Assembly: GCA_002720855.1 (NCBI GenBank)
Contig: PBIN01000001.1
Span: 62,001-126,000 of the forward strand
DNA from: Rhodospirillaceae bacterium
GTDB taxonomy: Bacteria > Pseudomonadota > Alphaproteobacteria > MPNO01 > UBA2964
Reading direction: 5' to 3'
DNA length: 64,000 bases
The position numbers were made by a program, and so were the translations under genes. A model generated the notes under the pieces. It did not search any database and was not told the origin of the DNA. It worked only from the letters and a program-made list of their open reading frames with translations. Below are positions 1 to 64,000 of the stretch, one piece after another. Position 1 is the stretch's first letter. The number at the start of each line of letters is the position of its first letter.

Positions 1-143
1 ACAAATGGCAGGATCTTGGAAAACTCTGCACCCACAACTATACGCTAGGAGAAGCGGAGAAAGCTGTGAAACTGCTTGGTCGTGAAATCCAGGACGGTGA
101 CGAACCAATCCATATCCATCTCGATACAACCGTCGCCCCTTAA
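1..143 (+). CDS. C-terminal end of a probable zinc-binding (MDR-type) alcohol dehydrogenase, 5' truncated by window
   Basis: The reading frame that starts at base 3 is open from the window edge to a TAA at 141-143, giving about 46 residues. The tail (YTLGEAEKAVKLLGREI, then an IHIHLDT strand) resembles the last helix and strand of medium-chain zinc alcohol dehydrogenases, where a sequence of the form lxEAxxAlxll is followed by a final beta strand. No catalytic residue lies in the visible part, so the family call is an inference from this short tail. The next gene starts 9 bases after the stop, which suggests one operon. Confidence 0.45.
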   Translation, partial: KWQDLGKLCTHNYTLGEAEKAVKLLGREIQDGDEPIHIHLDTTVAP

Positions 144-152
144 GGAAACCTC

Positions 153-1118
153 ATGAGTGACAGACTCTCCATCCGGCTCGCCGCTGGCTCCGGACCAACA
201 TTTGGTGTCGATGACCTCTCTTGCGCGGCAGCAACCCTACTAGGCTGCTGGGAAGATGAGGGACTCGACGTAACCTGGACACCGGTACATGGCGGTGTCG
301 CCGCCATGCAGGCTGTGCTTGATGATGTCGTTGATGTTTCTTATGGCGGTTTGGGACCTGTTCTCAAATTTAGATCGGAGGGACAGCCGGTTCGTGTCAT
401 TGTGTCGATGGCACGCGGACTAGCACAGAATCTCGTTACTCAGAAAAGGATCACTGATCCCGAACAACTTCGCGGCTGTTCATGGGCACTCGACGGGTTT
501 GGCGCTCTTAGCCACCATATGGCACGCTTATTGGTTGCTGCTCTGAACATCGACGAAAATGAAATAGACTGGCAGGCCGTTGGACCACCACCGGAACGCA
601 TTGACCGTCTACTGGCGGATACCATTGATGTTTCATTGATCCGGGTAGAGGAAGCCATTTCGTTAAATCATGACGAAAGCAATAATCTCCATAATTTGCT
701 TGGATTTGCGGATCTTAAGAAACTGGTTCCTGTCCAGCCCCACGGCGTGCTCGGAACAACCGAAGCATATGAGAACGATCATCCGGAAGAGCTCGTGCGC
801 CTGACACGGGGTATGATTAAAGCGTCACGCGCTCTGCATGAGGATTTTTCCAACTTTAAGAAGGTTTACGATCACTATGTCACTGTCCCTGTTCCGGACG
901 AGGACGTAAGAAAAATCTGGCAACAGGAACATGACACCGCTGGCTTTGCTGTTAATGGCGAGCTGACCCATGGCCATTGGCGAGATGAAATGGACCTGTT
1001 TTACAAGCTCAATCCGGACTTGCCGCGCGTAACACGTGAAGATGTAATCGCCGAGAATTTTGTGGCGGACGCCTTAGCGGCGATCGGTGTCGTATCAGGC
1101 GAAGACGCGCCGGAGTAA
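153..1118 (+). CDS. THI5/NMT1 (SsuA-like) periplasmic-binding-fold protein, no signal peptide
   Basis: This 321-residue protein has the class II periplasmic-binding fold typical of the NMT1/THI5/SsuA group. Visible features are an N-terminal strand followed by LGCWEDEGLDVTWTPVHGG (the usual xxGxFxxEGLdVxxxxxxGG), then VDVSYGGLGP, and a mid-domain LRGCSWALDGFG hinge segment. There is no N-terminal hydrophobic signal, which is unusual for a transporter component, and no ABC permease or ATPase lies nearby. It could be a cytosolic enzyme or sensor with this fold: yeast Thi5 and 4,5-dihydroxyphthalate decarboxylase are known precedents. The start ATG at 153 has AAGGAAA upstream. It follows the truncated dehydrogenase by 9 bases. 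Confidence 0.75.
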   Translation: MSDRLSIRLAAGSGPTFGVDDLSCAAATLLGCWEDEGLDVTWTPVHGGVAAMQAVLDDVVDVSYGGLGPVLKFRSEGQPVRVIVSMARGLAQNLVTQKRITDPEQLRGCSWALDGFGALSHHMARLLVAALNIDENEIDWQAVGPPPERIDRLLADTIDVSLIRVEEAISLNHDESNNLHNLLGFADLKKLVPVQPHGVLGTTEAYENDHPEELVRLTRGMIKASRALHEDFSNFKKVYDHYVTVPVPDEDVRKIWQQEHDTAGFAVNGELTHGHWRDEMDLFYKLNPDLPRVTREDVIAENFVADALAAIGVVSGEDAPE

Positions 1119-1125
1119 TGCGGCG

Positions 1126-1851
1126 CTATTCCGCAAACAATCGACCCAGTGCGGTAATATTATCGCGGTGACCGGCGAGACGCAGCGCGGACCAGAGCGC
1201 TGCCTGATTGCTGGTAATGACCGGCCTGTCTAGTTCGGACTCCAAAGCTGGAATGACCTCGACGCTTCGGATATTTGCGCAACTGATGAAATAGGCGTCT
1301 GCATCGTCGTTACGCATCGCTCTCGTATTCTCGAACCAATATTCCGGCGGCGTACTGCAGTAAGCGTCACTACCGCCGAGCCCCATTGCCTTGTCGGAAA
1401 CTATTTCCAAACCCGCTTCCCTTAGAAACTCTAATTTTCGATCATGTCCTTCTTGCGGCGTTTCCGAAATAAAAACCAGCTTCTTCGCCTCCAGGGCATC
1501 AAATGCATCCATCAGAGAAGACGCCGCCGATGCGGCCGGTTTGCCGGTTAATTCTTCAATTTCAGAGATAATATCCCGCTCCTTCTCAACACCGCCAGAC
1601 ATCGATGTCCCAGTACATTGCAGCACTGTTACATCGCATTTTGCATCGCCAAGAAGTTCTGCTGCCAGCAAAATGTGTGGCGTTAGCTCGTCCAAAGGCG
1701 CGCGATGCCGGTTGGTCATCCCGATGCGATTAAAGTGTGGCACAACATCATTGGGGCAATAATGCTGAAGCTGTGGTTCGACCATCCTGTTAGAAGAAGG
1801 GATGATAAACCCTAACCGGGCACGCGGAACGATTGGATCAAACCCGCTCAT
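1126..1851 (-). CDS. Asp/Glu racemase superfamily protein, maleate cis-trans isomerase/arylmalonate decarboxylase type
   Basis: The 241-residue product has the two half-domains of the Asp/Glu racemase superfamily. C79 (VLQCTGTSMSGG) and C191 (YFISCANIRS) sit where maleate isomerases carry their two catalytic cysteines. The N-terminal RLGFIIPSSNRMVEPQ segment is also typical of the maleate isomerase/arylmalonate decarboxylase branch. Known members isomerise maleate to fumarate or decarboxylate substituted malonates; which applies here cannot be read from sequence. The upstream amidohydrolase ends in TGA immediately before this ATG, with no spacing, so the two are translationally coupled. The gene is convergent with the THI5-like gene. 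Confidence 0.8.
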   Translation of the reverse strand: MSGFDPIVPRARLGFIIPSSNRMVEPQLQHYCPNDVVPHFNRIGMTNRHRAPLDELTPHILLAAELLGDAKCDVTVLQCTGTSMSGGVEKERDIISEIEELTGKPAASAASSLMDAFDALEAKKLVFISETPQEGHDRKLEFLREAGLEIVSDKAMGLGGSDAYCSTPPEYWFENTRAMRNDDADAYFISCANIRSVEVIPALESELDRPVITSNQAALWSALRLAGHRDNITALGRLFAE

Positions 1852-2847
1852 TCAGGTGCCGAGAATAAGTTTTCTTGTATTATCTTCGTAGATCGCCTGC
1901 CGATCGTCGTCAGTGCAATTCAGAGTTTCAATGACATTGATCGTATCGCGAATATTGTCTTCCCCACCTGAAAGATCGTACGGCGCATCGGTCGCAAAGA
2001 AAGAACTGCCGGCCCCGAAAAAATCCAAACCGGCCTGACTTTGTGCCTTAGCACCAAACATCGCGGTGTCGCCATAGAACATTTTGAAATAATCAAGCAG
2101 GGGTTTTTCCAAATCCTCTGCAAACGACTTACCATCTGCCGTTGACGTGGCGTTCCGTGCTTCCCATAACGGCATCCTGCCCTCGGCATGCGGAATATAA
2201 GCACCCCAGTGATGGGCCATGACATGGAAATTCGGTATTTCATCAAACATTCCCGAACACGCCATGCGACACATTGCAGCGGTTGTTTCATAAGCCCAGC
2301 CGATGCCCCAGAAAATTTCGTAATGCGATTGATCTTCTGTCAGATAATCAGCATGGCTGGCCGGACGAGTTGGATGTAACCAGACGCATTTTCCACGTTC
2401 GGCAATTTTGGCAAAGATATCCCTGAACTCCGGCGCATCGAGCGGTTTACCACCGACATTTGAATGGATCTGAAACCCTACTGCACCATGCTCGTCCAGA
2501 ACCCGGTCAACCTCTTTGATTGCTTCTTCCGTATTGTTCATCGGCAATGCCGCGATGAACCACGGCATACGATCTGAATATTCCCTGCAAATACGGGCCA
2601 TACCATCGTTGGCCACGCGGGCCAGATCTGGCGAGTCATTCGGCCCGGCAATCATATCGAGCGGCGGCTGCGAAATCGAAATGATCTGCTGATAATTATC
2701 GAACTTCTCGATGACCTTCATTCGGGCATCCATGTCATAGAGCTCTTCCATAGCTTTCCAGCGCTTTACGGCACGGGCCGGCATCAGCTTTTCAGCTGCT
2801 TCAAAAAACTCATTGGGAAATACATGATTAAAAACGTCGATCTTCAT
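1852..2847 (-). CDS. Metal-dependent amidohydrolase (amidohydrolase 2 / ACMSD-like family)
   Basis: This is a TIM-barrel amidohydrolase of 331 residues. The start is placed at the ATG at 2847 (MKIDVFNHVF), preceded by AAAGGA, rather than at an in-frame codon 33 bases upstream. Metal-site candidates are the His in FNHVFP, the barrel histidines in VWLHPTRP and VMAHHWGAYIPH, and the Asp in FFATDAPYD. The usual first HxH is here N-H-V, so one ligand is replaced. Family members hydrolyse C-N bonds or decarboxylate (ACMSD, gamma-resorcylate decarboxylase). It forms an operon with the racemase-family gene and is divergent from the flavoprotein at 3003. Confidence 0.8.
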   Translation of the reverse strand: MKIDVFNHVFPNEFFEAAEKLMPARAVKRWKAMEELYDMDARMKVIEKFDNYQQIISISQPPLDMIAGPNDSPDLARVANDGMARICREYSDRMPWFIAALPMNNTEEAIKEVDRVLDEHGAVGFQIHSNVGGKPLDAPEFRDIFAKIAERGKCVWLHPTRPASHADYLTEDQSHYEIFWGIGWAYETTAAMCRMACSGMFDEIPNFHVMAHHWGAYIPHAEGRMPLWEARNATSTADGKSFAEDLEKPLLDYFKMFYGDTAMFGAKAQSQAGLDFFGAGSSFFATDAPYDLSGGEDNIRDTINVIETLNCTDDDRQAIYEDNTRKLILGT

Positions 2848-3002
2848 TACGCATCCTTTGTTGGTATTGGCAGCAAACAAACTCGTCCCCTACGCTACCG
2901 CAGACTCGGGAACCACAGTAGGGTCAATTTTCATGGCCTTGGCAGAAAACAGGTCGTTGAATAAGTTCATTGAAACAAATCCGTTTTGCAGAAGGAGACT
3001 TT

Positions 3003-4490
3003 GTGACCGAAGAGCAATCTTTAAGTTGCGACGTTTTGGTTATTGGCGGTGGCGGGGCCGGTCTCGCATCCGCCATTGAGGCCCGCACGCAAGGGGCAAA
3101 TGTTCTGCTTATCGAAAAGAATCCTGAGCTCGGAGGGACAACCGCCTGGTCAATCGGTTCTTTTTCGGCGACACAAACCCCGCATCAAGTCACTGAGGGC
3201 ATCGACGACTCTCCCGACGAACATTATGAAGATATGCCGAAATTCTCCGGCCCACTCGCCGATCGCGACAATCCAGCCCTCAGGCGAATATTCGTCGATA
3301 ATGCCAACGATACGCTACGCTGGCTCATGTCAATGGGCGTCGAATTCTTTGGGCCAATGCCAGAACCACCGCATCGCAAACCGCGTATGCATAATGTCCT
3401 GCCAAATTCACGCGCCTATATTCATCACCTTGGTAAACATGCCAAAAAAATTGGAATCGAAATCCGGTGCAACAGCCGGGCCAACAAATTTCTGCTCGAA
3501 GATGATCGTGTTATCGGGGCGCGCTGCGAGATGCCGTCGGGAATTACCGATGTGAAAGCCAAGGCGGTTGTTTTAGCCAGCGGTGATTACGCCGCCAATG
3601 CAGACCTCAAAGCCAAATATATTTCTCCCGAAGTCGCCAAGGTAGATGCAATGAATCCAAACGCAACGGGTGATGGTCATGAAATGGCCTTTCCGCTAGG
3701 GGCCAAGGTATTAAATGGCGATGTATTGTCAGGACCGACCTTGCGCTTCATACCGCCACCGACCGAGTCAATTGAACGTATGCTGCCGCCATGGCCGCTC
3801 ATTACAAAGGTTATGCGGTTCGCCCTGAAATATTTGCCGGGACGACTGCTCCGTCCATTCGTGCTCGGTTTTACGACAACATCGATGGCACCCGAACTGG
3901 ACCTTTTTTCAAATGGCGCCCTTCTCGTTAATAAGAACGGACAGCGAATTACCGGTGACACCTCCAAGCTTGGCCTCACAATCGCATCCGAGCCAGAGAA
4001 AATCGGTTACGTTTTGTTTGATAGCGAACTAGCAGCCCGCTATTCAGCTTGGCCACACTTTATTGCGACAGCGCCGGGTATCTCTTATGCCTATCTGGAT
4101 GATTTTCGTAGGACGCGACCGGATATTTTTAATAAAGCCGATACTGTTGCGGAACTCGCAGACGCACTTTCTATGTCCCCTGACCAACTAAACACCTCAA
4201 TCGAGGAACACAATTCAGTAAGCGACGTCAAAATTAGCACGCCGCCCTTTCACGCTCTGGGTCCCGCGAAAAGTTATGTCGTTTTGACTGACGGCGGGCT
4301 CGCGGTTGATGACGAGCATCGACTTCTGGGCGGGGATGACCAACCTATACCGGGATTATTCGCAGCAGGTTCCGCTGGTCAGGGTGGTCTCATGCTAAAA
4401 GGACATGGCCATCACATCGGATGGGCATTCACATCGGGACGTCGAGCCGGCAGACACGCCGCAATGGAAGCCGGAATCAACGTCAATTGA
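3003..4490 (+). CDS. FAD-dependent dehydrogenase (fumarate reductase / 3-ketosteroid-delta1-dehydrogenase type)
   Basis: The product is 495 residues. The open frame begins earlier with a TTG at 2970, but AAGGAG at 2992-2997 lies 5 bases before the GTG at 3003, so that start is preferred. The N-terminus has the Rossmann fingerprint VLVIGGGGAGLASAIEA, followed by the ELGGTTAWSIGSFSA segment typical of FAD_binding_2 flavoproteins. The C-terminus has the FAD-binding LFAAGSAGQGGLMLKGHG, with GWAFTSGRRAG at the end. The family transfers hydride between flavin and an alpha,beta position of a carbonyl or carboxylate substrate. Its position just before the tctCAB genes suggests it acts on the imported compound. 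Confidence 0.85.
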   Translation: MTEEQSLSCDVLVIGGGGAGLASAIEARTQGANVLLIEKNPELGGTTAWSIGSFSATQTPHQVTEGIDDSPDEHYEDMPKFSGPLADRDNPALRRIFVDNANDTLRWLMSMGVEFFGPMPEPPHRKPRMHNVLPNSRAYIHHLGKHAKKIGIEIRCNSRANKFLLEDDRVIGARCEMPSGITDVKAKAVVLASGDYAANADLKAKYISPEVAKVDAMNPNATGDGHEMAFPLGAKVLNGDVLSGPTLRFIPPPTESIERMLPPWPLITKVMRFALKYLPGRLLRPFVLGFTTTSMAPELDLFSNGALLVNKNGQRITGDTSKLGLTIASEPEKIGYVLFDSELAARYSAWPHFIATAPGISYAYLDDFRRTRPDIFNKADTVAELADALSMSPDQLNTSIEEHNSVSDVKISTPPFHALGPAKSYVVLTDGGLAVDDEHRLLGGDDQPIPGLFAAGSAGQGGLMLKGHGHHIGWAFTSGRRAGRHAAMEAGINVN

Positions 4491-4509
4491 ATCCGTTGTA
4501 ACATTCCCC

Positions 4510-4560
4510 AACCTCCTTTAGCGTCAAAATTGAAAAATAAAAGATTGGCAGAAGGAGGTT
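4510..4560 (+). promoter_or_regulatory. Potential RBS-sequestering hairpin (intramolecular anti-Shine-Dalgarno) upstream of tctC
   Basis: AACCTCCTT at 4510-4518 is the exact reverse complement of AAGGAGGTT at 4552-4560, which is the Shine-Dalgarno sequence of the gene starting at 4567. A flanking T-G wobble extends the pairing to 10 base pairs around a loop of about 30 bases rich in A. In the transcript this would hide the ribosome-binding site. No ligand-binding aptamer is recognisable. Function is inferred from complementarity only. Confidence 0.5.
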
Positions 4561-4566
4561 ACGAAA

Positions 4567-5823
4567 ATGAGGAAACTTACAGGATTTACTGCACTAACCG
4601 GCCTATTGGCTGGCACGGTCGCGCTGGGAGTTATCGATACGCCGACCACCCTTGCCCAAGGTTTTTATAAAGGCAAAACCGTCAAAATGATCATTCGTTC
4701 CGCACCCGGCGGCGGTTACGATTTTTACGGACGTTTACTTGCACGGCATATGCCGAAATATATTCCTGGCAAACCAAAGTTTGTCGTCATCAATATGCCC
4801 GGTGCTGGTGGCATTGTCGCTGCAAATTATATGGCTAATCGGGCCAAGAAAAACGGAACGGAGATTGCCATTTTGACTCGTGAACTTGCGCTCGCGCAGC
4901 GGACTAAAGCCGTCGGCGTAAAGTACGACTTGAGCAAATTGAATGCGATCGGCAGCGCGGCGTCGTCGACCTTTATGATCGTTATGGGCAAAAATCAGCC
5001 GATCAAAACCTACAAACAACTGAAGGCCGCAAAAAAGACAATTCGGTTTGCGGCTACGGGCCCTGGTTCGGGCTCCTACCAGTATCCCGCACTCCTGAAA
5101 CAGGACGGATTCAATGTTAAAATAATTAGCGGATTTAGTGGTGGTCAAAACCGGTTTCTGGCTATTGAACGCGGCGATGTTCACGGTACAGCCAACAGCT
5201 ATGAGAGTACCCGCAAAGCAATTCAAGAGCTTGGCCTAATCCCTGTCGCCTATAACGGCGCTCCCAATGCTGCGCTCAAGGGTGTCCCACATATGGGCAG
5301 CCTTTTGTCGAAGCAGGGACAACAACTCGCTGCGTTGCTCGGTGCTCCATTGGCAGCAGGCCGTCCCTTCTTCACAACGGGCGGCGTACCCTCAGGACGC
5401 CTAAAAATATTGCGGTCGGCCTTTAAATCAGCATTGCATGATAAAGACCTGTTAAAGGAAGCAAAACGAGCCAAACGCAATGTCGCATGGACTGCTCCCG
5501 CCCTAATGGAAAGAATCAACGGGGAGATTTTGGGCGCATCTGACAAGGTAATCGCGCTTTATAAATCGGGCGCGAAGAAACCTAAGAAAGACATTTCCAA
5601 GTTTCTGCGTCACACGGGCAAGGTCACTAAAATCAAACGCGGTGGCCGACGTATTTGGATCTCCCATAAGGGTGCAGATGTGATGGCAAAAGTTTCGGGA
5701 TCCCGAACCAAAGTCACGCTCAATGGCAAAAAGGTGAAACGTAAGAAGATCAAAGTTGGCATGACCTGTAAATTCACCTATCCAAAACCCGGTAAAGAAG
5801 CCGCGATGGTGGACTGCAAATAA
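4567..5823 (+). CDS. tctC: Tripartite tricarboxylate transporter substrate-binding protein (TctC/Bug family) with a basic C-terminal extension
   Basis: The product is 418 residues with a signal peptide (MRKLTGFTALTGLLAGTVAL, cleavage likely near LAQG). Residues of about 30-330 carry Bug-family features: FYKGKTVKMIIRSAPGGGYD and the MPGAGGIVAANYM loop, which contact the carboxylate ligand. It should be the periplasmic receptor for the TctA/TctB pair downstream. Bug proteins are usually about 320-330 residues. This one has a tail of about 80 residues very rich in Lys/Arg, beta-strand-like, with two Cys (MTCKF, MVDCK) that could form a disulphide. The Shine-Dalgarno sequence AAGGAGG is strong but can be masked by an upstream complement. 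Confidence 0.9.
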   Translation: MRKLTGFTALTGLLAGTVALGVIDTPTTLAQGFYKGKTVKMIIRSAPGGGYDFYGRLLARHMPKYIPGKPKFVVINMPGAGGIVAANYMANRAKKNGTEIAILTRELALAQRTKAVGVKYDLSKLNAIGSAASSTFMIVMGKNQPIKTYKQLKAAKKTIRFAATGPGSGSYQYPALLKQDGFNVKIISGFSGGQNRFLAIERGDVHGTANSYESTRKAIQELGLIPVAYNGAPNAALKGVPHMGSLLSKQGQQLAALLGAPLAAGRPFFTTGGVPSGRLKILRSAFKSALHDKDLLKEAKRAKRNVAWTAPALMERINGEILGASDKVIALYKSGAKKPKKDISKFLRHTGKVTKIKRGGRRIWISHKGADVMAKVSGSRTKVTLNGKKVKRKKIKVGMTCKFTYPKPGKEAAMVDCK

Positions 5824-5881
5824 AGTGTCGGGGGGCGTCTTAACGGACGGCCCCTTCGTTTGTTGATACCGGGAGATCGTG

Positions 5882-7378
5882 ATGATCGACGCCGCCATTG
5901 ATGGCCTGCTTGGTATTTTGCAGTGGAAAGCGTTTTTGCTGATGATGGTGGGCATCGTCATCAGCTCAACGCTGGTTGCTATGCCCGGAATAGGTAGCAA
6001 AACGGCGATTGCTCTTCTTCTGCCGGTAGCGTTTGTGCTCAATAAATTTGAGGCGATTTGCCTGATAATGAGCGTCTGGGCGGTGAGTAACACCGCCAAC
6101 TCAATCACCTCCATTCTTTTTAGCGTTCCTGGCGGTGGTGGATCGCAAGCGACAATTATGGATGGTTATCCTATGGCCAAAAAAGGTGAAGCTGCACGTG
6201 CGCTTGCGGCCGCTTTTACCTCCTCAGCCATCGGCGGCATTATCGGCGCCATCGTTTTGCTCATAGCCATTCCTGTCCTGCGTCCACTGGTCCTTTTATT
6301 GGGGCCACCGGAATTCTTCATGCTCGTTATGGTCGGTATCGCCATGGTCGGTGCACTGAGCGGTAAGGCACCTGTAAAAGGGATTATTGCTGGCGGAATC
6401 GGATTGATCATCTCGATGGTCGGCGTTCATGTCATTACCGGGCTTCATCGCTTTACATTTGACCAGATATTTCTGATCGACGGATTTAAATTGATTCCAG
6501 TAACGATCGGTCTCTTTGCAATTCCCGAACTCATTTATATGGGCGTCAAAGGAACAGGGATTTCCGATTTACCCCTCGGCGACCTTGGCAAAGGTCGTAA
6601 GCAAGGCATTAAGGATGCGTTCACCCATCGTTGGTTGGTCTTCCGAAGCAGCCTTATTGGCGTTTGGGTAGGCATTATTCCCGGGCTTGGTTCAGCAGTC
6701 GCGGACTGGTTCGCCTATGGCAGCGCCAAGCAAACCTGCCCAGGTGCCCGTGAAACTTTCGGCAAAGGTGATGTCCGGGGTGTTATCGCGGTTGATTCCG
6801 CTACAAATGCCAAAGAGGGCGGGTCGTTGATTCCGACACTCGCCTTTGGCATTCCCGGTTCGAGCACTTTGGCATTGATATTTGGCGGTTTGATCATTGT
6901 TGGGATCACACCCGGCCGCGATATGTTGACGAAAGACCTACATCTGACTTTCTCAATGATTTGGCTTCTGATAATCGGAACAATCATTACATCCATATTA
7001 TGCCTTGCTTTCACACGCCAACTCGCGATGGCAACCAAATTGCGCCCATCTTTAATGATCCCCATAATTCTGGCGATGGCGGTAATTGGCAGTTTTGCAG
7101 CTGCCAGCCGTTTTGAAGACGTTTTGATAATGCTTGCCTTTGGCACCATTGGGTATTTCATGCGGGCTGCCGGTTGGCCTCGTCCACCATTGCTTCTCGG
7201 CCTGGTTCTTGGACCAATTGCCGAACGCCACATGTGGACATCAGTTCAACTTCACGGGGCCGAATTCCTTTGGCGGCCCGGTGTCCTGGTTATATTTGCG
7301 ATTCTCGTTGTTTGTGTGAGTTATCCGATGTGGCAAGACCGCAACTCAAAGCTCCGCGCCCGGGAAACAGAGGCTTGA
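5882..7378 (+). CDS. tctA: Tripartite tricarboxylate transporter large permease TctA
   Basis: This 498-residue polytopic membrane protein has the hallmarks of TctA: an N-terminal GIVISSTLVAMPGIGSKTAI motif, a second GIIPGLGSAVADWFAYG motif in the repeated half (the two inverted halves), and FGIPGSSTLALIFGGL. About 11-12 membrane segments are evident. It imports the carboxylate delivered by the TctC receptor using an ion gradient. The ATG at 5882 has GGGAG six bases upstream; a GTG immediately before it (5879) is an alternative. The intergenic stretch 5826-5856 could form an imperfect GC-rich stem that would separate tctC expression from tctA. Confidence 0.92.
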   Translation: MIDAAIDGLLGILQWKAFLLMMVGIVISSTLVAMPGIGSKTAIALLLPVAFVLNKFEAICLIMSVWAVSNTANSITSILFSVPGGGGSQATIMDGYPMAKKGEAARALAAAFTSSAIGGIIGAIVLLIAIPVLRPLVLLLGPPEFFMLVMVGIAMVGALSGKAPVKGIIAGGIGLIISMVGVHVITGLHRFTFDQIFLIDGFKLIPVTIGLFAIPELIYMGVKGTGISDLPLGDLGKGRKQGIKDAFTHRWLVFRSSLIGVWVGIIPGLGSAVADWFAYGSAKQTCPGARETFGKGDVRGVIAVDSATNAKEGGSLIPTLAFGIPGSSTLALIFGGLIIVGITPGRDMLTKDLHLTFSMIWLLIIGTIITSILCLAFTRQLAMATKLRPSLMIPIILAMAVIGSFAAASRFEDVLIMLAFGTIGYFMRAAGWPRPPLLLGLVLGPIAERHMWTSVQLHGAEFLWRPGVLVIFAILVVCVSYPMWQDRNSKLRARETEA

Positions 7379-7379
7379 T

Positions 7380-7868
7380 ATGAGTTTGAGATTCCAACCA
7401 CGATCCTTCCTCACTCTGTGTTTTATTGCGCTGTTTGCCTACATCGTTGTGGCGTCGGCTGATATGCCGTTGCAAGCCAAATTATACCCTTGGACCATCG
7501 GCATCATCGCGTTGATCTTACTACTCTATCAGCTTGTTAGAGAGTTATTGCCACCATCTGAACCTGAGACCGACGAAACTGGTGTCGATATTGACTTTAC
7601 CGAGGAAGAGTCCTCGAAAGAGGGCAAAAGACGGGCACTCGAACTCTTTGCCTGGATGTACGGCTTTGCGCTTTTACTCTGGTTAATCGGATTCTTTACT
7701 GCCGTTCCGGTGATGGTCCTAGCCTATATGCTACGTCACAAAGAAACTCTTATAATGACAATATCGTTGCCCTTCGGGGCCGGGCTGGCAACCTGGTACA
7801 TCTTCGGCCATCTACTTCACCTTCCCTTCCCGCCGGGGCTGCTGCTAGAATGGGCTGGCCTGGTCTAA
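7380..7868 (+). CDS. tctB: Tripartite tricarboxylate transporter small membrane subunit TctB
   Basis: The 162-residue product has four predicted membrane helices. An acidic hydrophilic loop between helices 2 and 3 (around residues 58-85, many Glu/Asp) is the common TctB layout. Its ATG lies one base after the tctA stop, so translation is coupled. Gene order C-A-B gives a complete transporter. Sequence identity within the TctB family is low, so the call rests on size, topology and position. Confidence 0.88.
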   Translation: MSLRFQPRSFLTLCFIALFAYIVVASADMPLQAKLYPWTIGIIALILLLYQLVRELLPPSEPETDETGVDIDFTEEESSKEGKRRALELFAWMYGFALLLWLIGFFTAVPVMVLAYMLRHKETLIMTISLPFGAGLATWYIFGHLLHLPFPPGLLLEWAGLV

Positions 7869-7927
7869 GGTCCAGAAAAGGCCAAAAAGATCATAAAATT
7901 TCGAATTGATTCTCAACGGGGACCCCT

Positions 7928-9130
7928 ATGTCTAACGAAAATAAAAACGCCGAAGAAATTGATTTAAGTAAGAAATTTCTCGTCGACCCCTACGTTAACT
8001 GGTCAGACGGCGAAGGCATTCCGGTCCATCTCGATTTCGGGCACAACTTACTGGAGCTCGAAACAGATGTTTGGGACCGTTGGGACGCGCGCGGCTGTTT
8101 TGCACATACGCACGGACGTGGCGATTTCATGGCCAACTATGTCCTGGAAGTAGCACCAAGCAAGAAAACCGCGCCAATAAAACATATCTACGAAGCATTC
8201 TTCTATGTGCTTTCCGGGTATGGATCGACAACAGTAACAAATCCAGATGGCGAAACCCGTACATTCGAATGGGGCCCAAAAGCACTTTTTACAATTCCGT
8301 TGAATTGCAGCTATCAGATTTACAATGGTTCGGGACAGGAACATGCGCGTCTCTCCTGCACCAACGATGCGCCGCTTGTTTTGAATTTGTTCCACAACGA
8401 AGCATTTGTATTCGAAAATGACTTTGAATTTCCGGAACGGCTTGGCGACACCAGACATTTTGACGGCGAAGGCGATCACGTTGTCGTCAATCGCGGTGAC
8501 AATGTCGCGGAAGCGAACCTTTGGGAAACCAATTTCGTCAATGACCTGACAAACTTCAAACTCTACGCCATGGATTCCCGCGGCAAAGGATCTATGAACG
8601 TGGCATTTATTCTGGCTGACAGCACGATGCACGCGCATTCGTCGGAAATTCCAATGGGTCGCTACAAAAAGGCCCATCGCCACGCCGCCGGAACGCACGT
8701 CCACGCAGTCAGCGGTACCGGCTACACGCTGCTCTGGTACGAAGGTGACGAGGAGTTCAAGGAATTCCCGTGGGAACATGGCTTCATGTACACACCTCCA
8801 TTTTGGATGTTCCACCAGCATTTCAACACCTGCGATCAACCGGCGCGTTATCTCGCCTGCAGTATGGGAAGCCGTCGCTATCCCTTTATTGCTCTGCGCC
8901 GCAAAAGCGCCGAAGGCAAAGGTGCTACATCTATTCAGGAAGGTGGCCGACAGGTTGAATATATCGACCAGGACCCCCGAATTCATCGCAAATGGCTGGA
9001 GGCGATCAAAGAAACGGGGGTTAGCTCCAATATGGGCGATGTCTTTGACGAAGCCGAAATTATGGCATTACCACAGGAAGAACTTAAAGGCCCAATCAAG
9101 ACGCCACCGTCGATTGGTCCAGCGGTCTAG
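7928..9130 (+). CDS. Bicupin protein, gentisate-dioxygenase-like, metal site in the C-terminal cupin
   Basis: This 400-residue protein contains two cupin barrels. The C-terminal barrel has AHRHAAGTHVHAVSGTGY followed by PPFWMFHQHFNTCDQP, matching the HxH...H metal motifs of the gentisate/1-hydroxy-2-naphthoate dioxygenase superfamily. The N-terminal barrel (IKHIYEAFFYVLSGYG, then IPLNCSYQIYNGSG) retains one His and a Glu but lacks the motif-2 His. A ring-cleaving or other metal-dependent oxygenase role is plausible but the substrate is unknown. It follows the tctCAB operon by 59 bases. The protein at 12492 is a paralogue with a complementary pattern of metal ligands. Confidence 0.75.
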   Translation: MSNENKNAEEIDLSKKFLVDPYVNWSDGEGIPVHLDFGHNLLELETDVWDRWDARGCFAHTHGRGDFMANYVLEVAPSKKTAPIKHIYEAFFYVLSGYGSTTVTNPDGETRTFEWGPKALFTIPLNCSYQIYNGSGQEHARLSCTNDAPLVLNLFHNEAFVFENDFEFPERLGDTRHFDGEGDHVVVNRGDNVAEANLWETNFVNDLTNFKLYAMDSRGKGSMNVAFILADSTMHAHSSEIPMGRYKKAHRHAAGTHVHAVSGTGYTLLWYEGDEEFKEFPWEHGFMYTPPFWMFHQHFNTCDQPARYLACSMGSRRYPFIALRRKSAEGKGATSIQEGGRQVEYIDQDPRIHRKWLEAIKETGVSSNMGDVFDEAEIMALPQEELKGPIKTPPSIGPAV

Positions 9131-9289
9131 CAGGGTTTCACATTTAGAAAATCTAGGCACCCAATGAAACTTTGACACTGGACCGCCACTGACTGCCGAG
9201 CAGGCTTAGAAAAAGTACAGGCACCTGCAACTTGTAAACGAATAGGGTATCTTCCTTTATGCAACAGTAGATTAGGAAGGATCGTTTCA

Positions 9290-10021
9290 ATGGCTGACTT
9301 AACCAACCAACGCCGTGAAGCCAGATATGGTATGCCTGCGGCAGACCAGATATTGGTCAATCGATTTTATACAATTGGCTACTCTTATTATTTTCGCCAA
9401 GCAAAGTGGGCGTTGGAAATCGTCGGACGTGTCGATGAGGGCGAAGAACCTGTGGAGAGATTAGATAATTTTCGTTCCGACTTTCGACTGCCGCAAATTT
9501 TCCGTGCTGACAAAGTGGATTATTCCGGTTCGGGCCATGACCGAGGACACCTGGTTTCCAGTGCCAACCAGCGTCAGGAGGAAATGCAAAACAGTGAAAC
9601 ATTTCTTCTATCAAACATGTCGCCGCAGAAGCCAAAATTTAACCGGAAAATATGGAAAGAACTCGAAAGCGCGGTCCGGGCTCTTGATAGCGATCCAAAA
9701 ATCTTTGAGACATATGTAATCTCGGGCCCAATTTTTGATTTTGATAAACCGATAAAGGTTATAGGCGCGAATGACAGTAATGATGTCAGCATTCCCATAC
9801 CCCATTCATATTTCAAATCGATCCTTACCGAGAACGATAAAGGCACGTTCAACATGTGGTCTTTCGTGATAGCGAACAAAGGAACGGACAAGGATCTGGC
9901 GGATTTTCGCGTTCCAACTACTCAAGTTGAAAATTATGCGGGTATTCTGTTGTGGGAAAAACTTCGCGGACGAAATGTAGCAAATGAGAAAAAACGTCTA
10001 CGTAAAATGTGGACCCACTAG
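9290..10021 (+). CDS. DNA/RNA non-specific endonuclease (NucA/Serratia nuclease family), apparently cytoplasmic
   Basis: The 243-residue product has the beta-beta-alpha metal nuclease core. It contains the DRGH motif (HDRGHLVSSANQ, catalytic His), then ETFLLSNMSPQKPKFNRKIW, which supplies the Mg-binding Asn and the conserved SPQ...N. The family degrades single- and double-stranded DNA and RNA. Most members are secreted or mitochondrial; this one has no signal peptide (MADLTNQRREARYGMPAADQ) and no obvious inhibitor gene beside it. The usual DRGHLAP is DRGHLVS here. GGAAGG precedes the ATG. Base composition looks slightly A+T richer than the neighbouring catabolic genes, which may indicate transfer. 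Confidence 0.85.
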   Translation: MADLTNQRREARYGMPAADQILVNRFYTIGYSYYFRQAKWALEIVGRVDEGEEPVERLDNFRSDFRLPQIFRADKVDYSGSGHDRGHLVSSANQRQEEMQNSETFLLSNMSPQKPKFNRKIWKELESAVRALDSDPKIFETYVISGPIFDFDKPIKVIGANDSNDVSIPIPHSYFKSILTENDKGTFNMWSFVIANKGTDKDLADFRVPTTQVENYAGILLWEKLRGRNVANEKKRLRKMWTH

Positions 10022-10103
10022 ACGTCGAAAACAGGGCCAATTATTTAGCGAACTCGCCCTTTACAGTTGGCCTGCAAATCATCATGTTTAGCGCGATTTT
10101 TAG

Positions 10104-10127
10104 GCGGTGCATTAGTAGATGCACCGC
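10104..10127 (+). terminator. Perfect 9-bp hairpin between the endonuclease gene and the 457-residue gene
   Basis: GCGGTGCAT (10104-10112) pairs perfectly with ATGCACCGC (10119-10127) around the six-base loop TAGTAG. A run of five T follows at 10135-10139 after a short spacer, so it may end transcription of the endonuclease gene. It could instead be a leader structure of the next gene, whose Shine-Dalgarno lies about 20 bases further on. Confidence 0.45.
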
Positions 10128-10157
10128 ATCCGACTTTTTGATTTTAAAGAGGCACCT

Positions 10158-11531
10158 ATGCTTGATCTGATGAATATTGCCCGCACGGAAGCTGATGGCG
10201 GAGACTTATTTGGCCTGCTCAATGATTTGTATGAGCCGACCGACGTCCGGCCAAACGGTTATCCGGATGCTGTCGTCTGGAAGGGTGGGAATCACGACGG
10301 AACAGTCGAACCTGTCGCCCATTCCATGACGGACGCCTTCGCACTACTGGGTACGATGGCAGCGATCGATATTCTGGGATTGCCATTCTACGCGGTACCA
10401 ATGTGGTCCCAGTATCGGCATGATCACGAGCTGGAACCGCTAAGCTGGTTCGGCAACATGCCCTGCATCTCCATAAAATGGTCAACCGCCGGCGATGCCT
10501 ATGTCAATGATGGCAAAGGCGGAAAAGTCGTCGTGATGGGCAAGTCCGGCAATGCGCCACTTCGGACTCAAGCCGGTGTCTACTGTAACGTCCGTCCATA
10601 TGGGCCGATCACTGCTGTACGCTGTATGCCCTGCTTACCATACTCGCAAAATAAGGGAGTATTTGGGGTAAGCGCGGAAACAGGCCATATCCATTCAGAA
10701 ATGAATACTCCTGGTGTTCAACTTGCATACGCCAACCGCCTCTTCCTTAGAATGGTGCACGAGACCGGTCATCTTGGTCGTGTGGCAACCAAGCCTACAC
10801 AAGCGCAGGAAGACGGGATAAACGCTGGCCTCCATAGCTGGCTTCTTCAAGGCACTAAGTTCGAAGTAGGCCGCAAATATGCGGTCGATCCCTACGACGA
10901 GTTTAAAGAGGAAATCGACAAGATTATTGCCCTCCTCCCTGCCGACTTCAAAGACGGCATGGAAAACTGGGGTGGACGCATCGAACAACATATTTCAGAT
11001 ACAAATTATGGCCTTCTTGTATGGGACCTAATCGAACAGCGCGATTGCATTGTGTTGGCGACCGATCTGGATGGCGATCGTTTGACAGACCTCATGGCAG
11101 ATATTTCCGATCCGCTGCGTGCATTTGGTGGCCGTGTTGCAGAGCATCTCGGACAAGAGGTCGATATGCGGAAAGTTTGGTCGGATATGGGGTATACGAC
11201 AGGAAACGGCCGTGACATGACATCTGTAATGCATCGCATGGAAGGTCCGGCGATCCACGAGCAAACACTTGGTTCAGCCGACGCAATGCTATTGCGGTTG
11301 CTTGATGGCGACGAATGGGTTGGCGGCACGAAACAGCCCTACGATCCGCGTATTCACTTCGTCCTGATCAGAGATGCCTATCTCGACGCCAATAAAGGCA
11401 ATAAAGAGGTCGAGGCGTTTCTTGATGATGCCCTCGCGAAGTTTGATGACATCTATTACAGCGGAGACCGTCCTGGATTTCTCCAGGGTTACACCGCTTT
11501 AAAAGAAGCGATTTCGCCCTGGGGTAATTGA
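10158..11531 (+). CDS. Uncharacterised protein of 457 residues, no recognised domain
   Basis: I do not recognise this family. An in-frame codon exists at 10119, but it lies within a hairpin; AAAGAGG before the ATG at 10158 supports the later start (MLDLMNIARTEADGGDLFG). The protein is soluble with no signal peptide. It has notable Cys and His positions: YCNVRPYGP, VRCMPCLPYSQN, GHIHSEMN and MVHETGHLG. The HxxxH in the last motif and the CxxC pair could bind metal. A long mid-region alternates helix-like acidic and basic residues. It stands alone on this strand between the endonuclease gene and a convergent SDR gene. A role with the nearby cupin/EutA-like cluster is guesswork. Confidence 0.7.
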   Translation: MLDLMNIARTEADGGDLFGLLNDLYEPTDVRPNGYPDAVVWKGGNHDGTVEPVAHSMTDAFALLGTMAAIDILGLPFYAVPMWSQYRHDHELEPLSWFGNMPCISIKWSTAGDAYVNDGKGGKVVVMGKSGNAPLRTQAGVYCNVRPYGPITAVRCMPCLPYSQNKGVFGVSAETGHIHSEMNTPGVQLAYANRLFLRMVHETGHLGRVATKPTQAQEDGINAGLHSWLLQGTKFEVGRKYAVDPYDEFKEEIDKIIALLPADFKDGMENWGGRIEQHISDTNYGLLVWDLIEQRDCIVLATDLDGDRLTDLMADISDPLRAFGGRVAEHLGQEVDMRKVWSDMGYTTGNGRDMTSVMHRMEGPAIHEQTLGSADAMLLRLLDGDEWVGGTKQPYDPRIHFVLIRDAYLDANKGNKEVEAFLDDALAKFDDIYYSGDRPGFLQGYTALKEAISPWGN

Positions 11532-11547
11532 CGATAGCCGATCCCGT

Positions 11548-12333
11548 TTAGCGTTGCGACGCAAGCGTTATTCCGCGTCCGGCATCAGTATTGATAACCG
11601 CTCCCGTCATAACGGCTGATTGGTTCGACGCAAGCAACACATATGCCGCTGCGTGATCCTCCGGTTCTGTCTGCCGTTCCAATATATTTGTATGAGGACC
11701 GCCGGATCTCGCGGGCGTTCGGTCGGCGCCGGGTTCCAAAAGACTTTCCGCGTCAGCAAAAGACGTAGGCGTTCCGCTTGGTGCAACTCCGTTTACGCGG
11801 ATGTCCGGCGCCAATTCATGCGCCAGCGCCCTCATCAGACCAAGCGCAGCATGTTTGGAGGCCGTATATATTGGCCCGCTACCGACATAAAACGAAGATG
11901 TGGATAATGTTAGAACAACGCAGCCCTTGTTTTTGGCGAGCTCTTCACGCGCCGCCGCAGTCCCGATCATATATCCTTTGACATTAATGCCAAAAACGTC
12001 GTCAAACCCCGTCGTCAACTCGTGTTCGCCCATATCTTCCAACCGTTTCCGGCCGTCCCGAACACCCGCGTTTCCAACAAAAACATCCAGCCTTCCGTAT
12101 GTCGAAATAGCAAGATCCACGGCTTTTCGATTGTCGTCGAGATTTCGAACATCACCACACACAGTGGCAACGCGGTCTCCATAGGTATCCCGTAAGGCAG
12201 TCAAACGATCTTCAATCAGATCGAAGGCAACGATGCCTACGACGCCTTCTTCGATAAACCGACTGACAAGAGTTTTGCCAATCCCTTCGCCGGCACCAGT
12301 TATGAAAATGACCTTGTTCTCCAGCCACTGCAT
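11548..12333 (-). CDS. Short-chain dehydrogenase, cis-dihydrodiol dehydrogenase-like (BphB/HcaB type)
   Basis: This 261-residue classical SDR has the NAD motif TGAGEGIG at residues 12-19, GNAG in strand 4, catalytic Ser in LSTSSFYVG and YTASK as the Tyr/Lys pair. The stretch HELAPDIRVNGVAPSGTPT closely follows the pattern of aromatic cis-dihydrodiol dehydrogenases, which rearomatise the product of Rieske dioxygenases to a catechol. This fits the two Rieske oxygenases in the window, although neither is adjacent. It is divergent from the bicupin at 12492 and convergent with the unknown 457-residue gene. Confidence 0.82.
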   Translation of the reverse strand: MQWLENKVIFITGAGEGIGKTLVSRFIEEGVVGIVAFDLIEDRLTALRDTYGDRVATVCGDVRNLDDNRKAVDLAISTYGRLDVFVGNAGVRDGRKRLEDMGEHELTTGFDDVFGINVKGYMIGTAAAREELAKNKGCVVLTLSTSSFYVGSGPIYTASKHAALGLMRALAHELAPDIRVNGVAPSGTPTSFADAESLLEPGADRTPARSGGPHTNILERQTEPEDHAAAYVLLASNQSAVMTGAVINTDAGRGITLASQR

Positions 12334-12491
12334 CTTCTTCCTCCCTCTGCCAAATTATTTTCGGCATTATGCGCCGCATATTGACCTATAGGAACCGAGG
12401 CTGTCGTGGCGCTAGGTTGACAGCCCGGTGCGCTTTGACCATCTTCAAATTCGCGTTTTTCGGTGTATTCACCACTATTTAAGAGCAGTTT

Positions 12492-13718
12492 ATGCCCCAT
12501 GACGTTGCGGGTGATCCGCATTGGCACGAACCTGGAAAAGACCTATATGCGGGTACGCCATCCTGGCCGCGTCTTGCAACGCCATATGACGATTTCATGG
12601 AAGCCCAAAATATCCCGATCATCCGGGAAATTGGCATCCCTAGTGTTCTAAATCTGCCGATGCGGCCTTGGGACTTTATGGGCGGACGTGGCTGTTTTAT
12701 TCAGCTTTTCGGCACGGAAGGCAAATGGGGAAGTTATCTCGTGGAAGTGCCTGGTGCCGGTGCATTGAAGGATAACAGACACCTCTACGAAGCAACCTAT
12801 CTGGTTGTTGAGGGTCGCGGCACCACGGAAATTTGGATCGACGGCCAGGAGCGGCCAGAAATATTTGAATGGACTCGTGGATCGCTATTCGCCATCCCAA
12901 TGAATACACACCACCGCATCGTCAATTCATCGGGAAGCCCGGCAATTTTGCTGGCCGGAACGACCGCACCAAACATTTTCAATCTGTTGCGTGACGAAGA
13001 GATTATATTTGGCTCTTCATTGCACATGAAGAAACGCTATGACCCAACGGGCAAAAGCTTTGAACCGTCAGAAGGGCTGCAACCTGACCCTGCCCGAGGG
13101 CTTGCAATGTGCCGAACAAACGTCGTCGCGGATGTTTTTACGACGGAACTCTATCTCGATAACCGGCGAACACCCGGCTATCGGCGGATGGAACCGCAAA
13201 TGGCTGAGAACGTATTTTACCAATACATTGGCGAGCACCCTCCCGGACGATACTCACGCGCCTATTCCCCCGGTAATGCGGCCGCATTTATTTGCATTGG
13301 TGGCAAAGGATACTCCTATACATGGCCACAGGAGCTCGGGCCAACGCCATGGCAGGATGGACAGGGAGACAATGTACTGCGTCAGGAATACGAAGAACTC
13401 AGCATGATTTCTGCTGCCCCGATGGAAGGGGACTGGTTTCATCAGCACTTTTCTACAGGGACGAAACCATTGCGTTTATTGGGTTGGTATGGACCAAACA
13501 ATCATCTTGCCCAACAAGCGGGCATACCAGGCGAAACTGTGGTGGACCCTGGCATGGTGGATATTTCCTATCCAGGGGGTGCGTCGATTCCATATTATCT
13601 TGAGGATCCTGCAGTACGCGGTTCATTTACCGATGCCATAGTGGCAGAGGGATCGAAGAACCATATGGAAGACAAGTTTTATGACAAGAATACGACATAT
13701 TCCTTCGCCGGTGGTTAG
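12492..13718 (+). CDS. Bicupin protein, paralogue of the 7928 gene, with metal motif kept mainly in the N-terminal cupin
   Basis: The 408-residue protein aligns along its length with the first bicupin. For example, RHLYEATYLVVEGRG corresponds to KHIYEAFFYVLSGYG, and DWFHQHFSTGTKPLRL corresponds to MFHQHFNTCDQPARYL. Its N-terminal barrel has His and Glu in motif 1 and NTHHRIVN in motif 2, so a metal site is plausible there. In the C-terminal barrel the HRH of motif 1 is replaced (SRAYSPGNAAAF). The two paralogues therefore seem to have kept different halves of the metal chemistry. The gene is followed by the EutA-like gene after 11 bases and is probably cotranscribed with it and the membrane protein gene. 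Confidence 0.72.
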   Translation: MPHDVAGDPHWHEPGKDLYAGTPSWPRLATPYDDFMEAQNIPIIREIGIPSVLNLPMRPWDFMGGRGCFIQLFGTEGKWGSYLVEVPGAGALKDNRHLYEATYLVVEGRGTTEIWIDGQERPEIFEWTRGSLFAIPMNTHHRIVNSSGSPAILLAGTTAPNIFNLLRDEEIIFGSSLHMKKRYDPTGKSFEPSEGLQPDPARGLAMCRTNVVADVFTTELYLDNRRTPGYRRMEPQMAENVFYQYIGEHPPGRYSRAYSPGNAAAFICIGGKGYSYTWPQELGPTPWQDGQGDNVLRQEYEELSMISAAPMEGDWFHQHFSTGTKPLRLLGWYGPNNHLAQQAGIPGETVVDPGMVDISYPGGASIPYYLEDPAVRGSFTDAIVAEGSKNHMEDKFYDKNTTYSFAGG

Positions 13719-13729
13719 ACGCTAAGACT

Positions 13730-15241
13730 GTGTATGATGAGGAAGAAGGCGGCCGTGTCGTATTCGCCGAACCTAAACGCAATCTGCAGAGTGCCGAAAA
13801 AACTTCGCTGGTGAGCGTTGGTGTCGATATCGGCTCGTCAACATCCCATCTTGTCTTTTCACGGTTGCGAATGGAACAGCGCGACGGAAAATATGTCGCC
13901 GCGGAAAGGCAGGTGATCTACGACTCCGATATTCTTCTGACGCCGTACACTGATATGCATACGATTGATGCGGAGAAACTTGGCGACTATATCGCTGGTC
14001 AGTATCGATCAGCCCAGCTTACGCCTGAGGATATTGATACAGGTGCGTTAATCCTGACAGGGCTGGCTGTACGTCGGCAGAATGCGAGGGCAATAGGTGA
14101 TTTATTCGCCGTTGAGACGGGGAAGTTTGTTTCGGTTTCGGCAGGAGACCGCATGGAAGCCGCTATGGCAGCATTCGGATCAGGCGCCGCCGATAATTCG
14201 CGAGAAGTTGGCGTCGCCGTTATGAATGTCGATATTGGTGGAGGAACCACAAAAATTGCCATTTGCGACCAAGGCAACATTGTCGCCCTCACTGCATTGG
14301 ATATAGGTGCGCGTTTGATATCCTTCGACGACTCAGGGGTAGTTTTACGGGTCGAAGAAGGTGGAAAACTCTTTGCAAAAGCTGCCGGTATCGATCTCTC
14401 TCCTGGCAACACAATCTCTACCGAGGAATGTGAAAAAATCGCCGAATGCATGGCGGATCGATTGGAAGAAATAATAACGTTACAAAGTCCGACGCCCGAA
14501 ACCGAAGCCCTGCATCGGTTGCCGCCAATTTCCTGGCGTGGTGACATTGATGCCCTCACCTTTTCTGGCGGCGTTTCTGAATTTATTTACGAATATGAAG
14601 AAAACGAATTCGGAGATCTTGGCCCCTATCTCGGGCACGCTATCCTTAGACGTGCCCAGTCCGCTGGATTTCGTGTTATGCCATCGGTGGAGAATATTAG
14701 GGCGACCGTCGTCGGCGCATCGCAATACACAATTCAACTTTCGGGCACGACAGTCTTCGTTTCCGATGAAGCTCTTCTTCCGCTTCGGAATATACCGGTG
14801 ATTAAACCGCGACTGGTCCTCGAAGACGAAATAGACCACAACGCAATCACCGCTTCGACCGAACAAGCGTTGGAGCGACTTGATCAGTCTGCCGCAGATC
14901 AACCTGTTGCAATATGTTTCGACTGGATTGGTTCCGCCAGCTTTCAACGGGTTGATGGATTCCTTCGTGGAATAGCAAGCGCCTTATCAATGCATTTAGA
15001 AAAGGGGCACCCTCTCATTCTCGTCTGTGAGGGCGATATCGGTAAGACTTTCGGCATCCACGTCCGTGAAGAACTGAAATTAACCTGTCCTATAATCTCA
15101 ATCGATGGAATTGCTCTGGAAGAATTCGACTATATCGATATCGGTGCTACCATCATCGCCTCCGGTGCAGTGCCCGTCGTGATAAAATCTTTATTGTTTC
15201 CGGCAACCACCGCACTTGGCCAGGAAGGAGCCGCATCGTGA
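13730..15241 (+). CDS. eutA: EutA-family ethanolamine ammonia-lyase reactivating factor (orphan)
   Basis: The 503-residue product matches EutA along its full length from remembered family sequence. It has an actin/Hsp70-like ATPase N-terminus (SVGVDIGSSTSHLVFSR), the second phosphate loop MNVDIGGGTTKIAICD, LTFSGGVSEFIYEYE, and a C-terminal DYIDIGATIIASGAVPVVIK. EutA exchanges damaged adenosylcobalamin on ethanolamine ammonia-lyase. No eutB, eutC or cobalamin gene is visible here, so it is an orphan and may serve a different enzyme. It starts at a GTG with a weak ribosome-binding site, 11 bases after the bicupin stop. Its last codons overlap the following gene by 4 bases (GTGA). Confidence 0.85.
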   Translation: MYDEEEGGRVVFAEPKRNLQSAEKTSLVSVGVDIGSSTSHLVFSRLRMEQRDGKYVAAERQVIYDSDILLTPYTDMHTIDAEKLGDYIAGQYRSAQLTPEDIDTGALILTGLAVRRQNARAIGDLFAVETGKFVSVSAGDRMEAAMAAFGSGAADNSREVGVAVMNVDIGGGTTKIAICDQGNIVALTALDIGARLISFDDSGVVLRVEEGGKLFAKAAGIDLSPGNTISTEECEKIAECMADRLEEIITLQSPTPETEALHRLPPISWRGDIDALTFSGGVSEFIYEYEENEFGDLGPYLGHAILRRAQSAGFRVMPSVENIRATVVGASQYTIQLSGTTVFVSDEALLPLRNIPVIKPRLVLEDEIDHNAITASTEQALERLDQSAADQPVAICFDWIGSASFQRVDGFLRGIASALSMHLEKGHPLILVCEGDIGKTFGIHVREELKLTCPIISIDGIALEEFDYIDIGATIIASGAVPVVIKSLLFPATTALGQEGAAS

Positions 15242-16053
15242 CATCAACTGAAGACAGCGACATTCCTAGTGCCACAAGAAACACTTGGATTCTGATCATC
15301 ATCGGGATTGTCGCATTTATAGGCCTGCTTCAAATCCCGCCTATTCCACAGGATCCCGCATTTCATTTGTTTGCGGATATCAGAACATGTCTTGGAATAT
15401 TGAACTTCGGAAACACTGTGTCGAATGCGGCATTTGCTCTGGTTGGTGCCTGGGGTCTCTGGACAGTTTTGGGTCCAACGGGTCAGAAGATTTTTCAAAC
15501 CAAAAAAGAAAGCTGGCCCTATATCATTTTCTTTATTGGCGTTGCTTTGGTGAGTATCGGTTCCGCCTACTACCACTGGGCACCGAATAACGAACGCCTT
15601 TTCTGGGATCGACTTCCAATGACCGTGGCGTTTATGGGTTTTTTTACGGCCTTTATTACCGACCGGTTAAACCGCCCCAGCGCTATTTCATGGATGTTAC
15701 CCACTCTTGTCGTTTTGGGTGCTGCCAGCCTCATCTATTGGTCCATCACTGAGGCGGACGGTCATGGCGATCTACGGTTCTACGGTTTCGTTCAATTTTT
15801 TCCGATTATTTTACTTCCGATCGTACTCATTTTGTTTCCCAAAGGCCACTATACGAGCGGTCTATATCTTTTATGGGTTATCCTCTGGTACGGAAGTGCG
15901 ATGGGTCTTGAACAACTTGATCACTGGATTTACGACCTATCGCGAGGCGCAATTAGTGGTCACACGATCAAACATCTATTGGCTGCGGTCGCAGCTTTCG
16001 TCGTGATCCGCATGTTGCAAAACGTCGCTCGGCGAACAGCGGATATCCCCTAA
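15238..16053 (+). CDS. Ceramidase-like CREST superfamily integral membrane protein
   Basis: This 271-residue protein has seven likely membrane helices. It carries CREST/alkaline ceramidase signatures: SNAAFALVG near helix 2, GSAYYHWAPNNERLFWDRLP (Ser, His and Asp metal-site candidates), and HTIKHLLAA (paired His) in the last helix. The superfamily are zinc-dependent membrane hydrolases that usually act on amide bonds of lipids. The substrate here is unknown. The start (GTG) overlaps the eutA stop, so translation is coupled; the linkage with EutA hints at an amino-alcohol-containing substrate, but that is inference. Confidence 0.78.
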   Translation: MTSTEDSDIPSATRNTWILIIIGIVAFIGLLQIPPIPQDPAFHLFADIRTCLGILNFGNTVSNAAFALVGAWGLWTVLGPTGQKIFQTKKESWPYIIFFIGVALVSIGSAYYHWAPNNERLFWDRLPMTVAFMGFFTAFITDRLNRPSAISWMLPTLVVLGAASLIYWSITEADGHGDLRFYGFVQFFPIILLPIVLILFPKGHYTSGLYLLWVILWYGSAMGLEQLDHWIYDLSRGAISGHTIKHLLAAVAAFVVIRMLQNVARRTADIP

Positions 16054-16105
16054 ATTTCTAATTCTCCTCATATCAGGAAGAATGCGAAGTTGTTTCATAA
16101 AAAAA

Positions 16106-16131
16106 GCGGCCCCTGGAAATCCAGGGGCCGC
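16106..16131 (-). terminator. Strong rho-independent terminator of the TctC-like gene, usable in both directions
   Basis: A perfect 11-bp stem, GCGGCCCCTGG and its complement, encloses the loop AAAT. On the minus strand the stem is followed by seven T, as expected for the gene that ends at 16158. On the plus strand CTTCTTT follows, so it may also stop readthrough from the CREST gene. Confidence 0.85.
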
Positions 16132-16157
16132 CTTCTTTAATTGGTCTGTCTTAAGAC

Positions 16158-17192
16158 TTAGCTTCCGCTGCCAAAGACCAATGACCGGACGCGTGCAACA
16201 ACTTCCGGAGATGTGTCTTTAAGAGCTTGAGCTACGATCTTCTGAATGGTTTCACCCTTACTGGCGATCAGACGAAGCTTACGTTTCTTCAGTTCTGCGG
16301 CGAACTTCGGATCTGCATTCATACTATCATACGCCGCACGGAGCGGTTTCTTTAGATAGTTAGCCGCTTTAGGCGGTAGGATCAGACCACGTCCAAGGGG
16401 ACCAGCGGATGCCAGGAAAGAGGCCAACGGCTTGTCTTCTGGTTTTACAAGTTCCGTGAACATTGGAACGTCTGGAATATTCGGGTCCTTGAAGAAACCG
16501 TTCTGCAAGATTGGAAGAGCAAAAGGTTTCTTGCCCTTAAACCAATGAGGAACCTTTGAACTCCAGGCCAACCAGTTAGGCGCCGTGAAATCGACTTCGC
16601 CCTGCTCGATAGCGAAGATTGACCGGGAAGACCCTTTGTAACCGGTAACCATTTTCAGTTTCAGACCCAAAAGCTTTCCGGCCAATACACTGAAAATGTA
16701 GGTGCTAGAGTTCTTGCCGCTTGTCGAACCAATGGCGGGAATCTTGCGCATATCAAGAATATGTTTGATGCCCTTGTCGGCACGAATAACGATCACGGAG
16801 TTTGTCTGGTTAGACGAACCAAGCCAAAAGAAGTCATTTGCGTTGTAACGCATCTTTTTTGGACGCAAGACCTGGTTAATAACCGTGTTATCCAATGGAA
16901 CCATCAGATTACGGCCTTGTTTCGGCGCAACATTGGCGAACCAGTTCATCGCCTTCGCACCGCCGGCACCCGGCATATACTGCATAATAAGATTAGGTTT
17001 GCCTGGAAGGTGGCGCCCTAAATGATTTGAGAAGCTGGAACCATATTTGTCATACGTTCCACCTGGACCATATGGAATGGTAATCGTAACAGTTTTGCCA
17101 CTATAAAGTTTTGTTAGCTTTGCATTGTCCGCCAGTGCCGGCATTGCGGTCACGGAAGCGGCAAGCGCTAATGGTAATACATACTTATTCAT
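16158..17192 (-). CDS. TctC/Bug-family tripartite tricarboxylate transporter substrate-binding protein (orphan)
   Basis: This 344-residue product starts at the ATG at 17192, preceded by GGGAGG. An in-frame codon 84 bases upstream would add a non-signal N-terminus and is rejected. The signal peptide is MNKYVLPLALAASVTAMPALA with cleavage before DNAK. The Bug features are TVTITIPYGPGGTYDKYG and YMPGAGGAKAMNW. No tctA or tctB is adjacent; it could use the permease at 5882 or one elsewhere. A strong terminator lies 26 bases after the stop. Confidence 0.9.
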   Translation of the reverse strand: MNKYVLPLALAASVTAMPALADNAKLTKLYSGKTVTITIPYGPGGTYDKYGSSFSNHLGRHLPGKPNLIMQYMPGAGGAKAMNWFANVAPKQGRNLMVPLDNTVINQVLRPKKMRYNANDFFWLGSSNQTNSVIVIRADKGIKHILDMRKIPAIGSTSGKNSSTYIFSVLAGKLLGLKLKMVTGYKGSSRSIFAIEQGEVDFTAPNWLAWSSKVPHWFKGKKPFALPILQNGFFKDPNIPDVPMFTELVKPEDKPLASFLASAGPLGRGLILPPKAANYLKKPLRAAYDSMNADPKFAAELKKRKLRLIASKGETIQKIVAQALKDTSPEVVARVRSLVFGSGS

Positions 17193-17585
17193 AATACCTC
17201 CCGAAGTAGGGTTGTTGCTTCGCGCCATCGGCCAGCGCATTCGTGAAGCGGGTCGATAAAGAACCGATTCCCGCATATTCTATGATGTACTCGGCGTATT
17301 CAGCAAGGCCTCAAACGGGATAAGGTTGATATGTTTACGCATCGAAATTCCGGGCTGAATCGGCTGAAGTAAGTTTACTCACGAAGATTTGTGCTCAGAT
17401 TCCCTGTGAATAGTTTGTCGAGCTCGCCCTAGCATACTTTCTGGACAGAGAAACTCAACTTTGTGCTGTCGCTGCGATCTATTCGAATAGTTCTATCGTC
17501 AGGTCGCCCATATTTCGGCTACCGATATCTGTTGCCGTTGGCTATCCTAATCATCTCTCATTCTTGTTCGTATGTTCGGCTTGAA
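17193..17585. other. Intergenic region between divergent TctC-like and RCC1-like genes
   Basis: These 393 bases separate two divergent genes and should hold both promoters. An open frame extends the RCC1-like gene upstream to 17463, but that extension is hydrophobic and lacks a ribosome-binding site, so it is treated as untranslated. No repeat, RNA gene or clear operator was seen. Confidence 0.4.
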
Positions 17586-18500
17586 ATGCTCAAAAAAGCC
17601 TTCCTGGTTTTTCTATTCTTAAACCTAAATACCGTGGGCGTTATAACGCCGTCGTGGTCAGATAGCTCATCCCCCCTGCTTGCCGCATATTATGACCGGC
17701 AGATGGCGATCGTAAAAGGCATCACCTACGCCTGGCGCGGTAATGACACACCAAAACCGATAGAACACACCGCAATACAGGTGGGTGTTGGCGATGACAG
17801 CAATTACATTCTTTCTACCGATGGAATCCTTATTCGCTTTGACAACGACAATTTCGCAAAACCGCGAATTCTGAGAAAAGACATTTTGCGTTTCGCCGCT
17901 GGAGACAGCGGTGTTCTCGCCATCGACAACGGCCATCGATTGCTTTGGGTTGGCGCCGGTACGCGCCGAGCAAACCTGATTGCCAAGAATGTCCACGCCG
18001 CTGCTGTTGGCGACAGTGCCAACTACTACATCACAAAATCAGGTGATCTTTTCGTCAAAGGAAAAGCCCATCGCGGTCAGTATGGAGATGGCCGCCTTGT
18101 ATCTACAGACCATTTCGTCAGAACGGCAACAAGCGTCGGCTACATTACGGCTCACACCGGACATGCAATACTTCTAAAAGGCAATGGCGATGTCTTCGGA
18201 ACAGGTGGCAACATCTATGGTCCTGTCGGCAAGCATGGCATCGGCGACAAAGCCGTTCGCTGGAGCAAGATAGTTGGTAATGCTACGGCAATTGCCACTG
18301 GGTCGTCTCATACTGTCGCTATTTTAAAAGACAGCAAGCTTGTCGCTTGGGGTAGCGAATATGGCACTGACCCTAAACCAATTATGAACAACGTTGTAGC
18401 GGTCGCAGCCGGATCAAATGCCACGATAGCCCTTAAAACCGATGGCTCACTATGGCAATGGGACCGCGGTGAGAGACCCCGAAAAGTTCTTCCAAACTAG
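17586..18500 (+). CDS. Secreted RCC1-like beta-propeller repeat protein
   Basis: From the ATG at 17586 the product is 304 residues, with signal peptide MLKKAFLVFLFLNLNTVGV. The rest consists of repeats of the RCC1 type: segments such as AIATGSSHTVAILKDSKLVAWG and VAVAAGSNATIALKTDGSLW recur roughly every 45-55 residues, giving a probable incomplete propeller. No enzymatic residue can be assigned; such proteins are usually binding scaffolds. An earlier in-frame start at 17463 is possible but would add a second hydrophobic segment without a ribosome-binding site. The gene converges with the arylsulfotransferase-like gene, 5 bases apart. Confidence 0.75.
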   Translation: MLKKAFLVFLFLNLNTVGVITPSWSDSSSPLLAAYYDRQMAIVKGITYAWRGNDTPKPIEHTAIQVGVGDDSNYILSTDGILIRFDNDNFAKPRILRKDILRFAAGDSGVLAIDNGHRLLWVGAGTRRANLIAKNVHAAAVGDSANYYITKSGDLFVKGKAHRGQYGDGRLVSTDHFVRTATSVGYITAHTGHAILLKGNGDVFGTGGNIYGPVGKHGIGDKAVRWSKIVGNATAIATGSSHTVAILKDSKLVAWGSEYGTDPKPIMNNVVAVAAGSNATIALKTDGSLWQWDRGERPRKVLPN

Positions 18501-18505
18501 TTTGG

Positions 18506-19552
18506 CTATACCCTACCACCGATCTCAGGTGACTCCGGGTCATAGCGCAAGGCTCTAAAAATTTGTCTTATCTTGCCATCCCCCCGAATATTTTCGTGGG
18601 GGGAAATGAATTCCCATACGATATCCCCTTCGGGGGTCACTTCGAACAGACGACCGTGACGCCCTTCGCAAATTAAGGTGTTGCCGTTCGACAGTCGTTG
18701 CGCGCCACTGACACGCGGTGAAAAGAATGTATCAACTGGTTCACCTTTGTATTCCCAAACTACTTCGCGAGTATCAGGATTAATTTCAAGAACGCGGGAG
18801 AATTCAGGATCGACCTGCTCGCTGCCATTGGCAAAGATCGTGATGTTGCCATTTTCAAGCTGTCTGGGGTCATGTTGGCCGCCCCATTCGCGATCCTCCA
18901 TCTCCCAAACCAGGTCTCCGGATTTGCGATCAATAAGCGCTATAAGATCGAGATCACGCCAGCTCAAAAGAATATTGCCATCTTTCTGAAGAAAGCACGT
19001 ATTCGCATGCGCGTATTCATGCCGAGGACGATTGCTGCGAATGGGATATTTTTGTTCAGGAAAACGATCCTTCATACGCCATTCCCAAACAATTTCGCCG
19101 TCCGGATTAACCTCCCGCAGTAGATCGTAATAAACCCCGCCATCCTCATGTTCGCTGCCGGGAATTCCACCCAGGCAGGTTGCTTCTTCGGGCGGGATAA
19201 GCTCCCATGCAAGATACAGTGTATTGCCGTTGGGGCACCGGTTGAAATCGTGGTGCTGCAGGTGATCAGTGTGCTCCCATATGATTTCGCCGCCCCAATC
19301 CATTTCCAACAAACGGCCACCCTTTGGTGCGATCTTCGGTCCCTCCGGGGTTCGCTCCGTTACAAGAAGATTTCCGTTGGGTAGCAGCTGTCCGTAATTC
19401 CCCAACTTGCCAGGCAGGTCCCATTTGTGAACCTCCTCGCCGTCCATGTTGATTAAAAATACTTCACTGCCGCCTGACGGCGCAAAAATCGTAAATCCCG
19501 GACAAGCGCGGGAGGGGTCATATTCAGTTATCCCAAATTTATAAGGACGCAT
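18506..19552 (-). CDS. Arylsulfotransferase-like beta-propeller protein (ASST family)
   Basis: This 348-residue protein has repeated propeller blades with the xxNGNTLxxxE pattern: LPNGNLLVTE, CPNGNTLYLAWE, LENGNITIFANG and LSNGNTLICEG. His residues HHDFN, HEYAHANTC and GGQHDPRQ lie where arylsulfotransferases place their catalytic and binding histidines. Bacterial ASSTs transfer sulfate between phenols. This one lacks a signal peptide, unlike the periplasmic E. coli enzyme, so function may differ. AAGGAAAA precedes the ATG. It probably forms an operon with the amidase upstream (gap of 66 bases). Confidence 0.7.
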   Translation of the reverse strand: MRPYKFGITEYDPSRACPGFTIFAPSGGSEVFLINMDGEEVHKWDLPGKLGNYGQLLPNGNLLVTERTPEGPKIAPKGGRLLEMDWGGEIIWEHTDHLQHHDFNRCPNGNTLYLAWELIPPEEATCLGGIPGSEHEDGGVYYDLLREVNPDGEIVWEWRMKDRFPEQKYPIRSNRPRHEYAHANTCFLQKDGNILLSWRDLDLIALIDRKSGDLVWEMEDREWGGQHDPRQLENGNITIFANGSEQVDPEFSRVLEINPDTREVVWEYKGEPVDTFFSPRVSGAQRLSNGNTLICEGRHGRLFEVTPEGDIVWEFISPHENIRGDGKIRQIFRALRYDPESPEIGGRV

Positions 19553-19618
19553 TTTATTTTCCTTCGCGCGGCTGAACTTCGATTCTTTTACCCAACAACT
19601 GATTGGTAACGTGGAGTT

Positions 19619-20962
19619 TTATATATAATCAAACAATCCTAATACCGCCCGCGCCGCTGAGAAGGCTTGATCGTCCTGATCGGCAAAACCCATAATCTGA
19701 AGCCCTAATGGTAATCCTTCTGCCTCGAGTACTGGCAATGAATATGACGGGGTTCCAAGTACTGACGACGGTACTGCGAAAACAGCATCTCCTGTCCAAC
19801 CCAAACCAATAGGTGCTGGGCCAGGAGCTGATAAGGTTACACAAGCATCAAACTCACTTTGAAGTGCATCATACGATGACCGCAATTGCCTGCGCTTGAG
19901 AACCAAAGCCTGATACTCCTCAAGTGTCATGGCTTGCGCTTCGATTAATCTTTCTTGTGCCTGAGGACTTAGTCCGTTTACGTCCATGTCGCGGGCATAA
20001 GTATTAAGCGGCCAGCGAAAGTCCCAATTATTCAGTCCACCCGAAAGAGCGACGGCACCCCCCAGTGATTCTTCCAATGCAGCAACACTTTCACTGGTAT
20101 CGCGATCAACAATTTCGACACCAGCTTCTTCCAATGCCATTTGCGCGTTCTCCAAGGCCCGTTTTGCATCATCGACCGTGCGATCCCAACCTTCGGTCCT
20201 CAAGAGTGCCAGCCGTTTCGGCATTGCCGCATCTGGTGCTTCGAGTGGCCCAGACACACCCATAAACCCAGGGTCACCACCTACTCGCTCAGTAATCGCG
20301 CGCGCAATCTCCCAGGTTTCCTCCAATGTGGCCGCAAAGGTACTGGTACTGCTTTGGCTAATGGTATCGAAACTACCACCCCGATTAATGCCGCCGAAGC
20401 TTGGCTTGAACGCAAACACCCCGCAAAAACTCGCAGGGCGAATAGTCGAACCCAACCCCTGCGTACCGAGGCCGCCGGGGAGCATACCTGCCGCGACAGA
20501 GGCGGCCGTACCGCTGCTCGATCCGCCGGGCGTGCGGGTCAAATCCCAGGGGTTTTTCGTTCCTCGAGCTGGTTGCGCTGCAAACTCGGTGGTCACCGCT
20601 TTGGCATATATCACGGCCCCTGCTTCGCGAAGGCCCGCGACTGCTGCACAATCCCGCGTTCCCTGCCAGCCCACAAATAGATCGGAGCCTTGCTGGGTTG
20701 GCATCCCAACAGTTTCCATAATGTCCTTAATACAGAGAGGCATGCCATCGATCAGTGAAAGCATATCGCCTGATTTCCAGCGTTTATCTGACTCTGCAGC
20801 CGCGGCTTTGGCCCCCTCTTCATCTGTTGCAACAAAAGCGCCAATGTCTCCTTCTAACGAATTGATCGTATCGAGGCATTCCTCGAGGAATGCGCTGGGG
20901 CTTGAAGTGCCATTGGCAAATGCCGAATGCATCGCTCGATATGATTTTTTAATTGGTGTCAT
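19619..20962 (-). CDS. Amidase signature family hydrolase
   Basis: The product has 447 residues from the ATG at 20962, chosen because GGGGAG lies six bases before it; a TTG 21 bases upstream is in frame but has no ribosome-binding site. The Ser-cisSer-Lys triad is visible: Lys in MPLCIKDIMETVG, and the Gly/Ser-rich GGSSSGTAASVAAG with the cis-Ser and nucleophile region LGTQGLGSTIRPASFCG. Members hydrolyse carboxamides such as acyl-amides, indoleacetamide or nylon oligomers. Substrate is not deducible. It is upstream of the ASST-like gene on the same strand. Confidence 0.9.
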   Translation of the reverse strand: MTPIKKSYRAMHSAFANGTSSPSAFLEECLDTINSLEGDIGAFVATDEEGAKAAAAESDKRWKSGDMLSLIDGMPLCIKDIMETVGMPTQQGSDLFVGWQGTRDCAAVAGLREAGAVIYAKAVTTEFAAQPARGTKNPWDLTRTPGGSSSGTAASVAAGMLPGGLGTQGLGSTIRPASFCGVFAFKPSFGGINRGGSFDTISQSSTSTFAATLEETWEIARAITERVGGDPGFMGVSGPLEAPDAAMPKRLALLRTEGWDRTVDDAKRALENAQMALEEAGVEIVDRDTSESVAALEESLGGAVALSGGLNNWDFRWPLNTYARDMDVNGLSPQAQERLIEAQAMTLEEYQALVLKRRQLRSSYDALQSEFDACVTLSAPGPAPIGLGWTGDAVFAVPSSVLGTPSYSLPVLEAEGLPLGLQIMGFADQDDQAFSAARAVLGLFDYI

Positions 20963-21094
20963 AGCTTGCTCCCCTGATTTCAAATCATTGTGACGCCAAA
21001 GGCTTTATTTTGAAAAGGGTGCTGCTCATATTGACCAAACTTAAATTCATCGCCACGCTCACTAAAAAATACCAAGGGCCCAGGGAAATTATTT

Positions 21095-22339
21095 ATGACA
21101 AACAATTGGACAGCGGCGTGGAGCGCTTCGGCACAGGGCCCATTTCCGCATGGACGCGAAACCGCGCAACCTGATCTCTCCGATCTTTTCCCCCAACCTG
21201 ACTTTGATTGCCGGGATCAGTCCTTTCGGATGATCGTGCGCCCGGATGTCTGGGGAACCGAAGCCCGCATCCGCCTTTCGAACGCACACGGCTCCAAGCC
21301 AATTACATTTGGTGGCATCTGTGTCGGCATGCAGGCGATAAGCAGTGCGCTTATGCCGCATACGAACCGGAAAATCACTTTTGGCGGAAAAGACAGCACT
21401 ACGATTGAAGCTGGCGCATGGGCGGTAAGTGACGCCATCGCACTCGACTTCATCCGCGACATAAATGACCCCCTACTCACCGGCAAAACACTTGCCGTGA
21501 GCTTCAGCGTAAACGGGGAAAGCGGTCCTATGACCTATCACGCTAAAGCCCTGCAAACTTCCTATCTGTCGGAACGCGGGGCCGGTTCACTCGGTGACTC
21601 GGAAGATGAAATGGATTTTCCATACTCGACGACGTCATGGTTTTTCCTTGATGCACTCGACATGAATATGGCCGAACCAACCAGAGTCGTCGTCGCCTTC
21701 GGTGATTCCATTTCCGATGGCTCCGGTTCTACGATCAACGGTTACGACCGGTGGCCAGATGTGGTGGCGCGTCGACTCCACGCGAAGTACGGAAATTCGG
21801 TTTCACTGGTCAATCGCGGCAATCAAATCCTCGGACCTCCTGACGGCACACCAGTAGAAGAAAGGCTTGGTGGGATATCAGCGCATGAGAGGATGGAACG
21901 CGATGTGATTTCCATGGCTGGCGTTAGCACGGTGATCTGGCTCGAAGGCATCAACGATCTTGGGTTTAGCGATGCCACCGCAGAGGACATCATCAACGGC
22001 ATCAAAAAAGGCGTCACTCGTTTACGGGGTGCCATTCCTGGCGTGCGGATAATCGGTGCCACCCTGACGACGGCGCTCAACGCCACCACCTCGGGTCATG
22101 GGCGCCAATCGGTCGATGACCATCGCCGGGTGTTTAACGAGTTTGTCCGCAACACCGATATTTATGACGGGATTATTGATTTCGACGCTGCAACATTTGA
22201 TCAGGCGACAGGGGAGTTGATGCCCGAAATGTGTCCCAACTCATCCATCGGGGGGCCCGGCGACAAGCTGCACCCCAACCGTATCGGGTATCAAGCGATG
22301 GCGTCGGCCGTCGATATCGACATGCTGGTAGGAGATTAG
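21095..22339 (+). CDS. SGNH/GDSL-type esterase or lipase
   Basis: The 414-residue product has an N-terminal domain of about 195 residues followed by an SGNH hydrolase domain. Block I is VVVAFGDSISDGSG (nucleophilic Ser), block III is WLEGINDLG (Asn), and block V is DKLHPNRIGY (Asp and His). The N-terminal part resembles the beta-rich accessory domain of larger SGNH hydrolases. No signal peptide is visible. It would cleave an ester, perhaps releasing a substrate for the LLM monooxygenase that begins 5 bases after its stop, which indicates an operon. Confidence 0.88.
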   Translation: MTNNWTAAWSASAQGPFPHGRETAQPDLSDLFPQPDFDCRDQSFRMIVRPDVWGTEARIRLSNAHGSKPITFGGICVGMQAISSALMPHTNRKITFGGKDSTTIEAGAWAVSDAIALDFIRDINDPLLTGKTLAVSFSVNGESGPMTYHAKALQTSYLSERGAGSLGDSEDEMDFPYSTTSWFFLDALDMNMAEPTRVVVAFGDSISDGSGSTINGYDRWPDVVARRLHAKYGNSVSLVNRGNQILGPPDGTPVEERLGGISAHERMERDVISMAGVSTVIWLEGINDLGFSDATAEDIINGIKKGVTRLRGAIPGVRIIGATLTTALNATTSGHGRQSVDDHRRVFNEFVRNTDIYDGIIDFDAATFDQATGELMPEMCPNSSIGGPGDKLHPNRIGYQAMASAVDIDMLVGD

Positions 22340-22344
22340 AGCCA

Positions 22345-23415
22345 ATGACAAAGTTCACCGGTGATATCGGTCTGCAATTCACCATCCACATCGCCAATCA
22401 GTACACCGTTCCAGAGATTGTCGAGCTTACGCAGGTCGCGCATGACCAGGGATTCGACCAGGTCTGGGTGAACGACAATCTGTGTCACAGAAACATATTC
22501 GTCGTCCTCGCGGCGATGGCGGCGAAAGTCCCGATCAAACTGGGCACTGCCATCCTTGTCCCCTACTTCCGAAATCCTGTTGATCTCGCCGATAGCATGG
22601 CGGCGCTTACCGAGCTAACCGAGGGACGCGAATTGAGTATCGGTATCGCACGCGGCGCTCACGCCATAGCCGGCAAACAAACGACGCCTGCGAAACCATT
22701 GGCAACGGTGCGCGAAACGGTCTCCTCCGTTAAAGCACTCCTGGCAGGCGAAACTATTTCTTTCGCTGATTATCCTGCAGTCGCTTCTTACTTTAATATG
22801 AACCCTGACTGGCCCTTCAAACTCGAATTCGAAACCAAAGCACCAGTGCGGTTCTATACCGGCGGTAACGGACCCAGAATTATGCGGATCGCAGCCCGTA
22901 TCATGGATGGCATTCTGATCGGCGGCTATTACATCCCGCTGGTTCGGATTGGCCGCATTGCCAAGATGCTGGAGGAACCCCGGGCGCTCGCCGCAGAAGT
23001 GCAACCGGATACACCCCAATACGATACCTGCGAGCTTAACGTCTCAATTTCTCACGACCGAAATGCGGCCTATCAGTTCGCCAAACCCTATGTCAGCCAT
23101 ATGATTGTGTCGCTGAAAGAGATGGGCTTTACCGACGATGATTTCCGCACAAACTTCATTGATCCAAAACTTGTCACTTTACTCGAAGGGGCCTTTGCGA
23201 ATGGCGCCACTGTCCAGGAAGCCGCTGAGCTGGTTCCGGACGAAGCCGTTAAAAGCTGTTTCGTCGTCGGTGAACCCGAAGAATGCAAGGATCAGATACT
23301 TGAGCTGATGGAGCACGCCGAAAATCTCAACTTCGGTCAGGTCAGTCTGGCGAAGCTAGGTCCGGATTATAAAGAGGCCATGACCCTCTTGCGGCAGGAC
23401 GTTCTTACGGATTGA
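22345..23415 (+). CDS. LLM-class flavin-dependent oxidoreductase (F420- or FMN-type luciferase-like)
   Basis: The gene is read from the ATG at 22345 (MTKFTGDIGLQFT), preceded by GGTAGGAGATT, giving 356 residues. The open frame starts further upstream inside the SGNH gene. The protein shows the luciferase-like TIM-barrel pattern: AHDQGFDQVWVNDN, KLGTAILVPYFRNPVDLA and a GGNGPRIMRIAARIMDGILIG segment, then SCFVVGEPEECKDQI near the end. This family includes monooxygenases and F420-dependent reductases. Which cofactor is used is not clear. It sits between SGNH hydrolase and GST genes, all on the plus strand. Confidence 0.85.
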   Translation: MTKFTGDIGLQFTIHIANQYTVPEIVELTQVAHDQGFDQVWVNDNLCHRNIFVVLAAMAAKVPIKLGTAILVPYFRNPVDLADSMAALTELTEGRELSIGIARGAHAIAGKQTTPAKPLATVRETVSSVKALLAGETISFADYPAVASYFNMNPDWPFKLEFETKAPVRFYTGGNGPRIMRIAARIMDGILIGGYYIPLVRIGRIAKMLEEPRALAAEVQPDTPQYDTCELNVSISHDRNAAYQFAKPYVSHMIVSLKEMGFTDDDFRTNFIDPKLVTLLEGAFANGATVQEAAELVPDEAVKSCFVVGEPEECKDQILELMEHAENLNFGQVSLAKLGPDYKEAMTLLRQDVLTD

Positions 23416-23446
23416 ATTGATAAAAAGTAATTTTTTGAGGTAACCG

Positions 23447-24418
23447 ATGGGACATTTACTGAACGGCGAATGGAGTTTCGAGGATCGTCTGTCCGAAACC
23501 GAAACGGGGCTATACATCAAGAAACCATCGCAATTTCGCAACTGGATCACCAATGACGGCTCATCCGACTATCCCGCCGAGGCCGGTCGTTATGTTCTGT
23601 ATTCTTCCATCGCCTGCCCCTGGGCACACCGGACAGCGATTTACCGGGTTCTCAAAAAGCTTGAGGACGCTATTCCGCTGATCAATACCGAACAATCGGA
23701 AGCCGATCAGGGATGGGCCTTTGTCGACGGACCACACGCCGTCCCCGGTACCGACAAAACTGTAAACTTCCTGCACGAGATTTATGCGCTGGGCGATCCC
23801 GGATGTACCACACGGATCACCGTGCCAATGTTGTGGGATAGCAAGACCTGCACGGTCGTCAGCAACGAGTCGTCCGAGATTATCCGCATGTTCAACGCTG
23901 CGTTCGATGGCATCGTAGAAGCGACGCCAGATTATTACCCCGATGCTCTTAGCGCGCAGATCGATGCAATGAATGAAAAAATCCTCAGCGGTATCAATAA
24001 TGGCGTGAACGGAAGCGGCCGATCGACCACACAGGACGCTTATGACCAGTCCGTCGAACTCTTGTTCAATACGCTGGATGAAATGGAAGCGCTATTGGCT
24101 GACCAACGTTATCTTTGCGGTGATACCCAAACAGAGGCCGACTGGAGGCTCTATCCCAACCTGATCCGGTTCGATCCGATTTATTATGTCGGATACAAAT
24201 GCAATCTGCGGCACCTCGAGGATTACCCAAATCTCTCCAACTATCTGCGCGACCTGTATCAGACACCGGGAATCGATAGCGTTAGTGATGTCGAGTCGAT
24301 GAAGCGGCAAACCTTCAGCGAGGCCGGCCCTATCAGCGCCAATGGCATTGTACCGCGCGGACCAGTGGTTGACCTGACCCGGCCACATGACCGCGACCGG
24401 TTTTCCAAAGCGGCTTAA
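23447..24418 (+). CDS. Glutathione S-transferase of the glutathionyl-hydroquinone reductase (Xi/Omega-like) class
   Basis: The 323-residue length and the active-site motif SSIACPWAHRT (C57) are characteristic of glutathionyl-hydroquinone reductases (YqjG/ECM4/PcpF type). These reduce glutathionyl-quinol adducts during breakdown of aromatic compounds. The downstream GST C-terminal domain includes LCGDTQTEADWRLYPNLIRFD, also typical of the class. GAGG precedes the ATG by eight bases. It follows the LLM gene by 31 bases and converges with the epimerase gene. Confidence 0.88.
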   Translation: MGHLLNGEWSFEDRLSETETGLYIKKPSQFRNWITNDGSSDYPAEAGRYVLYSSIACPWAHRTAIYRVLKKLEDAIPLINTEQSEADQGWAFVDGPHAVPGTDKTVNFLHEIYALGDPGCTTRITVPMLWDSKTCTVVSNESSEIIRMFNAAFDGIVEATPDYYPDALSAQIDAMNEKILSGINNGVNGSGRSTTQDAYDQSVELLFNTLDEMEALLADQRYLCGDTQTEADWRLYPNLIRFDPIYYVGYKCNLRHLEDYPNLSNYLRDLYQTPGIDSVSDVESMKRQTFSEAGPISANGIVPRGPVVDLTRPHDRDRFSKAA

Positions 24419-24422
24419 AAAT

Positions 24423-25292
24423 TTACTCGATTACGGTTCCGTCGGGGCGGATGTGATCTTCCCAGACATGGTTGTCCGTATAGCCAAGGAGTTCTCGCGC
24501 TTTCTCCGTATTGAGACCACTCCAATACGTCTCCACGCCATATTTGATTGTTGTGCCGGGTAAATATTTCTCAACCAGCTCATTTGTTGGTGTCGGAAAT
24601 CGGCTATTGGTGGCGGCGATATTGAATGCCTCATGCCCATTGATATCGGCTTCAACCGCCAGCTTGCAGGAAACCGCGGCATCGCGCACATCGACATAGC
24701 TCCAGAATGTTCCGAGCCGTGCGCCTGGATCCTCCCAGCGTTTTGACAGGCTTTCATAGGTGAGATCGAAATTTACACCGGCGAGCCGCAAACTCACCAC
24801 AGACATATCGAACATACCGACATAAGAGTCCGCAATCTGCTCGCCGAATACTTTGGAGAAGGCGTAGGGATCTTTGGGTGTTAGCGGGTGTTCTTCATCC
24901 AGCGGCAGGTAATCCGGGTTCCAGATTTCGGGTGCATAAGTAAAGCCGTAGGCCGCGATGCTGGAGGCATGCACGATACGTTTTACGCCCATGTCGCCAG
25001 CCGCCTTAAAGACGTTATATGTCGCGGACATATTGTTGCGAAACACTTCGGCATCGGCCGCCATGAATGGTGCCTGATGCGCCGCAAGATGCACCACGGC
25101 ATCGGCACCCTTACAGGCCTCGTAGAGATCACCGGTCTGAGTTAAATCCGCGACCCAGCTTTCGCAGATACGGTCGCGCGACGGCACGACATCGAGATTG
25201 AGCACCTCATATCCGCCATCGAGCAGGGTCTGAACGGTCCAGCGGCCGAGATTGCCGCAGCCGCCGGTAACAACAATCTTGCCTTTGCTCAT
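24423..25292 (-). CDS. NAD-dependent epimerase/dehydratase family protein (extended SDR)
   Basis: This 289-residue extended SDR has the NAD motif VTGGCGNLGRW at the N-terminus, VVHLAAHQAP in strand 4, and the YAFSKVFGE Tyr/Lys pair. It may oxidise or epimerise a hydroxyl group on the product of the upstream Rieske oxygenase; no sugar-nucleotide gene is nearby to support a cell-surface role. The ATG overlaps the Rieske stop by four bases (ATGA), so the two are coupled. Confidence 0.85.
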   Translation of the reverse strand: MSKGKIVVTGGCGNLGRWTVQTLLDGGYEVLNLDVVPSRDRICESWVADLTQTGDLYEACKGADAVVHLAAHQAPFMAADAEVFRNNMSATYNVFKAAGDMGVKRIVHASSIAAYGFTYAPEIWNPDYLPLDEEHPLTPKDPYAFSKVFGEQIADSYVGMFDMSVVSLRLAGVNFDLTYESLSKRWEDPGARLGTFWSYVDVRDAAVSCKLAVEADINGHEAFNIAATNSRFPTPTNELVEKYLPGTTIKYGVETYWSGLNTEKARELLGYTDNHVWEDHIRPDGTVIE

Positions 25293-26491
25293 ATGTTGGG
25301 CCGCACACCGACGAATGAGTCGAGTTTAACCAGCCCTTCGGCATTTTCTTCGAGAACCATTGCCTTGGGTTCCTTGCCGTCGGCGGTATCGGATATCGCG
25401 TTGCGGACCATCTTTCGCAGCATGATCACCCCGCGATCCGATGTACCGAGATGTTCGCGCCGTTCACCGAGCAGCTTCTGGGTTCCCTGGGTGACGATAT
25501 CCTCGGCGCGCACATTGCCACGGAATGGCATCAACGGACGCTTGTCATAGGGTTTGCGATCATCTTCAGGAATCTCGCGCTTGCGCATTTCCTTGAGGTG
25601 CTGGAAGAAATTATCGTCCGGCCCAGTATAGTAATCGACCGTAAACATCATGAAGTTGTCGTCGTCATTCGGCGTCAGGAACATGAAATGTTCGAAATCC
25701 GATCCCTTGTTGACCAGCTTCTGCGGGTCTTCCTTGCCATGCACAAACTCAGTATCGCCGACCTGTAAGATGCTCGGGAAACCAAGGCTCATCTCATCAA
25801 CCACAATCCCGTCCCCGTCGACTGCCGGTTTCGACATCACGATCTTCATGCCGTAGGGCGTTTCAACCGGCTCAAAACTCGGCGGATCATCGGCGCTAAA
25901 GAACCGATCACCCCAGGTCTGATCGCCATAGGCGCTGGTGCCGTGCAGAATCCACACATGCACCGGATCGGCACTGTTTTCATAGAAGTTGAACCAGTTG
26001 TAATCGAAATGGCGTGTCGGCTCGATCTGACGTATGCCGCCGTGATCGATCAGCGGCGAATAGTTGGGCAATGGCGGCGGGTTATCCTGGTCGGGCCCCA
26101 TATAGGCAAAGATCAGTCCGCCCAGCTCGCGCACCGGATAGGAGACATGCCGAACCTTGGCGCAAAACGATTTGCCGTTTACTTCCGACGGCTGCTCAAG
26201 ACACTTGCCGTTCACATCAAACAGCCAGCCATGATACGGACAGCGAATACCGGCATTCTCGATATCGCCATATTCGAGTGAGGCCCCGCGATGCGCACAA
26301 TGCTCACCAATCAGCCCGATGCGTCCCTCGCCATCGCGAAACAGAACAAGCTCTTCGCCCAGCACCTTGACCGCCTGCGGGATATCGTAGAGCTCGTCAA
26401 TGGCACCGACCGCCATCCAGTAACGGCGCAGCCACTCACCGCCCGGCGTTCCGGGCCCGACACGGGGGATATCTGCATTTGTTATCGACAT
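25289..26491 (-). CDS. Rieske non-haem iron oxygenase, terminal (alpha) subunit
   Basis: The product is 400 residues. The Rieske cluster ligands are C65, H67, C84 and H87 (EHCAHRGA, then RCPYHGW; C-x-H-x16-C-x2-H). The mononuclear iron site is NSADPVHVWILHG, with D175, H178 and H183. Residue lengths and the single-component look resemble carnitine/vanillate/phthalate-type oxygenases. Neither a ferredoxin nor a reductase is encoded in this window, so electron partners must lie elsewhere. It lies between the DapA-family gene (13-base gap upstream) and the epimerase gene (overlap), forming a three-gene operon. Confidence 0.93.
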   Translation of the reverse strand: MSITNADIPRVGPGTPGGEWLRRYWMAVGAIDELYDIPQAVKVLGEELVLFRDGEGRIGLIGEHCAHRGASLEYGDIENAGIRCPYHGWLFDVNGKCLEQPSEVNGKSFCAKVRHVSYPVRELGGLIFAYMGPDQDNPPPLPNYSPLIDHGGIRQIEPTRHFDYNWFNFYENSADPVHVWILHGTSAYGDQTWGDRFFSADDPPSFEPVETPYGMKIVMSKPAVDGDGIVVDEMSLGFPSILQVGDTEFVHGKEDPQKLVNKGSDFEHFMFLTPNDDDNFMMFTVDYYTGPDDNFFQHLKEMRKREIPEDDRKPYDKRPLMPFRGNVRAEDIVTQGTQKLLGERREHLGTSDRGVIMLRKMVRNAISDTADGKEPKAMVLEENAEGLVKLDSFVGVRPNI

Positions 26492-26503
26492 CGTACCACC
26501 AGC

Positions 26504-27394
26504 CTAATCTATTACACCGACATCGCGATAGACCGTTCGCATCGCCTCGATTGCATCCTCCGGCAAGGGCGCGGTTTCCCAGCGCGGAAAGCGTTTGACC
26601 GGGAGGCCGCGTATCCGGAAGGTCTCAGCGATCGTCCCCCGCCCGTGTTTCTTCTGGGTCGAGATGAACATCTGGGTGATCTGCGTAACCTTGGTCTGAA
26701 GCTCTGCCGCCTTGGCGTAATCCTCGGAATCCAGCGCCTCGAACAACGCCACGGTGAGCTCCGGCACCGAGCTGGTCGGCGGGTTGATCATGCCGGCGAT
26801 ACCAAACGGCACCAGCCCGAAAATATCGGCATTGCCAGTAAACACTGACACATCATCGGGGAACAGCTTGACGTAATCCTCCATCGCGCCATCGCCATAA
26901 GCGACTTTCATGCCGCGAATGGTCGGCACTTCTTTTTTAAGGGTGACACCGAAATCCGGAGTGATCGAGATGCCGCAATATTTCGGGTTCTCATAAATAT
27001 AGATCGGCAGCGGACAGGCCTCCGCTACTTTTCGGAAATGCTCGAGGATCGCCGATTGCGGCGCATCGCAATAATAATACGGCGGGATCACACCAATTCC
27101 CGCAGCCCCGATATCGTTCGCATGCTTGGCAAGCTCGACGGTGGTTGGCGTATCGGCGCAACCGACATGGATGATCACCGGCGTGCGCCCGGCAGCCTGA
27201 TCCATCACGATCTCGGCAACCGATTTACGCTCGCTTTCTGAGAGTGCCGGCCCCTGTCCCGAGGAGCCCAGCGCGAACAGCCCATGCACCTTGGCGCGGA
27301 AATAGAAATCGACCAGTTGGCGCAGCGTGTCCTCATCGACCGAGCTGTCTTCATGAAACGGCGTGATCACCGGAATCAGGACGCCTCTGTACAT
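26504..27394 (-). CDS. DapA-family (class I) aldolase or hydratase
   Basis: This 296-residue TIM-barrel belongs to the dihydrodipicolinate synthase/N-acetylneuraminate lyase family. Numbered from an in-frame GTG at 27403, Y137 (IYIYENP) and K166 (RGMKVAYGD) are the Tyr and Schiff-base Lys. The ALGSSGQGPALSESER loop replaces the GxxGE of true DapA. In this setting a hydratase-aldolase acting on an aromatic side chain, like trans-o-hydroxybenzylidenepyruvate aldolase, is as likely as lysine synthesis. The ATG at 27394 has GAGG just upstream and is chosen over the GTG. It is first in the operon with the Rieske gene. Confidence 0.88.
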   Translation of the reverse strand: MYRGVLIPVITPFHEDSSVDEDTLRQLVDFYFRAKVHGLFALGSSGQGPALSESERKSVAEIVMDQAAGRTPVIIHVGCADTPTTVELAKHANDIGAAGIGVIPPYYYCDAPQSAILEHFRKVAEACPLPIYIYENPKYCGISITPDFGVTLKKEVPTIRGMKVAYGDGAMEDYVKLFPDDVSVFTGNADIFGLVPFGIAGMINPPTSSVPELTVALFEALDSEDYAKAAELQTKVTQITQMFISTQKKHGRGTIAETFRIRGLPVKRFPRWETAPLPEDAIEAMRTVYRDVGVID

Positions 27395-27566
27395 TTGCCT
27401 CACCCGTTTATTGGCAGTTCACGCGCAGCAATGCGGCTGCGCGTGGGGTTTGGAGACACTATGTACTGGAAAACAGCGGTTTAGGAAAGATTGGAGCGAA
27501 CAGATCACGAAAGGAATAAATTAGATAGCTCTTTCAACCGTTCCGGTTAATCCCATAACATGGAAC

Positions 27567-28025
27567 GTGCGATTGCACGGTAACCAAATGGACGAGATCG
27601 AAATGGATCCGCAAGTATTTCATCAGAGAGCCCAAAAACTGGGAGACGACGTTCGCAAGGTTACGATTTCCGTCTCAACGATTTTTCTTGGTTTTATGGT
27701 GGTACTACTAACCCAAAAAACAGAACCAAAACTCGATCTCGTAGAACTGATCGCGGTGACACTCTCCATCTTCTGTTTTGGTATATCTGTTCTCGCTGGC
27801 TTGCGGTCATGGGCACTCAGCAGTGCAACAGCCTATAATCAAGCCAAAGAAATCGAAGCCGTCGCAAACAAGAAAACCAAACTCGCTGAAGGCTTCCGGC
27901 AGACAAGAAAAAAGGCTTCAGCGAAACGACTCTTTTATATGATGGCTGTGAATATCTCTTTCTCCGCCGGTATCGTCTTCTCAATGGCACTTCTGGTTTA
28001 CCGCATCTGGAGACTCGCGGGATAA
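27567..28025 (+). CDS. Uncharacterised small membrane protein
   Basis: The 152-residue protein has three likely transmembrane segments, near VSTIFLGFMVVLL, LIAVTLSIFCFGISVLAGL and MMAVNISFSAGIVFSMALLV, with a charged cytoplasmic stretch rich in Lys between the second and third. No family is recognised. The start is uncertain: a GTG at 27567 has no ribosome-binding site, and the ATG at 27588 (MDEIEMDPQVF) is an alternative. It is convergent with the Baeyer-Villiger gene and not obviously part of either catabolic operon. Confidence 0.6.
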   Translation: MRLHGNQMDEIEMDPQVFHQRAQKLGDDVRKVTISVSTIFLGFMVVLLTQKTEPKLDLVELIAVTLSIFCFGISVLAGLRSWALSSATAYNQAKEIEAVANKKTKLAEGFRQTRKKASAKRLFYMMAVNISFSAGIVFSMALLVYRIWRLAG

Positions 28026-28041
28026 GGCAATAGATTTACCG

Positions 28042-29676
28042 TCACTCCGCCGCGGCGGCGCCTGCTTTTGAGCCTTCGAGTTTAAAGCCGCGATAGTTGT
28101 CGGCAACGATGTCTTCGCAAATCTTTCTGTAAGTCCCGACGCCGCCGATATAGGGCATGAACAGGCGCGGTTTGCCAGGAATATTAGCGCCCATATACCA
28201 GCTGTTGGCCTTGGGAAAGAGCGTCTGGTTGGCAACGTCCTGCACATGATCAACCCAGTCGTCCTCGGCCTTGCGGTCAGGCTCCATTGTGGCGATAGCG
28301 TTATCGCGAAGATGCACCAACGTATCGGAGACCAGCTCCACATGCTGTTCGATTGAGGACAACATATTGCTTTTGACCGACGGGCTGCCGGGCCCGGTGA
28401 TCGTATACATGTTGGGAAACCCTTCGCACATCAGCCCGAGGTAAGTCCGGGGTCCCGCTTCCCACTTCTTCTTCAGCGTCTGCCCGGCGCGCCCGCGTAT
28501 ATCGACACGCAATAGCGTGCCGGTCATGGCATCGAAACCGGTGGCAAAGACAATGCTGTCAAACGCGAATGATCGCCCGCCGGTTTCCAGCCCGGTTACG
28601 GTAAGCCGGTCAATCGGCGTGTCGGCGATATCGATAAGATCGACATTTTCGCGGTTATAGGTCTCGTAATAATCGGTATCGAGGCATAGCCGTTTGGTGC
28701 CGATGGGATAGGTCTTGGGCGCCAGCAGGTCGGCCTTCGCCGGATCCTTGACCGTCTCGGCGATGCGCCGCCGCACCCAGGCCGCCGCCGTCTCATTGGC
28801 GTCATTGCTTGTCAGCAAATCGTTATAGGATTTGAGCAGCGTCATGCCGCCCGCCGCCCAGCGCTCGCGATAGGCTTCCTCGCGCTCGGCATCAGTGACA
28901 TCGAGCGCCGATATATCCATCGGCGCGACACTGCGCAGGCTGCCGCTTGGCGAATAGCGCATCTGGGCGCGCCGTTCGGCATAGTTGTCCTTCCAAATCC
29001 GCTCGTATTCTTCGGTCATCGGCACGTTGCGCGCCGGAACCGTCCAGTGTGGCGTACGCTGAAAGACTGTGAGGTGAGCGGCCTCCTCAGCAATCACCGG
29101 AATGGACTGGATACCGGACGAGCCGGTGCCGATAACGCCAACATGCTGACCGGCGAAATCAACCTTCTCATGCGGCCAGGCGCCGGTGTGATAGGTATTG
29201 CCCTTGAAATCGTCGATGCCGGGAATGTCCGGCATGTTGGCGGTCGAGATGCAGCCCGTCGCCATGATGAAATACTGTGATAAGACCGTCTCGCCAGCGT
29301 CAGTACTGATTGTCCAGCGATTGGCGTCGCTGAGGTAATGAGCCGAGGTAACCGATGTCTCAAAGGTGATGTCCTTGCGGAGGTCGTGCTTATCGGCGAC
29401 ATGCCCGATATAGCGAAGAATGTCCGGCTGGGCTGAGTATTTTTCCGGCCAGGTCCATTCCTGCTGCAACTCCTCATCGAATGAGTAGGAATATTGCATG
29501 CTCTCAACATCGCAGCGCGCACCAGGATAGCGGTTCCAGAACCAGGTGCCGCCGACATCCCCGCCGCGTTCAAACACACGAGTCGAAAATCCGTGCCAGC
29601 GCAGCAAATACAACAGGTACAGCCCGGAAAACCCGGCACCAACGATAACGGCGTCTACTGAACTGGTTTTAGCCAT
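28042..29676 (-). CDS. Flavin-containing Baeyer-Villiger monooxygenase
   Basis: The 544-residue product has an N-terminal FAD motif (VGAGFSGLYLLYLL), the NADPH motif GVIGTGSSGIQSIP, and the BVMO fingerprint FKGNTYHTGAWP at residues 157-168. It therefore should insert oxygen next to a ketone to give an ester or lactone, as in cyclohexanone monooxygenase. AGGAG precedes the ATG by seven bases. Downstream esterases (SGNH at 21095) could open such a product. This region is visibly more G+C rich than the flanks. Confidence 0.93.
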   Translation of the reverse strand: MAKTSSVDAVIVGAGFSGLYLLYLLRWHGFSTRVFERGGDVGGTWFWNRYPGARCDVESMQYSYSFDEELQQEWTWPEKYSAQPDILRYIGHVADKHDLRKDITFETSVTSAHYLSDANRWTISTDAGETVLSQYFIMATGCISTANMPDIPGIDDFKGNTYHTGAWPHEKVDFAGQHVGVIGTGSSGIQSIPVIAEEAAHLTVFQRTPHWTVPARNVPMTEEYERIWKDNYAERRAQMRYSPSGSLRSVAPMDISALDVTDAEREEAYRERWAAGGMTLLKSYNDLLTSNDANETAAAWVRRRIAETVKDPAKADLLAPKTYPIGTKRLCLDTDYYETYNRENVDLIDIADTPIDRLTVTGLETGGRSFAFDSIVFATGFDAMTGTLLRVDIRGRAGQTLKKKWEAGPRTYLGLMCEGFPNMYTITGPGSPSVKSNMLSSIEQHVELVSDTLVHLRDNAIATMEPDRKAEDDWVDHVQDVANQTLFPKANSWYMGANIPGKPRLFMPYIGGVGTYRKICEDIVADNYRGFKLEGSKAGAAAAE

Positions 29677-29739
29677 CCAATGCTCCTACACCTCCGATTT
29701 AGCGAAGCATGAGGCATGCGAATATGCAAGTTCAGCCCT

Positions 29740-30627
29740 CTATACCGCGGGCGGCTGGGTGACGATCTGATCGTAGGCGTAGCGCTGTTTCAGCGTGCCG
29801 AAATGCTCGAACACATCCTGCACGACGCCAATTGCTTCCGGCGTAATCTCGATATGCGGGCTCCAGCAGCCGAGTTTCTGATAGGTCGCGATGCATGTCG
29901 CCAGAACCGCTTCATCAATTTCGGGAAAGAGCGGGCTTTGATTGGCGGCGATCTCAGCGGCGGACGTCTCATTCATATAAACCCGTGCCTTTTTGTAGGC
30001 GCGCGTGAACGCCTTAGCGGTATCGGTTTCTAGCCATTCGCGCGTCGCAGCCACGCTTGAAAACGCATTAGGGCCGATCAATGGACCGGATTGCGTAACG
30101 ATGTGGCCAACGCCGTCGGCTTCGAGCTGTTGGGGAAATGGTCCCTGTTGCAGAACATAGGCACCCGTTCCATCACGAAAAGCCTGATCCATTGCCGCGA
30201 CACCACCAACATTGAGCGGCTTGATTTTGGAGAAATCGATCCCCGCCTTGTGACAGGCATACATAAACATCGCCAGTGGCTGGCCGCCAGCAAACAGGAC
30301 AATCTCAGCGCCTTCGAGTTTATCCCAGGTGAAGCTGTCGTCCTTTTCACGTCCGACCAGGAAGAATCCGTCCATCTCATTGATCTGGGCAAAATGACAG
30401 GCCACCGGCACCTCGCCTTTGCCCAGCGAAGAAAAGGCCTGACTGGGTGCCGTTTGGATGACCTGTGCGTTGCCTTCTTCCAGCGTCTGCACGGCTGAGA
30501 CGCCTGGTGGCGAGATTGACCACGAAGCATCGATCCCCTCGTCTTTTAGGAACCCTGCCGAAAAGACCGCAATGAGCGGCGAATAAAAGGCTGAAAACAG
30601 GGTGAACTGGATTTCGATCTTTTCCAT
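29740..30627 (-). CDS. THI5/NMT1-like periplasmic-binding-fold protein, no signal peptide
   Basis: Read from the ATG at 30627 (MEKIEIQF, preceded by GGAG), the product is 295 residues. An in-frame start 69 bases upstream is less likely. It shares the pattern GFLKDEGIDASWSISPPG and the VQTLEEGNAQVIQTAPSQA hinge with SsuA/THI5 proteins. There is no signal peptide and no permease or ATPase gene beside it, so a soluble cytoplasmic role is plausible. It lies 63 bases upstream of the Baeyer-Villiger gene on the same strand and is divergent from the phosphotransferase-like gene. Confidence 0.72.
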   Translation of the reverse strand: MEKIEIQFTLFSAFYSPLIAVFSAGFLKDEGIDASWSISPPGVSAVQTLEEGNAQVIQTAPSQAFSSLGKGEVPVACHFAQINEMDGFFLVGREKDDSFTWDKLEGAEIVLFAGGQPLAMFMYACHKAGIDFSKIKPLNVGGVAAMDQAFRDGTGAYVLQQGPFPQQLEADGVGHIVTQSGPLIGPNAFSSVAATREWLETDTAKAFTRAYKKARVYMNETSAAEIAANQSPLFPEIDEAVLATCIATYQKLGCWSPHIEITPEAIGVVQDVFEHFGTLKQRYAYDQIVTQPPAV

Positions 30628-30767
30628 CGGGTACTCCGCAGATTTTGATATGCCCGCACCGTAGCGTTCCGGCACGATGCTGCCTAGCCCCGCCAAACCG
30701 CCTCTTGCCTATTTAGGCAAGTCCGCCGAGGTTGGTTGGAAGCGAACAGAGATCAGGACAGCCCGGC

Positions 30768-31616
30768 ATGGCCGACAAAACGCAACAAGCGATCAACGAA
30801 CGTGCAAGGAAAGCTGCAGAAACAGTCGTGGAACGCCTCGATCTCGACGTCGATGAAATTGAATTCCTGGCATCCAAGGGCAACGTGCTGTTTCTGCTGC
30901 ACCCGCTTGAGATCGTCGCGCGGGTTTCTGGTCAGGCCGCCCGATTGACGTCACATGTGGAAGCGCGAACGCGGGAGTTTGAAGTCGCGCGATACCTCGC
31001 CAGCACCAATGCACCGGTTGCGCCACCGTCGAATGCTGTCGAGCCAAGACCGCATACGGAGAACGGCCTTGTTGTCACGTTCTGGGACTATGTCGAAGAC
31101 AGCGACATCGAAAACTTTGAGGCGAAAGCGATCTCGGCACTACAGGATTGCCATAAACGCCTCGCGGGCTATGACGGCGACCTGCCCTTTCTTCAGGGCT
31201 ATGAAGACGGAAAGCGTTTGTTTCTTATACTCTGGCGCGACAATGCGCTGAGTTCGGGCAAAGCCGGAAACATCGTCCAGCGCATTGCAGCACTCGATAA
31301 AGAGATCGCCGAAGTAAAAGGCGGCGATAGTGCGCTGATTGTCCCGCTCCATGGCGATGCGCATCCCGGCAACACGCTCTGCACTCCAGACGGAGAGGTA
31401 TTATGGAATGACTGGGAGGATACGTGCTGCGGTCCAATCGAATGGGATTATGCCTGCCTGGTGGTTGATTTTCGTGAAAACCCGCAGCATCGCCCGGCAC
31501 TCGGATTGCTCGAAACAGCGATGGCGGAGACCGTCGACCCAGACCGGCTTGATCTGATGATCCGGGCGCGGGAACTCCAACTCGATATGTGGGACGAAAC
31601 TGCTGAGGCTCTGTAG
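30768..31616 (+). CDS. Aminoglycoside phosphotransferase/choline kinase-family protein
   Basis: The product is 282 residues from the ATG at 30768. It has the catalytic loop PLHGDAHPGNTL (HGDxHxxN) followed by LWNDWEDTCCGPIEWDYA, which carries the metal-binding Asp. The N-lobe is shorter than in true aminoglycoside kinases. Bacterial members of this group act on a wide range of hydroxyl substrates, including metabolites, so antibiotic resistance should not be assumed. The ribosome-binding site (AGGACAG) is moderate. It is followed by the frameshifted amidohydrolase 57 bases later. Confidence 0.82.
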   Translation: MADKTQQAINERARKAAETVVERLDLDVDEIEFLASKGNVLFLLHPLEIVARVSGQAARLTSHVEARTREFEVARYLASTNAPVAPPSNAVEPRPHTENGLVVTFWDYVEDSDIENFEAKAISALQDCHKRLAGYDGDLPFLQGYEDGKRLFLILWRDNALSSGKAGNIVQRIAALDKEIAEVKGGDSALIVPLHGDAHPGNTLCTPDGEVLWNDWEDTCCGPIEWDYACLVVDFRENPQHRPALGLLETAMAETVDPDRLDLMIRARELQLDMWDETAEAL

Positions 31617-31673
31617 ACGCGGGGTTCAGCAGCCCCCTACTATGCTGATCGACAAAACCTTAGGGAACGTTTG

Positions 31674-32740
31674 ATGAGCCAGAATATCGGCTTCGTAGGA
31701 TGCGACTTTCAAAGATCGCCTGCCGATGATGGCTCTACCGGTGGCGCGGCGCACGATCATACCCATCGTCAGGAAGTCTCAATCAACGGAACCCGTATAA
31801 CCACCGTCGATATTCATGCCCATTGCGCCGTTCCCGAAGCTCTCGCCGTGCTTGGCAAAGAGTGCGAGAAGGAAACACTGCTGATGCAAGATACATCCGA
31901 GCGAATTGCCGCCATGGATGCGCAGGGAATAGATGTCGCTGCCCTCAGCATTAACCCTTACTGGTATCATGCCGAGCGCGACGAAGCGGCGGAACTCATC
32001 TGCATCCAAAATGAAGGCCTCGCTGAGATTTGTGGCGCTAATCCCGAGCGCTTTGTCGCCTTTGCAACCATTGCCCTTCAGCATCCCGAGCTCGCAGTAG
32101 AGCAAATTGAATACGGTGTGAAAAATCTCGGCCTGAAAGGTGTCAGCATCGGCTGCTATGTCGATGGCGATGAAGTTTCCGACCCGCGGTTTGACCCTGT
32201 CTGGGCGAAATGTGAGGCGCTCGACCTCCTTGTCTTCATGCATCCAAGGGGTACGCCGGATATGGTCTCTGGCGACAGGTTTTCGGGCGGTGGTGTTCTG
32301 GCTAATACTATCGGTAATCCGCTCGAGACTACGGTTGCGTTATCGCATCTGATCTTCGAGGGCACGCTCGACCGGCATCCAGGTCTCAAGATTTGCGCCG
32401 TGCATGGTGGCGGCTATTTTGCGTCCTACGCCCATCGCTCCGACGCCGTGATCCGCACGTTCCCCGACCGCGCCAAGCCGTTGCCCAAGAAAAACCCAAC
32501 GGATTATCTCAAGGGTGGCCAACTTTACTTCGATACCATTGTATTCGACCCGGACGCCCTTAATTATCTGATCACGCAAACCGGTGTTGATAAGGTCATG
32601 TCATGGTCGGCACCGACTACCCCTATGGCTGGACGAGCACGGAGGTTGAGCTGGTGATGAACACACCTGGCCTCAGCGATGAAGACCGCATCGCAATTCT
32701 CGGCGGCACAGCTGCGAAACTATTGAAGCTGGACGAGTAA
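31674..32740 (+). pseudogene. Amidohydrolase 2 family (ACMSD/o-pyrocatechuate decarboxylase-like), frameshifted by a 5-base duplication
   Basis: The first 307 codons encode a family member with metal ligands visible: HxH in VDIHAHCAVP, His in VFMHPRGTP and His in ICAVHGGGY. At 32596-32605 the motif TCATG is present twice in tandem. Removing one copy restores the frame, so that the protein would continue with DKVMVGTDYPYGW (the fourth ligand, Asp) through ILGGTAAKLLKLDE and stop at 32740. With the duplication the frame shifts before this Asp and ends at 32657. The encoded enzyme would lack its metal-binding Asp. A sequencing or assembly error is possible. Confidence 0.8.
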
Positions 32741-32750
32741 AGAAAATCCG

Positions 32751-33506
32751 ATGAACGGTTTTATTCAGTATCTCAGTGACATCTGGACGTTCAACATGAC
32801 CCTCGCGGCACTTGTTGCGCTGCCGGCGGGAGTTATTCAAGGCTATGCCGGATTTGGCGGCGCGCTGGTTTCGGTACCCTTCTTTGCCATTTTGTTTGGC
32901 CCTGTCTATGGCTTTGCAATGGTGCTCGTTGTCATGTTTCTGATACAAGCAACACTTTCTCCTAAAGCATTTGCCCATGCCGACTGGAAAGAGATCACGC
33001 CGCTCGCCGGTGCCAACGCGATCACGTTAAGCCTCGGCATCCTGTTTCTGGTTTCGGCTGACCCGACTTTTATCAAAAAGGGCATGGCAATATTCGTGCT
33101 GGCGATTACGCTGTTTATGATGTCTGGCTGGAAATATACCGGCACAAAGCGAACTCAAGTCGGCGTCGCAACCGGTGCTGTCGCTGGCGGTATTACTGGC
33201 GGGTTTGGTGTCCCCGCCTTCCCGCTCAGCGCGCTTTATTTTCATACCTCGCAATCGGCCACGCCGACCATAAGGGCAAACGTCCTCATTGCCCTCATCT
33301 GCAACCTGATTGTTGGCATCGTGGGGCTGGCCATACAGGGGATATATGACCAGACACTGGTCGTACGCACACTCCTCGTCGCGCCAATTTTTATCGGCGG
33401 CGCATTTATTGGTCAGTATCTGTTCAGTGTTGCGCCAGTTGAATGGTTCCGGCGGGTTACTTATTGCATTCTGATTTTAAGCTCAGTGACGCTTCTGCTT
33501 GCTTAA
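32751..33506 (+). CDS. TauE/SafE-family sulfite/organosulfonate exporter-like membrane protein
   Basis: This 251-residue polytopic protein has the two-repeat TauE/SafE arrangement, with conserved glycines in IQGYAGFGGALVSVPFF and AGGITGGFGVPAFPLSALY, and about eight hydrophobic helices. The family exports sulfite, sulfoacetate or related organic anions. It starts 10 bases after the end of the frameshifted amidohydrolase gene and is probably cotranscribed with it. Converges with the DMT transporter gene at 33538. Confidence 0.85.
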   Translation: MNGFIQYLSDIWTFNMTLAALVALPAGVIQGYAGFGGALVSVPFFAILFGPVYGFAMVLVVMFLIQATLSPKAFAHADWKEITPLAGANAITLSLGILFLVSADPTFIKKGMAIFVLAITLFMMSGWKYTGTKRTQVGVATGAVAGGITGGFGVPAFPLSALYFHTSQSATPTIRANVLIALICNLIVGIVGLAIQGIYDQTLVVRTLLVAPIFIGGAFIGQYLFSVAPVEWFRRVTYCILILSSVTLLLA

Positions 33507-33537
33507 GGTACCGGTACTGTTGGCCTAGCGGCACTTA

Positions 33538-34428
33538 TCAAGTTTTGGAATTTGTCTGTGGCCTGGAATATACCAAAAAGGTTCCACATAGCGTTAACGC
33601 CAACCCCAAAACGGCCAAACCGGTCCATTGAAATCCCTCAAACCAGGTTGATACCAGCATCGCAACGATTGGAAACAGAACTGTTGAATATGCGGCCCGC
33701 GCTGGCCCCACTCGATTGACCAGGCTTAAATAAGTGACGAACCCGAGAACCGTCGCAATCACCGACAAATAGGCGAGCGACCACAAATAAACCGGATCAT
33801 TCGGAACAGTAAACGGTAATCCCAAGGCGAGGCAAATTACGAGGCTGATGATCGTGCCATAGATCATTCCATAGGCGATTACGCTTGGCAGATCATGTTT
33901 CTGAGACAATCGGACGGAGAATATATTTCCAAGTGAAAACAGATATGTCCCCAAGAAGGGCAGAAAAATAAGGGCTCCCACCGTAGAGAATTCCGTAGCT
34001 GAAATACTTCCCCAAAAGAGAGATAGAAGTCCTGCAACGCCAAAAATCGCGCCGAGTACGACACGCCCGCCGAGTGCTTCGCCAAAGAAAAGGCGTTGGT
34101 TGAATGCCGCCATAATCGCGGCAGTGGCAAATACGACCGATAGCACACCGGTCGCGATAAACTCTGCCGAAACATAAAAGCAGTAATAGTTCATGCTAAA
34201 GATGCAAAACCCCAAAGCAAAAAGCTTTCCGTGTTGTTTCAGAGGAATTGATTGTAGGCGCCTTGTGACGGCCAAATAGCCGACCACAAGACCAGCGGAC
34301 AACAGAAATCGATAGACAACCGAGACGAGCGGCGGGACTTCGCCAAGCTGCAGCCCCATCGGATACCAGGACAATCCCCAGCTAATGACAACGACAACGA
34401 GCAAAAGTACCGAAATGCCGTCCTTCAT
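33538..34428 (-). CDS. EamA/DMT-family transporter
   Basis: The 296-residue product has ten predicted transmembrane helices in two EamA repeats; each half ends in a glycine-rich helix such as LFWGSISATEFS and the final GLALTLCGTFLVYS. Drug/metabolite transporters of this family commonly export amino acids or nucleotide derivatives. No specificity can be read. It is convergent with the TauE gene, with a 31-base gap. Confidence 0.88.
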   Translation of the reverse strand: MKDGISVLLLVVVVISWGLSWYPMGLQLGEVPPLVSVVYRFLLSAGLVVGYLAVTRRLQSIPLKQHGKLFALGFCIFSMNYYCFYVSAEFIATGVLSVVFATAAIMAAFNQRLFFGEALGGRVVLGAIFGVAGLLSLFWGSISATEFSTVGALIFLPFLGTYLFSLGNIFSVRLSQKHDLPSVIAYGMIYGTIISLVICLALGLPFTVPNDPVYLWSLAYLSVIATVLGFVTYLSLVNRVGPARAAYSTVLFPIVAMLVSTWFEGFQWTGLAVLGLALTLCGTFLVYSRPQTNSKT

Positions 34429-34557
34429 TTTATCTGACCGTAAGCCTCTCTAGACCTGTTGTGTTGGGATTTATTAAGCTGTTCAGGATCGCTCACGTGG
34501 CATCGCGTATAACAATTCCATCTTCAAGCAAATTAAAGACTGGAAAAATGCGCAGGT

Positions 34558-34887
34558 TCAGACCGCCCTGCCATTTTTAAAAGTAACTTCGTCCAGAAGG
34601 ACGCCGCGATCATCATAGATCGTCCAAGGTCCGTCTTTAAGGCCATTCTTGAAGTTGCCTTTTTTAAAGACCTGTCCATTATCGTAATACATCAGGATTT
34701 CGCCCTCGGGCCGACCGTTTTTAAACATACCCTCATAATGAAGCTGACCATTGGGGTAATATTGCGACCAGGGGCCGTCGAGCACACCGTCGTTATAGGT
34801 CATCTTCTTATACATCTGACCGTTCATGTAATATTTTACGCCGTCTTCCTCTACGGGCGGATTATTTGGGTCGGTTCTATCGGCCAT
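34558..34887 (-). CDS. MORN-repeat protein (YwqK family)
   Basis: The 109-residue protein contains tandem MORN-type repeats: MYKKMTYNDGVLDGPWSQYY, LHYEGMFKNGRPEGEILMYY and FKKGNFKNGLKDGPWTIY, about 23 residues apart. Such short YwqK-type proteins are sometimes annotated as antitoxins, but no toxin gene is beside this one. A cytoplasmic protein-protein scaffold is the safest reading. It is divergent from the HupE-like gene. Confidence 0.75.
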   Translation of the reverse strand: MADRTDPNNPPVEEDGVKYYMNGQMYKKMTYNDGVLDGPWSQYYPNGQLHYEGMFKNGRPEGEILMYYDNGQVFKKGNFKNGLKDGPWTIYDDRGVLLDEVTFKNGRAV

Positions 34888-35187
34888 AGCTCGAAATCCG
34901 GTAACGAATAATTACGGTGGGGGATTGTCTGGTGCCAAAAGCCATTTGGCAAGTAGACAGCACCGGAAACATGTTTAAAGCCGATTCTCCTCAAAAATGA
35001 GCGTTACCGAAGAACAAGTCTCGTTATTCAGTGATTACTGAGATCACAACGTCGATAGCCAATTAATATGAAATCGCAGACCCTGGGTCACCCTAGTTTA
35101 AGTTGCGATTGAGAATGATTTGCATTCGCAAATTAGTTTGGTTAATCTTGCCAGATTGCAGGTATCAGTTCTTAAAGGGAGCCTAGG
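34888..35187. other. Divergent intergenic region with a Fur-like box
   Basis: This 300-base region separates the YwqK-like and HupE-like genes. It contains the Fur-like element at 35111-35129 and the ribosome-binding site AAGGGAG for the plus-strand gene. Nothing else was recognised in it. Confidence 0.5.
35111..35129 (+). promoter_or_regulatory. Fur-box-like operator ahead of the HupE-like/sodN/sodX genes
   Basis: GAGAATGATTTGCATTCGC matches 13 of 19 bases of the E. coli consensus, and is flanked by TTGCGA at 35103 and TCGCAA at 35126. It lies 58 bases upstream of the first gene. The site is predicted by eye, with no scan score. Confidence 0.5.
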
Positions 35188-35613
35188 GTGACAAATTCTC
35201 CGCCCAAAAACGGCGTTTTTTGTAGTCAGGCATTCGTAGTGTCTGTTGGCGTTTTCCTTTGTTCATTTCCAGCATCCGCCCATTTACCCCAGGAATTCGA
35301 ACCTGGAATGTCACATGTATTGTTGTCTCTAGATCACATTCTGGCGTTCCTGGTTATTGGGATGGTTGCAACTGCGGTCATTTATTTTAGGCGTCCGCAA
35401 TCCATTTTCTTTGGAAACGCCATTCTCCTGTCGTACTTGGGATTTGAAGCAATTTGGCATGGGCTCAAAACAGAAGTTTTATTTGGCCTGGAAGTTGCGT
35501 TGTCCGGAGCGTTAATCGCCTTCGCATCCTCTCAACTGATTTTTCTTTTCAGAAAACACGCAAACAAACAAAGGCGTGGAAACCAGACAAATATGTCGCC
35601 GTCGACGAAATGA
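35188..35613 (+). CDS. Short HupE/UreJ-like membrane protein, candidate nickel permease for Ni-SOD
   Basis: The 141-residue protein has a signal-peptide-like start and at least three more helices. HVLLSLDH (H43, D49, H50) fits the HX5DH signature of HupE/UreJ nickel permeases, and FEAIWHGLKTE resembles their second His/Glu motif. It is shorter than usual (about 190-200 residues). The GTG start has AAGGGAG six bases upstream. It directly precedes sodN and its protease gene, and HupE/UreJ-type permeases linked to sodN are known, so import of nickel for SodN is the likely role. A Fur-like box precedes it. Confidence 0.68.
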   Translation: MTNSPPKNGVFCSQAFVVSVGVFLCSFPASAHLPQEFEPGMSHVLLSLDHILAFLVIGMVATAVIYFRRPQSIFFGNAILLSYLGFEAIWHGLKTEVLFGLEVALSGALIAFASSQLIFLFRKHANKQRRGNQTNMSPSTK

Positions 35614-35688
35614 GCTGGGACTGAACGGTTACCTGACAACCCGAAAATCAAACTATGAAACTCACAATTACGGAATGGATAAGCCAAC

Positions 35689-36189
35689 ATGATCTATGAA
35701 GCCCTTAAACTTGCAGATGCTCACCTCAACATCCCTGCCGCCAGCGCCCATTGCGATATTCCCTGCAAAATATATGACCCATCTACGGCAATCATCGCTG
35801 CATTATCTGTCGTGCGCCTTCTCGACATCATGGCAGAGGCCGCAGAAAGCGGTGATTCAGGTTCAATCGAACGGGCCAATACTCTCGCGAGATGCGTACA
35901 ACGGAAAGAAGAGGAAGCCGAGAAGGTAAAACATGAGGTCCGTATAATATGGGGCGATTATTTCAAAGCACCCCAGTTTGAAGCCCATCCAAATATTCAC
36001 GATCTGACGCATCAGATCATGTTGAAAGGAAGCGCCTGCAAACAAGGGGCGAATCGTTCAGATGCTGAAGAGCTGGTTGAACTGGTTAACCAGTTTGCGG
36101 AGATTTTCTGGGATACAAAGGATATCAAGACTTCCAGAAAAACCGCGCCCTATCCACCCTCCATGCCGGTTGTATATCCCGAACTCTAG
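35689..36189 (+). CDS. sodN: Nickel-containing superoxide dismutase precursor
   Basis: This 166-residue precursor has the nickel hook HCDIPCKIYDP at residues 21-31, with His21, Cys22 and Cys26 corresponding to His1, Cys2 and Cys6 of the mature enzyme, and Tyr29 at the active site. About 20 residues precede the hook and must be removed so that the His amino group can bind nickel; the adjacent protease is the expected processing enzyme. The rest is helical, as in the hexameric four-helix Ni-SOD. It detoxifies superoxide without iron or manganese. The cluster is preceded by a Fur-like box. Confidence 0.96.
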   Translation: MIYEALKLADAHLNIPAASAHCDIPCKIYDPSTAIIAALSVVRLLDIMAEAAESGDSGSIERANTLARCVQRKEEEAEKVKHEVRIIWGDYFKAPQFEAHPNIHDLTHQIMLKGSACKQGANRSDAEELVELVNQFAEIFWDTKDIKTSRKTAPYPPSMPVVYPEL

Positions 36190-36201
36190 TCAGTACGGTA
36201 A

Positions 36202-36531
36202 ATGTTCGGTTGGAGCATATTTCGGGTCCATGGTGATAGCATGGTCCCGACGCTCCAGCATGGCGACTACGTTATAGCAAAAAGGAATGATGAAGCCGTT
36301 TCAATGGGAACGGTTGTCGTCATTCAACATCCAAACTTTGGGAATATCGTTAAACGTGTAATATCGCAGGAGAGCGAGAATCTTTTTCGTGTACAAGGCG
36401 ATAACCCGGATTCTACAACATCCGAAACAATTGGCCCAATCGATCAACAGGCGATCAATGGAGAAGTTCGCTGGAGAATATCGAGAAAGGGAATGGCCAA
36501 ATTTCGTCCCGATTGGCACGCACCAAATTGA
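36202..36531 (+). CDS. sodX: Ni-SOD maturation protease (S26 signal-peptidase-like)
   Basis: The 109-residue product has the S26 Ser-Lys dyad: Ser13 in HGDSMVPTL and Lys51 in IVKRVI. A late GDNPDSTTSE also fits S26 peptidases. It begins 12 bases after sodN ends. SodX-type proteases cleave the SodN leader before the conserved His. It lacks an obvious membrane anchor, unlike signal peptidase I, as expected for a cytoplasmic maturation protease. Confidence 0.93.
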   Translation: MFGWSIFRVHGDSMVPTLQHGDYVIAKRNDEAVSMGTVVVIQHPNFGNIVKRVISQESENLFRVQGDNPDSTTSETIGPIDQQAINGEVRWRISRKGMAKFRPDWHAPN

Positions 36532-36548
36532 AAAATGAGTGACTATGT

Positions 36549-37949
36549 ATGATGGATAGGCGAAAATTTATGGTCGGTTCGGGTACAGCGATTGCAGCAA
36601 GTGCTGTCGGCCTGGGCGCTGCCAGTCTCCAATCATCCAAATCCGCGGCATCTACGCGCGTCGCGTTAAAGCTCCAAAAAGCAAGATACAAGATCAACAC
36701 TGTTTTCACCGAAAATATGGTGAGTTTGTCCCCGGATCGGCCTCCACCGGTAATTTGGATGGACCAGTACGCACCGTTTGCGGCAGACGTTACCAACGGA
36801 TTGTCGGAATATACGGCGATGCATTGGCACGGTATTCGCCTGCCGAACAAAATGGATGGCGTACCGTATCTGACTCAATTGCCCCTCGGGCAAAACGACA
36901 CCTACCATTACAGATTTACGCCTGATGATGCTGGAACCTACTGGTATCATCCGCATTGCATGACGATGGAGCAAATGGCACGGGGTCTTACCGGCGTCCT
37001 TATCGTCCGCGAAAAAGATGACCCAAAATTCGATGCTGATATCCCCATAAACCTCAGAGATTTTCGGCTAAAAAGCGACGATCAGTTCACGCAGCTCTTC
37101 ACTATGAAAGGAGCCGCGCGGGGCGGCACAAAGGGGACCGTAATCACCGCAAATTGGCGGAAAGAATATCAAGAGAGTGCGCCGGCGGGTGGTTTGGTCC
37201 GGCTTCGATTGGTCGCAAGCGATCCGACGCGGAATTACAAAATTGCCATGGCAAAATCCGACGGCAAGGTTATTGCCCTAGACGGGCACCCGCTGAGTAA
37301 ACCCTGGTCCCTTCCAACCGAAGCCAAACCACTCATCCTATCGCCCGGACAACGTGCAGACATTGCTCTGGTCATGCCGCGTGAAGAAGGAAAAGAAATC
37401 GTTATATCGACCATGCTGGGCCAACGAGCCCGTACCTTATCCCGAATACGGAGCAAAGGCAGCTCGCTTAACCGCAAATTAAATGATCTTCGCCCTCTGA
37501 AACCAAACCCGCTGTCCGTACCGGACCTTAAGAAAGCCGAATTGCATGAATTTGTTTTTGGGTGGTCTCCTGATGAAAATGGCCCCAATAACGGCCTTTG
37601 CGGCTCGATGGAATTTACTTTCTGGTCTATCAACCGAAAACCGTGGCCCGGAGATGCGGTCAAAGACACCGGCCCCCTTCTAACGATGAAACAAGGTCGT
37701 AGCTATGTGTTACGACTTCGCAACGAAAGTCCCAACCACCATCCGATTCACTTGCACGGCATGACGTTCATCACGTTAAGATCAAACAAGCGGAAAATCA
37801 CTCCAACATGGAGCGATACCGTTTTGTTGGGACGCAACGAGACTGTCGAAATAGCTGTGGTCGCCGATAACCCGGGTGATTGGGCTTTCCACTGCCACGT
37901 CATCGAGCATCAGAAAACCGGTTTGGCAGGGTTTGTAAGAGTCGAATAA
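36549..37949 (+). CDS. Multicopper oxidase (laccase/CueO-like), Tat-exported
   Basis: The 466-residue protein starts with a Tat-like leader (MDRRKFMVGSG, then AIAASAVGLGAASL). Copper ligands are visible: HWHG (H92, H94), YHPHC (H134, H136), HHPIHLHG, and HCHVIEHQKTGL at the C-terminus (C449, H454). The residue in the type-1 axial position is Leu459 rather than Met, which in known laccases gives a higher redox potential. It lies 17 bases after sodX and may be in the same operon, perhaps linking copper oxidase activity with the Ni-SOD cluster. Confidence 0.92.
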   Translation: MMDRRKFMVGSGTAIAASAVGLGAASLQSSKSAASTRVALKLQKARYKINTVFTENMVSLSPDRPPPVIWMDQYAPFAADVTNGLSEYTAMHWHGIRLPNKMDGVPYLTQLPLGQNDTYHYRFTPDDAGTYWYHPHCMTMEQMARGLTGVLIVREKDDPKFDADIPINLRDFRLKSDDQFTQLFTMKGAARGGTKGTVITANWRKEYQESAPAGGLVRLRLVASDPTRNYKIAMAKSDGKVIALDGHPLSKPWSLPTEAKPLILSPGQRADIALVMPREEGKEIVISTMLGQRARTLSRIRSKGSSLNRKLNDLRPLKPNPLSVPDLKKAELHEFVFGWSPDENGPNNGLCGSMEFTFWSINRKPWPGDAVKDTGPLLTMKQGRSYVLRLRNESPNHHPIHLHGMTFITLRSNKRKITPTWSDTVLLGRNETVEIAVVADNPGDWAFHCHVIEHQKTGLAGFVRVE

Positions 37950-37982
37950 TGATATGGGGCGTAAAACCGCCCTAACGAACTC

Positions 37983-38582
37983 CTAATGCAGGCCGTCCTC
38001 TCCAACGACATCACCAACCTGTAGGCCACCGAGCCGCGCGTGGAGTCGACCGCGTGTTGCAGCCGCAAAGATTACAACAATTTCATCGGGATTGGGCGCG
38101 TCACCGAAGGAAATAGTAAACGTGTCATAGTGTGATCGAACATAGAGGGCATCCTTATGCGCCAATGGCACGTCAATCGCTGTTCCGGGCCCTCCCCTCT
38201 TCCCCGTCGATGGAATCCAGGCCGCTGCCCCGCCCACGGCATCGCGTACGGGATTGGCAAAATCGGTCGTCAGGCAGGCATTACCATGTTCGTATTCGCC
38301 ACTCGTACCAACAACGCATGATTTACCATAACTTTCAATTGCCGCGCCCTTTGCAAGCTCGACAAGGCGGCGGCCCATCTCTTCGCCAAGGCCGGGAGAC
38401 GGTTCCGTCAATAGAGTCAGATCTTTACTGAACTGACCGGCATAGGGGTTCTTCAGCGCAACGGCGATTGCGATTTTACGAACGACATCGCCGTCGGCTG
38501 CCTCACCGGTTTCGTTTGTCACTGTATCTTCGGCAAACTCAAACCATTTTCGGATTATGTAACCGTCTACTGAGTTTGACAT
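37983..38582 (-). CDS. AA_synth-family (DUF1185) protein of unknown function
   Basis: This 199-residue product resembles the family annotated as amino acid synthesis protein, with KIAIAVALKNPYAGQF, ESYGKSCVVGTSGEYEHGNA, GKRGGPGTAIDVPLAHKDALY and a C-terminal VIFAAATRGR. The biochemical function of this family is not firmly established. GAGGAAAG precedes the ATG. It follows the amidohydrolase gene on the same strand by 36 bases and is likely its partner. Confidence 0.8.
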   Translation of the reverse strand: MSNSVDGYIIRKWFEFAEDTVTNETGEAADGDVVRKIAIAVALKNPYAGQFSKDLTLLTEPSPGLGEEMGRRLVELAKGAAIESYGKSCVVGTSGEYEHGNACLTTDFANPVRDAVGGAAAWIPSTGKRGGPGTAIDVPLAHKDALYVRSHYDTFTISFGDAPNPDEIVVIFAAATRGRLHARLGGLQVGDVVGEDGLH

Positions 38583-38618
38583 TTCTTTCCTCTATTCCTG
38601 AAGACGGCAATAGTATAG

Positions 38619-39815
38619 TTAGTGCGCGGCACCGCTAAAGTCCTGCATGATTTTACTTTCAGCAACCCGAACCGCCCGATTACCTGCAGGTGTATTGCGA
38701 CTGCGTCCAACGAACCGGGGAATACCATCCGTTACCACAGCCATAACGGCGACAATGTCTCCATTTCGCAGCCCATCCAACGCCTCAGTTGTCGTGCCGC
38801 CCGCACAAGAGTCCAGGATCACGACGTCTGCGTCCTTACCTTCGGCGATAAATCCCGAATTTAAATTGTAAACCTTGGCGTTGTTGCCGGTTGCCGCGGC
38901 AATTGCGTGCTCTACGGGCATATCCGTCAGGCTCGCCAGATGTGTGATCGTATACATCATGCCAAGCGGCATAATTCCGGACCCTGTGGGCGTATCAGTG
39001 GCGATGAGAAAACGGTCAAACTTGTCGGCTTCGCGAACCATATCGCCCAGCATCAACAATGTTCTGAGATTCCCAGCCGTACAAACCTGTAAAGCAATTT
39101 CGCTTTCAAAAAGCAGGGTAGAAAAGTCTTCATCCGGCATCGCAACCGGCCCGCCATTCACGTGAAAGGAAACATGTGGTTGCATCTTGAGGAGATGACT
39201 GGCCCAGATTCCCGATGAGCCCGGTATCGAAGAACCTCCCGTGTGGACAGTAGTGACCATGCCATATTTTTTGGCCCAACCGATCATCGGTGCGTAATCA
39301 TAGGGTGTTTCGACAGCTCCAAACCCCGCCTTCGCAAGCCCTACACCCTTCTCGGCAATCTCCTTGAAATCCTCCTCGACGAGACCGGGTTCCAAAATGA
39401 TCGAACCTGCCCACACCTTCATGCCGCCTGGCCGGTAGTTTTCGAAACATTTGTGAGCGGCCACAGCCAGGGCTTTCACGCCCTCTGGGTCTTTCGGACG
39501 ACCGGTCACATGGACTTCAGAGGCGCTGATGGCAGTGGTATTCCCTCCATGAACATAGCTTTCCAAAAAACCGACGGTTTTCTGACGTGGTGTGTAATCT
39601 CCGAATGTGTTGTGAATTTGCGAGTCAATAAATCCAGGAATTGCTGTTGCGCCATCCGCGTCGATAACAACATCGCAGGCGGAAACGGCATCGGCACTCG
39701 CCGTGCCGACTGACTGGATAATACCTTCGTCCATGATAATGGTATCGCCGTCAGCATGGGGGGACCGCCAGTCACCGGTGACGATCTTTCCCAAATTTAC
39801 GATTGCTGTCTTCAT
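38619..39815 (-). CDS. Metal-dependent amidohydrolase, enamidase-like
   Basis: The product is 398 residues from the ATG at 39815; a GTG 15 bases upstream is in frame. It shows an amidohydrolase composite fold: N-terminal beta domain, a barrel with DSQIHNTFG near strand 1, TTVHTGGSSIPG, SFHVNGGP and FLIATDTPTGSGI, and a C-terminal GKDADVVILDSC that returns to the beta domain. The pattern resembles enamidase of anaerobic nicotinate breakdown, where the first HxH is modified. Substrate may be a lactam or enamide. Partnered with the AA_synth-family gene. Confidence 0.78.
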   Translation of the reverse strand: MKTAIVNLGKIVTGDWRSPHADGDTIIMDEGIIQSVGTASADAVSACDVVIDADGATAIPGFIDSQIHNTFGDYTPRQKTVGFLESYVHGGNTTAISASEVHVTGRPKDPEGVKALAVAAHKCFENYRPGGMKVWAGSIILEPGLVEEDFKEIAEKGVGLAKAGFGAVETPYDYAPMIGWAKKYGMVTTVHTGGSSIPGSSGIWASHLLKMQPHVSFHVNGGPVAMPDEDFSTLLFESEIALQVCTAGNLRTLLMLGDMVREADKFDRFLIATDTPTGSGIMPLGMMYTITHLASLTDMPVEHAIAAATGNNAKVYNLNSGFIAEGKDADVVILDSCAGGTTTEALDGLRNGDIVAVMAVVTDGIPRFVGRSRNTPAGNRAVRVAESKIMQDFSGAAH

Positions 39816-40036
39816 GTCCCTGTCTCCCACGGCGATTTGCGATTTGACAAAGTTTAAAATTTTTCACGTTGGAATGCATCCCTTGGCTCACAAACGTGCG
39901 CGATATCGGCAGCTAATATCAAATGTAGATTTATAGGGACAGCAACTCCGGTCACTTCAAAGTGGCCCACTATGAATTCCAATTTTACTGATCTATCATC
40001 AGCTCAAAATTACAGAGGTAAAGTCAGCGATAAATC

Positions 40037-41329
40037 ATGCTTACACATGAAGACAATGAACTCCTGTGCCTTGTCACCGGACAGAACCCAATGGGCCAGA
40101 TGATGAGACGGTATTGGGTACCGGCGCTTTTTAGCAGTGAGATTGAGAGCGACGGACAACCAGTCCGAGTGCGCTTGATGGGCGAAGACCTGGTCGCGTT
40201 CCGGGACAGCAATGGAGATGTGGGCTTAATGCAGGAATACTGCCCTCATCGTGGTGCGTCCCTGTACTTGGCCCGGAATGAGGATTGCGGACTTCGTTGC
40301 CTTTACCACGGATGGAAATTCGATATCTCCGGCAAACTCATTGAGATGCCAACCGAGATCGAAGACGAAGCAGTAATGAACCAAATTCGTGCAGTTGCGT
40401 ATCCTGTTTACGAAAGTGGCGGAGTTATATGGGCTTACATGGGACCAGAAGGCGAAAAACCGCCGCCTGCGGATTTTGAATTCACCAAATATCCGGACTC
40501 ACATGTTGTCCATACAAAAGTTCGCATCGAATGTAACTGGGTGCAATGTTTGGAAGGAGTAATAGACTCCGCACACTCCAATTATCTACATAGTGACACT
40601 TTTAAACCTAAGGCATCACAGAGCTCTGATTATCGTGGGGACTCTCTCGTCGTTGATCGACCGTCAAACGATGGGCAGCCTCGTTTCGAAGTTGAAAATA
40701 CAAGCTACGGATTTAGGTATGCTGCAATCCGGAAAGCACTAACAGAGGAAATGGAAAAGGCCTATGTCAGGGTCACGCTTTTCGTCGCGCCCTTCTACGG
40801 ATTATTCGCCGGACAAAAGGATTGGGGTGCTATACAAGCTTTTGTTCCCATCGATGACGAAAATACGATGCTTTATTTCGTCAGGTACAATTTAAAACAA
40901 CCTGTTGATGAGAAAGAAAGAGAGCGACAGGTCGCCTGGTCGGGCCTGATTCCGGGTGTTGATATCGATGAGAACTACCGAATGATGCGAAACCGAAGAA
41001 ATGACTGGCTTCAGGACCGCGCGGCAATGCAAGCGGGAAAATCGGCGTCAGGAATTCGTGGCGTGCAGGTAGAAGATGCCGTAGTGCAGGAAAGCATGGG
41101 CCCCATTATTGACAGAAGCATTGAACATTTAGGCACCACTGATGTCGCTGTCGTTCGGATGCGGCGTCTTATGCTCAACTCCGTGCGTAAGTTTACCGAG
41201 GAAGGCAAGACACCTCTCGGCCTAAATTCCGATGTTCCCTATGAGAGGCTTCGAGGCCAGGAGGCCATTATTACGCCTGACATTGCCTGGCAGGAAGTCT
41301 GCCAATTGGGGCAATCAGAAGTTTTATAA
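40037..41329 (+). CDS. Rieske non-haem iron oxygenase, phthalate dioxygenase (Pht) family
   Basis: The 430-residue product starts with MLTHEDNELLCLVTGQNPMG, the typical N-terminus of phthalate 4,5-dioxygenase-type oxygenases. Rieske ligands are C69, H71, C88 and H91. The mononuclear iron ligands lie in VIDSAHSNYLH (D177, H180, H185). A hydrophilic C-terminal tail follows. No reductase subunit gene is adjacent, so it must use a partner from elsewhere. It converges with ubiG, 16 bases apart. It is distinct from the Rieske oxygenase at 25289. Confidence 0.93.
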   Translation: MLTHEDNELLCLVTGQNPMGQMMRRYWVPALFSSEIESDGQPVRVRLMGEDLVAFRDSNGDVGLMQEYCPHRGASLYLARNEDCGLRCLYHGWKFDISGKLIEMPTEIEDEAVMNQIRAVAYPVYESGGVIWAYMGPEGEKPPPADFEFTKYPDSHVVHTKVRIECNWVQCLEGVIDSAHSNYLHSDTFKPKASQSSDYRGDSLVVDRPSNDGQPRFEVENTSYGFRYAAIRKALTEEMEKAYVRVTLFVAPFYGLFAGQKDWGAIQAFVPIDDENTMLYFVRYNLKQPVDEKERERQVAWSGLIPGVDIDENYRMMRNRRNDWLQDRAAMQAGKSASGIRGVQVEDAVVQESMGPIIDRSIEHLGTTDVAVVRMRRLMLNSVRKFTEEGKTPLGLNSDVPYERLRGQEAIITPDIAWQEVCQLGQSEVL

Positions 41330-41345
41330 TTAAAAAGTATTCGGA

Positions 41346-42056
41346 TTAAGGCTGGCGCTGCATCGCGAGCAAATAGCCAACACCAAGAAACTTATGGAGA
41401 CGAAAGTTCTTCGTTATTGGGTTATATCCCAACCCTTTTTGATCTCTCAGCTCCAGACCCACCTCATTCGACCATTCCAGGAGTTCACGCGGGCGTATAA
41501 ATCCTCGCAACTTGTGAGTACCTTTTGGAAGAAGCTGTAGAACATATTCGGCACCCACAATCGCTACGAGCCAACTCAGGAGGTTCCGGTTTATGGTAGA
41601 AAACACTACCAAGCCCCCAGGAACCACCAACTTTGCACAAGCCTGCACCACGAGTTTCGGTTGTGGCACATGCTCCAGCATCTCCATGCAGGTAACGACA
41701 TCGAAGCGATTGGCTTCTCGGTCCGTTAGTTCCTCCGCGGAGATTTGTTCGTAGTGAACAGACACTTCAGATTTTTGTGCATGCAAAGCTGCGACCATCA
41801 GAGGTTTCTCCGCCAGATCAATTCCAGTAACGCTCGCGCCTTTCAGCGCCATCGCTTCGGAAAGAATGCCGCCGCCGCAACCGACATCCAATACTGTTTT
41901 GCCCGACAACCCGACTAACCCATCGATCCAAGCCAACCGCAATGGGTTTATTTCATGCAGTGGCCGGAATTCTGACTCGGGATCCCACCAATGTTCCGCA
42001 AGAGAAGAGAACTTTGCAAGTTCCGCCTGATCGAAATTTGAACCAGAACCATTCAT
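41346..42056 (-). CDS. ubiG: UbiG, ubiquinone biosynthesis O-methyltransferase
   Basis: This 236-residue class I methyltransferase has the SAM motif TVLDVGCGGGILSEAMA and the UbiG-specific N-terminus FSSLAEHWWDPESEFRPLHE. A mid-sequence FDVVTCMEMLEHVPQP also matches. It methylates the two hydroxyl groups during ubiquinone synthesis. The downstream order (a DCC-family gene precedes it on the minus strand) is compatible with an operon. TAGGAG lies upstream of the ATG. Confidence 0.95.
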   Translation of the reverse strand: MNGSGSNFDQAELAKFSSLAEHWWDPESEFRPLHEINPLRLAWIDGLVGLSGKTVLDVGCGGGILSEAMALKGASVTGIDLAEKPLMVAALHAQKSEVSVHYEQISAEELTDREANRFDVVTCMEMLEHVPQPKLVVQACAKLVVPGGLVVFSTINRNLLSWLVAIVGAEYVLQLLPKGTHKLRGFIRPRELLEWSNEVGLELRDQKGLGYNPITKNFRLHKFLGVGYLLAMQRQP

Positions 42057-42076
42057 CTCAATAGGCTCCTATAGGT

Positions 42077-42433
42077 CTACCAATGTTTTCGTGAACGGTT
42101 CCACCGGTAAAGCGCCCTGGCAAACAGGTTGTAGATGGTGTTGCTGAAAGCTTCCATGACAGGCAACCGTATCAATTTCGCCCAGATGCGTTGGCTTGGG
42201 GTATTTGCGAGCAATACTGCAAATGCCGAAGCACCAACCGACACACGGCCAGCCTTATCCACCACGTGCAACCGCTCCCGTACAAATTCCAAATCAGTTC
42301 CCAATTCATCAACGGCATCAGGGTTTTTGTGGACATCAACCCATTCAACGTCACAAGAAGTCATTTTTTCTTTTTGTGCGTTTATGCCAGCATCACATAC
42401 AGGGCAGGCGCTGTTATAAAAGACAGTGGTCAT
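42077..42433 (-). CDS. DCC-family (DUF393) thiol-disulfide oxidoreductase-like protein
   Basis: From the ATG at 42433, preceded by GGAGG, the product is 118 residues with a thioredoxin-like N-terminus and the CxxC motif in YNSACPVCDAG. Members of the DUF393/DCC family are small redox proteins of uncertain function. An upstream in-frame ATG at 42448 lacks a ribosome-binding site. It ends 20 bases before ubiG starts. Confidence 0.88.
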   Translation of the reverse strand: MTTVFYNSACPVCDAGINAQKEKMTSCDVEWVDVHKNPDAVDELGTDLEFVRERLHVVDKAGRVSVGASAFAVLLANTPSQRIWAKLIRLPVMEAFSNTIYNLFARALYRWNRSRKHW

Positions 42434-42825
42434 TTTTGGGTCCTCCATAGATACCCTCTACCTGTTTCACACTGTATATAACATTTATTTAGCTAATAAG
42501 CTAATTATCTTTTAATAATTTTTGATTTTTCACCTGGTTTTTAGGGTTTCTCTCTACCAGGCCGCGTCTTTTATTACTTATCGATAGAAACCCGAGTTCG
42601 TTTCAGCACTAAATAGCGGCGCGAAGCGAGATCATCACACCGTTTTGCAAAAAATTCCGAAATTTTATCGAGATGACCGGACCTATTGGAGGTGAGAATC
42701 CAGGCAAGTTCGAAAATTGCTATCTCTAACCCAATTAACTCACCAACAACTCGGCGTCTTAAGTACGGCGTGGGTGTGCCCGCGCTTAAATGGACTGCAG
42801 GCAGCCCCTTTCTAGGCGTTTAGCG
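42434..42825. other. Gene-poor region with a possible decayed open frame
   Basis: Almost 400 bases lie between the DCC gene and the small CxxC gene. On the minus strand a frame is open from 42819 to a TAA at 42574-42576, about 80 codons, with coding-like sequence such as GLEIAIFELAWILTSN and KISEFFAKRCDDLA but no canonical start codon. It may be a decayed gene or chance. No RNA gene or repeat was seen. Confidence 0.3.
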
Positions 42826-43011
42826 TTAGCAACGCAGGCAGCGAACGGTCTTGAAAATTTCATCCCAATCAGCGTCTTCTGCCACATAGTCGAGAAGACA
42901 CCGGATGGCCTTGGAGGAGTCCGGCAGATTGTACTGATCCACGATTTTTTCCAGCATCGCTTCCGCGTCATCATTTATTTCAAACGTTACGTTTACCTTG
43001 TCCCCAGCCAT
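42826..43011 (-). CDS. Small conserved-looking protein with a C-terminal CxxC
   Basis: This 61-residue product is preceded by AAAGGAG seven bases before the ATG, which makes translation likely. The sequence (MAGDKVNVTFEINDDAEAM, then DSSKAIRCLLDYVAED) looks like a ribbon-helix-helix-type DNA-binding or dimerisation domain: a short strand followed by two helices. It ends with VRCLRC, a possible CxxC metal site. No function can be assigned. It is convergent with nothing and stands alone. Confidence 0.65.
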   Translation of the reverse strand: MAGDKVNVTFEINDDAEAMLEKIVDQYNLPDSSKAIRCLLDYVAEDADWDEIFKTVRCLRC

Positions 43012-43152
43012 GATCGTGCTCCTTTAGGTACTTCAAGAATATTCTTCTAATTGATTTTAGTTTAATTGCCCGGCCAACCGGCGTCACCCCGGGCAAAACC
43101 AATTAATGAAAAATTTGATCCAATCCAAATCTGTTTCCGCTATTCGGTTTCG

Positions 43153-43995
43153 TTACACAGCGCTCGGCCGTTCGGTTCCCCCGACAAACATGCGATACCC
43201 TAGCCGTTCGTTCGGCCAGTAGTCCCAGATCGCGTAATGCTGGACTGCGCGGTTATCCCAGCAAGCGATGGAATGGTTCGTCCAATTGAACCGCACGGTC
43301 CAGTTAGGTCGTTGCGTGTGTTCATAGAGAAATTCCAGGATATGACGGCTTTCATCCTGCGGCACATCGTTTATATGGCTGGTAAAGTTTGGATTTACAA
43401 ATAGCACCTTCCGACCGTTTTCGGGATGTACCGTCACTATCGGATGCACCGCAACCAGATGTGTCTCCTTATTGTCTCTGGTCAATTTGGCATCGTATGC
43501 CCGAGCCGCATTATGCGTCGCGGTCTTACCTTCGAGATATGTCTTCATTCCAGGACTAAGTTCGTCGTATGCCTTGGCGGCTGAAAGGAACATTGTATTG
43601 CCTCCACCGTCCGGCGGGATGATTTCCTGATAAAGCACGCTGTATTTCGGTGGCACTTCGATACAGCTTTGATCCGAATGCCAAGTCTCGCCAGAGATAC
43701 GCGCCGAGTTTTCATCGAAATATTGTCTTCGTAGAGCAGGATACCCTGGCACCGCTGTTGATGCCGTACTCTTGCCGCCAGCGTGAATATGGGGTTCCCC
43801 AAAATACCGAACAAACCGTTCGTGCGATGCGGGGTCGAGATTCTGGTCGCGAAAGAATACAACACCGTGTGCATTGATTGCGCTCCGAATATCCTCGACT
43901 TCCGCCTCGGATAAAGGAGCCGTCAAATCCACATTTCCTATCTCGGCCCCGACATGCGGGCTCGATTGCTCCACAGTGATATGGTTGTAATTCAT
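43153..43995 (-). CDS. TauD/TfdA-family alpha-ketoglutarate-dependent dioxygenase
   Basis: The 280-residue product has the iron-binding HxD in ETWHSDQSCIE and the distal His with a following Arg in RAVQHYAIWDYWPNERLGYR. An early VEDIRSAINAHGVVFFRDQ is typical of TauD proteins. Substrates include taurine, 2,4-D and other sulfonates or ethers. A sulfonate role would fit the TauE/SafE-like exporter at 32751, but the genes are not linked. AGAAGG precedes the ATG. Confidence 0.9.
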   Translation of the reverse strand: MNYNHITVEQSSPHVGAEIGNVDLTAPLSEAEVEDIRSAINAHGVVFFRDQNLDPASHERFVRYFGEPHIHAGGKSTASTAVPGYPALRRQYFDENSARISGETWHSDQSCIEVPPKYSVLYQEIIPPDGGGNTMFLSAAKAYDELSPGMKTYLEGKTATHNAARAYDAKLTRDNKETHLVAVHPIVTVHPENGRKVLFVNPNFTSHINDVPQDESRHILEFLYEHTQRPNWTVRFNWTNHSIACWDNRAVQHYAIWDYWPNERLGYRMFVGGTERPSAV

Positions 43996-44462
43996 CCGCT
44001 GTATCCTTCTCTAATCCATTTTTTAAGGCGACCTGAACCTCGGTCACACCCCTATTCTTTCGAACGGATTATTTCGGGTTTTACGATGCGCACAACCCCA
44101 ACTTTTCATTATGCAGGAGGAAAATTTGAGTTTTCAAGAGATGGATTAGATCTCTAGGTTTTTAACTCCTAACAAAAGGTAATATTTGCGAATGAGAATT
44201 ATTCGCAATAATATTGCACTTGAAACTTAACGGTCGAGTGACGCTTGAATTTTCGTTGTCCGCGAACAAATTTTTAAGATCAGTTACTTGATATTCTTTC
44301 AAACATTCTCCGGGACCATCTTGGCTTAGCAAATATGAAAATCGACAGATTAGAAAACCTCTCGAATGCGGTCCCGATGGCAATAGTCTCTATTTTGTAA
44401 CAAAACCAACTGACAAAACGGCAACATACGGTGCCGCGCTGAAAACTCGAGGAAAGGTACAA
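43996..44462. other. Intergenic region between divergent TauD-like and fumC genes
   Basis: These 467 bases hold the palindromic Fur-like operator at 44186-44208 and the fumC ribosome-binding site AGGAAAGG. An AT-rich stretch lies between them and probably carries the fumC promoter. No RNA gene or coding sequence was recognised. Confidence 0.5.
44186..44208 (+). promoter_or_regulatory. Palindromic Fur-type operator upstream of fumC
   Basis: TTGCGAAT (44186-44193) and ATTCGCAA (44201-44208) are perfect inverted repeats around GAGAATT. The core matches 13 of 19 bases of the Fur consensus. It lies 254 bases before the fumC start. Confidence 0.6.
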
Positions 44463-45860
44463 ATGTCAAACCCCATCAGAACAGAAACTGACTCATTCGG
44501 TACGCTCGAGGTACCAAACGAAATGTATTACGGCGCGCAGACTGCGCGATCTCTTATGAACTTTCCGATCGGCGGCGAGCAACTTCCGCGCCCACTCGTT
44601 CATGCACTCGGTGTCATCAAACAGGCTGCTGCCAAGGTCAACAGATCGCAAAACAACCTGGAAGCTGATTTGGCGGATGCGATCGACCAGGCAGCCGGTG
44701 AGGTTGTCGCTGGAAAGTTTGACGATCACTTCCCTCTCGTTGTTTGGCAGACGGGTTCGGGGACCCAATCGAACATGAATGCGAATGAGGTGATTTCGAA
44801 CCGCGCGATCGAAATATTGGGCGGCGAAATCGGTTCAAAGGACCCGGTTCATCCCAACGATCACTGCAATATGGGACAATCCTCCAACGACACATTCCCA
44901 ACAGCCATGCATATTTCTGCGGCGAGGGAAATTCGTGAAACGTTGTTACCGGCCTTGGAACACCTCAAAGCGACACTGGATGGAAAGGTTCGAGACTGGG
45001 CGAAGATCGTAAAAATTGGCCGAACCCATACGCAGGATGCCACGCCATTGACGCTGGGCCAGGAGTTCAGCGGTTATTCCGCACAACTCGAAAATGGCAT
45101 TCGTAGAGTCACAACTGCTCTCGATGGATTATACGAGTTAGCGCAGGGCGGAACCGCTGTCGGAACGGGCCTGAACACCAAAAAAGGGTTCGACGAAGAA
45201 TTTGCTGCGGAAGTTGCGAAGATAACAGATTTGCCATTCCGCGCTGCACCGAACAAATTTGAAGCACTTGCAGCAAATGACGCCTATGTATACGCGCACG
45301 GGGCACTTAACACCGTCGCTGTCTCCTTATTCAAGATCGCAAACGATATCAGACTGCTCGGCTCAGGACCCAGGTCAGGGCTCGGTGAGCTGGCTCTTCC
45401 GGAGAACGAACCGGGATCCTCCATAATGCCTGGCAAGGTCAATCCAACCCAGTGCGAAGCGCTGACAATGGTATGCACCCAAGTACACGGCAATCATGCA
45501 ACCATTTCGTTTGCGGGAAGCCAGGGACACTTCGAGCTCAACGTATATAAGCCCGTAATGGCATACGCGATGTTGCAATCGATAAAACTACTGGCGGACG
45601 CCTCAATGAGTTTTGCTGATCGCTGTGTGGCAGGAATAACGGCGAACGAAGACAATATAACCGTTTTGATGGAACGTTCGCTGATGCTGGTGACGGCGCT
45701 GGCACCAACTATTGGATACGATAAGGCCACCGAAATCGCCAAAACAGCACATAAAAACGGGACATCACTCAAAGAAGAGGCAACTGGTCTTGGCTATGTA
45801 ACCGAAGAGGAATTCGATTCAATTGTTCGGCCTGAACTGATGATTGGCCCTAGCGATTAG
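44463..45860 (+). CDS. fumC: Class II fumarate hydratase (iron-independent fumarase C)
   Basis: The 465-residue product has the fumarase/aspartase signature [15 protein letters not shown], preceded by [15 protein letters not shown] and by [12 protein letters not shown]. It interconverts fumarate and malate in the TCA cycle without an iron-sulfur cluster. The start ATG is preceded by AGGAAAGG. A perfect palindrome of Fur type lies 254 bases upstream. In E. coli and Pseudomonas fumC is induced when iron is low; the operator suggests a similar arrangement here. Confidence 0.97.
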
Positions 45861-45985
45861 TGTCGAACTTTTTACGATGAAAGACGCTATGCCCGATTTA
45901 CTAATTTTCCAGGATCATCATTCCCCGCGCGCGTTGTCGCTCAAAACAAGGTCCATCCACCCAAATACACCAGAGAGGTCTTCAA

Positions 45986-47326
45986 ATGGCTGAAATGAAA
46001 CTTGGTCTGTTTATTCGCCCTTGCGGTCATCACATTGCATCCTGGCGCCATCCGAATGCACATGATGATGCAAACGTAAACTTCGACCGCTTCATTCAAA
46101 TGGCAAAGACGGCGGAACGCGGTCTCTTCGATATGCTGTTCTCCGCCGACACTAATTCGGCCTGGACGACCGTCGACTCAGCGCTTAACCGTCAACATTA
46201 CGCCGCCTGGATCGAACCCTACACACTGCTAACGGCCCTCGCGGCCCATACGAGCAGGATTGGACTCGTATGTACGAAAAGCACCAGCTTTGACGCGCCA
46301 TACACGGTCGCAAGAATGTTCGCCTCGCTCGACCTTATTTCCGGCGGCCGGTCCGGTGTCAATATCGTAACAACTGGCAACCCGCGAGCAGCATTGAATT
46401 ACAGCCAGGAGAAACATCTTGCGAAATCCGACCGCTATGAGATTGCGGACGAGTTTGTCGATGTCCTCATTGGGTTATGGGATAGCTGGTCACAAGATGC
46501 CTTTATCCGGCATAAGGAATCGAGCACCTATTTCGAATGGGACGGAATGCATGTTCTCAATCACAAAGGGAAACATTTTCAGGTTGAAGGACCATTAAAT
46601 GTTCCACCATCGCCGCAGGGACGGCCCTTGATCGTTCAGGCGGGTTCATCTGAAAAAGGACGAGAGCTCGCAGCAAAATCGGCTGACGTAATCTTCGTTG
46701 CCAGCCAGGATTTCGAAATGGCACGAGAATTTTGTAGCGATATTAAGGCTCGCGCTGCGCGCTATGGCCGTCAACCCGGTGATATAAAAGTTCTACCGGG
46801 GCTCACTGTAACTGTAGCGGAAACGCAAGAGGAAGCTCAGGCAAAATTCGATGAGATGCAGGAATTAATCCATCCGGAACTGGGGCTTGCCTATCTATCG
46901 CGCCGTATCGGTCATGATCTGACACAAATGGATCCTGATATTCCGATGCCGGACATTGACGCCGTGGACGATGTTGGTACGCGTTCCGGACAAATGATCG
47001 AGCTCGCAAAACGCGAAAACTGGACGCTTCGCCAGCTTTATCAGCATTTCTCAGCAACCCGAGGGCACATGGTCCTTGTTGGCACACCGACGACGGTGGC
47101 AGATGCCATGCAGGAGTGGTTCGAGAACGGCGCCTGCGATGGCTTCAACGTTTTGCCCTCGTTATTCCCCGACGAATTCGAGTCCTTTGTTGATTTGGTG
47201 GTTCCCGAATTGCAGCGTCGGGGGCTCTTCCGAACGGCATACGAAGGCAACACGTTGCGTGACTTACTGGAGGTTCCTGAGCCAAGTAGTCGTTTTAATG
47301 CCGGAGGTATACAAGCAGCGGAATAG
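45986..47326 (+). CDS. FMN-dependent monooxygenase of the NtaA/SnaA/DszA family
   Basis: This 446-residue luciferase-like protein is typical of NtaA/SnaA/DszA: LGLFIRPCGHHIASWRHP near the start, ISGGRSGVNIVTTGNPRAA (FMN/substrate loop) and the insert AKSDRYEIADEFVDVLIGLW, then PLIVQAGSSEKGRELAAKSA. Members oxidise nitrilotriacetate, pristinamycin or dibenzothiophene sulfone using FMNH2 from a separate reductase. No flavin reductase gene is adjacent. GAGAGG precedes the ATG. It stands alone after fumC. Confidence 0.92.
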   Translation: MAEMKLGLFIRPCGHHIASWRHPNAHDDANVNFDRFIQMAKTAERGLFDMLFSADTNSAWTTVDSALNRQHYAAWIEPYTLLTALAAHTSRIGLVCTKSTSFDAPYTVARMFASLDLISGGRSGVNIVTTGNPRAALNYSQEKHLAKSDRYEIADEFVDVLIGLWDSWSQDAFIRHKESSTYFEWDGMHVLNHKGKHFQVEGPLNVPPSPQGRPLIVQAGSSEKGRELAAKSADVIFVASQDFEMAREFCSDIKARAARYGRQPGDIKVLPGLTVTVAETQEEAQAKFDEMQELIHPELGLAYLSRRIGHDLTQMDPDIPMPDIDAVDDVGTRSGQMIELAKRENWTLRQLYQHFSATRGHMVLVGTPTTVADAMQEWFENGACDGFNVLPSLFPDEFESFVDLVVPELQRRGLFRTAYEGNTLRDLLEVPEPSSRFNAGGIQAAE

Positions 47327-47435
47327 TAGCCAGCAAACAGGTCAACCTTACAGAATAGGCAGCGGGTACGGCAGCCTATGATGGCCGCCCCATTCCTACC
47401 GGCTGCACGCTACGATATGTAAGTAATTGGAGGAG

Positions 47436-47912
47436 CTACTTAGCTTTGTCCAACTCCCTCCATAGAGCATTGAATATCTTCTTTGCCCTGCCATGTTGCT
47501 TAACTTTTTTCGCAGCCGCCATATTGGCTTTCCAGTTTTCGCCCTCGACAACAATCAAACCAACCATGCCAAGTACATAATGTGGCGCGCACCGGTAACC
47601 ATAAACGCCGGGTTTATCGAAAGTGATTTTGAAATCTTTACTGAATTTGCTTCTCCAGGTCTTTGCACCTTTGGGAATCATGCCTTTAATGCTTTGGGTG
47701 TTGTGCCCCTTGTTCACTGCGACGAAGTGTACGGTGTCTCCAGGTTTAATCTTCAGAACCGACGGAATAAATACGTTTCGTTTCTTCTTGTTGTCGGGAT
47801 CCTTGTTCAGCATCTTGACGACATGTGTTTCCGCATGGGTTTCAACGGAAAACACCGCGAAACTTATCGTCGCGACGACAACCGTCAGGGCTATGCAAAT
47901 TCCTTTTTTCAT
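47436..47912 (-). CDS. Pseudoazurin-like cupredoxin
   Basis: From the ATG at 47912 (preceded by GGAGACC) the product is 158 residues, with a signal peptide through about ETHAETH. The type-1 copper ligands fit pseudoazurin: His in NKGHNTQS, and the C-terminal loop YRCAPHYVLGM with Cys, His and Met. Pseudoazurin is a periplasmic electron carrier for enzymes such as nitrite reductase. A basic tail of about 30 residues follows the domain. It is divergent from the Sel1 gene, with a Fur-like box between. Confidence 0.88.
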   Translation of the reverse strand: MKKGICIALTVVVATISFAVFSVETHAETHVVKMLNKDPDNKKKRNVFIPSVLKIKPGDTVHFVAVNKGHNTQSIKGMIPKGAKTWRSKFSKDFKITFDKPGVYGYRCAPHYVLGMVGLIVVEGENWKANMAAAKKVKQHGRAKKIFNALWRELDKAK

Positions 47913-48036
47913 TGGTCTCCAATCGATCATTTTTGGGGGTTCGCCGTCATAACCTGAAAAAGTTTATAGCAGCTGAACAATCCCTCTGTTGGCCAAAAGT
48001 TTTAATTAATTACGCGGTCAATATGTCATTCTATTT

Positions 48037-48055
48037 GAGAATGACAATCATTATC
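48037..48055 (+). promoter_or_regulatory. High-scoring Fur-box-like site between the pseudoazurin and Sel1 genes
   Basis: GAGAATGACAATCATTATC differs from the 19-base Fur consensus at only two positions. It lies 13 bases before the Sel1 start and 125 bases before the pseudoazurin start. The close spacing to the Sel1 start is unusual for an operator. Confidence 0.6.
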
Positions 48056-48068
48056 ATTCCTAATTAGA

Positions 48069-48761
48069 ATGAATCACATGAAATTGTTTATAGGATCACA
48101 GCAGCGAAACGCGATTCAAAAAGTGATCACTGTTGGTTTACTCGTTGTAATATTGATCCAATTTTTCGCAGTTTCACTACATGCGGCAACTTCAACCACC
48201 CGGGATCCCAATTCCCCCTATTGCAAACCAACCGTCTTAACCGCATTAAAACTTGCCGCTAAAGAAGGAAACAATGCCGCACGATCCGAGCTAGGCCTTT
48301 TACTCCTCCACGGTCATTGCATCAAACAAGATGTTGAGGCCGGTTTATCTCATCTCATTACAGCGTCCAAAGATGGTCATACCGCCTCTGCCCTTATTCT
48401 GGGAGAACTGTATGCAAACAACGCCTTTCCGTTATTCAACCCGTCATTCGCACGGCAGTATTTCCTAGTTGCGGCAAAAAACGGCAGTGCCCAAGCCCAG
48501 CATAAATTGGGTTTGATGCTGTTGCGCGGCGAAGGTGGCGGCATCGTCGTCGAAACAGGACTCTACTGGCTTACTACCGCAGCATCTCAGGGAGATGCAT
48601 TTTCGGCTGTGGTACTCGGCATGCTGCATCAGCGGGGATATTTTGGCGTCCCTAAAAATATCTGTCTTGCAGGAGATTGGTACGAAGCGGGTCTCCTTAT
48701 GGGCGCGTCAATGGCTCACGATCTACTAGAAAAGATCAGTAAAAGTACAGATTGCTTCTAA
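48069..48761 (+). CDS. Sel1-like repeat protein with N-terminal membrane anchor or signal
   Basis: The 230-residue protein starts with a hydrophobic segment (TVGLLVVILIQFFAVSLHAA), a likely signal or anchor. It has Sel1/TPR-like repeats: NAARSELGLLLLHGHCI, AQAQHKLGLMLLRGEGGGI and AFSAVVLGMLHQRGYFGV, about 36 residues apart. Sel1 repeats mediate protein contacts. A Fur-like box lies just upstream of the start, which ties its expression to iron. The real start may be the ATG at 48069 or the next in-frame ATG at 48078. Confidence 0.78.
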   Translation: MNHMKLFIGSQQRNAIQKVITVGLLVVILIQFFAVSLHAATSTTRDPNSPYCKPTVLTALKLAAKEGNNAARSELGLLLLHGHCIKQDVEAGLSHLITASKDGHTASALILGELYANNAFPLFNPSFARQYFLVAAKNGSAQAQHKLGLMLLRGEGGGIVVETGLYWLTTAASQGDAFSAVVLGMLHQRGYFGVPKNICLAGDWYEAGLLMGASMAHDLLEKISKSTDCF

Positions 48762-48808
48762 GCGATTTCCAGAAACAATGCGCAGAAAATTTTTGCCAAA
48801 ATTTGATC

Positions 48809-49711
48809 TTAAGCGGCCGCGTTAGACGACAACATTGAACCGAGAAGCTTGAACTCTTCAGCGCGCGCAGAGGTTTTTCGCCAAACCAATCCAATTTGAC
48901 GCCTCCCACTTGATTCACTCAGCGGCACGATTTCTATTTCCAGGCCATGCAAAACACCGGCATCTACGGCCATCCGTGGCAACAGTGTCAGTCCCAGTCC
49001 CATAGACACCATCTGAACCAGCGTGTTCATGGATGAGGCCTCGTAACCTTTGCCGCGATGGCGGTCCCGAAGCTTGCAGGCATCGAGAGAATGCTGACGC
49101 AGACAATGCGCTTCTTCCAGAAGCAGAAGCGGTTCATCGGTCAGGGCATCGGTTTCTATTTCAATCTGTTTGCCCAATGGATGTCCTGCAGGACAGGCAA
49201 GAACAAAGTCTTCTTCAAACAGTATTTCGGACTCAACACCATCCATGTCATAAGGCAAGGCAAGGATCAGAAGATCCAGTCTTCCGGCCATCAATTCTTC
49301 CAGCAATCGATCGGTAAAATCCTCTCGGAGGTATAGTTCGAGTTTGGGATAGGCGTCATTAATTTTTGGCAGAGCGTTGGGCAGCAAATATGGTCCAATC
49401 GTCGGGATAACGCCCAATCGGACTAGCCCCGTCAAAGGCGCCTTCGTCCCCGACGCGAGATCCATCATATCTTCAGCGGATTGGATAATTCCCCGAGCCA
49501 TATCGACGATCTGTTCGCCGAATGGTGTCAGCAGAACCGATCGATTGGTTCGCTCCGCCACCGGCGTTCCGAGAACGGCTTCAAGATCGCGTATTCCGGT
49601 GCTCAGCGTCGATTGCGTTACGTTGCAGGCTCCGGCGGCATCGCCAAAATGCATGTATTCCGCTAGAGCGACGAGATACTGCAGATGTTTCATCGTGGGA
49701 ATAAGTTTCAT
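48809..49711 (-). CDS. oxyR: OxyR, peroxide-sensing LysR-type regulator
   Basis: The 300-residue LysR protein has an N-terminal winged helix-turn-helix and a redox pair C203 and C212 in HCLRQHSLDACK, matching the spacing of Cys199 and Cys208 in E. coli OxyR. Hydrogen peroxide would form a disulphide between these. It is divergent from ahpC, with the shared region 49712-49872, which should carry its binding site. It is the only transcription factor recognised in the window. Confidence 0.93.
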   Translation of the reverse strand: MKLIPTMKHLQYLVALAEYMHFGDAAGACNVTQSTLSTGIRDLEAVLGTPVAERTNRSVLLTPFGEQIVDMARGIIQSAEDMMDLASGTKAPLTGLVRLGVIPTIGPYLLPNALPKINDAYPKLELYLREDFTDRLLEELMAGRLDLLILALPYDMDGVESEILFEEDFVLACPAGHPLGKQIEIETDALTDEPLLLLEEAHCLRQHSLDACKLRDRHRGKGYEASSMNTLVQMVSMGLGLTLLPRMAVDAGVLHGLEIEIVPLSESSGRRQIGLVWRKTSARAEEFKLLGSMLSSNAAA

Positions 49712-49872
49712 GGTGCTTGGCCTGATTAGACTGATCGATTTTTTTGATTATTATCAGTTATTTTTACAATTTTACAGATCAATGTACGAGTCCCATATTG
49801 ATCTTCTATCAAAGCGGGCATGCAGAAATGTCCGTTAAACAACCTTTTTACGATGACAGAGAGAAGTCCAAA

Positions 49873-50436
49873 ATGAACATGATCAATCAGTCGATCCCCG
49901 AATTCGAAACCCAGGCTTTCCATAACGGAGAGTTCAAAACCGTTACCAGCGAAGACGTAAAAGGCAAATGGTCGATCTTTATGTTCTACCCCGCCGATTT
50001 TACATTTGTATGTCCCACCGAGCTTGAAGATATGGCCAAGCACTATTCGGAGCTCCAGGGACTTGGGGTAGAAGTCTATTCTGTTTCTACGGATACGCAC
50101 TTCGTTCATAAGGCATGGCACGATACCAGCGAAGCAATCGGACAGATCAACTATCCCATGCTCGGTGACCCAACCGGTGTCATCACGCGTGGCTTTGGTG
50201 TGATGATCGAGGAAGATGGCGTTGCTTTACGCGGAACGTTCCTCGCCGACCCTGACGGCATCGTCAAGGTATGCGAAATCCACGATCTGGGTATCGGCCG
50301 CTCAGCCAAAGACATGGTTCGCAAGGTGAAGGCGGCGCAATATGTCGCCACGCATGACGGCGAGGTATGCCCGGCGGCTTGGGAAGAAGGTGAAGAAACC
50401 CTGACACCGAGTCTCGATTTAGTCGGAAAGATTTAA
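49873..50436 (+). CDS. ahpC: Alkyl hydroperoxide reductase subunit C (peroxiredoxin)
   Basis: The 187-residue 2-Cys peroxiredoxin has peroxidatic C47 in DFTFVCPTE and resolving C166 in GEVCPAAW. The ATG at 49873 ([11 protein letters not shown]) is preceded by AGAGA; an open frame further upstream is not typical of the family. It reduces organic hydroperoxides and H2O2 and is recycled by AhpF. It precedes ahpF with an 80-base gap that contains a stable hairpin. Confidence 0.96.
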
Positions 50437-50448
50437 CCAGCGCGCGAG

Positions 50449-50475
50449 CACGGCCCGGCGCACTGCCGGGTCGTG
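50449..50475 (+). other. Hairpin between ahpC and ahpF
   Basis: CACGGCCCGGC at 50449-50459 pairs with GCCGGGTCGTG at 50465-50475 (11 base pairs, one G-T wobble) around the loop GCACT. No T run follows. It may protect the ahpC transcript or reduce ahpF expression relative to ahpC. Confidence 0.55.
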
Positions 50476-50516
50476 ACAGCCCGCAATAATCTCCTTTTAA
50501 ACCAGGAGCTAAGACG

Positions 50517-52070
50517 ATGCTGACACCTGAAATCAAACAAGCCCTCGAAGGCTACACCGCGAATATGCAAAAGGACGTGACCTTCGTTCTGCAGACCGGC
50601 GAACATGCCAAGCGCGAGGAGTTAAAAGGCTTTTTGACCGAAGTTGCCGATGTCAGCGATCATCTTTCTGTGTCCGAACGCGATATTCCGGACACCTTGC
50701 GTAGCCCCGTGAGTTTCATGCTAGAAGCTGATGGCGAGGATACCGGCATCCGCTTCTCGGGAATTCCTGGCGGCCATGAGTTCAATTCGCTTGTCCTAGC
50801 ATTTCTTCACGTCTCAGGAACAGAGATCAAGCTGGATGACAGTTTAAAAACTCTAATCGCAGGCATCGAAGAGGAGCTCCATTTCGAAGTTTTCGTCAGC
50901 CTGAGCTGCCACAACTGCCCGGATGTGCTGCAGACTTTAAACCAGTTCGCTGCGCTCAATCCAAAAATCCGTACTGAAATGATCGACGGCGGCCTATTCC
51001 CAGAGCTGGTGGATGAACTCAATATTCAAGGTGTTCCGACCGTCTATCTGAATGGCGAAGACTTTGCCAACGGCAAGATCGATCCGGCAGTGCTGGTGGA
51101 ACGCCTTATGGAGCGCCAGCCGGATCAGGTATCCGAGCCAGAAATACTACTACCGCAGCAGGACATCACCGTCATTGGCGGCGGCCCAGCGGGTGTCGCG
51201 GCTGCGATTTACGCAGCGCGCAAAGGTCTGAAGGTTACGATCATCACCGATCGCGTCGGCGGCCAGGTTAAGGACACACTCGGCATAGAGAATTTTACCT
51301 CGGTTCCGCAAACCACCGGTTCCGAGCTGTCTACCAACCTTTTGGTCCATCTTCAGGACTACGACATTACGCTTCGCGAACATTTCCGGGTCGTGAAAGT
51401 GGAGGATGGAGAAACCAAGTCAGTCCATATTTCCTCTGGTGAAATTATCGAAACCAAGGCCTTAATCATCGCAACCGGTGCGAAGTGGCGTGAACTTGGA
51501 TGTCCTGGCGAAAAGGAAAATATTGGCAATGGCGTCGCCTTCTGCCCCCATTGCGATGGGCCGTTTTTCAAGGGTAAGGATGTTGCCGTTGTCGGCGGTG
51601 GAAATTCGGGAATTGAAGCAGCGTTGGACCTCGCTGGAATCGTGAAATCCGTGACCGTGCTAGAATTTCTCCCGGAATTAAAAGCGGATCAGATTCTCGT
51701 CAACCAGGCCGAGGATCGCGATAATATTTCGATCATCAAGAACGCCGCGACGCAGCAGATTCTGGCCGATGACGGCAAGGTGACCGGCATCGAATATCTG
51801 GACCGGGCGACCGATGAAATCCAGCAGCAGGACCTTGCAGGTGTCTTTGTCCAAATCGGGCTTTTGCCGAATAGCGACTTTATCAAAGACCTGATCGACG
51901 TTTCAGACTTTGGCGAAATTGTTGTCAACGAGCGCTGTGAAACCAATGTTCCAGGGATTTTTGCCTGCGGCGATGTAACCACCGTGCCCTACAAACAGAT
52001 CGTTATCGCCATGGGCGAAGGTTCAAAGGCCTCACTGTCAGCTTTTGACTATCTTCTGAAGAATTTTTGA
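50517..52070 (+). CDS. ahpF: Alkyl hydroperoxide reductase subunit F (NADH-dependent disulfide reductase)
   Basis: The 517-residue flavoprotein has two thioredoxin-like N-terminal folds with C131/C134 (SCHNCPD) and a thioredoxin-reductase-like C-terminus, with [15 protein letters not shown] for FAD and C343/C346 in AFCPHCDGP. It passes electrons from NADH to AhpC. AGGAG is placed eight bases before the ATG. It is cotranscribed with ahpC. Confidence 0.97.
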
Positions 52071-52158
52071 TCGTCGCGGTCACAGCGATTTTGCTGCACC
52101 GGATGCTAACCCCAATCCGCGAACTTCAACCGGTTTGAACCGTATCCGCTGCAGAAAA

Positions 52159-53040
52159 TCAGGCGACGCTTAGTGCAATACGGTCGTAATCACCATCCTG
52201 GAATATGTCATTCAGGTTCCAGCGTTCGACCTCTTCCATAAGCTGTTCAAACTCTTCCCGGCTGATCGGTTCGTTAACAAACCGCTCTCCCCGGCTGAAT
52301 TTTGAGTAATCCCAATCACGATCCTTAAACTCTGGCGGAACGGAGTAATGCCACAGGTGCAAATAACGGGATTGATCGGCGTCAATCGCTTCCTCGGCGC
52401 GCTGTAGGCCACGGAAATAGGCGCGCAAAACCTCCTTCGGATAGCGTTCATCGACCCACCATAGTGTTTTAAATTCCCCGCCGATCACCTTTCTGAAGCC
52501 TAGCTGTTCTGCCATGTCGATTTGCGGTGGCAGCAGGCTGGAGGCCTGGAACTCATCATCTATCAGCGCTGTCAGGCGCGCACGGAATCCGCCGACGTTT
52601 ACCGGTTTAATACGTTCAAGCGGCATGTACTTCTCAAGGTGCCATGGCACGTTGAAATGACTTCCGGCGCGCACTCCCACCGCAATCGGTACGTCGGCCA
52701 GGTCTTCCGGTTTACGGATATCGGAATCCTCCCGTACATAAATTCCCCATGGGGAGACACCGTGCACGTCAGGTACGAATTTTCCCATGCCTGCGGCGGC
52801 GTTCGAGATGCTGCCCCAAGAGCAAGCTGAACCGATTGTCTGCTCACCCTGGACGAATGGTCGATCCTGAGGTCTTTCCTTATAGTCATCGTCAAAGCGA
52901 ACCATTTGGGCCTTCAGGTCGTTCCAAAGAATCTCTACATCCAATCCCTCATCGCGCCAAAAATCCTCTTCCATGGCGACATATTCGTTAAGCCGCATGC
53001 CTGAGGGGAAAGCCTTCACACTTGTCATGGTCTCAGTCAC
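52159..53040 (-). CDS. THI5/NMT1-like periplasmic-binding-fold protein, no signal peptide
   Basis: This 293-residue protein is read from the GTG at 53040, preceded by AAAGGAG. It has a MEEDFWRDEGLDVEILW segment, GEQTIGSACSWGSISNA, and VGVRAGSHFNVPWHLEKY in the ligand cleft, patterns of the THI5/SsuA group. There is no N-terminal hydrophobic region and no ABC transporter gene nearby. A cytosolic enzyme with this fold, for example like 4,5-dihydroxyphthalate decarboxylase, is plausible; the phthalate-type Rieske gene lies about 11 kb away. It is convergent with ahpF. Confidence 0.7.
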   Translation of the reverse strand: MTETMTSVKAFPSGMRLNEYVAMEEDFWRDEGLDVEILWNDLKAQMVRFDDDYKERPQDRPFVQGEQTIGSACSWGSISNAAAGMGKFVPDVHGVSPWGIYVREDSDIRKPEDLADVPIAVGVRAGSHFNVPWHLEKYMPLERIKPVNVGGFRARLTALIDDEFQASSLLPPQIDMAEQLGFRKVIGGEFKTLWWVDERYPKEVLRAYFRGLQRAEEAIDADQSRYLHLWHYSVPPEFKDRDWDYSKFSRGERFVNEPISREEFEQLMEEVERWNLNDIFQDGDYDRIALSVA

Positions 53041-53224
53041 GATATGATCTCCTTTGCCCTGAATTTTGGGCTCATATGGTACAAATTCGGCTCTAACTAT
53101 GAAATGCTTGAGATTTCAACGAATTCTTTTGTCAACTTGTTCTACTACTAATCTTTATAAAGCGAAATACAGCATAATATATTAAGGGGTGTTCCGCCAA
53201 TTGCTGGTCGATGCAGTCGCAATA

Positions 53225-53698
53225 CTAGTTGCCTTCTGCCGCCCTACGTGCCCGATAAGACGACCAGGCCCGGAAGATCACAACTGCCGCACCAATAATC
53301 AAAAATATCGGCGCAAAAGAAAACTTGCCCTGATACTCAAAACTCAGGAATACGAGAAACCCGCTATCCGAAATAATCATCGACTGGCGGAAGGCCTCTT
53401 CCATACTGGAAGTCAGAACAAAAGCGATGATGAATGCCGCGGCTGAAAAATTCGTTCGCCGCATGACATAGCCGATAACGCCAAAGAGCAGCGCGAACCC
53501 AACATCCCAAATCGAAGCGCGTGAGGAATAGCTGGCTGCCAAAGAAATAAGCAAAATAGTGGGATACAGATATCGCGTCGGTAAGATGGCGATCACGCGT
53601 CCAATATAGGAGGCCGCGAAATAGCCGATCAAGGCATAGCAAGCAATGCCAATAAGCCCGGCTGCAAAAACACCAAAGATAAACTCTCGCGGACTGAT
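53225..53698 (-). pseudogene. Remnant of TctA (C-terminal part only)
   Basis: About 157 residues match the C-terminal part of TctA permeases: LYPTILLISLAASYSSRASI, DVGFALLFGVIGYVMRR and an EEAFRQSM segment near the end. The N-terminal two-thirds are missing, and the frame runs into the truncated enoyl-CoA hydratase gene at about 53690-53698. The frame continues upstream of the ATG at 53632 as SPREFIFGVFAAGLIG, which is also TctA-like. No start or function is expected for this fragment. Confidence 0.85.
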
Positions 53699-54383
53699 CG
53701 CGGAGCATCACCTGCGTCGTAATGAATTTCATAGAGCCGATTGTCAGCGGAGCATTTCCTGCAATGGTTTCAGCAAGCTCATCTACGCGGTCAGAAAGCA
53801 TGCCATCGTCAACAACTTCCTGAAGTAAACCGAGACGGAGCGCAGTTTCCGCATCAATAGATCTCGCTGTAAACATCATCTGTTTTGCAGTTGCCGCGCC
53901 GACGGCATTTATTAAACGCCGAATGGCATCAAATGGATATCCTAAAGCCAGCTTCGCAGCTGGCATGGCGAAACGCGATTTTTTGGACGCGATCCGAATA
54001 TCGGTGCATGCCGCAAGGTTCAACCCGCCTCCGATGCAATGACCGTCGATCATGGCAATCGTCGGTTTGGGGTACTTTTCGATAGATTCATAGACCACGT
54101 TGAGCCGGGCATTATAGTGCTCGATCGCGTCCTTCGAACCCCGCTCTTTCTCGAATTTAGAGATATCGGCTCCTGAAACGAATGACTTTCCACCGGCTCC
54201 CGACAAAATTACAACGCGAATTTGATCATCGTCAGCAAAGGTTGAAAGCGCTTCCTCTGCCGCGTCCCACATCTCCAGCGAAACAGCGTTGTGCCGCTCC
54301 GGATTGTTAAAAACCACGTGCCCTTGAGATCCATCTGCTTTGGCCTTGATTTTATCGGTCGAGAGCGTGAGTTCGGTAGCCAT
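53364..54383 (-). pseudogene. Enoyl-CoA hydratase/isomerase-family gene, truncated at the 3' end and joined to TctA remnant
   Basis: From the ATG at 54383 (AAAGGA upstream) about 231 residues match the crotonase family, with GKSFVSGADISKFE (oxyanion hole) and GHCIGGGLNLAACTDIRIAS. The usual catalytic Glu after GGG is Asn here, and the second Glu is Ala (FAMPAAKLAL), so hydratase activity was doubtful even before truncation. The homology ends near LRDQSA at about 53690. The open frame then reads the TctA remnant in another frame to 53364. The join looks like a deletion between two formerly separate loci. Confidence 0.85.
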
Positions 54384-54570
54384 TTCGAGAGTCCTTTTTT
54401 CCATTAAACAACGGAATTTTCGCTTTTTTTTGGATTTATCATACTAGTTAATTCCAGCGAAAAATCGCTTGCGCAGGCAAACGCTGACGATGACCCTACT
54501 CCAGATCACCTCACTTCGCAGAATCTTAAGAGGCAAAATTACAATTTCTTTGCATCAAGGTATTTTGGTT

Positions 54571-55719
54571 TCATACGCTACGTCGCGCCTGTGCCTTTTC
54601 GCGCTCTGCTTCAGGCAAAAAAGCCATGTAGTGGTGATCCTTCGATACCGGCTGTATAGCCTCGGAAACCTGAATCCATGACGCGCCACGATCCTCTGTT
54701 ATGCAAACCTCACCGGTGGCTGTGCCGACGACCAGCATCATGCCATCACCCCAAACATGCTGGCACATAGCCTCGATTGAGGACACCGCGGCGTTCTCCC
54801 GCATGCCATAATCCAGCTCCACCCATGTTTGGCCTTCGTCAGCGCTGCTTAAGACACATGACCGAGCGATGCCAGTTTTACGCCAGGTGCCGGGATCGTG
54901 TTCTGAACCGCTCATATAGATCGTTTTGGAATCATGCGGATCGAGGAACACGGTGTCGGGATAACCAATTCGGTCACCTCGTCGCATGAGATGCTCGTAA
55001 GTTTGGCCGGCGTCATCGCTCCGGTAGAAGCCCACACCCGTCACCAAATAGAACACGTCTGGATCATCCGGTCGAATGAGCAGCCGGTGCATGTCGTGAT
55101 AATAAAAATCCTCGGGCCTCGAATATCCATCAAGCTCAACCCAGTTCTTGCCGTCATCCTCTGATTTGAGAAATGCACCCTGCTCGATCAAACAAAAGAT
55201 TGTGTCTGGCTCTTTCGGATGGAAGACGATTTGTTTTACATGCGGAATATGCGGTGGCGGTGGAAATGTCCACTGATCCGTACCGGGGACATCCAACATG
55301 GACTTGATCTCGAACCAGCTTTCGCCCAGATCATCACTACGGTATAGCCCAGCTGGCGACGTACCGGCGAACAACGATACATGATCGCCACGCCGCCGTA
55401 CCGCCAACGCGTAAATATGAGGCCGATCCAACCCATTGGTGAGCTGACGCCACGATTTGCCTGAACCATCTTCGCTAACCCAAAGTCCACCGTCATTGTG
55501 AGCACCTGCAAACAACCGGCCCGAGCTTTCTTCAAACTCGAGGCAGCTCACGTGGTTGGTCTCAAGGGACTTTCCTTCCGGTGACCAAGGCGCACTAGGC
55601 GAGGCGCGCCTCATCGTTGCAACACCATTGACCGTGGCGACCAGAATGCGCGTCGCCGGTCCATCGCCGCTACTCGTCTGCCGACCATTGGGTGACAGGT
55701 ATGTCGTGATCTCAGCCAT
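54571..55719 (-). CDS. BNR/sialidase-fold repeat protein (VPS10/photosystem II HCF136-like beta-propeller)
   Basis: From the ATG at 55719, with GGGGAG upstream, the product is 382 residues of repeating propeller blades with Asp-box-like SxDxGxxW motifs: YRSDDLGESWFEI, LKSEDDGKNWVEL, YRSDDAGQTYEHL, LSSADEGQTWVEL and ITEDRGASWIQV. These repeats form a beta-propeller similar to sialidase and HCF136-type proteins. No catalytic Arg triad is evident. No signal peptide is seen. Function unknown; a sensor or scaffold is possible. It lies between the crotonase scar and the haem transporter genes. Confidence 0.78.
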   Translation of the reverse strand: MAEITTYLSPNGRQTSSGDGPATRILVATVNGVATMRRASPSAPWSPEGKSLETNHVSCLEFEESSGRLFAGAHNDGGLWVSEDGSGKSWRQLTNGLDRPHIYALAVRRRGDHVSLFAGTSPAGLYRSDDLGESWFEIKSMLDVPGTDQWTFPPPPHIPHVKQIVFHPKEPDTIFCLIEQGAFLKSEDDGKNWVELDGYSRPEDFYYHDMHRLLIRPDDPDVFYLVTGVGFYRSDDAGQTYEHLMRRGDRIGYPDTVFLDPHDSKTIYMSGSEHDPGTWRKTGIARSCVLSSADEGQTWVELDYGMRENAAVSSIEAMCQHVWGDGMMLVVGTATGEVCITEDRGASWIQVSEAIQPVSKDHHYMAFLPEAEREKAQARRSV

Positions 55720-55909
55720 TACGCATTCTCCCCATCGCCCATTAGAGGACACGTGGTACCGTAGGGCTGGACGATATCCGATAATATGACCCTAGTGAAG
55801 CGTGCCTAATCGCGAACCAAGGTGGTGCGTTAATCCTGAGTTCTAATCCGCTATCAGGTCCTGAGTGAGCCCCGCTCTCCTCCTCGCCCCCTCTAATCCC
55901 CCCGTGAAC

Positions 55910-56698
55910 TCACGTCGCAACCACTTGAAGGCAGGGCCGTGTCGGGTGGCGTGACACTGATAGCGGCAGATCGAACACGCGTTCTAGGATGTCACCCTGC
56001 AACACATCCTCGACGGCACCAGAACTGTCAATCAGGCCGTCCTTCATCAGGTAAATCCTGTCCGCATACATTGCAGCTAAATTGAGATCATGCAGGACTG
56101 CCACCACCCCCACGCCTTCAGCAGCCGTTCGCTTTGCAACTTCGAGGGTCGTGTGCTGATGGGCGAGGTCCAAACTGGAAGTTGGCTCATCAAGCAGGAG
56201 ATAGCGTTCCTCAGTACGAGCAGTATCTTGCTGTCGCCAAATCTGAATTAGAACGCGGGCCAGGTGAACGCGTTGCTGTTCACCTCCTGACAGGCTCGTG
56301 TAACTGCGCTCCGCAAATTGCTCGGTTCCGCTTTGCCGCATTGCATCAAGGGCCAAAGCCAGGTTTTCCTGGTGGTTATATGTTTTTCGATAGGGGGCCC
56401 TGCCCAACACGACCACCTCCAACGCTGTAAAAGGGAGCGCCAGTTCGATCTTCTGAGAGAGTACAGCGCGGCGTTGTGCAAGTTCGAGGCGCGGCCAATT
56501 CTTTATGGCTTTGTTTTCAAGCAATACCTCTCCCGATACCGGTTTTATGAGACCCGATAGCGCCTTTAGTAAGGTCGATTTTCCGGCACCGTTGGGCCCT
56601 ACAATTGCAACAACTTCGCCAGGTGAAACCTCAAAACTGACGTCATGCAACAATTCTGCGGAGCCGATTTTTACGGATATATTCCTCGCTTCCAGCAT
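55910..56698 (-). CDS. hmuV: Haem/iron ABC transporter ATP-binding protein HmuV
   Basis: The 262-residue ATPase has Walker A GPNGAGKST, signature LSGGEQQRVHLARVL and Walker B LLLDEPTSSLD. The extra QIWRQQDTARTEERYL insert before Walker B is characteristic of HmuV/haemin-transport ATPases. The start at 56698 (MLEARNISVKIG) overlaps the stop of the permease gene by one base (TAATG), so translation is coupled; an open frame further upstream lies inside hmuU. Confidence 0.95.
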   Translation of the reverse strand: MLEARNISVKIGSAELLHDVSFEVSPGEVVAIVGPNGAGKSTLLKALSGLIKPVSGEVLLENKAIKNWPRLELAQRRAVLSQKIELALPFTALEVVVLGRAPYRKTYNHQENLALALDAMRQSGTEQFAERSYTSLSGGEQQRVHLARVLIQIWRQQDTARTEERYLLLDEPTSSLDLAHQHTTLEVAKRTAAEGVGVVAVLHDLNLAAMYADRIYLMKDGLIDSSGAVEDVLQGDILERVFDLPLSVSRHPTRPCLQVVAT

Positions 56699-57771
56699 TA
56701 CCAGCCCCTTGTCGAACGCCGGCGCGCCAACAACCACAAAAAGAATGGTCCCCCAATACATGCGGTCAAAATGCCAATCGGCAGTTCGGCGGGCAGCACG
56801 ATGGTTCGGGCGACGACGTCTGCGATGAGCATCAGGGAGGCCCCCGTTAGAACGGATAACGGTAAAACAGCGGCGTGATCTGGTCCCGTTACAAGGCGTA
56901 CAAGATGGGGAACAACGAGTCCGACAAACCCTATCACACCAGTAACAGCGACGGTTGCCCCGGTCGCCAGGGCCGTGAGTAAGATTATCATTCGTTTGGT
57001 GCGCTCTACGTCAAACCCAAGGTGATGAGCCTCAGCCTCGCCAAGCAACATCGCGTTGAGAAATCGTGACATGAATAAGAGAGGAACGAGACCGACCAGA
57101 ATTAAACAGGCAGCCGGGATAAGGGATTTCCAGGTAACCCCGCCAAGACCTCCGAGCATCCAGAAGTTCAGATCCCGGAGCTGCTGCTCATCACTTATGA
57201 ATATTAAGAACCCAATGCCCGCACCAGCGATAGCGGTAATAGCGACACCTCCTAGCAACATCGTGGCAACATCGGTTTGCCCGTTAGCACCTGCGAGGAC
57301 ATACACCGTATAGACAGCGACGAGCCCACCGCCAAACGCAGCGACAGGCAACAGGAATTCATGTGGAAACCAATAAGGCAGCCACGCTGCGGTGCCGCCG
57401 AGAACAATGACAGTGACAGCTGCAAGAGCCGCGCCATTGGATACCCCTATGAGTGCGGGATCCGCCAGCGGATTGCGGAACAAGCCTTGGAGCGTCGCGC
57501 CGGATATTGCAAGCGCCGCCCCTGCCAATACGGCCAAGCACGCCCTCGGAAACCGAATGGCCGTTAGGACAAGCTCTTCCTTAGCGGAGAAGCTCCAAGG
57601 CGGATCAAACCCAAGTTGTTTTAAGAGAATAGCAATGGATTTATCTGGCGAAATCTCAACCGCACCGTATCCGGCTGCAAGAAGAAAGGATCCCACAAGA
57701 AGACTGAAAGCGCCGACGAACCACAAGAACCGGCGATTCCTGATTTGACGGGCCGGTTCAAGCGTTTCCAT
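56698..57771 (-). CDS. hmuU: FecCD-family haem/iron ABC permease HmuU
   Basis: This permease of about 357 residues has the FecCD/BtuC fold: AISGATLQGLFRNPLADPALIGVS, GGVAITAIAGAGIGFL and GVIGFVGLVVPHLVRL motifs and ten membrane helices. The start is uncertain, between the ATG at 57771 and a TTG at 57783. With HmuV and HmuT it would form a haem or ferric chelate importer across the inner membrane. Confidence 0.94.
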   Translation of the reverse strand: METLEPARQIRNRRFLWFVGAFSLLVGSFLLAAGYGAVEISPDKSIAILLKQLGFDPPWSFSAKEELVLTAIRFPRACLAVLAGAALAISGATLQGLFRNPLADPALIGVSNGAALAAVTVIVLGGTAAWLPYWFPHEFLLPVAAFGGGLVAVYTVYVLAGANGQTDVATMLLGGVAITAIAGAGIGFLIFISDEQQLRDLNFWMLGGLGGVTWKSLIPAACLILVGLVPLLFMSRFLNAMLLGEAEAHHLGFDVERTKRMIILLTALATGATVAVTGVIGFVGLVVPHLVRLVTGPDHAAVLPLSVLTGASLMLIADVVARTIVLPAELPIGILTACIGGPFFLWLLARRRSTRGW

Positions 57772-57806
57772 AAAAGCAGCCAAGGTTACAGTAGTGAGCC
57801 CAGCCT

Positions 57807-58718
57807 TTATTGCGCTGTAGCTTTTTGCGATGGCTCGGCGTGGATGCCATCCGCCAATTGCTTGATCGCAATGCCGATACGGGGTCCAAAACCGAGAAGT
57901 AAAAGACCGTCCATTGTAACAACTCGTCTCGCTTTCCCGGCTGGTGTCGCAATCACCGCAGGAACTTTGAATAATGCCTCTTTGCCACCAAACCTTTTGA
58001 GAGAGCGCTGCGTAATCAAAAGGACATCGGGCTTCGCCTCAATAATAGCTTCGGGTGAAATCGGCTTGTAACCCCTGAAACCTTGCGCGGCGTTAATGCC
58101 GCCCGCCAGGTTAATAATGCCGTCTGACGACGTATTTGCGCCGCCACTTAAAGGAGCGCCACCCTGCCCAATGGAAAGCAAGAACAGGACCTTTGGCTTC
58201 GTCGTCTTTTTTGCGACTTCTTTCGAAACAGCATCGATCTGACGACGCAATTTTGCGATGAGATCATCGCCCTGCCGCTTTCTTTTGAGCGTTTTGGCAA
58301 TAATTCCGATCCGTTCATAAACGCCTTCGACTGTCGGCTCAGCCGGAACCTTTACAACACTGATTCCCGCCTGAGTTAGTTGTTTCAACACCGTTGCCGG
58401 TCCTGATCGAGAGTCAGCAATTACAAGCGATGGCGCCATAGCGAGGATGGGTTCCACCGCAAGCGTCCGCATATAACCGATATTTGGTTTCTTTCTTGCT
58501 TCGGGTGGATAAAGGCTTGTCGTATCGACAGCTTTAATTTTATCGGCGAGCCCAAGCGCGTAAATAATTTCCGTCGTGGTTCCGCCGATTGAGACGATGC
58601 CGCCATTGCTAGGGCCGTCCGCCAAGACAGGATTCCAGAGGGCGGAAAACGCAAAGGCCACGCCAGCAAAAAAGCCAAGCGCCCGGCAGGCAATTGTTGG
58701 CTGCGGCAAATTTCTCAT
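57807..58718 (-). CDS. hmuT: Periplasmic haem-binding protein HmuT
   Basis: The product is 303 residues with a signal peptide (MRNLPQPTIACRALGFFAGV, ending near VLADG). The mature part has TTTEIIYALGLADKIKAVDTT, MAPSLVIADSRSGPATVL and LSIGQGGAPLSGG, typical of haem/vitamin B12-type binding proteins with two lobes and a helical backbone. It delivers haem to HmuUV. The haem receptor gene upstream on the same strand is a pseudogene, so import must use another receptor. Confidence 0.93.
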   Translation of the reverse strand: MRNLPQPTIACRALGFFAGVAFAFSALWNPVLADGPSNGGIVSIGGTTTEIIYALGLADKIKAVDTTSLYPPEARKKPNIGYMRTLAVEPILAMAPSLVIADSRSGPATVLKQLTQAGISVVKVPAEPTVEGVYERIGIIAKTLKRKRQGDDLIAKLRRQIDAVSKEVAKKTTKPKVLFLLSIGQGGAPLSGGANTSSDGIINLAGGINAAQGFRGYKPISPEAIIEAKPDVLLITQRSLKRFGGKEALFKVPAVIATPAGKARRVVTMDGLLLLGFGPRIGIAIKQLADGIHAEPSQKATAQ

Positions 58719-58850
58719 GATTTCATCCAATCAAACATCCCGGCGAGCGCACCTCAGTCAGCCCACTCGCCATTAATTTAGGTGCCAAACATAAAGGCAA
58801 TTTACCGGTTGAGCCATGAGAGTCTGCCCGTAATGTTTAGGACATCTCCC

Positions 58851-60973
58851 CTAAAACGACTTCGAATACCGGAGGGTGGCCTTGTAGTTTCGGCCAGGTT
58901 CGGGCGAATTGTTTGCGATACGAGAATATTTCTTATCAAACAAATTATCGACGCCAACGGTTATACCCAGCCCAGAGAGGAAGCTGTCTTTACTGGCACT
59001 CCAATGTGCATAAACATCGCTTAGGTAATAACCGCTCCGCAGGAGAGTTACGTCGGTGGTGTTGGTAAAATCATCGAAATAACTCAGACGCCAACCTAGC
59101 CTTGAATTGTACTGAGGCAATTTCGCTGCAGCATGAAGCGTAAGCTTATCGGGTGTTAAAACACCAAGCGGTGCTTCAGTTTCATTGTTTTGGCCATCGA
59201 TCTCGGCGTATCCCGCCTCAAACAAAGCATATTTAGATTCGTATGAACCCTCGATTTCATATCCCTGCAAACTTGCGGATGGCACGTTTATGCTTTGCGT
59301 TGTCCCATTACAGTTGGGCGGAAAACAAGCCGGCGGGCTGGGGTTTATTACTTCGGTGTCAATGAAGTTTTGACCCTTGATCCAATACCGCGCGCCTTTC
59401 ACCTTGAACTGGTCATTGCGGGTAATTACGGATCGGAATCTCAAACCCATGCCGACTTCGCGTGTAATGGTCGTTTGCGGTTCAAGCTCGGTATTGGTGA
59501 TAAAACTGTTTGTACCAAAACCAGCGATGACGAAGTGTGTACCCGTGGGAAAAAGCTCATTCAAGTTTGGTGCTCTAAAAGCTTTGCCCCAACTACCGAA
59601 AATAGAAATCTGTTCTATTGGCCGTATCTGGAGCGCAAACTTCGGAGAGAACTCTGTAGAGGTCTTCTTTTCTTCGGAGTCATCGGCGTTCGACGTATAG
59701 AAATCGTAGCGCAATCCCGGGATCATCGTCACGCCGATAGGCGAACCCAGGAAATTTTCGAAATCGATTTGTCCCTGAACGAAACCACCAGCGAAATGAG
59801 AGGTAGCTGTCGGAACTCCGCCTCTAATGCCGCCATTGGCCGACCCTTCACCCTTGTCGCGTTAGGTCTCAAGCCCATAGGTAAAAATTCCGAGGATATC
59901 ATCTCTGAAATTGATTCTTGATCGATTGTCCGCTCGAAATCCAAGCGATTTCAAAATTCGATCATCCTCATCGCCCAATGTCGATGTCGTACTGAGGCTA
60001 TTTACTGCCGTTTCCTTGACTTCAGTATTGGTATAGTTGGTCAAAACTGTAAGATCGACCCAGGGGTTTGACGGCGGTGCGTAATTATACGCCACCCGGA
60101 AATTGTCTGAATTAGCATCTTTATTGGTCAAATCTGAAGCCGTACCGCTTTGACCGTTATTGGGTTCCACCGCTAGATTTGTGAAACGCTGCCACGAAAA
60201 TCCAGCACGTGGTTTTCAGCCAGCGTTGTTTTGCCCTTAAAGAGCCCGGAAGTAATTCTGTCTTGCGACGATAAAGTGCTGCGTGTCGCATCATCACCAA
60301 TCGAAAGGTCTTCGGAATTCCGGTAAACAACACCGCCAAGCAACTCAAGATTGCCGTATGGTTTTGCCACACCGAGGACGCCGGTATTCCATTCTCTGTT
60401 TACTGCCTGATAACCGCCAATCGACTGAAACCCGTACTTCTTGCCCTTTGCAAGGACATCACTAGCTTCAACCGTGCGAAGTTCGATGACACCACCTGTG
60501 CCGCCGCTACCATACAAGGCAGAGCTTGACCCCTTTACGACCTCGATCTGGCGCAGAAAGAACGGATCTACAAAAAATCGGCCATCATGACCGGAGATGT
60601 AATTCTGCCGCGCACCATCAAGCAGGATGATTACATCGTCATTTGAAAAACCGCGAATACTCGGCACCTCGCCAGTGCGGCGCGGCCCGCCGTTGAAATC
60701 GATACCCGGTGTGTAACGCAATATATCGTCGGGCGATGCCGACTGTATATCCTGCACACCGCGACGGCCAATAACCGAAACCATTCCCGGAAATTCGAAT
60801 GCATCGATAGCGTTCCGCGTCGCGGTCACCGATATCGAAGGCAAAATAGTATTGCCCGTATTCGCCGAATTTTCGCTTGTTGCCGTGTCTGTATTTTGTG
60901 CGAAAGCCGTGGATGCCAACAATATTGCAGCGACCCCCGCTTTCCACCCCACGAGGTGACTTGAAAAGCTCAT
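58851..60973 (-). pseudogene. TonB-dependent haem receptor, inactivated by a frameshift and an in-frame stop
   Basis: The N-terminal 266 residues have a signal peptide and plug domain (SPDDILRYTPGIDFNGG, IEVVKGSSSALYGSGGTGG). The frame shifts at about 60173-60190: the first frame stops at 60173, and the second, one base out of phase, continues through FTNLAVEPNNGQ. An in-frame TAA at 59862-59864 then breaks that frame, and the same frame resumes through to the barrel end at 58851 (FRAPNLNELFPTGTHF haem receptor motif, terminal YKATLRYSKSF). Two independent lesions make this very likely a true pseudogene. Confidence 0.9.
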
Positions 60974-61105
60974 TCCGATTCCCCATCGATTTCAAATTGT
61001 CTTGGCTGGCTGCCGAGACCTCGATGGTTCGTAGGTTGCTGGCTAATTCATTAAAAACGTTATCATTTCTGCTTATAAATGATACGCATTTGCATGAGTT
61101 ATACT

Positions 61106-61124
61106 GCTAATGATAATCATTCGC
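61106..61124 (+). promoter_or_regulatory. Fur-box-like site between the haem receptor and DUF6134 genes
   Basis: GCTAATGATAATCATTCGC matches 16 of 19 bases of the Fur consensus, with the central AATGATAATCATT fully conserved. It lies 132 bases upstream of the broken haem receptor start. Confidence 0.65.
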
Positions 61125-61248
61125 AACTTCAAAACTAACAAACAAGAACAAAAAAGCTACCCGAAACGTTGAAAACCCTTAGAACGCACGTCCGATAGAG
61201 GTTAAGCGCCCAGGAACTTTATGTCCTCAGCCCATGCCCATGGGTCTC

Positions 61249-61281
61249 TGGTCTATGAGGCTGGATTTGAACCAGCGACCT
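61249..61281 (-). repeat. tRNA 3'-end-like fragment (T arm and CCA end only)
   Basis: On the minus strand a 5-bp T stem (GCTGG/CCAGC) surrounds the loop TTCAAAT, followed by seven acceptor-like bases, an A and CCA. No matching D arm, anticodon arm or 5' acceptor strand is found upstream. Such fragments often mark attachment sites of integrated elements; no integrase gene is seen. Confidence 0.35.
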
Positions 61282-61360
61282 ACAGTTTAAATTTCCAATA
61301 AGTGTCGGGGCACTCAACTTAACTGATCCAGAATAGTGAAGCATTCGTACAAAAGGGAAA

Positions 61361-62110
61361 ATGAAGAGATTTTATAAAATTCTGTCATTACATGGGCAGC
61401 TTTGGGGGGCAGCTGTATTGCTAACAGTAATACCTCTCAGCACCCCGGCGATTGGGAATCCAAAACCATTGGGACAGACCGATCCTGTTTCCCTCTACGG
61501 TGAAAGAATCGTTTTTGATATTTTCCGCGATGGCAAAAACGTCGGAACACATGCTGTTGAGTTCAAAAAAATTTCCCAACGAAAATACTTGGTGCGTGCA
61601 CAGTTCAATCTGGCAATAACTTTCCTTTCGTTTCCAGTTTATGACTATCTCTATCAATCTGCGGCCGTTTGGGAAGATGGCCAATTGAGAACTCTGCAAT
61701 CCGACATCGATGATGACGGTAAAAAATCGTTCGTCCGGTTGAAAACAAAAGGCAGTAAAATTCATATTACTTCACCAAAATTTTCTTCGGTTATCGATAA
61801 TCCGGTCTTTCCAACCAATCATTGGAACTCAGGCGTGATCGGCAGCAACCGTGTCTTGAACACTCTTTCCGGCGAGGTCGGTACTGTAAAAATAATCAAA
61901 CAGGCTCGTGAGGAAATCCAGGCCGAAGGAGGTCTAGTAACTGCCGATAGGTATCAGTATACCGGTTCTGTAGAGACAACCGTTTGGTACGACCTGCGCG
62001 GCCGCTGGGTCAAAATGCGCTTTAACGCAAAGGACGGGTCCACTATCGACTACAAATGCGTGGTTTGTGGCCTTGGTGCGGAACCAAATTTAAATGGGGT
62101 GTCAAAGTAA
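61361..62110 (+). CDS. DUF6134-family secreted protein
   Basis: The 249-residue protein starts with an amphipathic region and hydrophobic segment (LWGAAVLLTVIPLSTPAIG), probably a signal peptide. It then has the beta-rich DUF6134 pattern: YGERIVFDIFRDGKNVGTH, FPTNHWNSGVIGSNRVLNT and VWYDLRGRWVKMRF. AAAGGGAAA precedes the ATG. The family function is unknown; the layout resembles outer-membrane or periplasmic lipid-handling proteins, but this is only a fold impression. It is followed directly by an SDR gene. Confidence 0.72.
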   Translation: MKRFYKILSLHGQLWGAAVLLTVIPLSTPAIGNPKPLGQTDPVSLYGERIVFDIFRDGKNVGTHAVEFKKISQRKYLVRAQFNLAITFLSFPVYDYLYQSAAVWEDGQLRTLQSDIDDDGKKSFVRLKTKGSKIHITSPKFSSVIDNPVFPTNHWNSGVIGSNRVLNTLSGEVGTVKIIKQAREEIQAEGGLVTADRYQYTGSVETTVWYDLRGRWVKMRFNAKDGSTIDYKCVVCGLGAEPNLNGVSK

Positions 62111-62111
62111 G

Positions 62112-62864
62112 ATGGCCCTGGCATGGGTTACCGGTGCGGGAACAGGGATTGGCAGAGCGGTTTCGCTCGAACTTGCCCGCCGTGGCTGGATCGTCGCTGC
62201 GAGTTCCAGAACCGAGTCGAGATTAGGCAGCCTGGCAGAAGAAGCGGCCAAACTTGGTGGCTCGGTGATTCCCATGGCGCTGGACGTTACTCTGCGTGAC
62301 TCGGTTGACGTTCTTGTTCACCATATTGAAAACGAGATTGGACCAATTGATCTTGCCGTGCTTAACGCTGGCACTTATGTCCAATTCGGTGCTTCAGAGT
62401 TCTCCGTCGAAGCATTCCAAGATCAATTCGACCTGAATGTGATGGGTACCGTAAATTGCGCAAACCCCGTGCTGAAATTCATGCGTGATCGGGAAAGTGG
62501 TCATATCGCTGTTGTGTCGTCTCTTACAGCTTATCGTGGGATTCCTTTTGCGAGCGCTTATGGTGCAACGAAAGCGGCGCTGACGAATATGTGCGAAGCA
62601 TTGAAACCGGAACTGGAGCAATTCGGTGTCGATATATCGGTTATTCATCCGGGATTCGTAAAGACTCCACTTACCGACCAAAATGAATTCCCAATGCCTT
62701 TTCTTATGGAAGCTAACGACGCCGCTCGGCGGATCGTCGATGGATTGGAACGCAGAAAGTTTGAGGTCACTTTTCCCCGCCGATTTGCATTCCTCCTAAA
62801 ATTGGCACGGTGCTTACCCTATAGTCTCTATTTCGCAATCACGCGCAGATTGGTTAAACAATGA
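62112..62864 (+). CDS. Classical short-chain dehydrogenase
   Basis: The product is 250 residues from the ATG at 62112 (MALAWVTGAGTGIGRAV), although an in-frame ATG at 62094 cannot be excluded. Motifs are TGAGTGIG, LNAGTYVQFG, SSLTAYRGIPFASAYGATK (Ser, Tyr, Lys triad) and VIHPGFVKTPLT. The C-terminus has a hydrophobic helix (FAFLLKLARCLPYSLYFAI), seen in membrane-associated SDRs. Its last codon overlaps the SnoaL-like gene by four bases. Confidence 0.87.
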   Translation: MALAWVTGAGTGIGRAVSLELARRGWIVAASSRTESRLGSLAEEAAKLGGSVIPMALDVTLRDSVDVLVHHIENEIGPIDLAVLNAGTYVQFGASEFSVEAFQDQFDLNVMGTVNCANPVLKFMRDRESGHIAVVSSLTAYRGIPFASAYGATKAALTNMCEALKPELEQFGVDISVIHPGFVKTPLTDQNEFPMPFLMEANDAARRIVDGLERRKFEVTFPRRFAFLLKLARCLPYSLYFAITRRLVKQ

Positions 62865-63286
62865 CACCGCAAGCAGCGCTCGAGTTGTACATACATACAC
62901 TTGAACGATTAACCGGGGAGTCAATCGATGATCTCGATCATGTATGCAGATCTAACGTCCGATTTAAAGATCCTCTACATGATGTCCTTGGCCGCCAAGC
63001 GATGAAGAAGGTATTTGCGAAACTATTTAGAGTGGCTCAGGACGTAAATTATTTCGTGCATGATCACGCTGTAGAGGGACAACACGCCTTTTTCCATTGG
63101 CGTCTGGAGGCGTCTTTGTCAGGGAAACCCTGGAGTGTTGATGGAATCACGCGGGTAACCTTTGATGAACTGGGACAAGTGTCCGATCACACGGAATATT
63201 GGGACGCTGCGTCTCAGCTTTATGGTCGCTTTCCCATCGTCGGGACATTGTTACGTTTTATTCGTCGCAGGATTGCGGACGCCTGA
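62861..63286 (+). CDS. SnoaL/NTF2-like protein
   Basis: This 141-residue protein has the NTF2-like alpha+beta barrel pattern: an N-terminal helix, VRFKDPLHDVLGRQAM, HAFFHWRLEASLSGKPWSVDG and ITRVTFDELGQVSDHTEYWD. Such proteins are small isomerases, hydrolases or partners of polyketide-type enzymes. The ATGA overlap with the SDR gene suggests coexpression. Its 3' end overlaps the opposite-strand transporter gene by 36 bases. Confidence 0.8.
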   Translation: MTPQAALELYIHTLERLTGESIDDLDHVCRSNVRFKDPLHDVLGRQAMKKVFAKLFRVAQDVNYFVHDHAVEGQHAFFHWRLEASLSGKPWSVDGITRVTFDELGQVSDHTEYWDAASQLYGRFPIVGTLLRFIRRRIADA

Positions 63287-64000
63287 GCGGTTTTCCATAC
63301 GTTTCTGAATGATTTTTTGTCTTTTTGCCGTTAGCGGGTACTGCCATACCAAGGTTACAGCGCCTAATTTGAGTATGATCGGAATGACGGCATAAAAAAC
63401 AGCCAGAGCCACGAGATTATTCTTTTCTCTTGGTAAATCAGTTGAAAATCCCAAAGCCTCCAATGCTGGAAACGCGACGAGAACAGAAAGGGCAAAAGCG
63501 ATCTTCGTGACCATGCTCCAAATCGAAAACATCATACCGCTGTTTTCCTGACCAGTTCGGAACAATTCGTATTCAACAACATCGGCTTGAATGGCGGGGG
63601 GTAGAGCTAGATCTGCACCCAAAGCGATACCGGTGACGACACATACCATACCAAAAAGAAAAACGTCTCCTTCTCGCATAGCCGGCACGAATGCAAATGC
63701 GAGACACGCTGAAAGCATAGCAATACTCCACGCCCGATGTTTGCCAATGCGTTTGCTAAGTTGCAACCAAACCGGGATACCAATGAGACCGGCGACAAAA
63801 TAGGCAAAGGTCAGAATTCCGCGCTCCACGACATTCGCATCGAGAAGATATTTCATAAATAAAATAAACAGGACAGCAGGCATTCCATTTGCCAAGCTGT
63901 TGATCAGCCAACTGACGATCAGAAGGCGGAAAGGTCCGTTTGATGAAATACTCCTGAGAGTTTGCCGCAAATTCTGATTATTGGTGGAAGACACACGTGA
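63251..64000 (-). CDS. GPH/MelB-type MFS transporter, 5' end outside the window
   Basis: The visible 250 residues form the C-terminal half of an MFS-type transporter: LRSISSNGPFRLLIVSWLIN, GIPVWLQLSKRIGKHRAWSI and DLALPPAIQADVVEYELFRTGQENSG, the last being a GPH (glycoside-pentoside-hexuronide) signature. The frame is open to the window edge at 64000, so the true start lies outside. It overlaps the SnoaL gene at its 3' end. Confidence 0.82.
   Translation of the reverse strand, partial: SRVSSTNNQNLRQTLRSISSNGPFRLLIVSWLINSLANGMPAVLFILFMKYLLDANVVERGILTFAYFVAGLIGIPVWLQLSKRIGKHRAWSIAMLSACLAFAFVPAMREGDVFLFGMVCVVTGIALGADLALPPAIQADVVEYELFRTGQENSGMMFSIWSMVTKIAFALSVLVAFPALEALGFSTDLPREKNNLVALAVFYAVIPIILKLGAVTLVWQYPLTAKRQKIIQKRMENRSGVRNPATNKT

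Follow-up and report, generated by a model that had tools for sequence, protein, structure and literature searches.

EutA keeps the B12-dependent ethanolamine ammonia-lyase in working order through an ATP-driven process in which spent cobalamin is removed. Ethanolamine use is commonly inferred from EutA homology. EutA is the ethanolamine ammonia-lyase reactivating factor (Mori et al. 2004, as cited in PMC5821096), and true EutA swaps an organic cofactor (PMC5821096). The name EutA is also used for an ectoine-utilisation gene. Among cupin enzymes, the nickel quercetinase QueD is a precedent for a cupin dioxygenase that is able to use nickel (PMC4416304); a EutA-like partner of QueD was not found in the literature searched. 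ACER3 is an alkaline ceramidase that belongs to the CREST superfamily (PMC3146951, PMC9436119). On a partnership of EutA with a cupin or with UbiD, nothing relevant was found in the literature searched, and most subscription papers lay outside that literature.

Genes for a bicupin, a EutA-family ATPase and a CREST protein lie together in the window, which is the whole 64,000-nucleotide stretch of Rhodospirillaceae DNA that was analysed. The window EutA resembles true EutA in its full-length homology, its intact ASKHA motifs and the position of its gene beside a presumed client enzyme. In contrast, the partner of its branch is a bicupin or UbiD rather than EutBC, it falls in a separate clade, it scores below the NCBIfam cut-offs, and some cupin-type members carry His-rich tails. 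The earlier note had proposed that this EutA-type ATPase works for a different enzyme than the lyase. That proposal is well supported by the absence of EutB and EutC, the linkage to bicupins across phyla, the separate lineage and the co-variation of the two proteins. The EutA branch probably serves the neighbouring bicupin or UbiD.

Genes of the window locus

The three open reading frames lie on the forward strand at the coordinates given in the earlier note. The bicupin gene (12492..13718) is separated by 11 nt from the EutA gene (13730..15241), which starts with GTG and encodes 503 amino acids. The CREST gene (15238..16053), also with a GTG start, overlaps the EutA stop by 4 nt (15238-15241), as had been claimed. 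Between the CREST gene and a convergent gene for a TctC-type solute receptor (16158..17276, reverse strand), which is a conserved neighbour, lies a perfect 12-bp inverted repeat, gcggcccctgga-aa-tccaggggccgc (16106..16131), which is flanked by A and T runs and reads as terminator-like. Upstream of the bicupin, a divergent SDR gene (11548..12333, reverse strand) occupies the same place in most relatives. Its product resembles cis-dihydrodiol dehydrogenases, although its 272 bits to NF004849 do not reach the cut-off of 330.

The bicupin (408 aa) scored 27.3 bits against Pfam Cupin_2 (cut-off 27.2), and its AF2 model (pLDDT 89.7) has a two-domain cupin fold. The closest solved folds are salicylate and gentisate 1,2-dioxygenases (e.g. 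PDB 2phd and 3bu7; Z 20-20.7, with 20.7 for 2phd), and oxalate decarboxylases are close behind at Z 19.3. The likeness to salicylate/gentisate 1,2-dioxygenases covers the bicupin fold and the aromatic-catabolism surroundings of related clusters, whereas identity in the structural alignment is 11-12% and the bicupin has no NCBIfam match. By sequence, solved relatives of the bicupin were weak, and none of note was found for EutA or the CREST protein. In Paenibacillus thalictri, the cassette is accompanied by a LigX-like Rieske oxygenase, an acetaldehyde dehydrogenase and a 4-hydroxy-2-oxovalerate aldolase (the lower meta-cleavage pathway). A Rieske/VanA-type oxygenase follows EutA or CREST at the sister loci of the window, but not in the window itself. 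Our inference is that the bicupins of this group act in ring cleavage during the breakdown of aromatic compounds.

The C-terminal cupin carries an H-x-H motif in 68-69 of 81 relatives. In 11-12, including the window class, the motif is replaced by Y-x-P or lost in another way, while H-Q-H-F stays. The window bicupin has Y258-x-P260 in place of H-x-H and keeps H317-Q-H319-F. It thus differs from its relatives where the metal would presumably bind, and metal loading should not be assumed for the window enzyme.

The window EutA matched PF06277 over positions 2-474 of 475 in a Pfam profile search (E 2.4e-122). Its 349.1 bits are below every NCBIfam EutA equivalog cut-off, the best of which is 598; its paralogues likewise fall short, while EutA of C. 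difficile and of E. coli pass. The ATPase motifs VGVDIGSSTS (30), NVDIGGGTTK (166) and FSGGVSE (278) are intact, and the key glycines, D33, D168 and T173 are invariant in 52 relatives. Two phosphate motifs, an adenosine motif and an actin-like fold place the protein among the ASKHA ATPases by profile, motif and model; it does not have the P-loop GTPase fold that marks nickel maturation factors such as HypB/UreG. Structural matches of the AF2 model include PPX/GppA and FtsA (Z 15-17.5). A B12 diol-dehydratase reactivase was absent among the 50 structure matches listed, which is uninformative by itself.

Partners of EutA in the source genome and across phyla

The source assembly (3.58 Mb, 98.2% complete) encodes four full-length EutA homologues. 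The earlier note had seen no lyase gene near the locus, and this absence holds genome-wide: neither EutB nor EutC was found, while the E. coli positive control was detected in the same searches. A search of the genome for a diol dehydratase as client gave no match; it had no positive control and so excludes nothing. Three of the four EutAs are partnered by a bicupin and one by a UbiD decarboxylase. Besides the bicupin-EutA-CREST locus of the window, these are a bicupin-EutA pair (L008), a EutA with His-rich tails followed by a bicupin (L006), and a UbiD-EutA-NicO-cupin and RidA cluster (L007). Seven high-scoring bicupin homologues are present in this genome, and only three have an adjacent EutA, which implies that some cupins of this kind do without it. 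A relative assembled as a single contig (4.15 Mb) likewise encodes four full EutAs and lacks EutB. Within the order, EutA scored above the cut-off in 22 of 27 genomes, a few by a short partial match only, and EutB was present in one. EutB also occurs in 9 of 50 genomes that carry cupin-type EutA.

These results bear on the second suggestion of the earlier note, that the CREST protein releases an amino alcohol for a B12-dependent lyase encoded elsewhere, which the window EutA would reactivate. The suggestion draws on the PF06277 membership of the window EutA and on the intact CREST motif. It is nevertheless largely refuted, and very improbable, because EutB and EutC are missing from a 98% complete genome with the positive control working, the single-contig relative also has no EutB, the window EutA belongs to a separate clade, and CREST is missing from nearly all cassettes.

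The link between EutA and a bicupin or UbiD extends well beyond this genome. Of the 44 EutA loci in the order, 41 lie next to a bicupin gene (30) or a UbiD gene (11), and one of the remaining three begins at a contig end. A contig scan yielded 79 loci, 7 of them from genomes already in the order survey, from Alpha-, Beta-, Gamma- and 'Delta'-proteobacteria, Chloroflexota including SAR202, Actinomycetota, Bacillota and Acidobacteriota. At these loci, 55 of 88 EutA genes are accompanied on the same strand, no more than 400 nt away, by a full-length bicupin, which is upstream in 48 cases and downstream in 7; four more have a partial bicupin near a contig end and three have a UbiD gene. A bicupin or UbiD therefore stands beside at least 62 of the 88 genes, a rate that describes the window clade rather than all EutAs, because this clade was the seed of the scan and the ranking went by likeness to it.

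EutAs that are linked to EutBC form a different group. Among 149 genomes sampled from the order of P. thalictri, EutB is the direct neighbour of every one of the 30 best-scoring EutAs, and the same is true of all five further EutAs from a phylum-wide sample and of haloarchaeal, clostridial and Listeria EutAs. In E. coli K-12, eutA lies within the eut operon, with a prophage between eutA and eutB. A tree of 69 EutAs, from a quick IQ-TREE run with SH-aLRT support, separates the 17 EutBC-linked proteins from the 52 others by a 100% branch, and the window EutA is on the side opposite to the EutBC-linked proteins. P. thalictri holds one EutA of each type, each beside its own partner.

Distance matrices of bicupin and EutA are strongly correlated (Mantel r = 0.92, 57 pairs). 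When partners were swapped within genomes that hold several bicupin-EutA pairs, none of 5000 swaps reached this value (swap mean 0.57), which indicates that each EutA stays with its own bicupin lineage. The co-variation fits cognate partners, yet co-transfer of a two-gene cassette would give the same result. According to this alternative, the two genes travel together as part of a catabolic cassette without direct contact of their products, and the EutA-like ATPase acts on another pathway protein or in regulation. Cassette inheritance alone can yield correlated distances, and the clusters contain many other catabolic genes. However, the pair persists across many phyla, whichever of the two genes comes first, while the other neighbouring genes vary widely, and the homology of EutA is to an enzyme reactivase, so that co-transfer without contact is improbable. 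As for the earlier note, the pattern that would have counted against its proposal, eutBC elsewhere with its own eutA and no recurrent linkage, does not hold for the pair: eutBC is absent and the linkage recurs across phyla. It is the three-gene arrangement with CREST that does not recur as a unit.

Proposed action of the cupin-linked EutA branch

The favoured reading is that the EutA-like ATPase is dedicated to the adjacent bicupin, or to a UbiD decarboxylase in other operons, and not to ethanolamine ammonia-lyase. By analogy with the removal of spent cobalamin by true EutA, it would make physical contact with the cupin enzyme, open the metal site with ATP, and either insert the correct divalent metal or extract one that is wrong or oxidised. 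The result would be that a catabolic bicupin of the ring-cleaving type is kept active. Whether the branch acts in this way, using ATP to load metal into the active site of its partner or to remove it, is evenly balanced on this analysis. In several lineages the metal could be nickel or cobalt, with the NicO permease as its supplier and the His-rich tails of one EutA subgroup as its holder.

Evidence for such a metal comes from part of the family. His-rich N- or C-terminal tails are present in 9 of the 52 cupin-type EutAs, mostly in the subgroup resembling the His-tailed EutA of the source genome and from four phyla, whereas none of the 17 EutBC-type EutAs has more than 2 tail histidines. A further case of a His-rich tail is the EutA of Burkholderia sp. 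Ax-1724. Nickel genes accompany several cassettes: Phyllobacterium has a bicupin-EutA pair facing NicO and then NikR, Burkholderia has the order EutA-NikR-NicO, and in Caulobacter NicO is immediately ahead of bicupin-EutA. In Paenibacillus, NicO lies about 12 kb off in the same cluster, which also encodes a rhodanese-like protein that carries a long stretch rich in histidine. A sister operon in the window genus reads UbiD-EutA-NicO, with a weaker NicO match (33.4 bits, cut-off 27.7). NicO within 7 kb was seen at three loci (L107, L145 and L100, the last weak) against about 0.14 genomes by chance, in a post hoc test whose expectation was estimated by hand from NicO counts in 50 genomes. Most bicupin-EutA cassettes have no nickel genes nearby.

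It is a tentative suggestion that some or all of the family uses nickel or cobalt as the metal. A broader and slightly more doubtful reading is that EutA-derived ASKHA ATPases from many phyla are dedicated nickel (or cobalt) insertion and repair machinery of ring-cleaving bicupins and some UbiD decarboxylases. The family would then be a metalloenzyme maturation system of B12-reactivase ancestry, concealed at present by the annotation 'ethanolamine ammonia-lyase reactivating factor'. The metal part of the model is least certain for the window, because its EutA lacks a His-rich tail (its 503 residues include 8 His), the locus has no nickel gene nearby and the bicupin has lost H-x-H.

The same partnership might also operate without dedicated metal loading. 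EutA would then be a conformational reactivase that removes bound product, an oxidised centre or an organic cofactor that has been damaged (prenylated FMN, for example, in the case of UbiD), and the nickel genes would just be part of some neighbourhoods. The cofactor of UbiD is organic, and UbiD is the partner at 11 loci of the order. This alternative also agrees with the lack of nickel genes near most cassettes, with the lost H-x-H in the window-class bicupin and with the exchange of an organic cofactor by true EutA (PMC5821096). The His-rich tails and the NikR and NicO genes beside EutA in unrelated lineages argue against it, and it is somewhat unlikely.

Here, then, is a taxonomically broad EutA branch that is unlinked to EutBC and tied instead to metal enzymes in apparent aromatic-degradation operons. 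This suggests that metal enzymes have a class of partners, previously unrecognised, that use ATP to mature or repair them. A real partnership would mean that the EutA type of reactivation, driven by ATP, is not confined to B12 enzymes but includes cupins and UbiD decarboxylases. It would further hint at ways to obtain active forms of a bicupin family that has neither an assigned function nor a close solved relative, and the nickel hypothesis becomes directly testable.

The CREST protein

The CREST/ceramidase-type membrane protein (271 aa) scored 39.3 bits against PF05875 Ceramidase (cut-off 32.5). Its residues S109, H113, D124, H242 and H246 have the spacing of S77, H81, D92, H217 and H221 in human ACER3. 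Because all five CREST residues are present at this spacing, the protein is probably an active metal-dependent hydrolase. Unlike ACER3, it is an add-on to a bacterial cassette of catabolic type, and this addition is lineage-specific: CREST follows EutA in only four genomes of the genus, the window and three relatives. A functional unit of bicupin, EutA and CREST was therefore ruled out. CREST is best seen as an optional downstream pathway hydrolase. In other lineages, alpha/beta hydrolases are the commonest family near EutA (13 of 78 neighbours scanned).

Bicupins and adjoining genes of the window

The bicupin of the window locus (12492-13718) belongs to a class in which the H-x-H metal motif of relatives is replaced by Y-x-P (residues 258-260), and this replacement is kept across the genus and one sister genus. 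A second bicupin (window 7928-9130) is located 3' of TctA/TctB transporter genes and has no adjacent EutA gene; its Phyllobacterium homologue, which is 72% identical, adjoins a EutA-like gene. The 470-aa protein encoded at window 10119-11531 gave no Pfam match, and it occupies the same position in relatives with 90-95% identity. The locus is also adjoined by genes for an RCC1-repeat protein (window 17463-18500) and an arylsulfotransferase-like protein (window 18506-19552).

UbiD-EutA operons and public annotation

The genome that contains the window carries a UbiD-EutA operon (L007 9129-11396), and operons of this type were also found at two further loci, L153 and L156. In some of these operons, a gene for the nickel/cobalt permease NicO lies 10 nt downstream. 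Cupin-linked EutA proteins are publicly labelled 'ethanolamine ammonia-lyase reactivating factor EutA', as at locus L210 (8992-10512), and this label is probably a misannotation.

Cassette neighbourhoods in other lineages

Chromate-transporter-type genes recur near the bicupin-EutA cassettes of Caulobacter (L145 9651-10247), Burkholderia (L222 15781-16884), Phyllobacterium (L221 3094-4147), and apparently Paenibacillus (L224 7076-7798), where, among the four lineages, the assignment is Pfam-based for the Caulobacter gene only. The EutA-near bicupin of Burkholderia sp. Ax-1724 (L222 about 5371-6486) contains one in-frame TAA in this assembly. In Paenibacillus thalictri, the cluster also encodes a rhodanese-like protein (L224 341-1213) in which a His-rich tract spans >100 residues.
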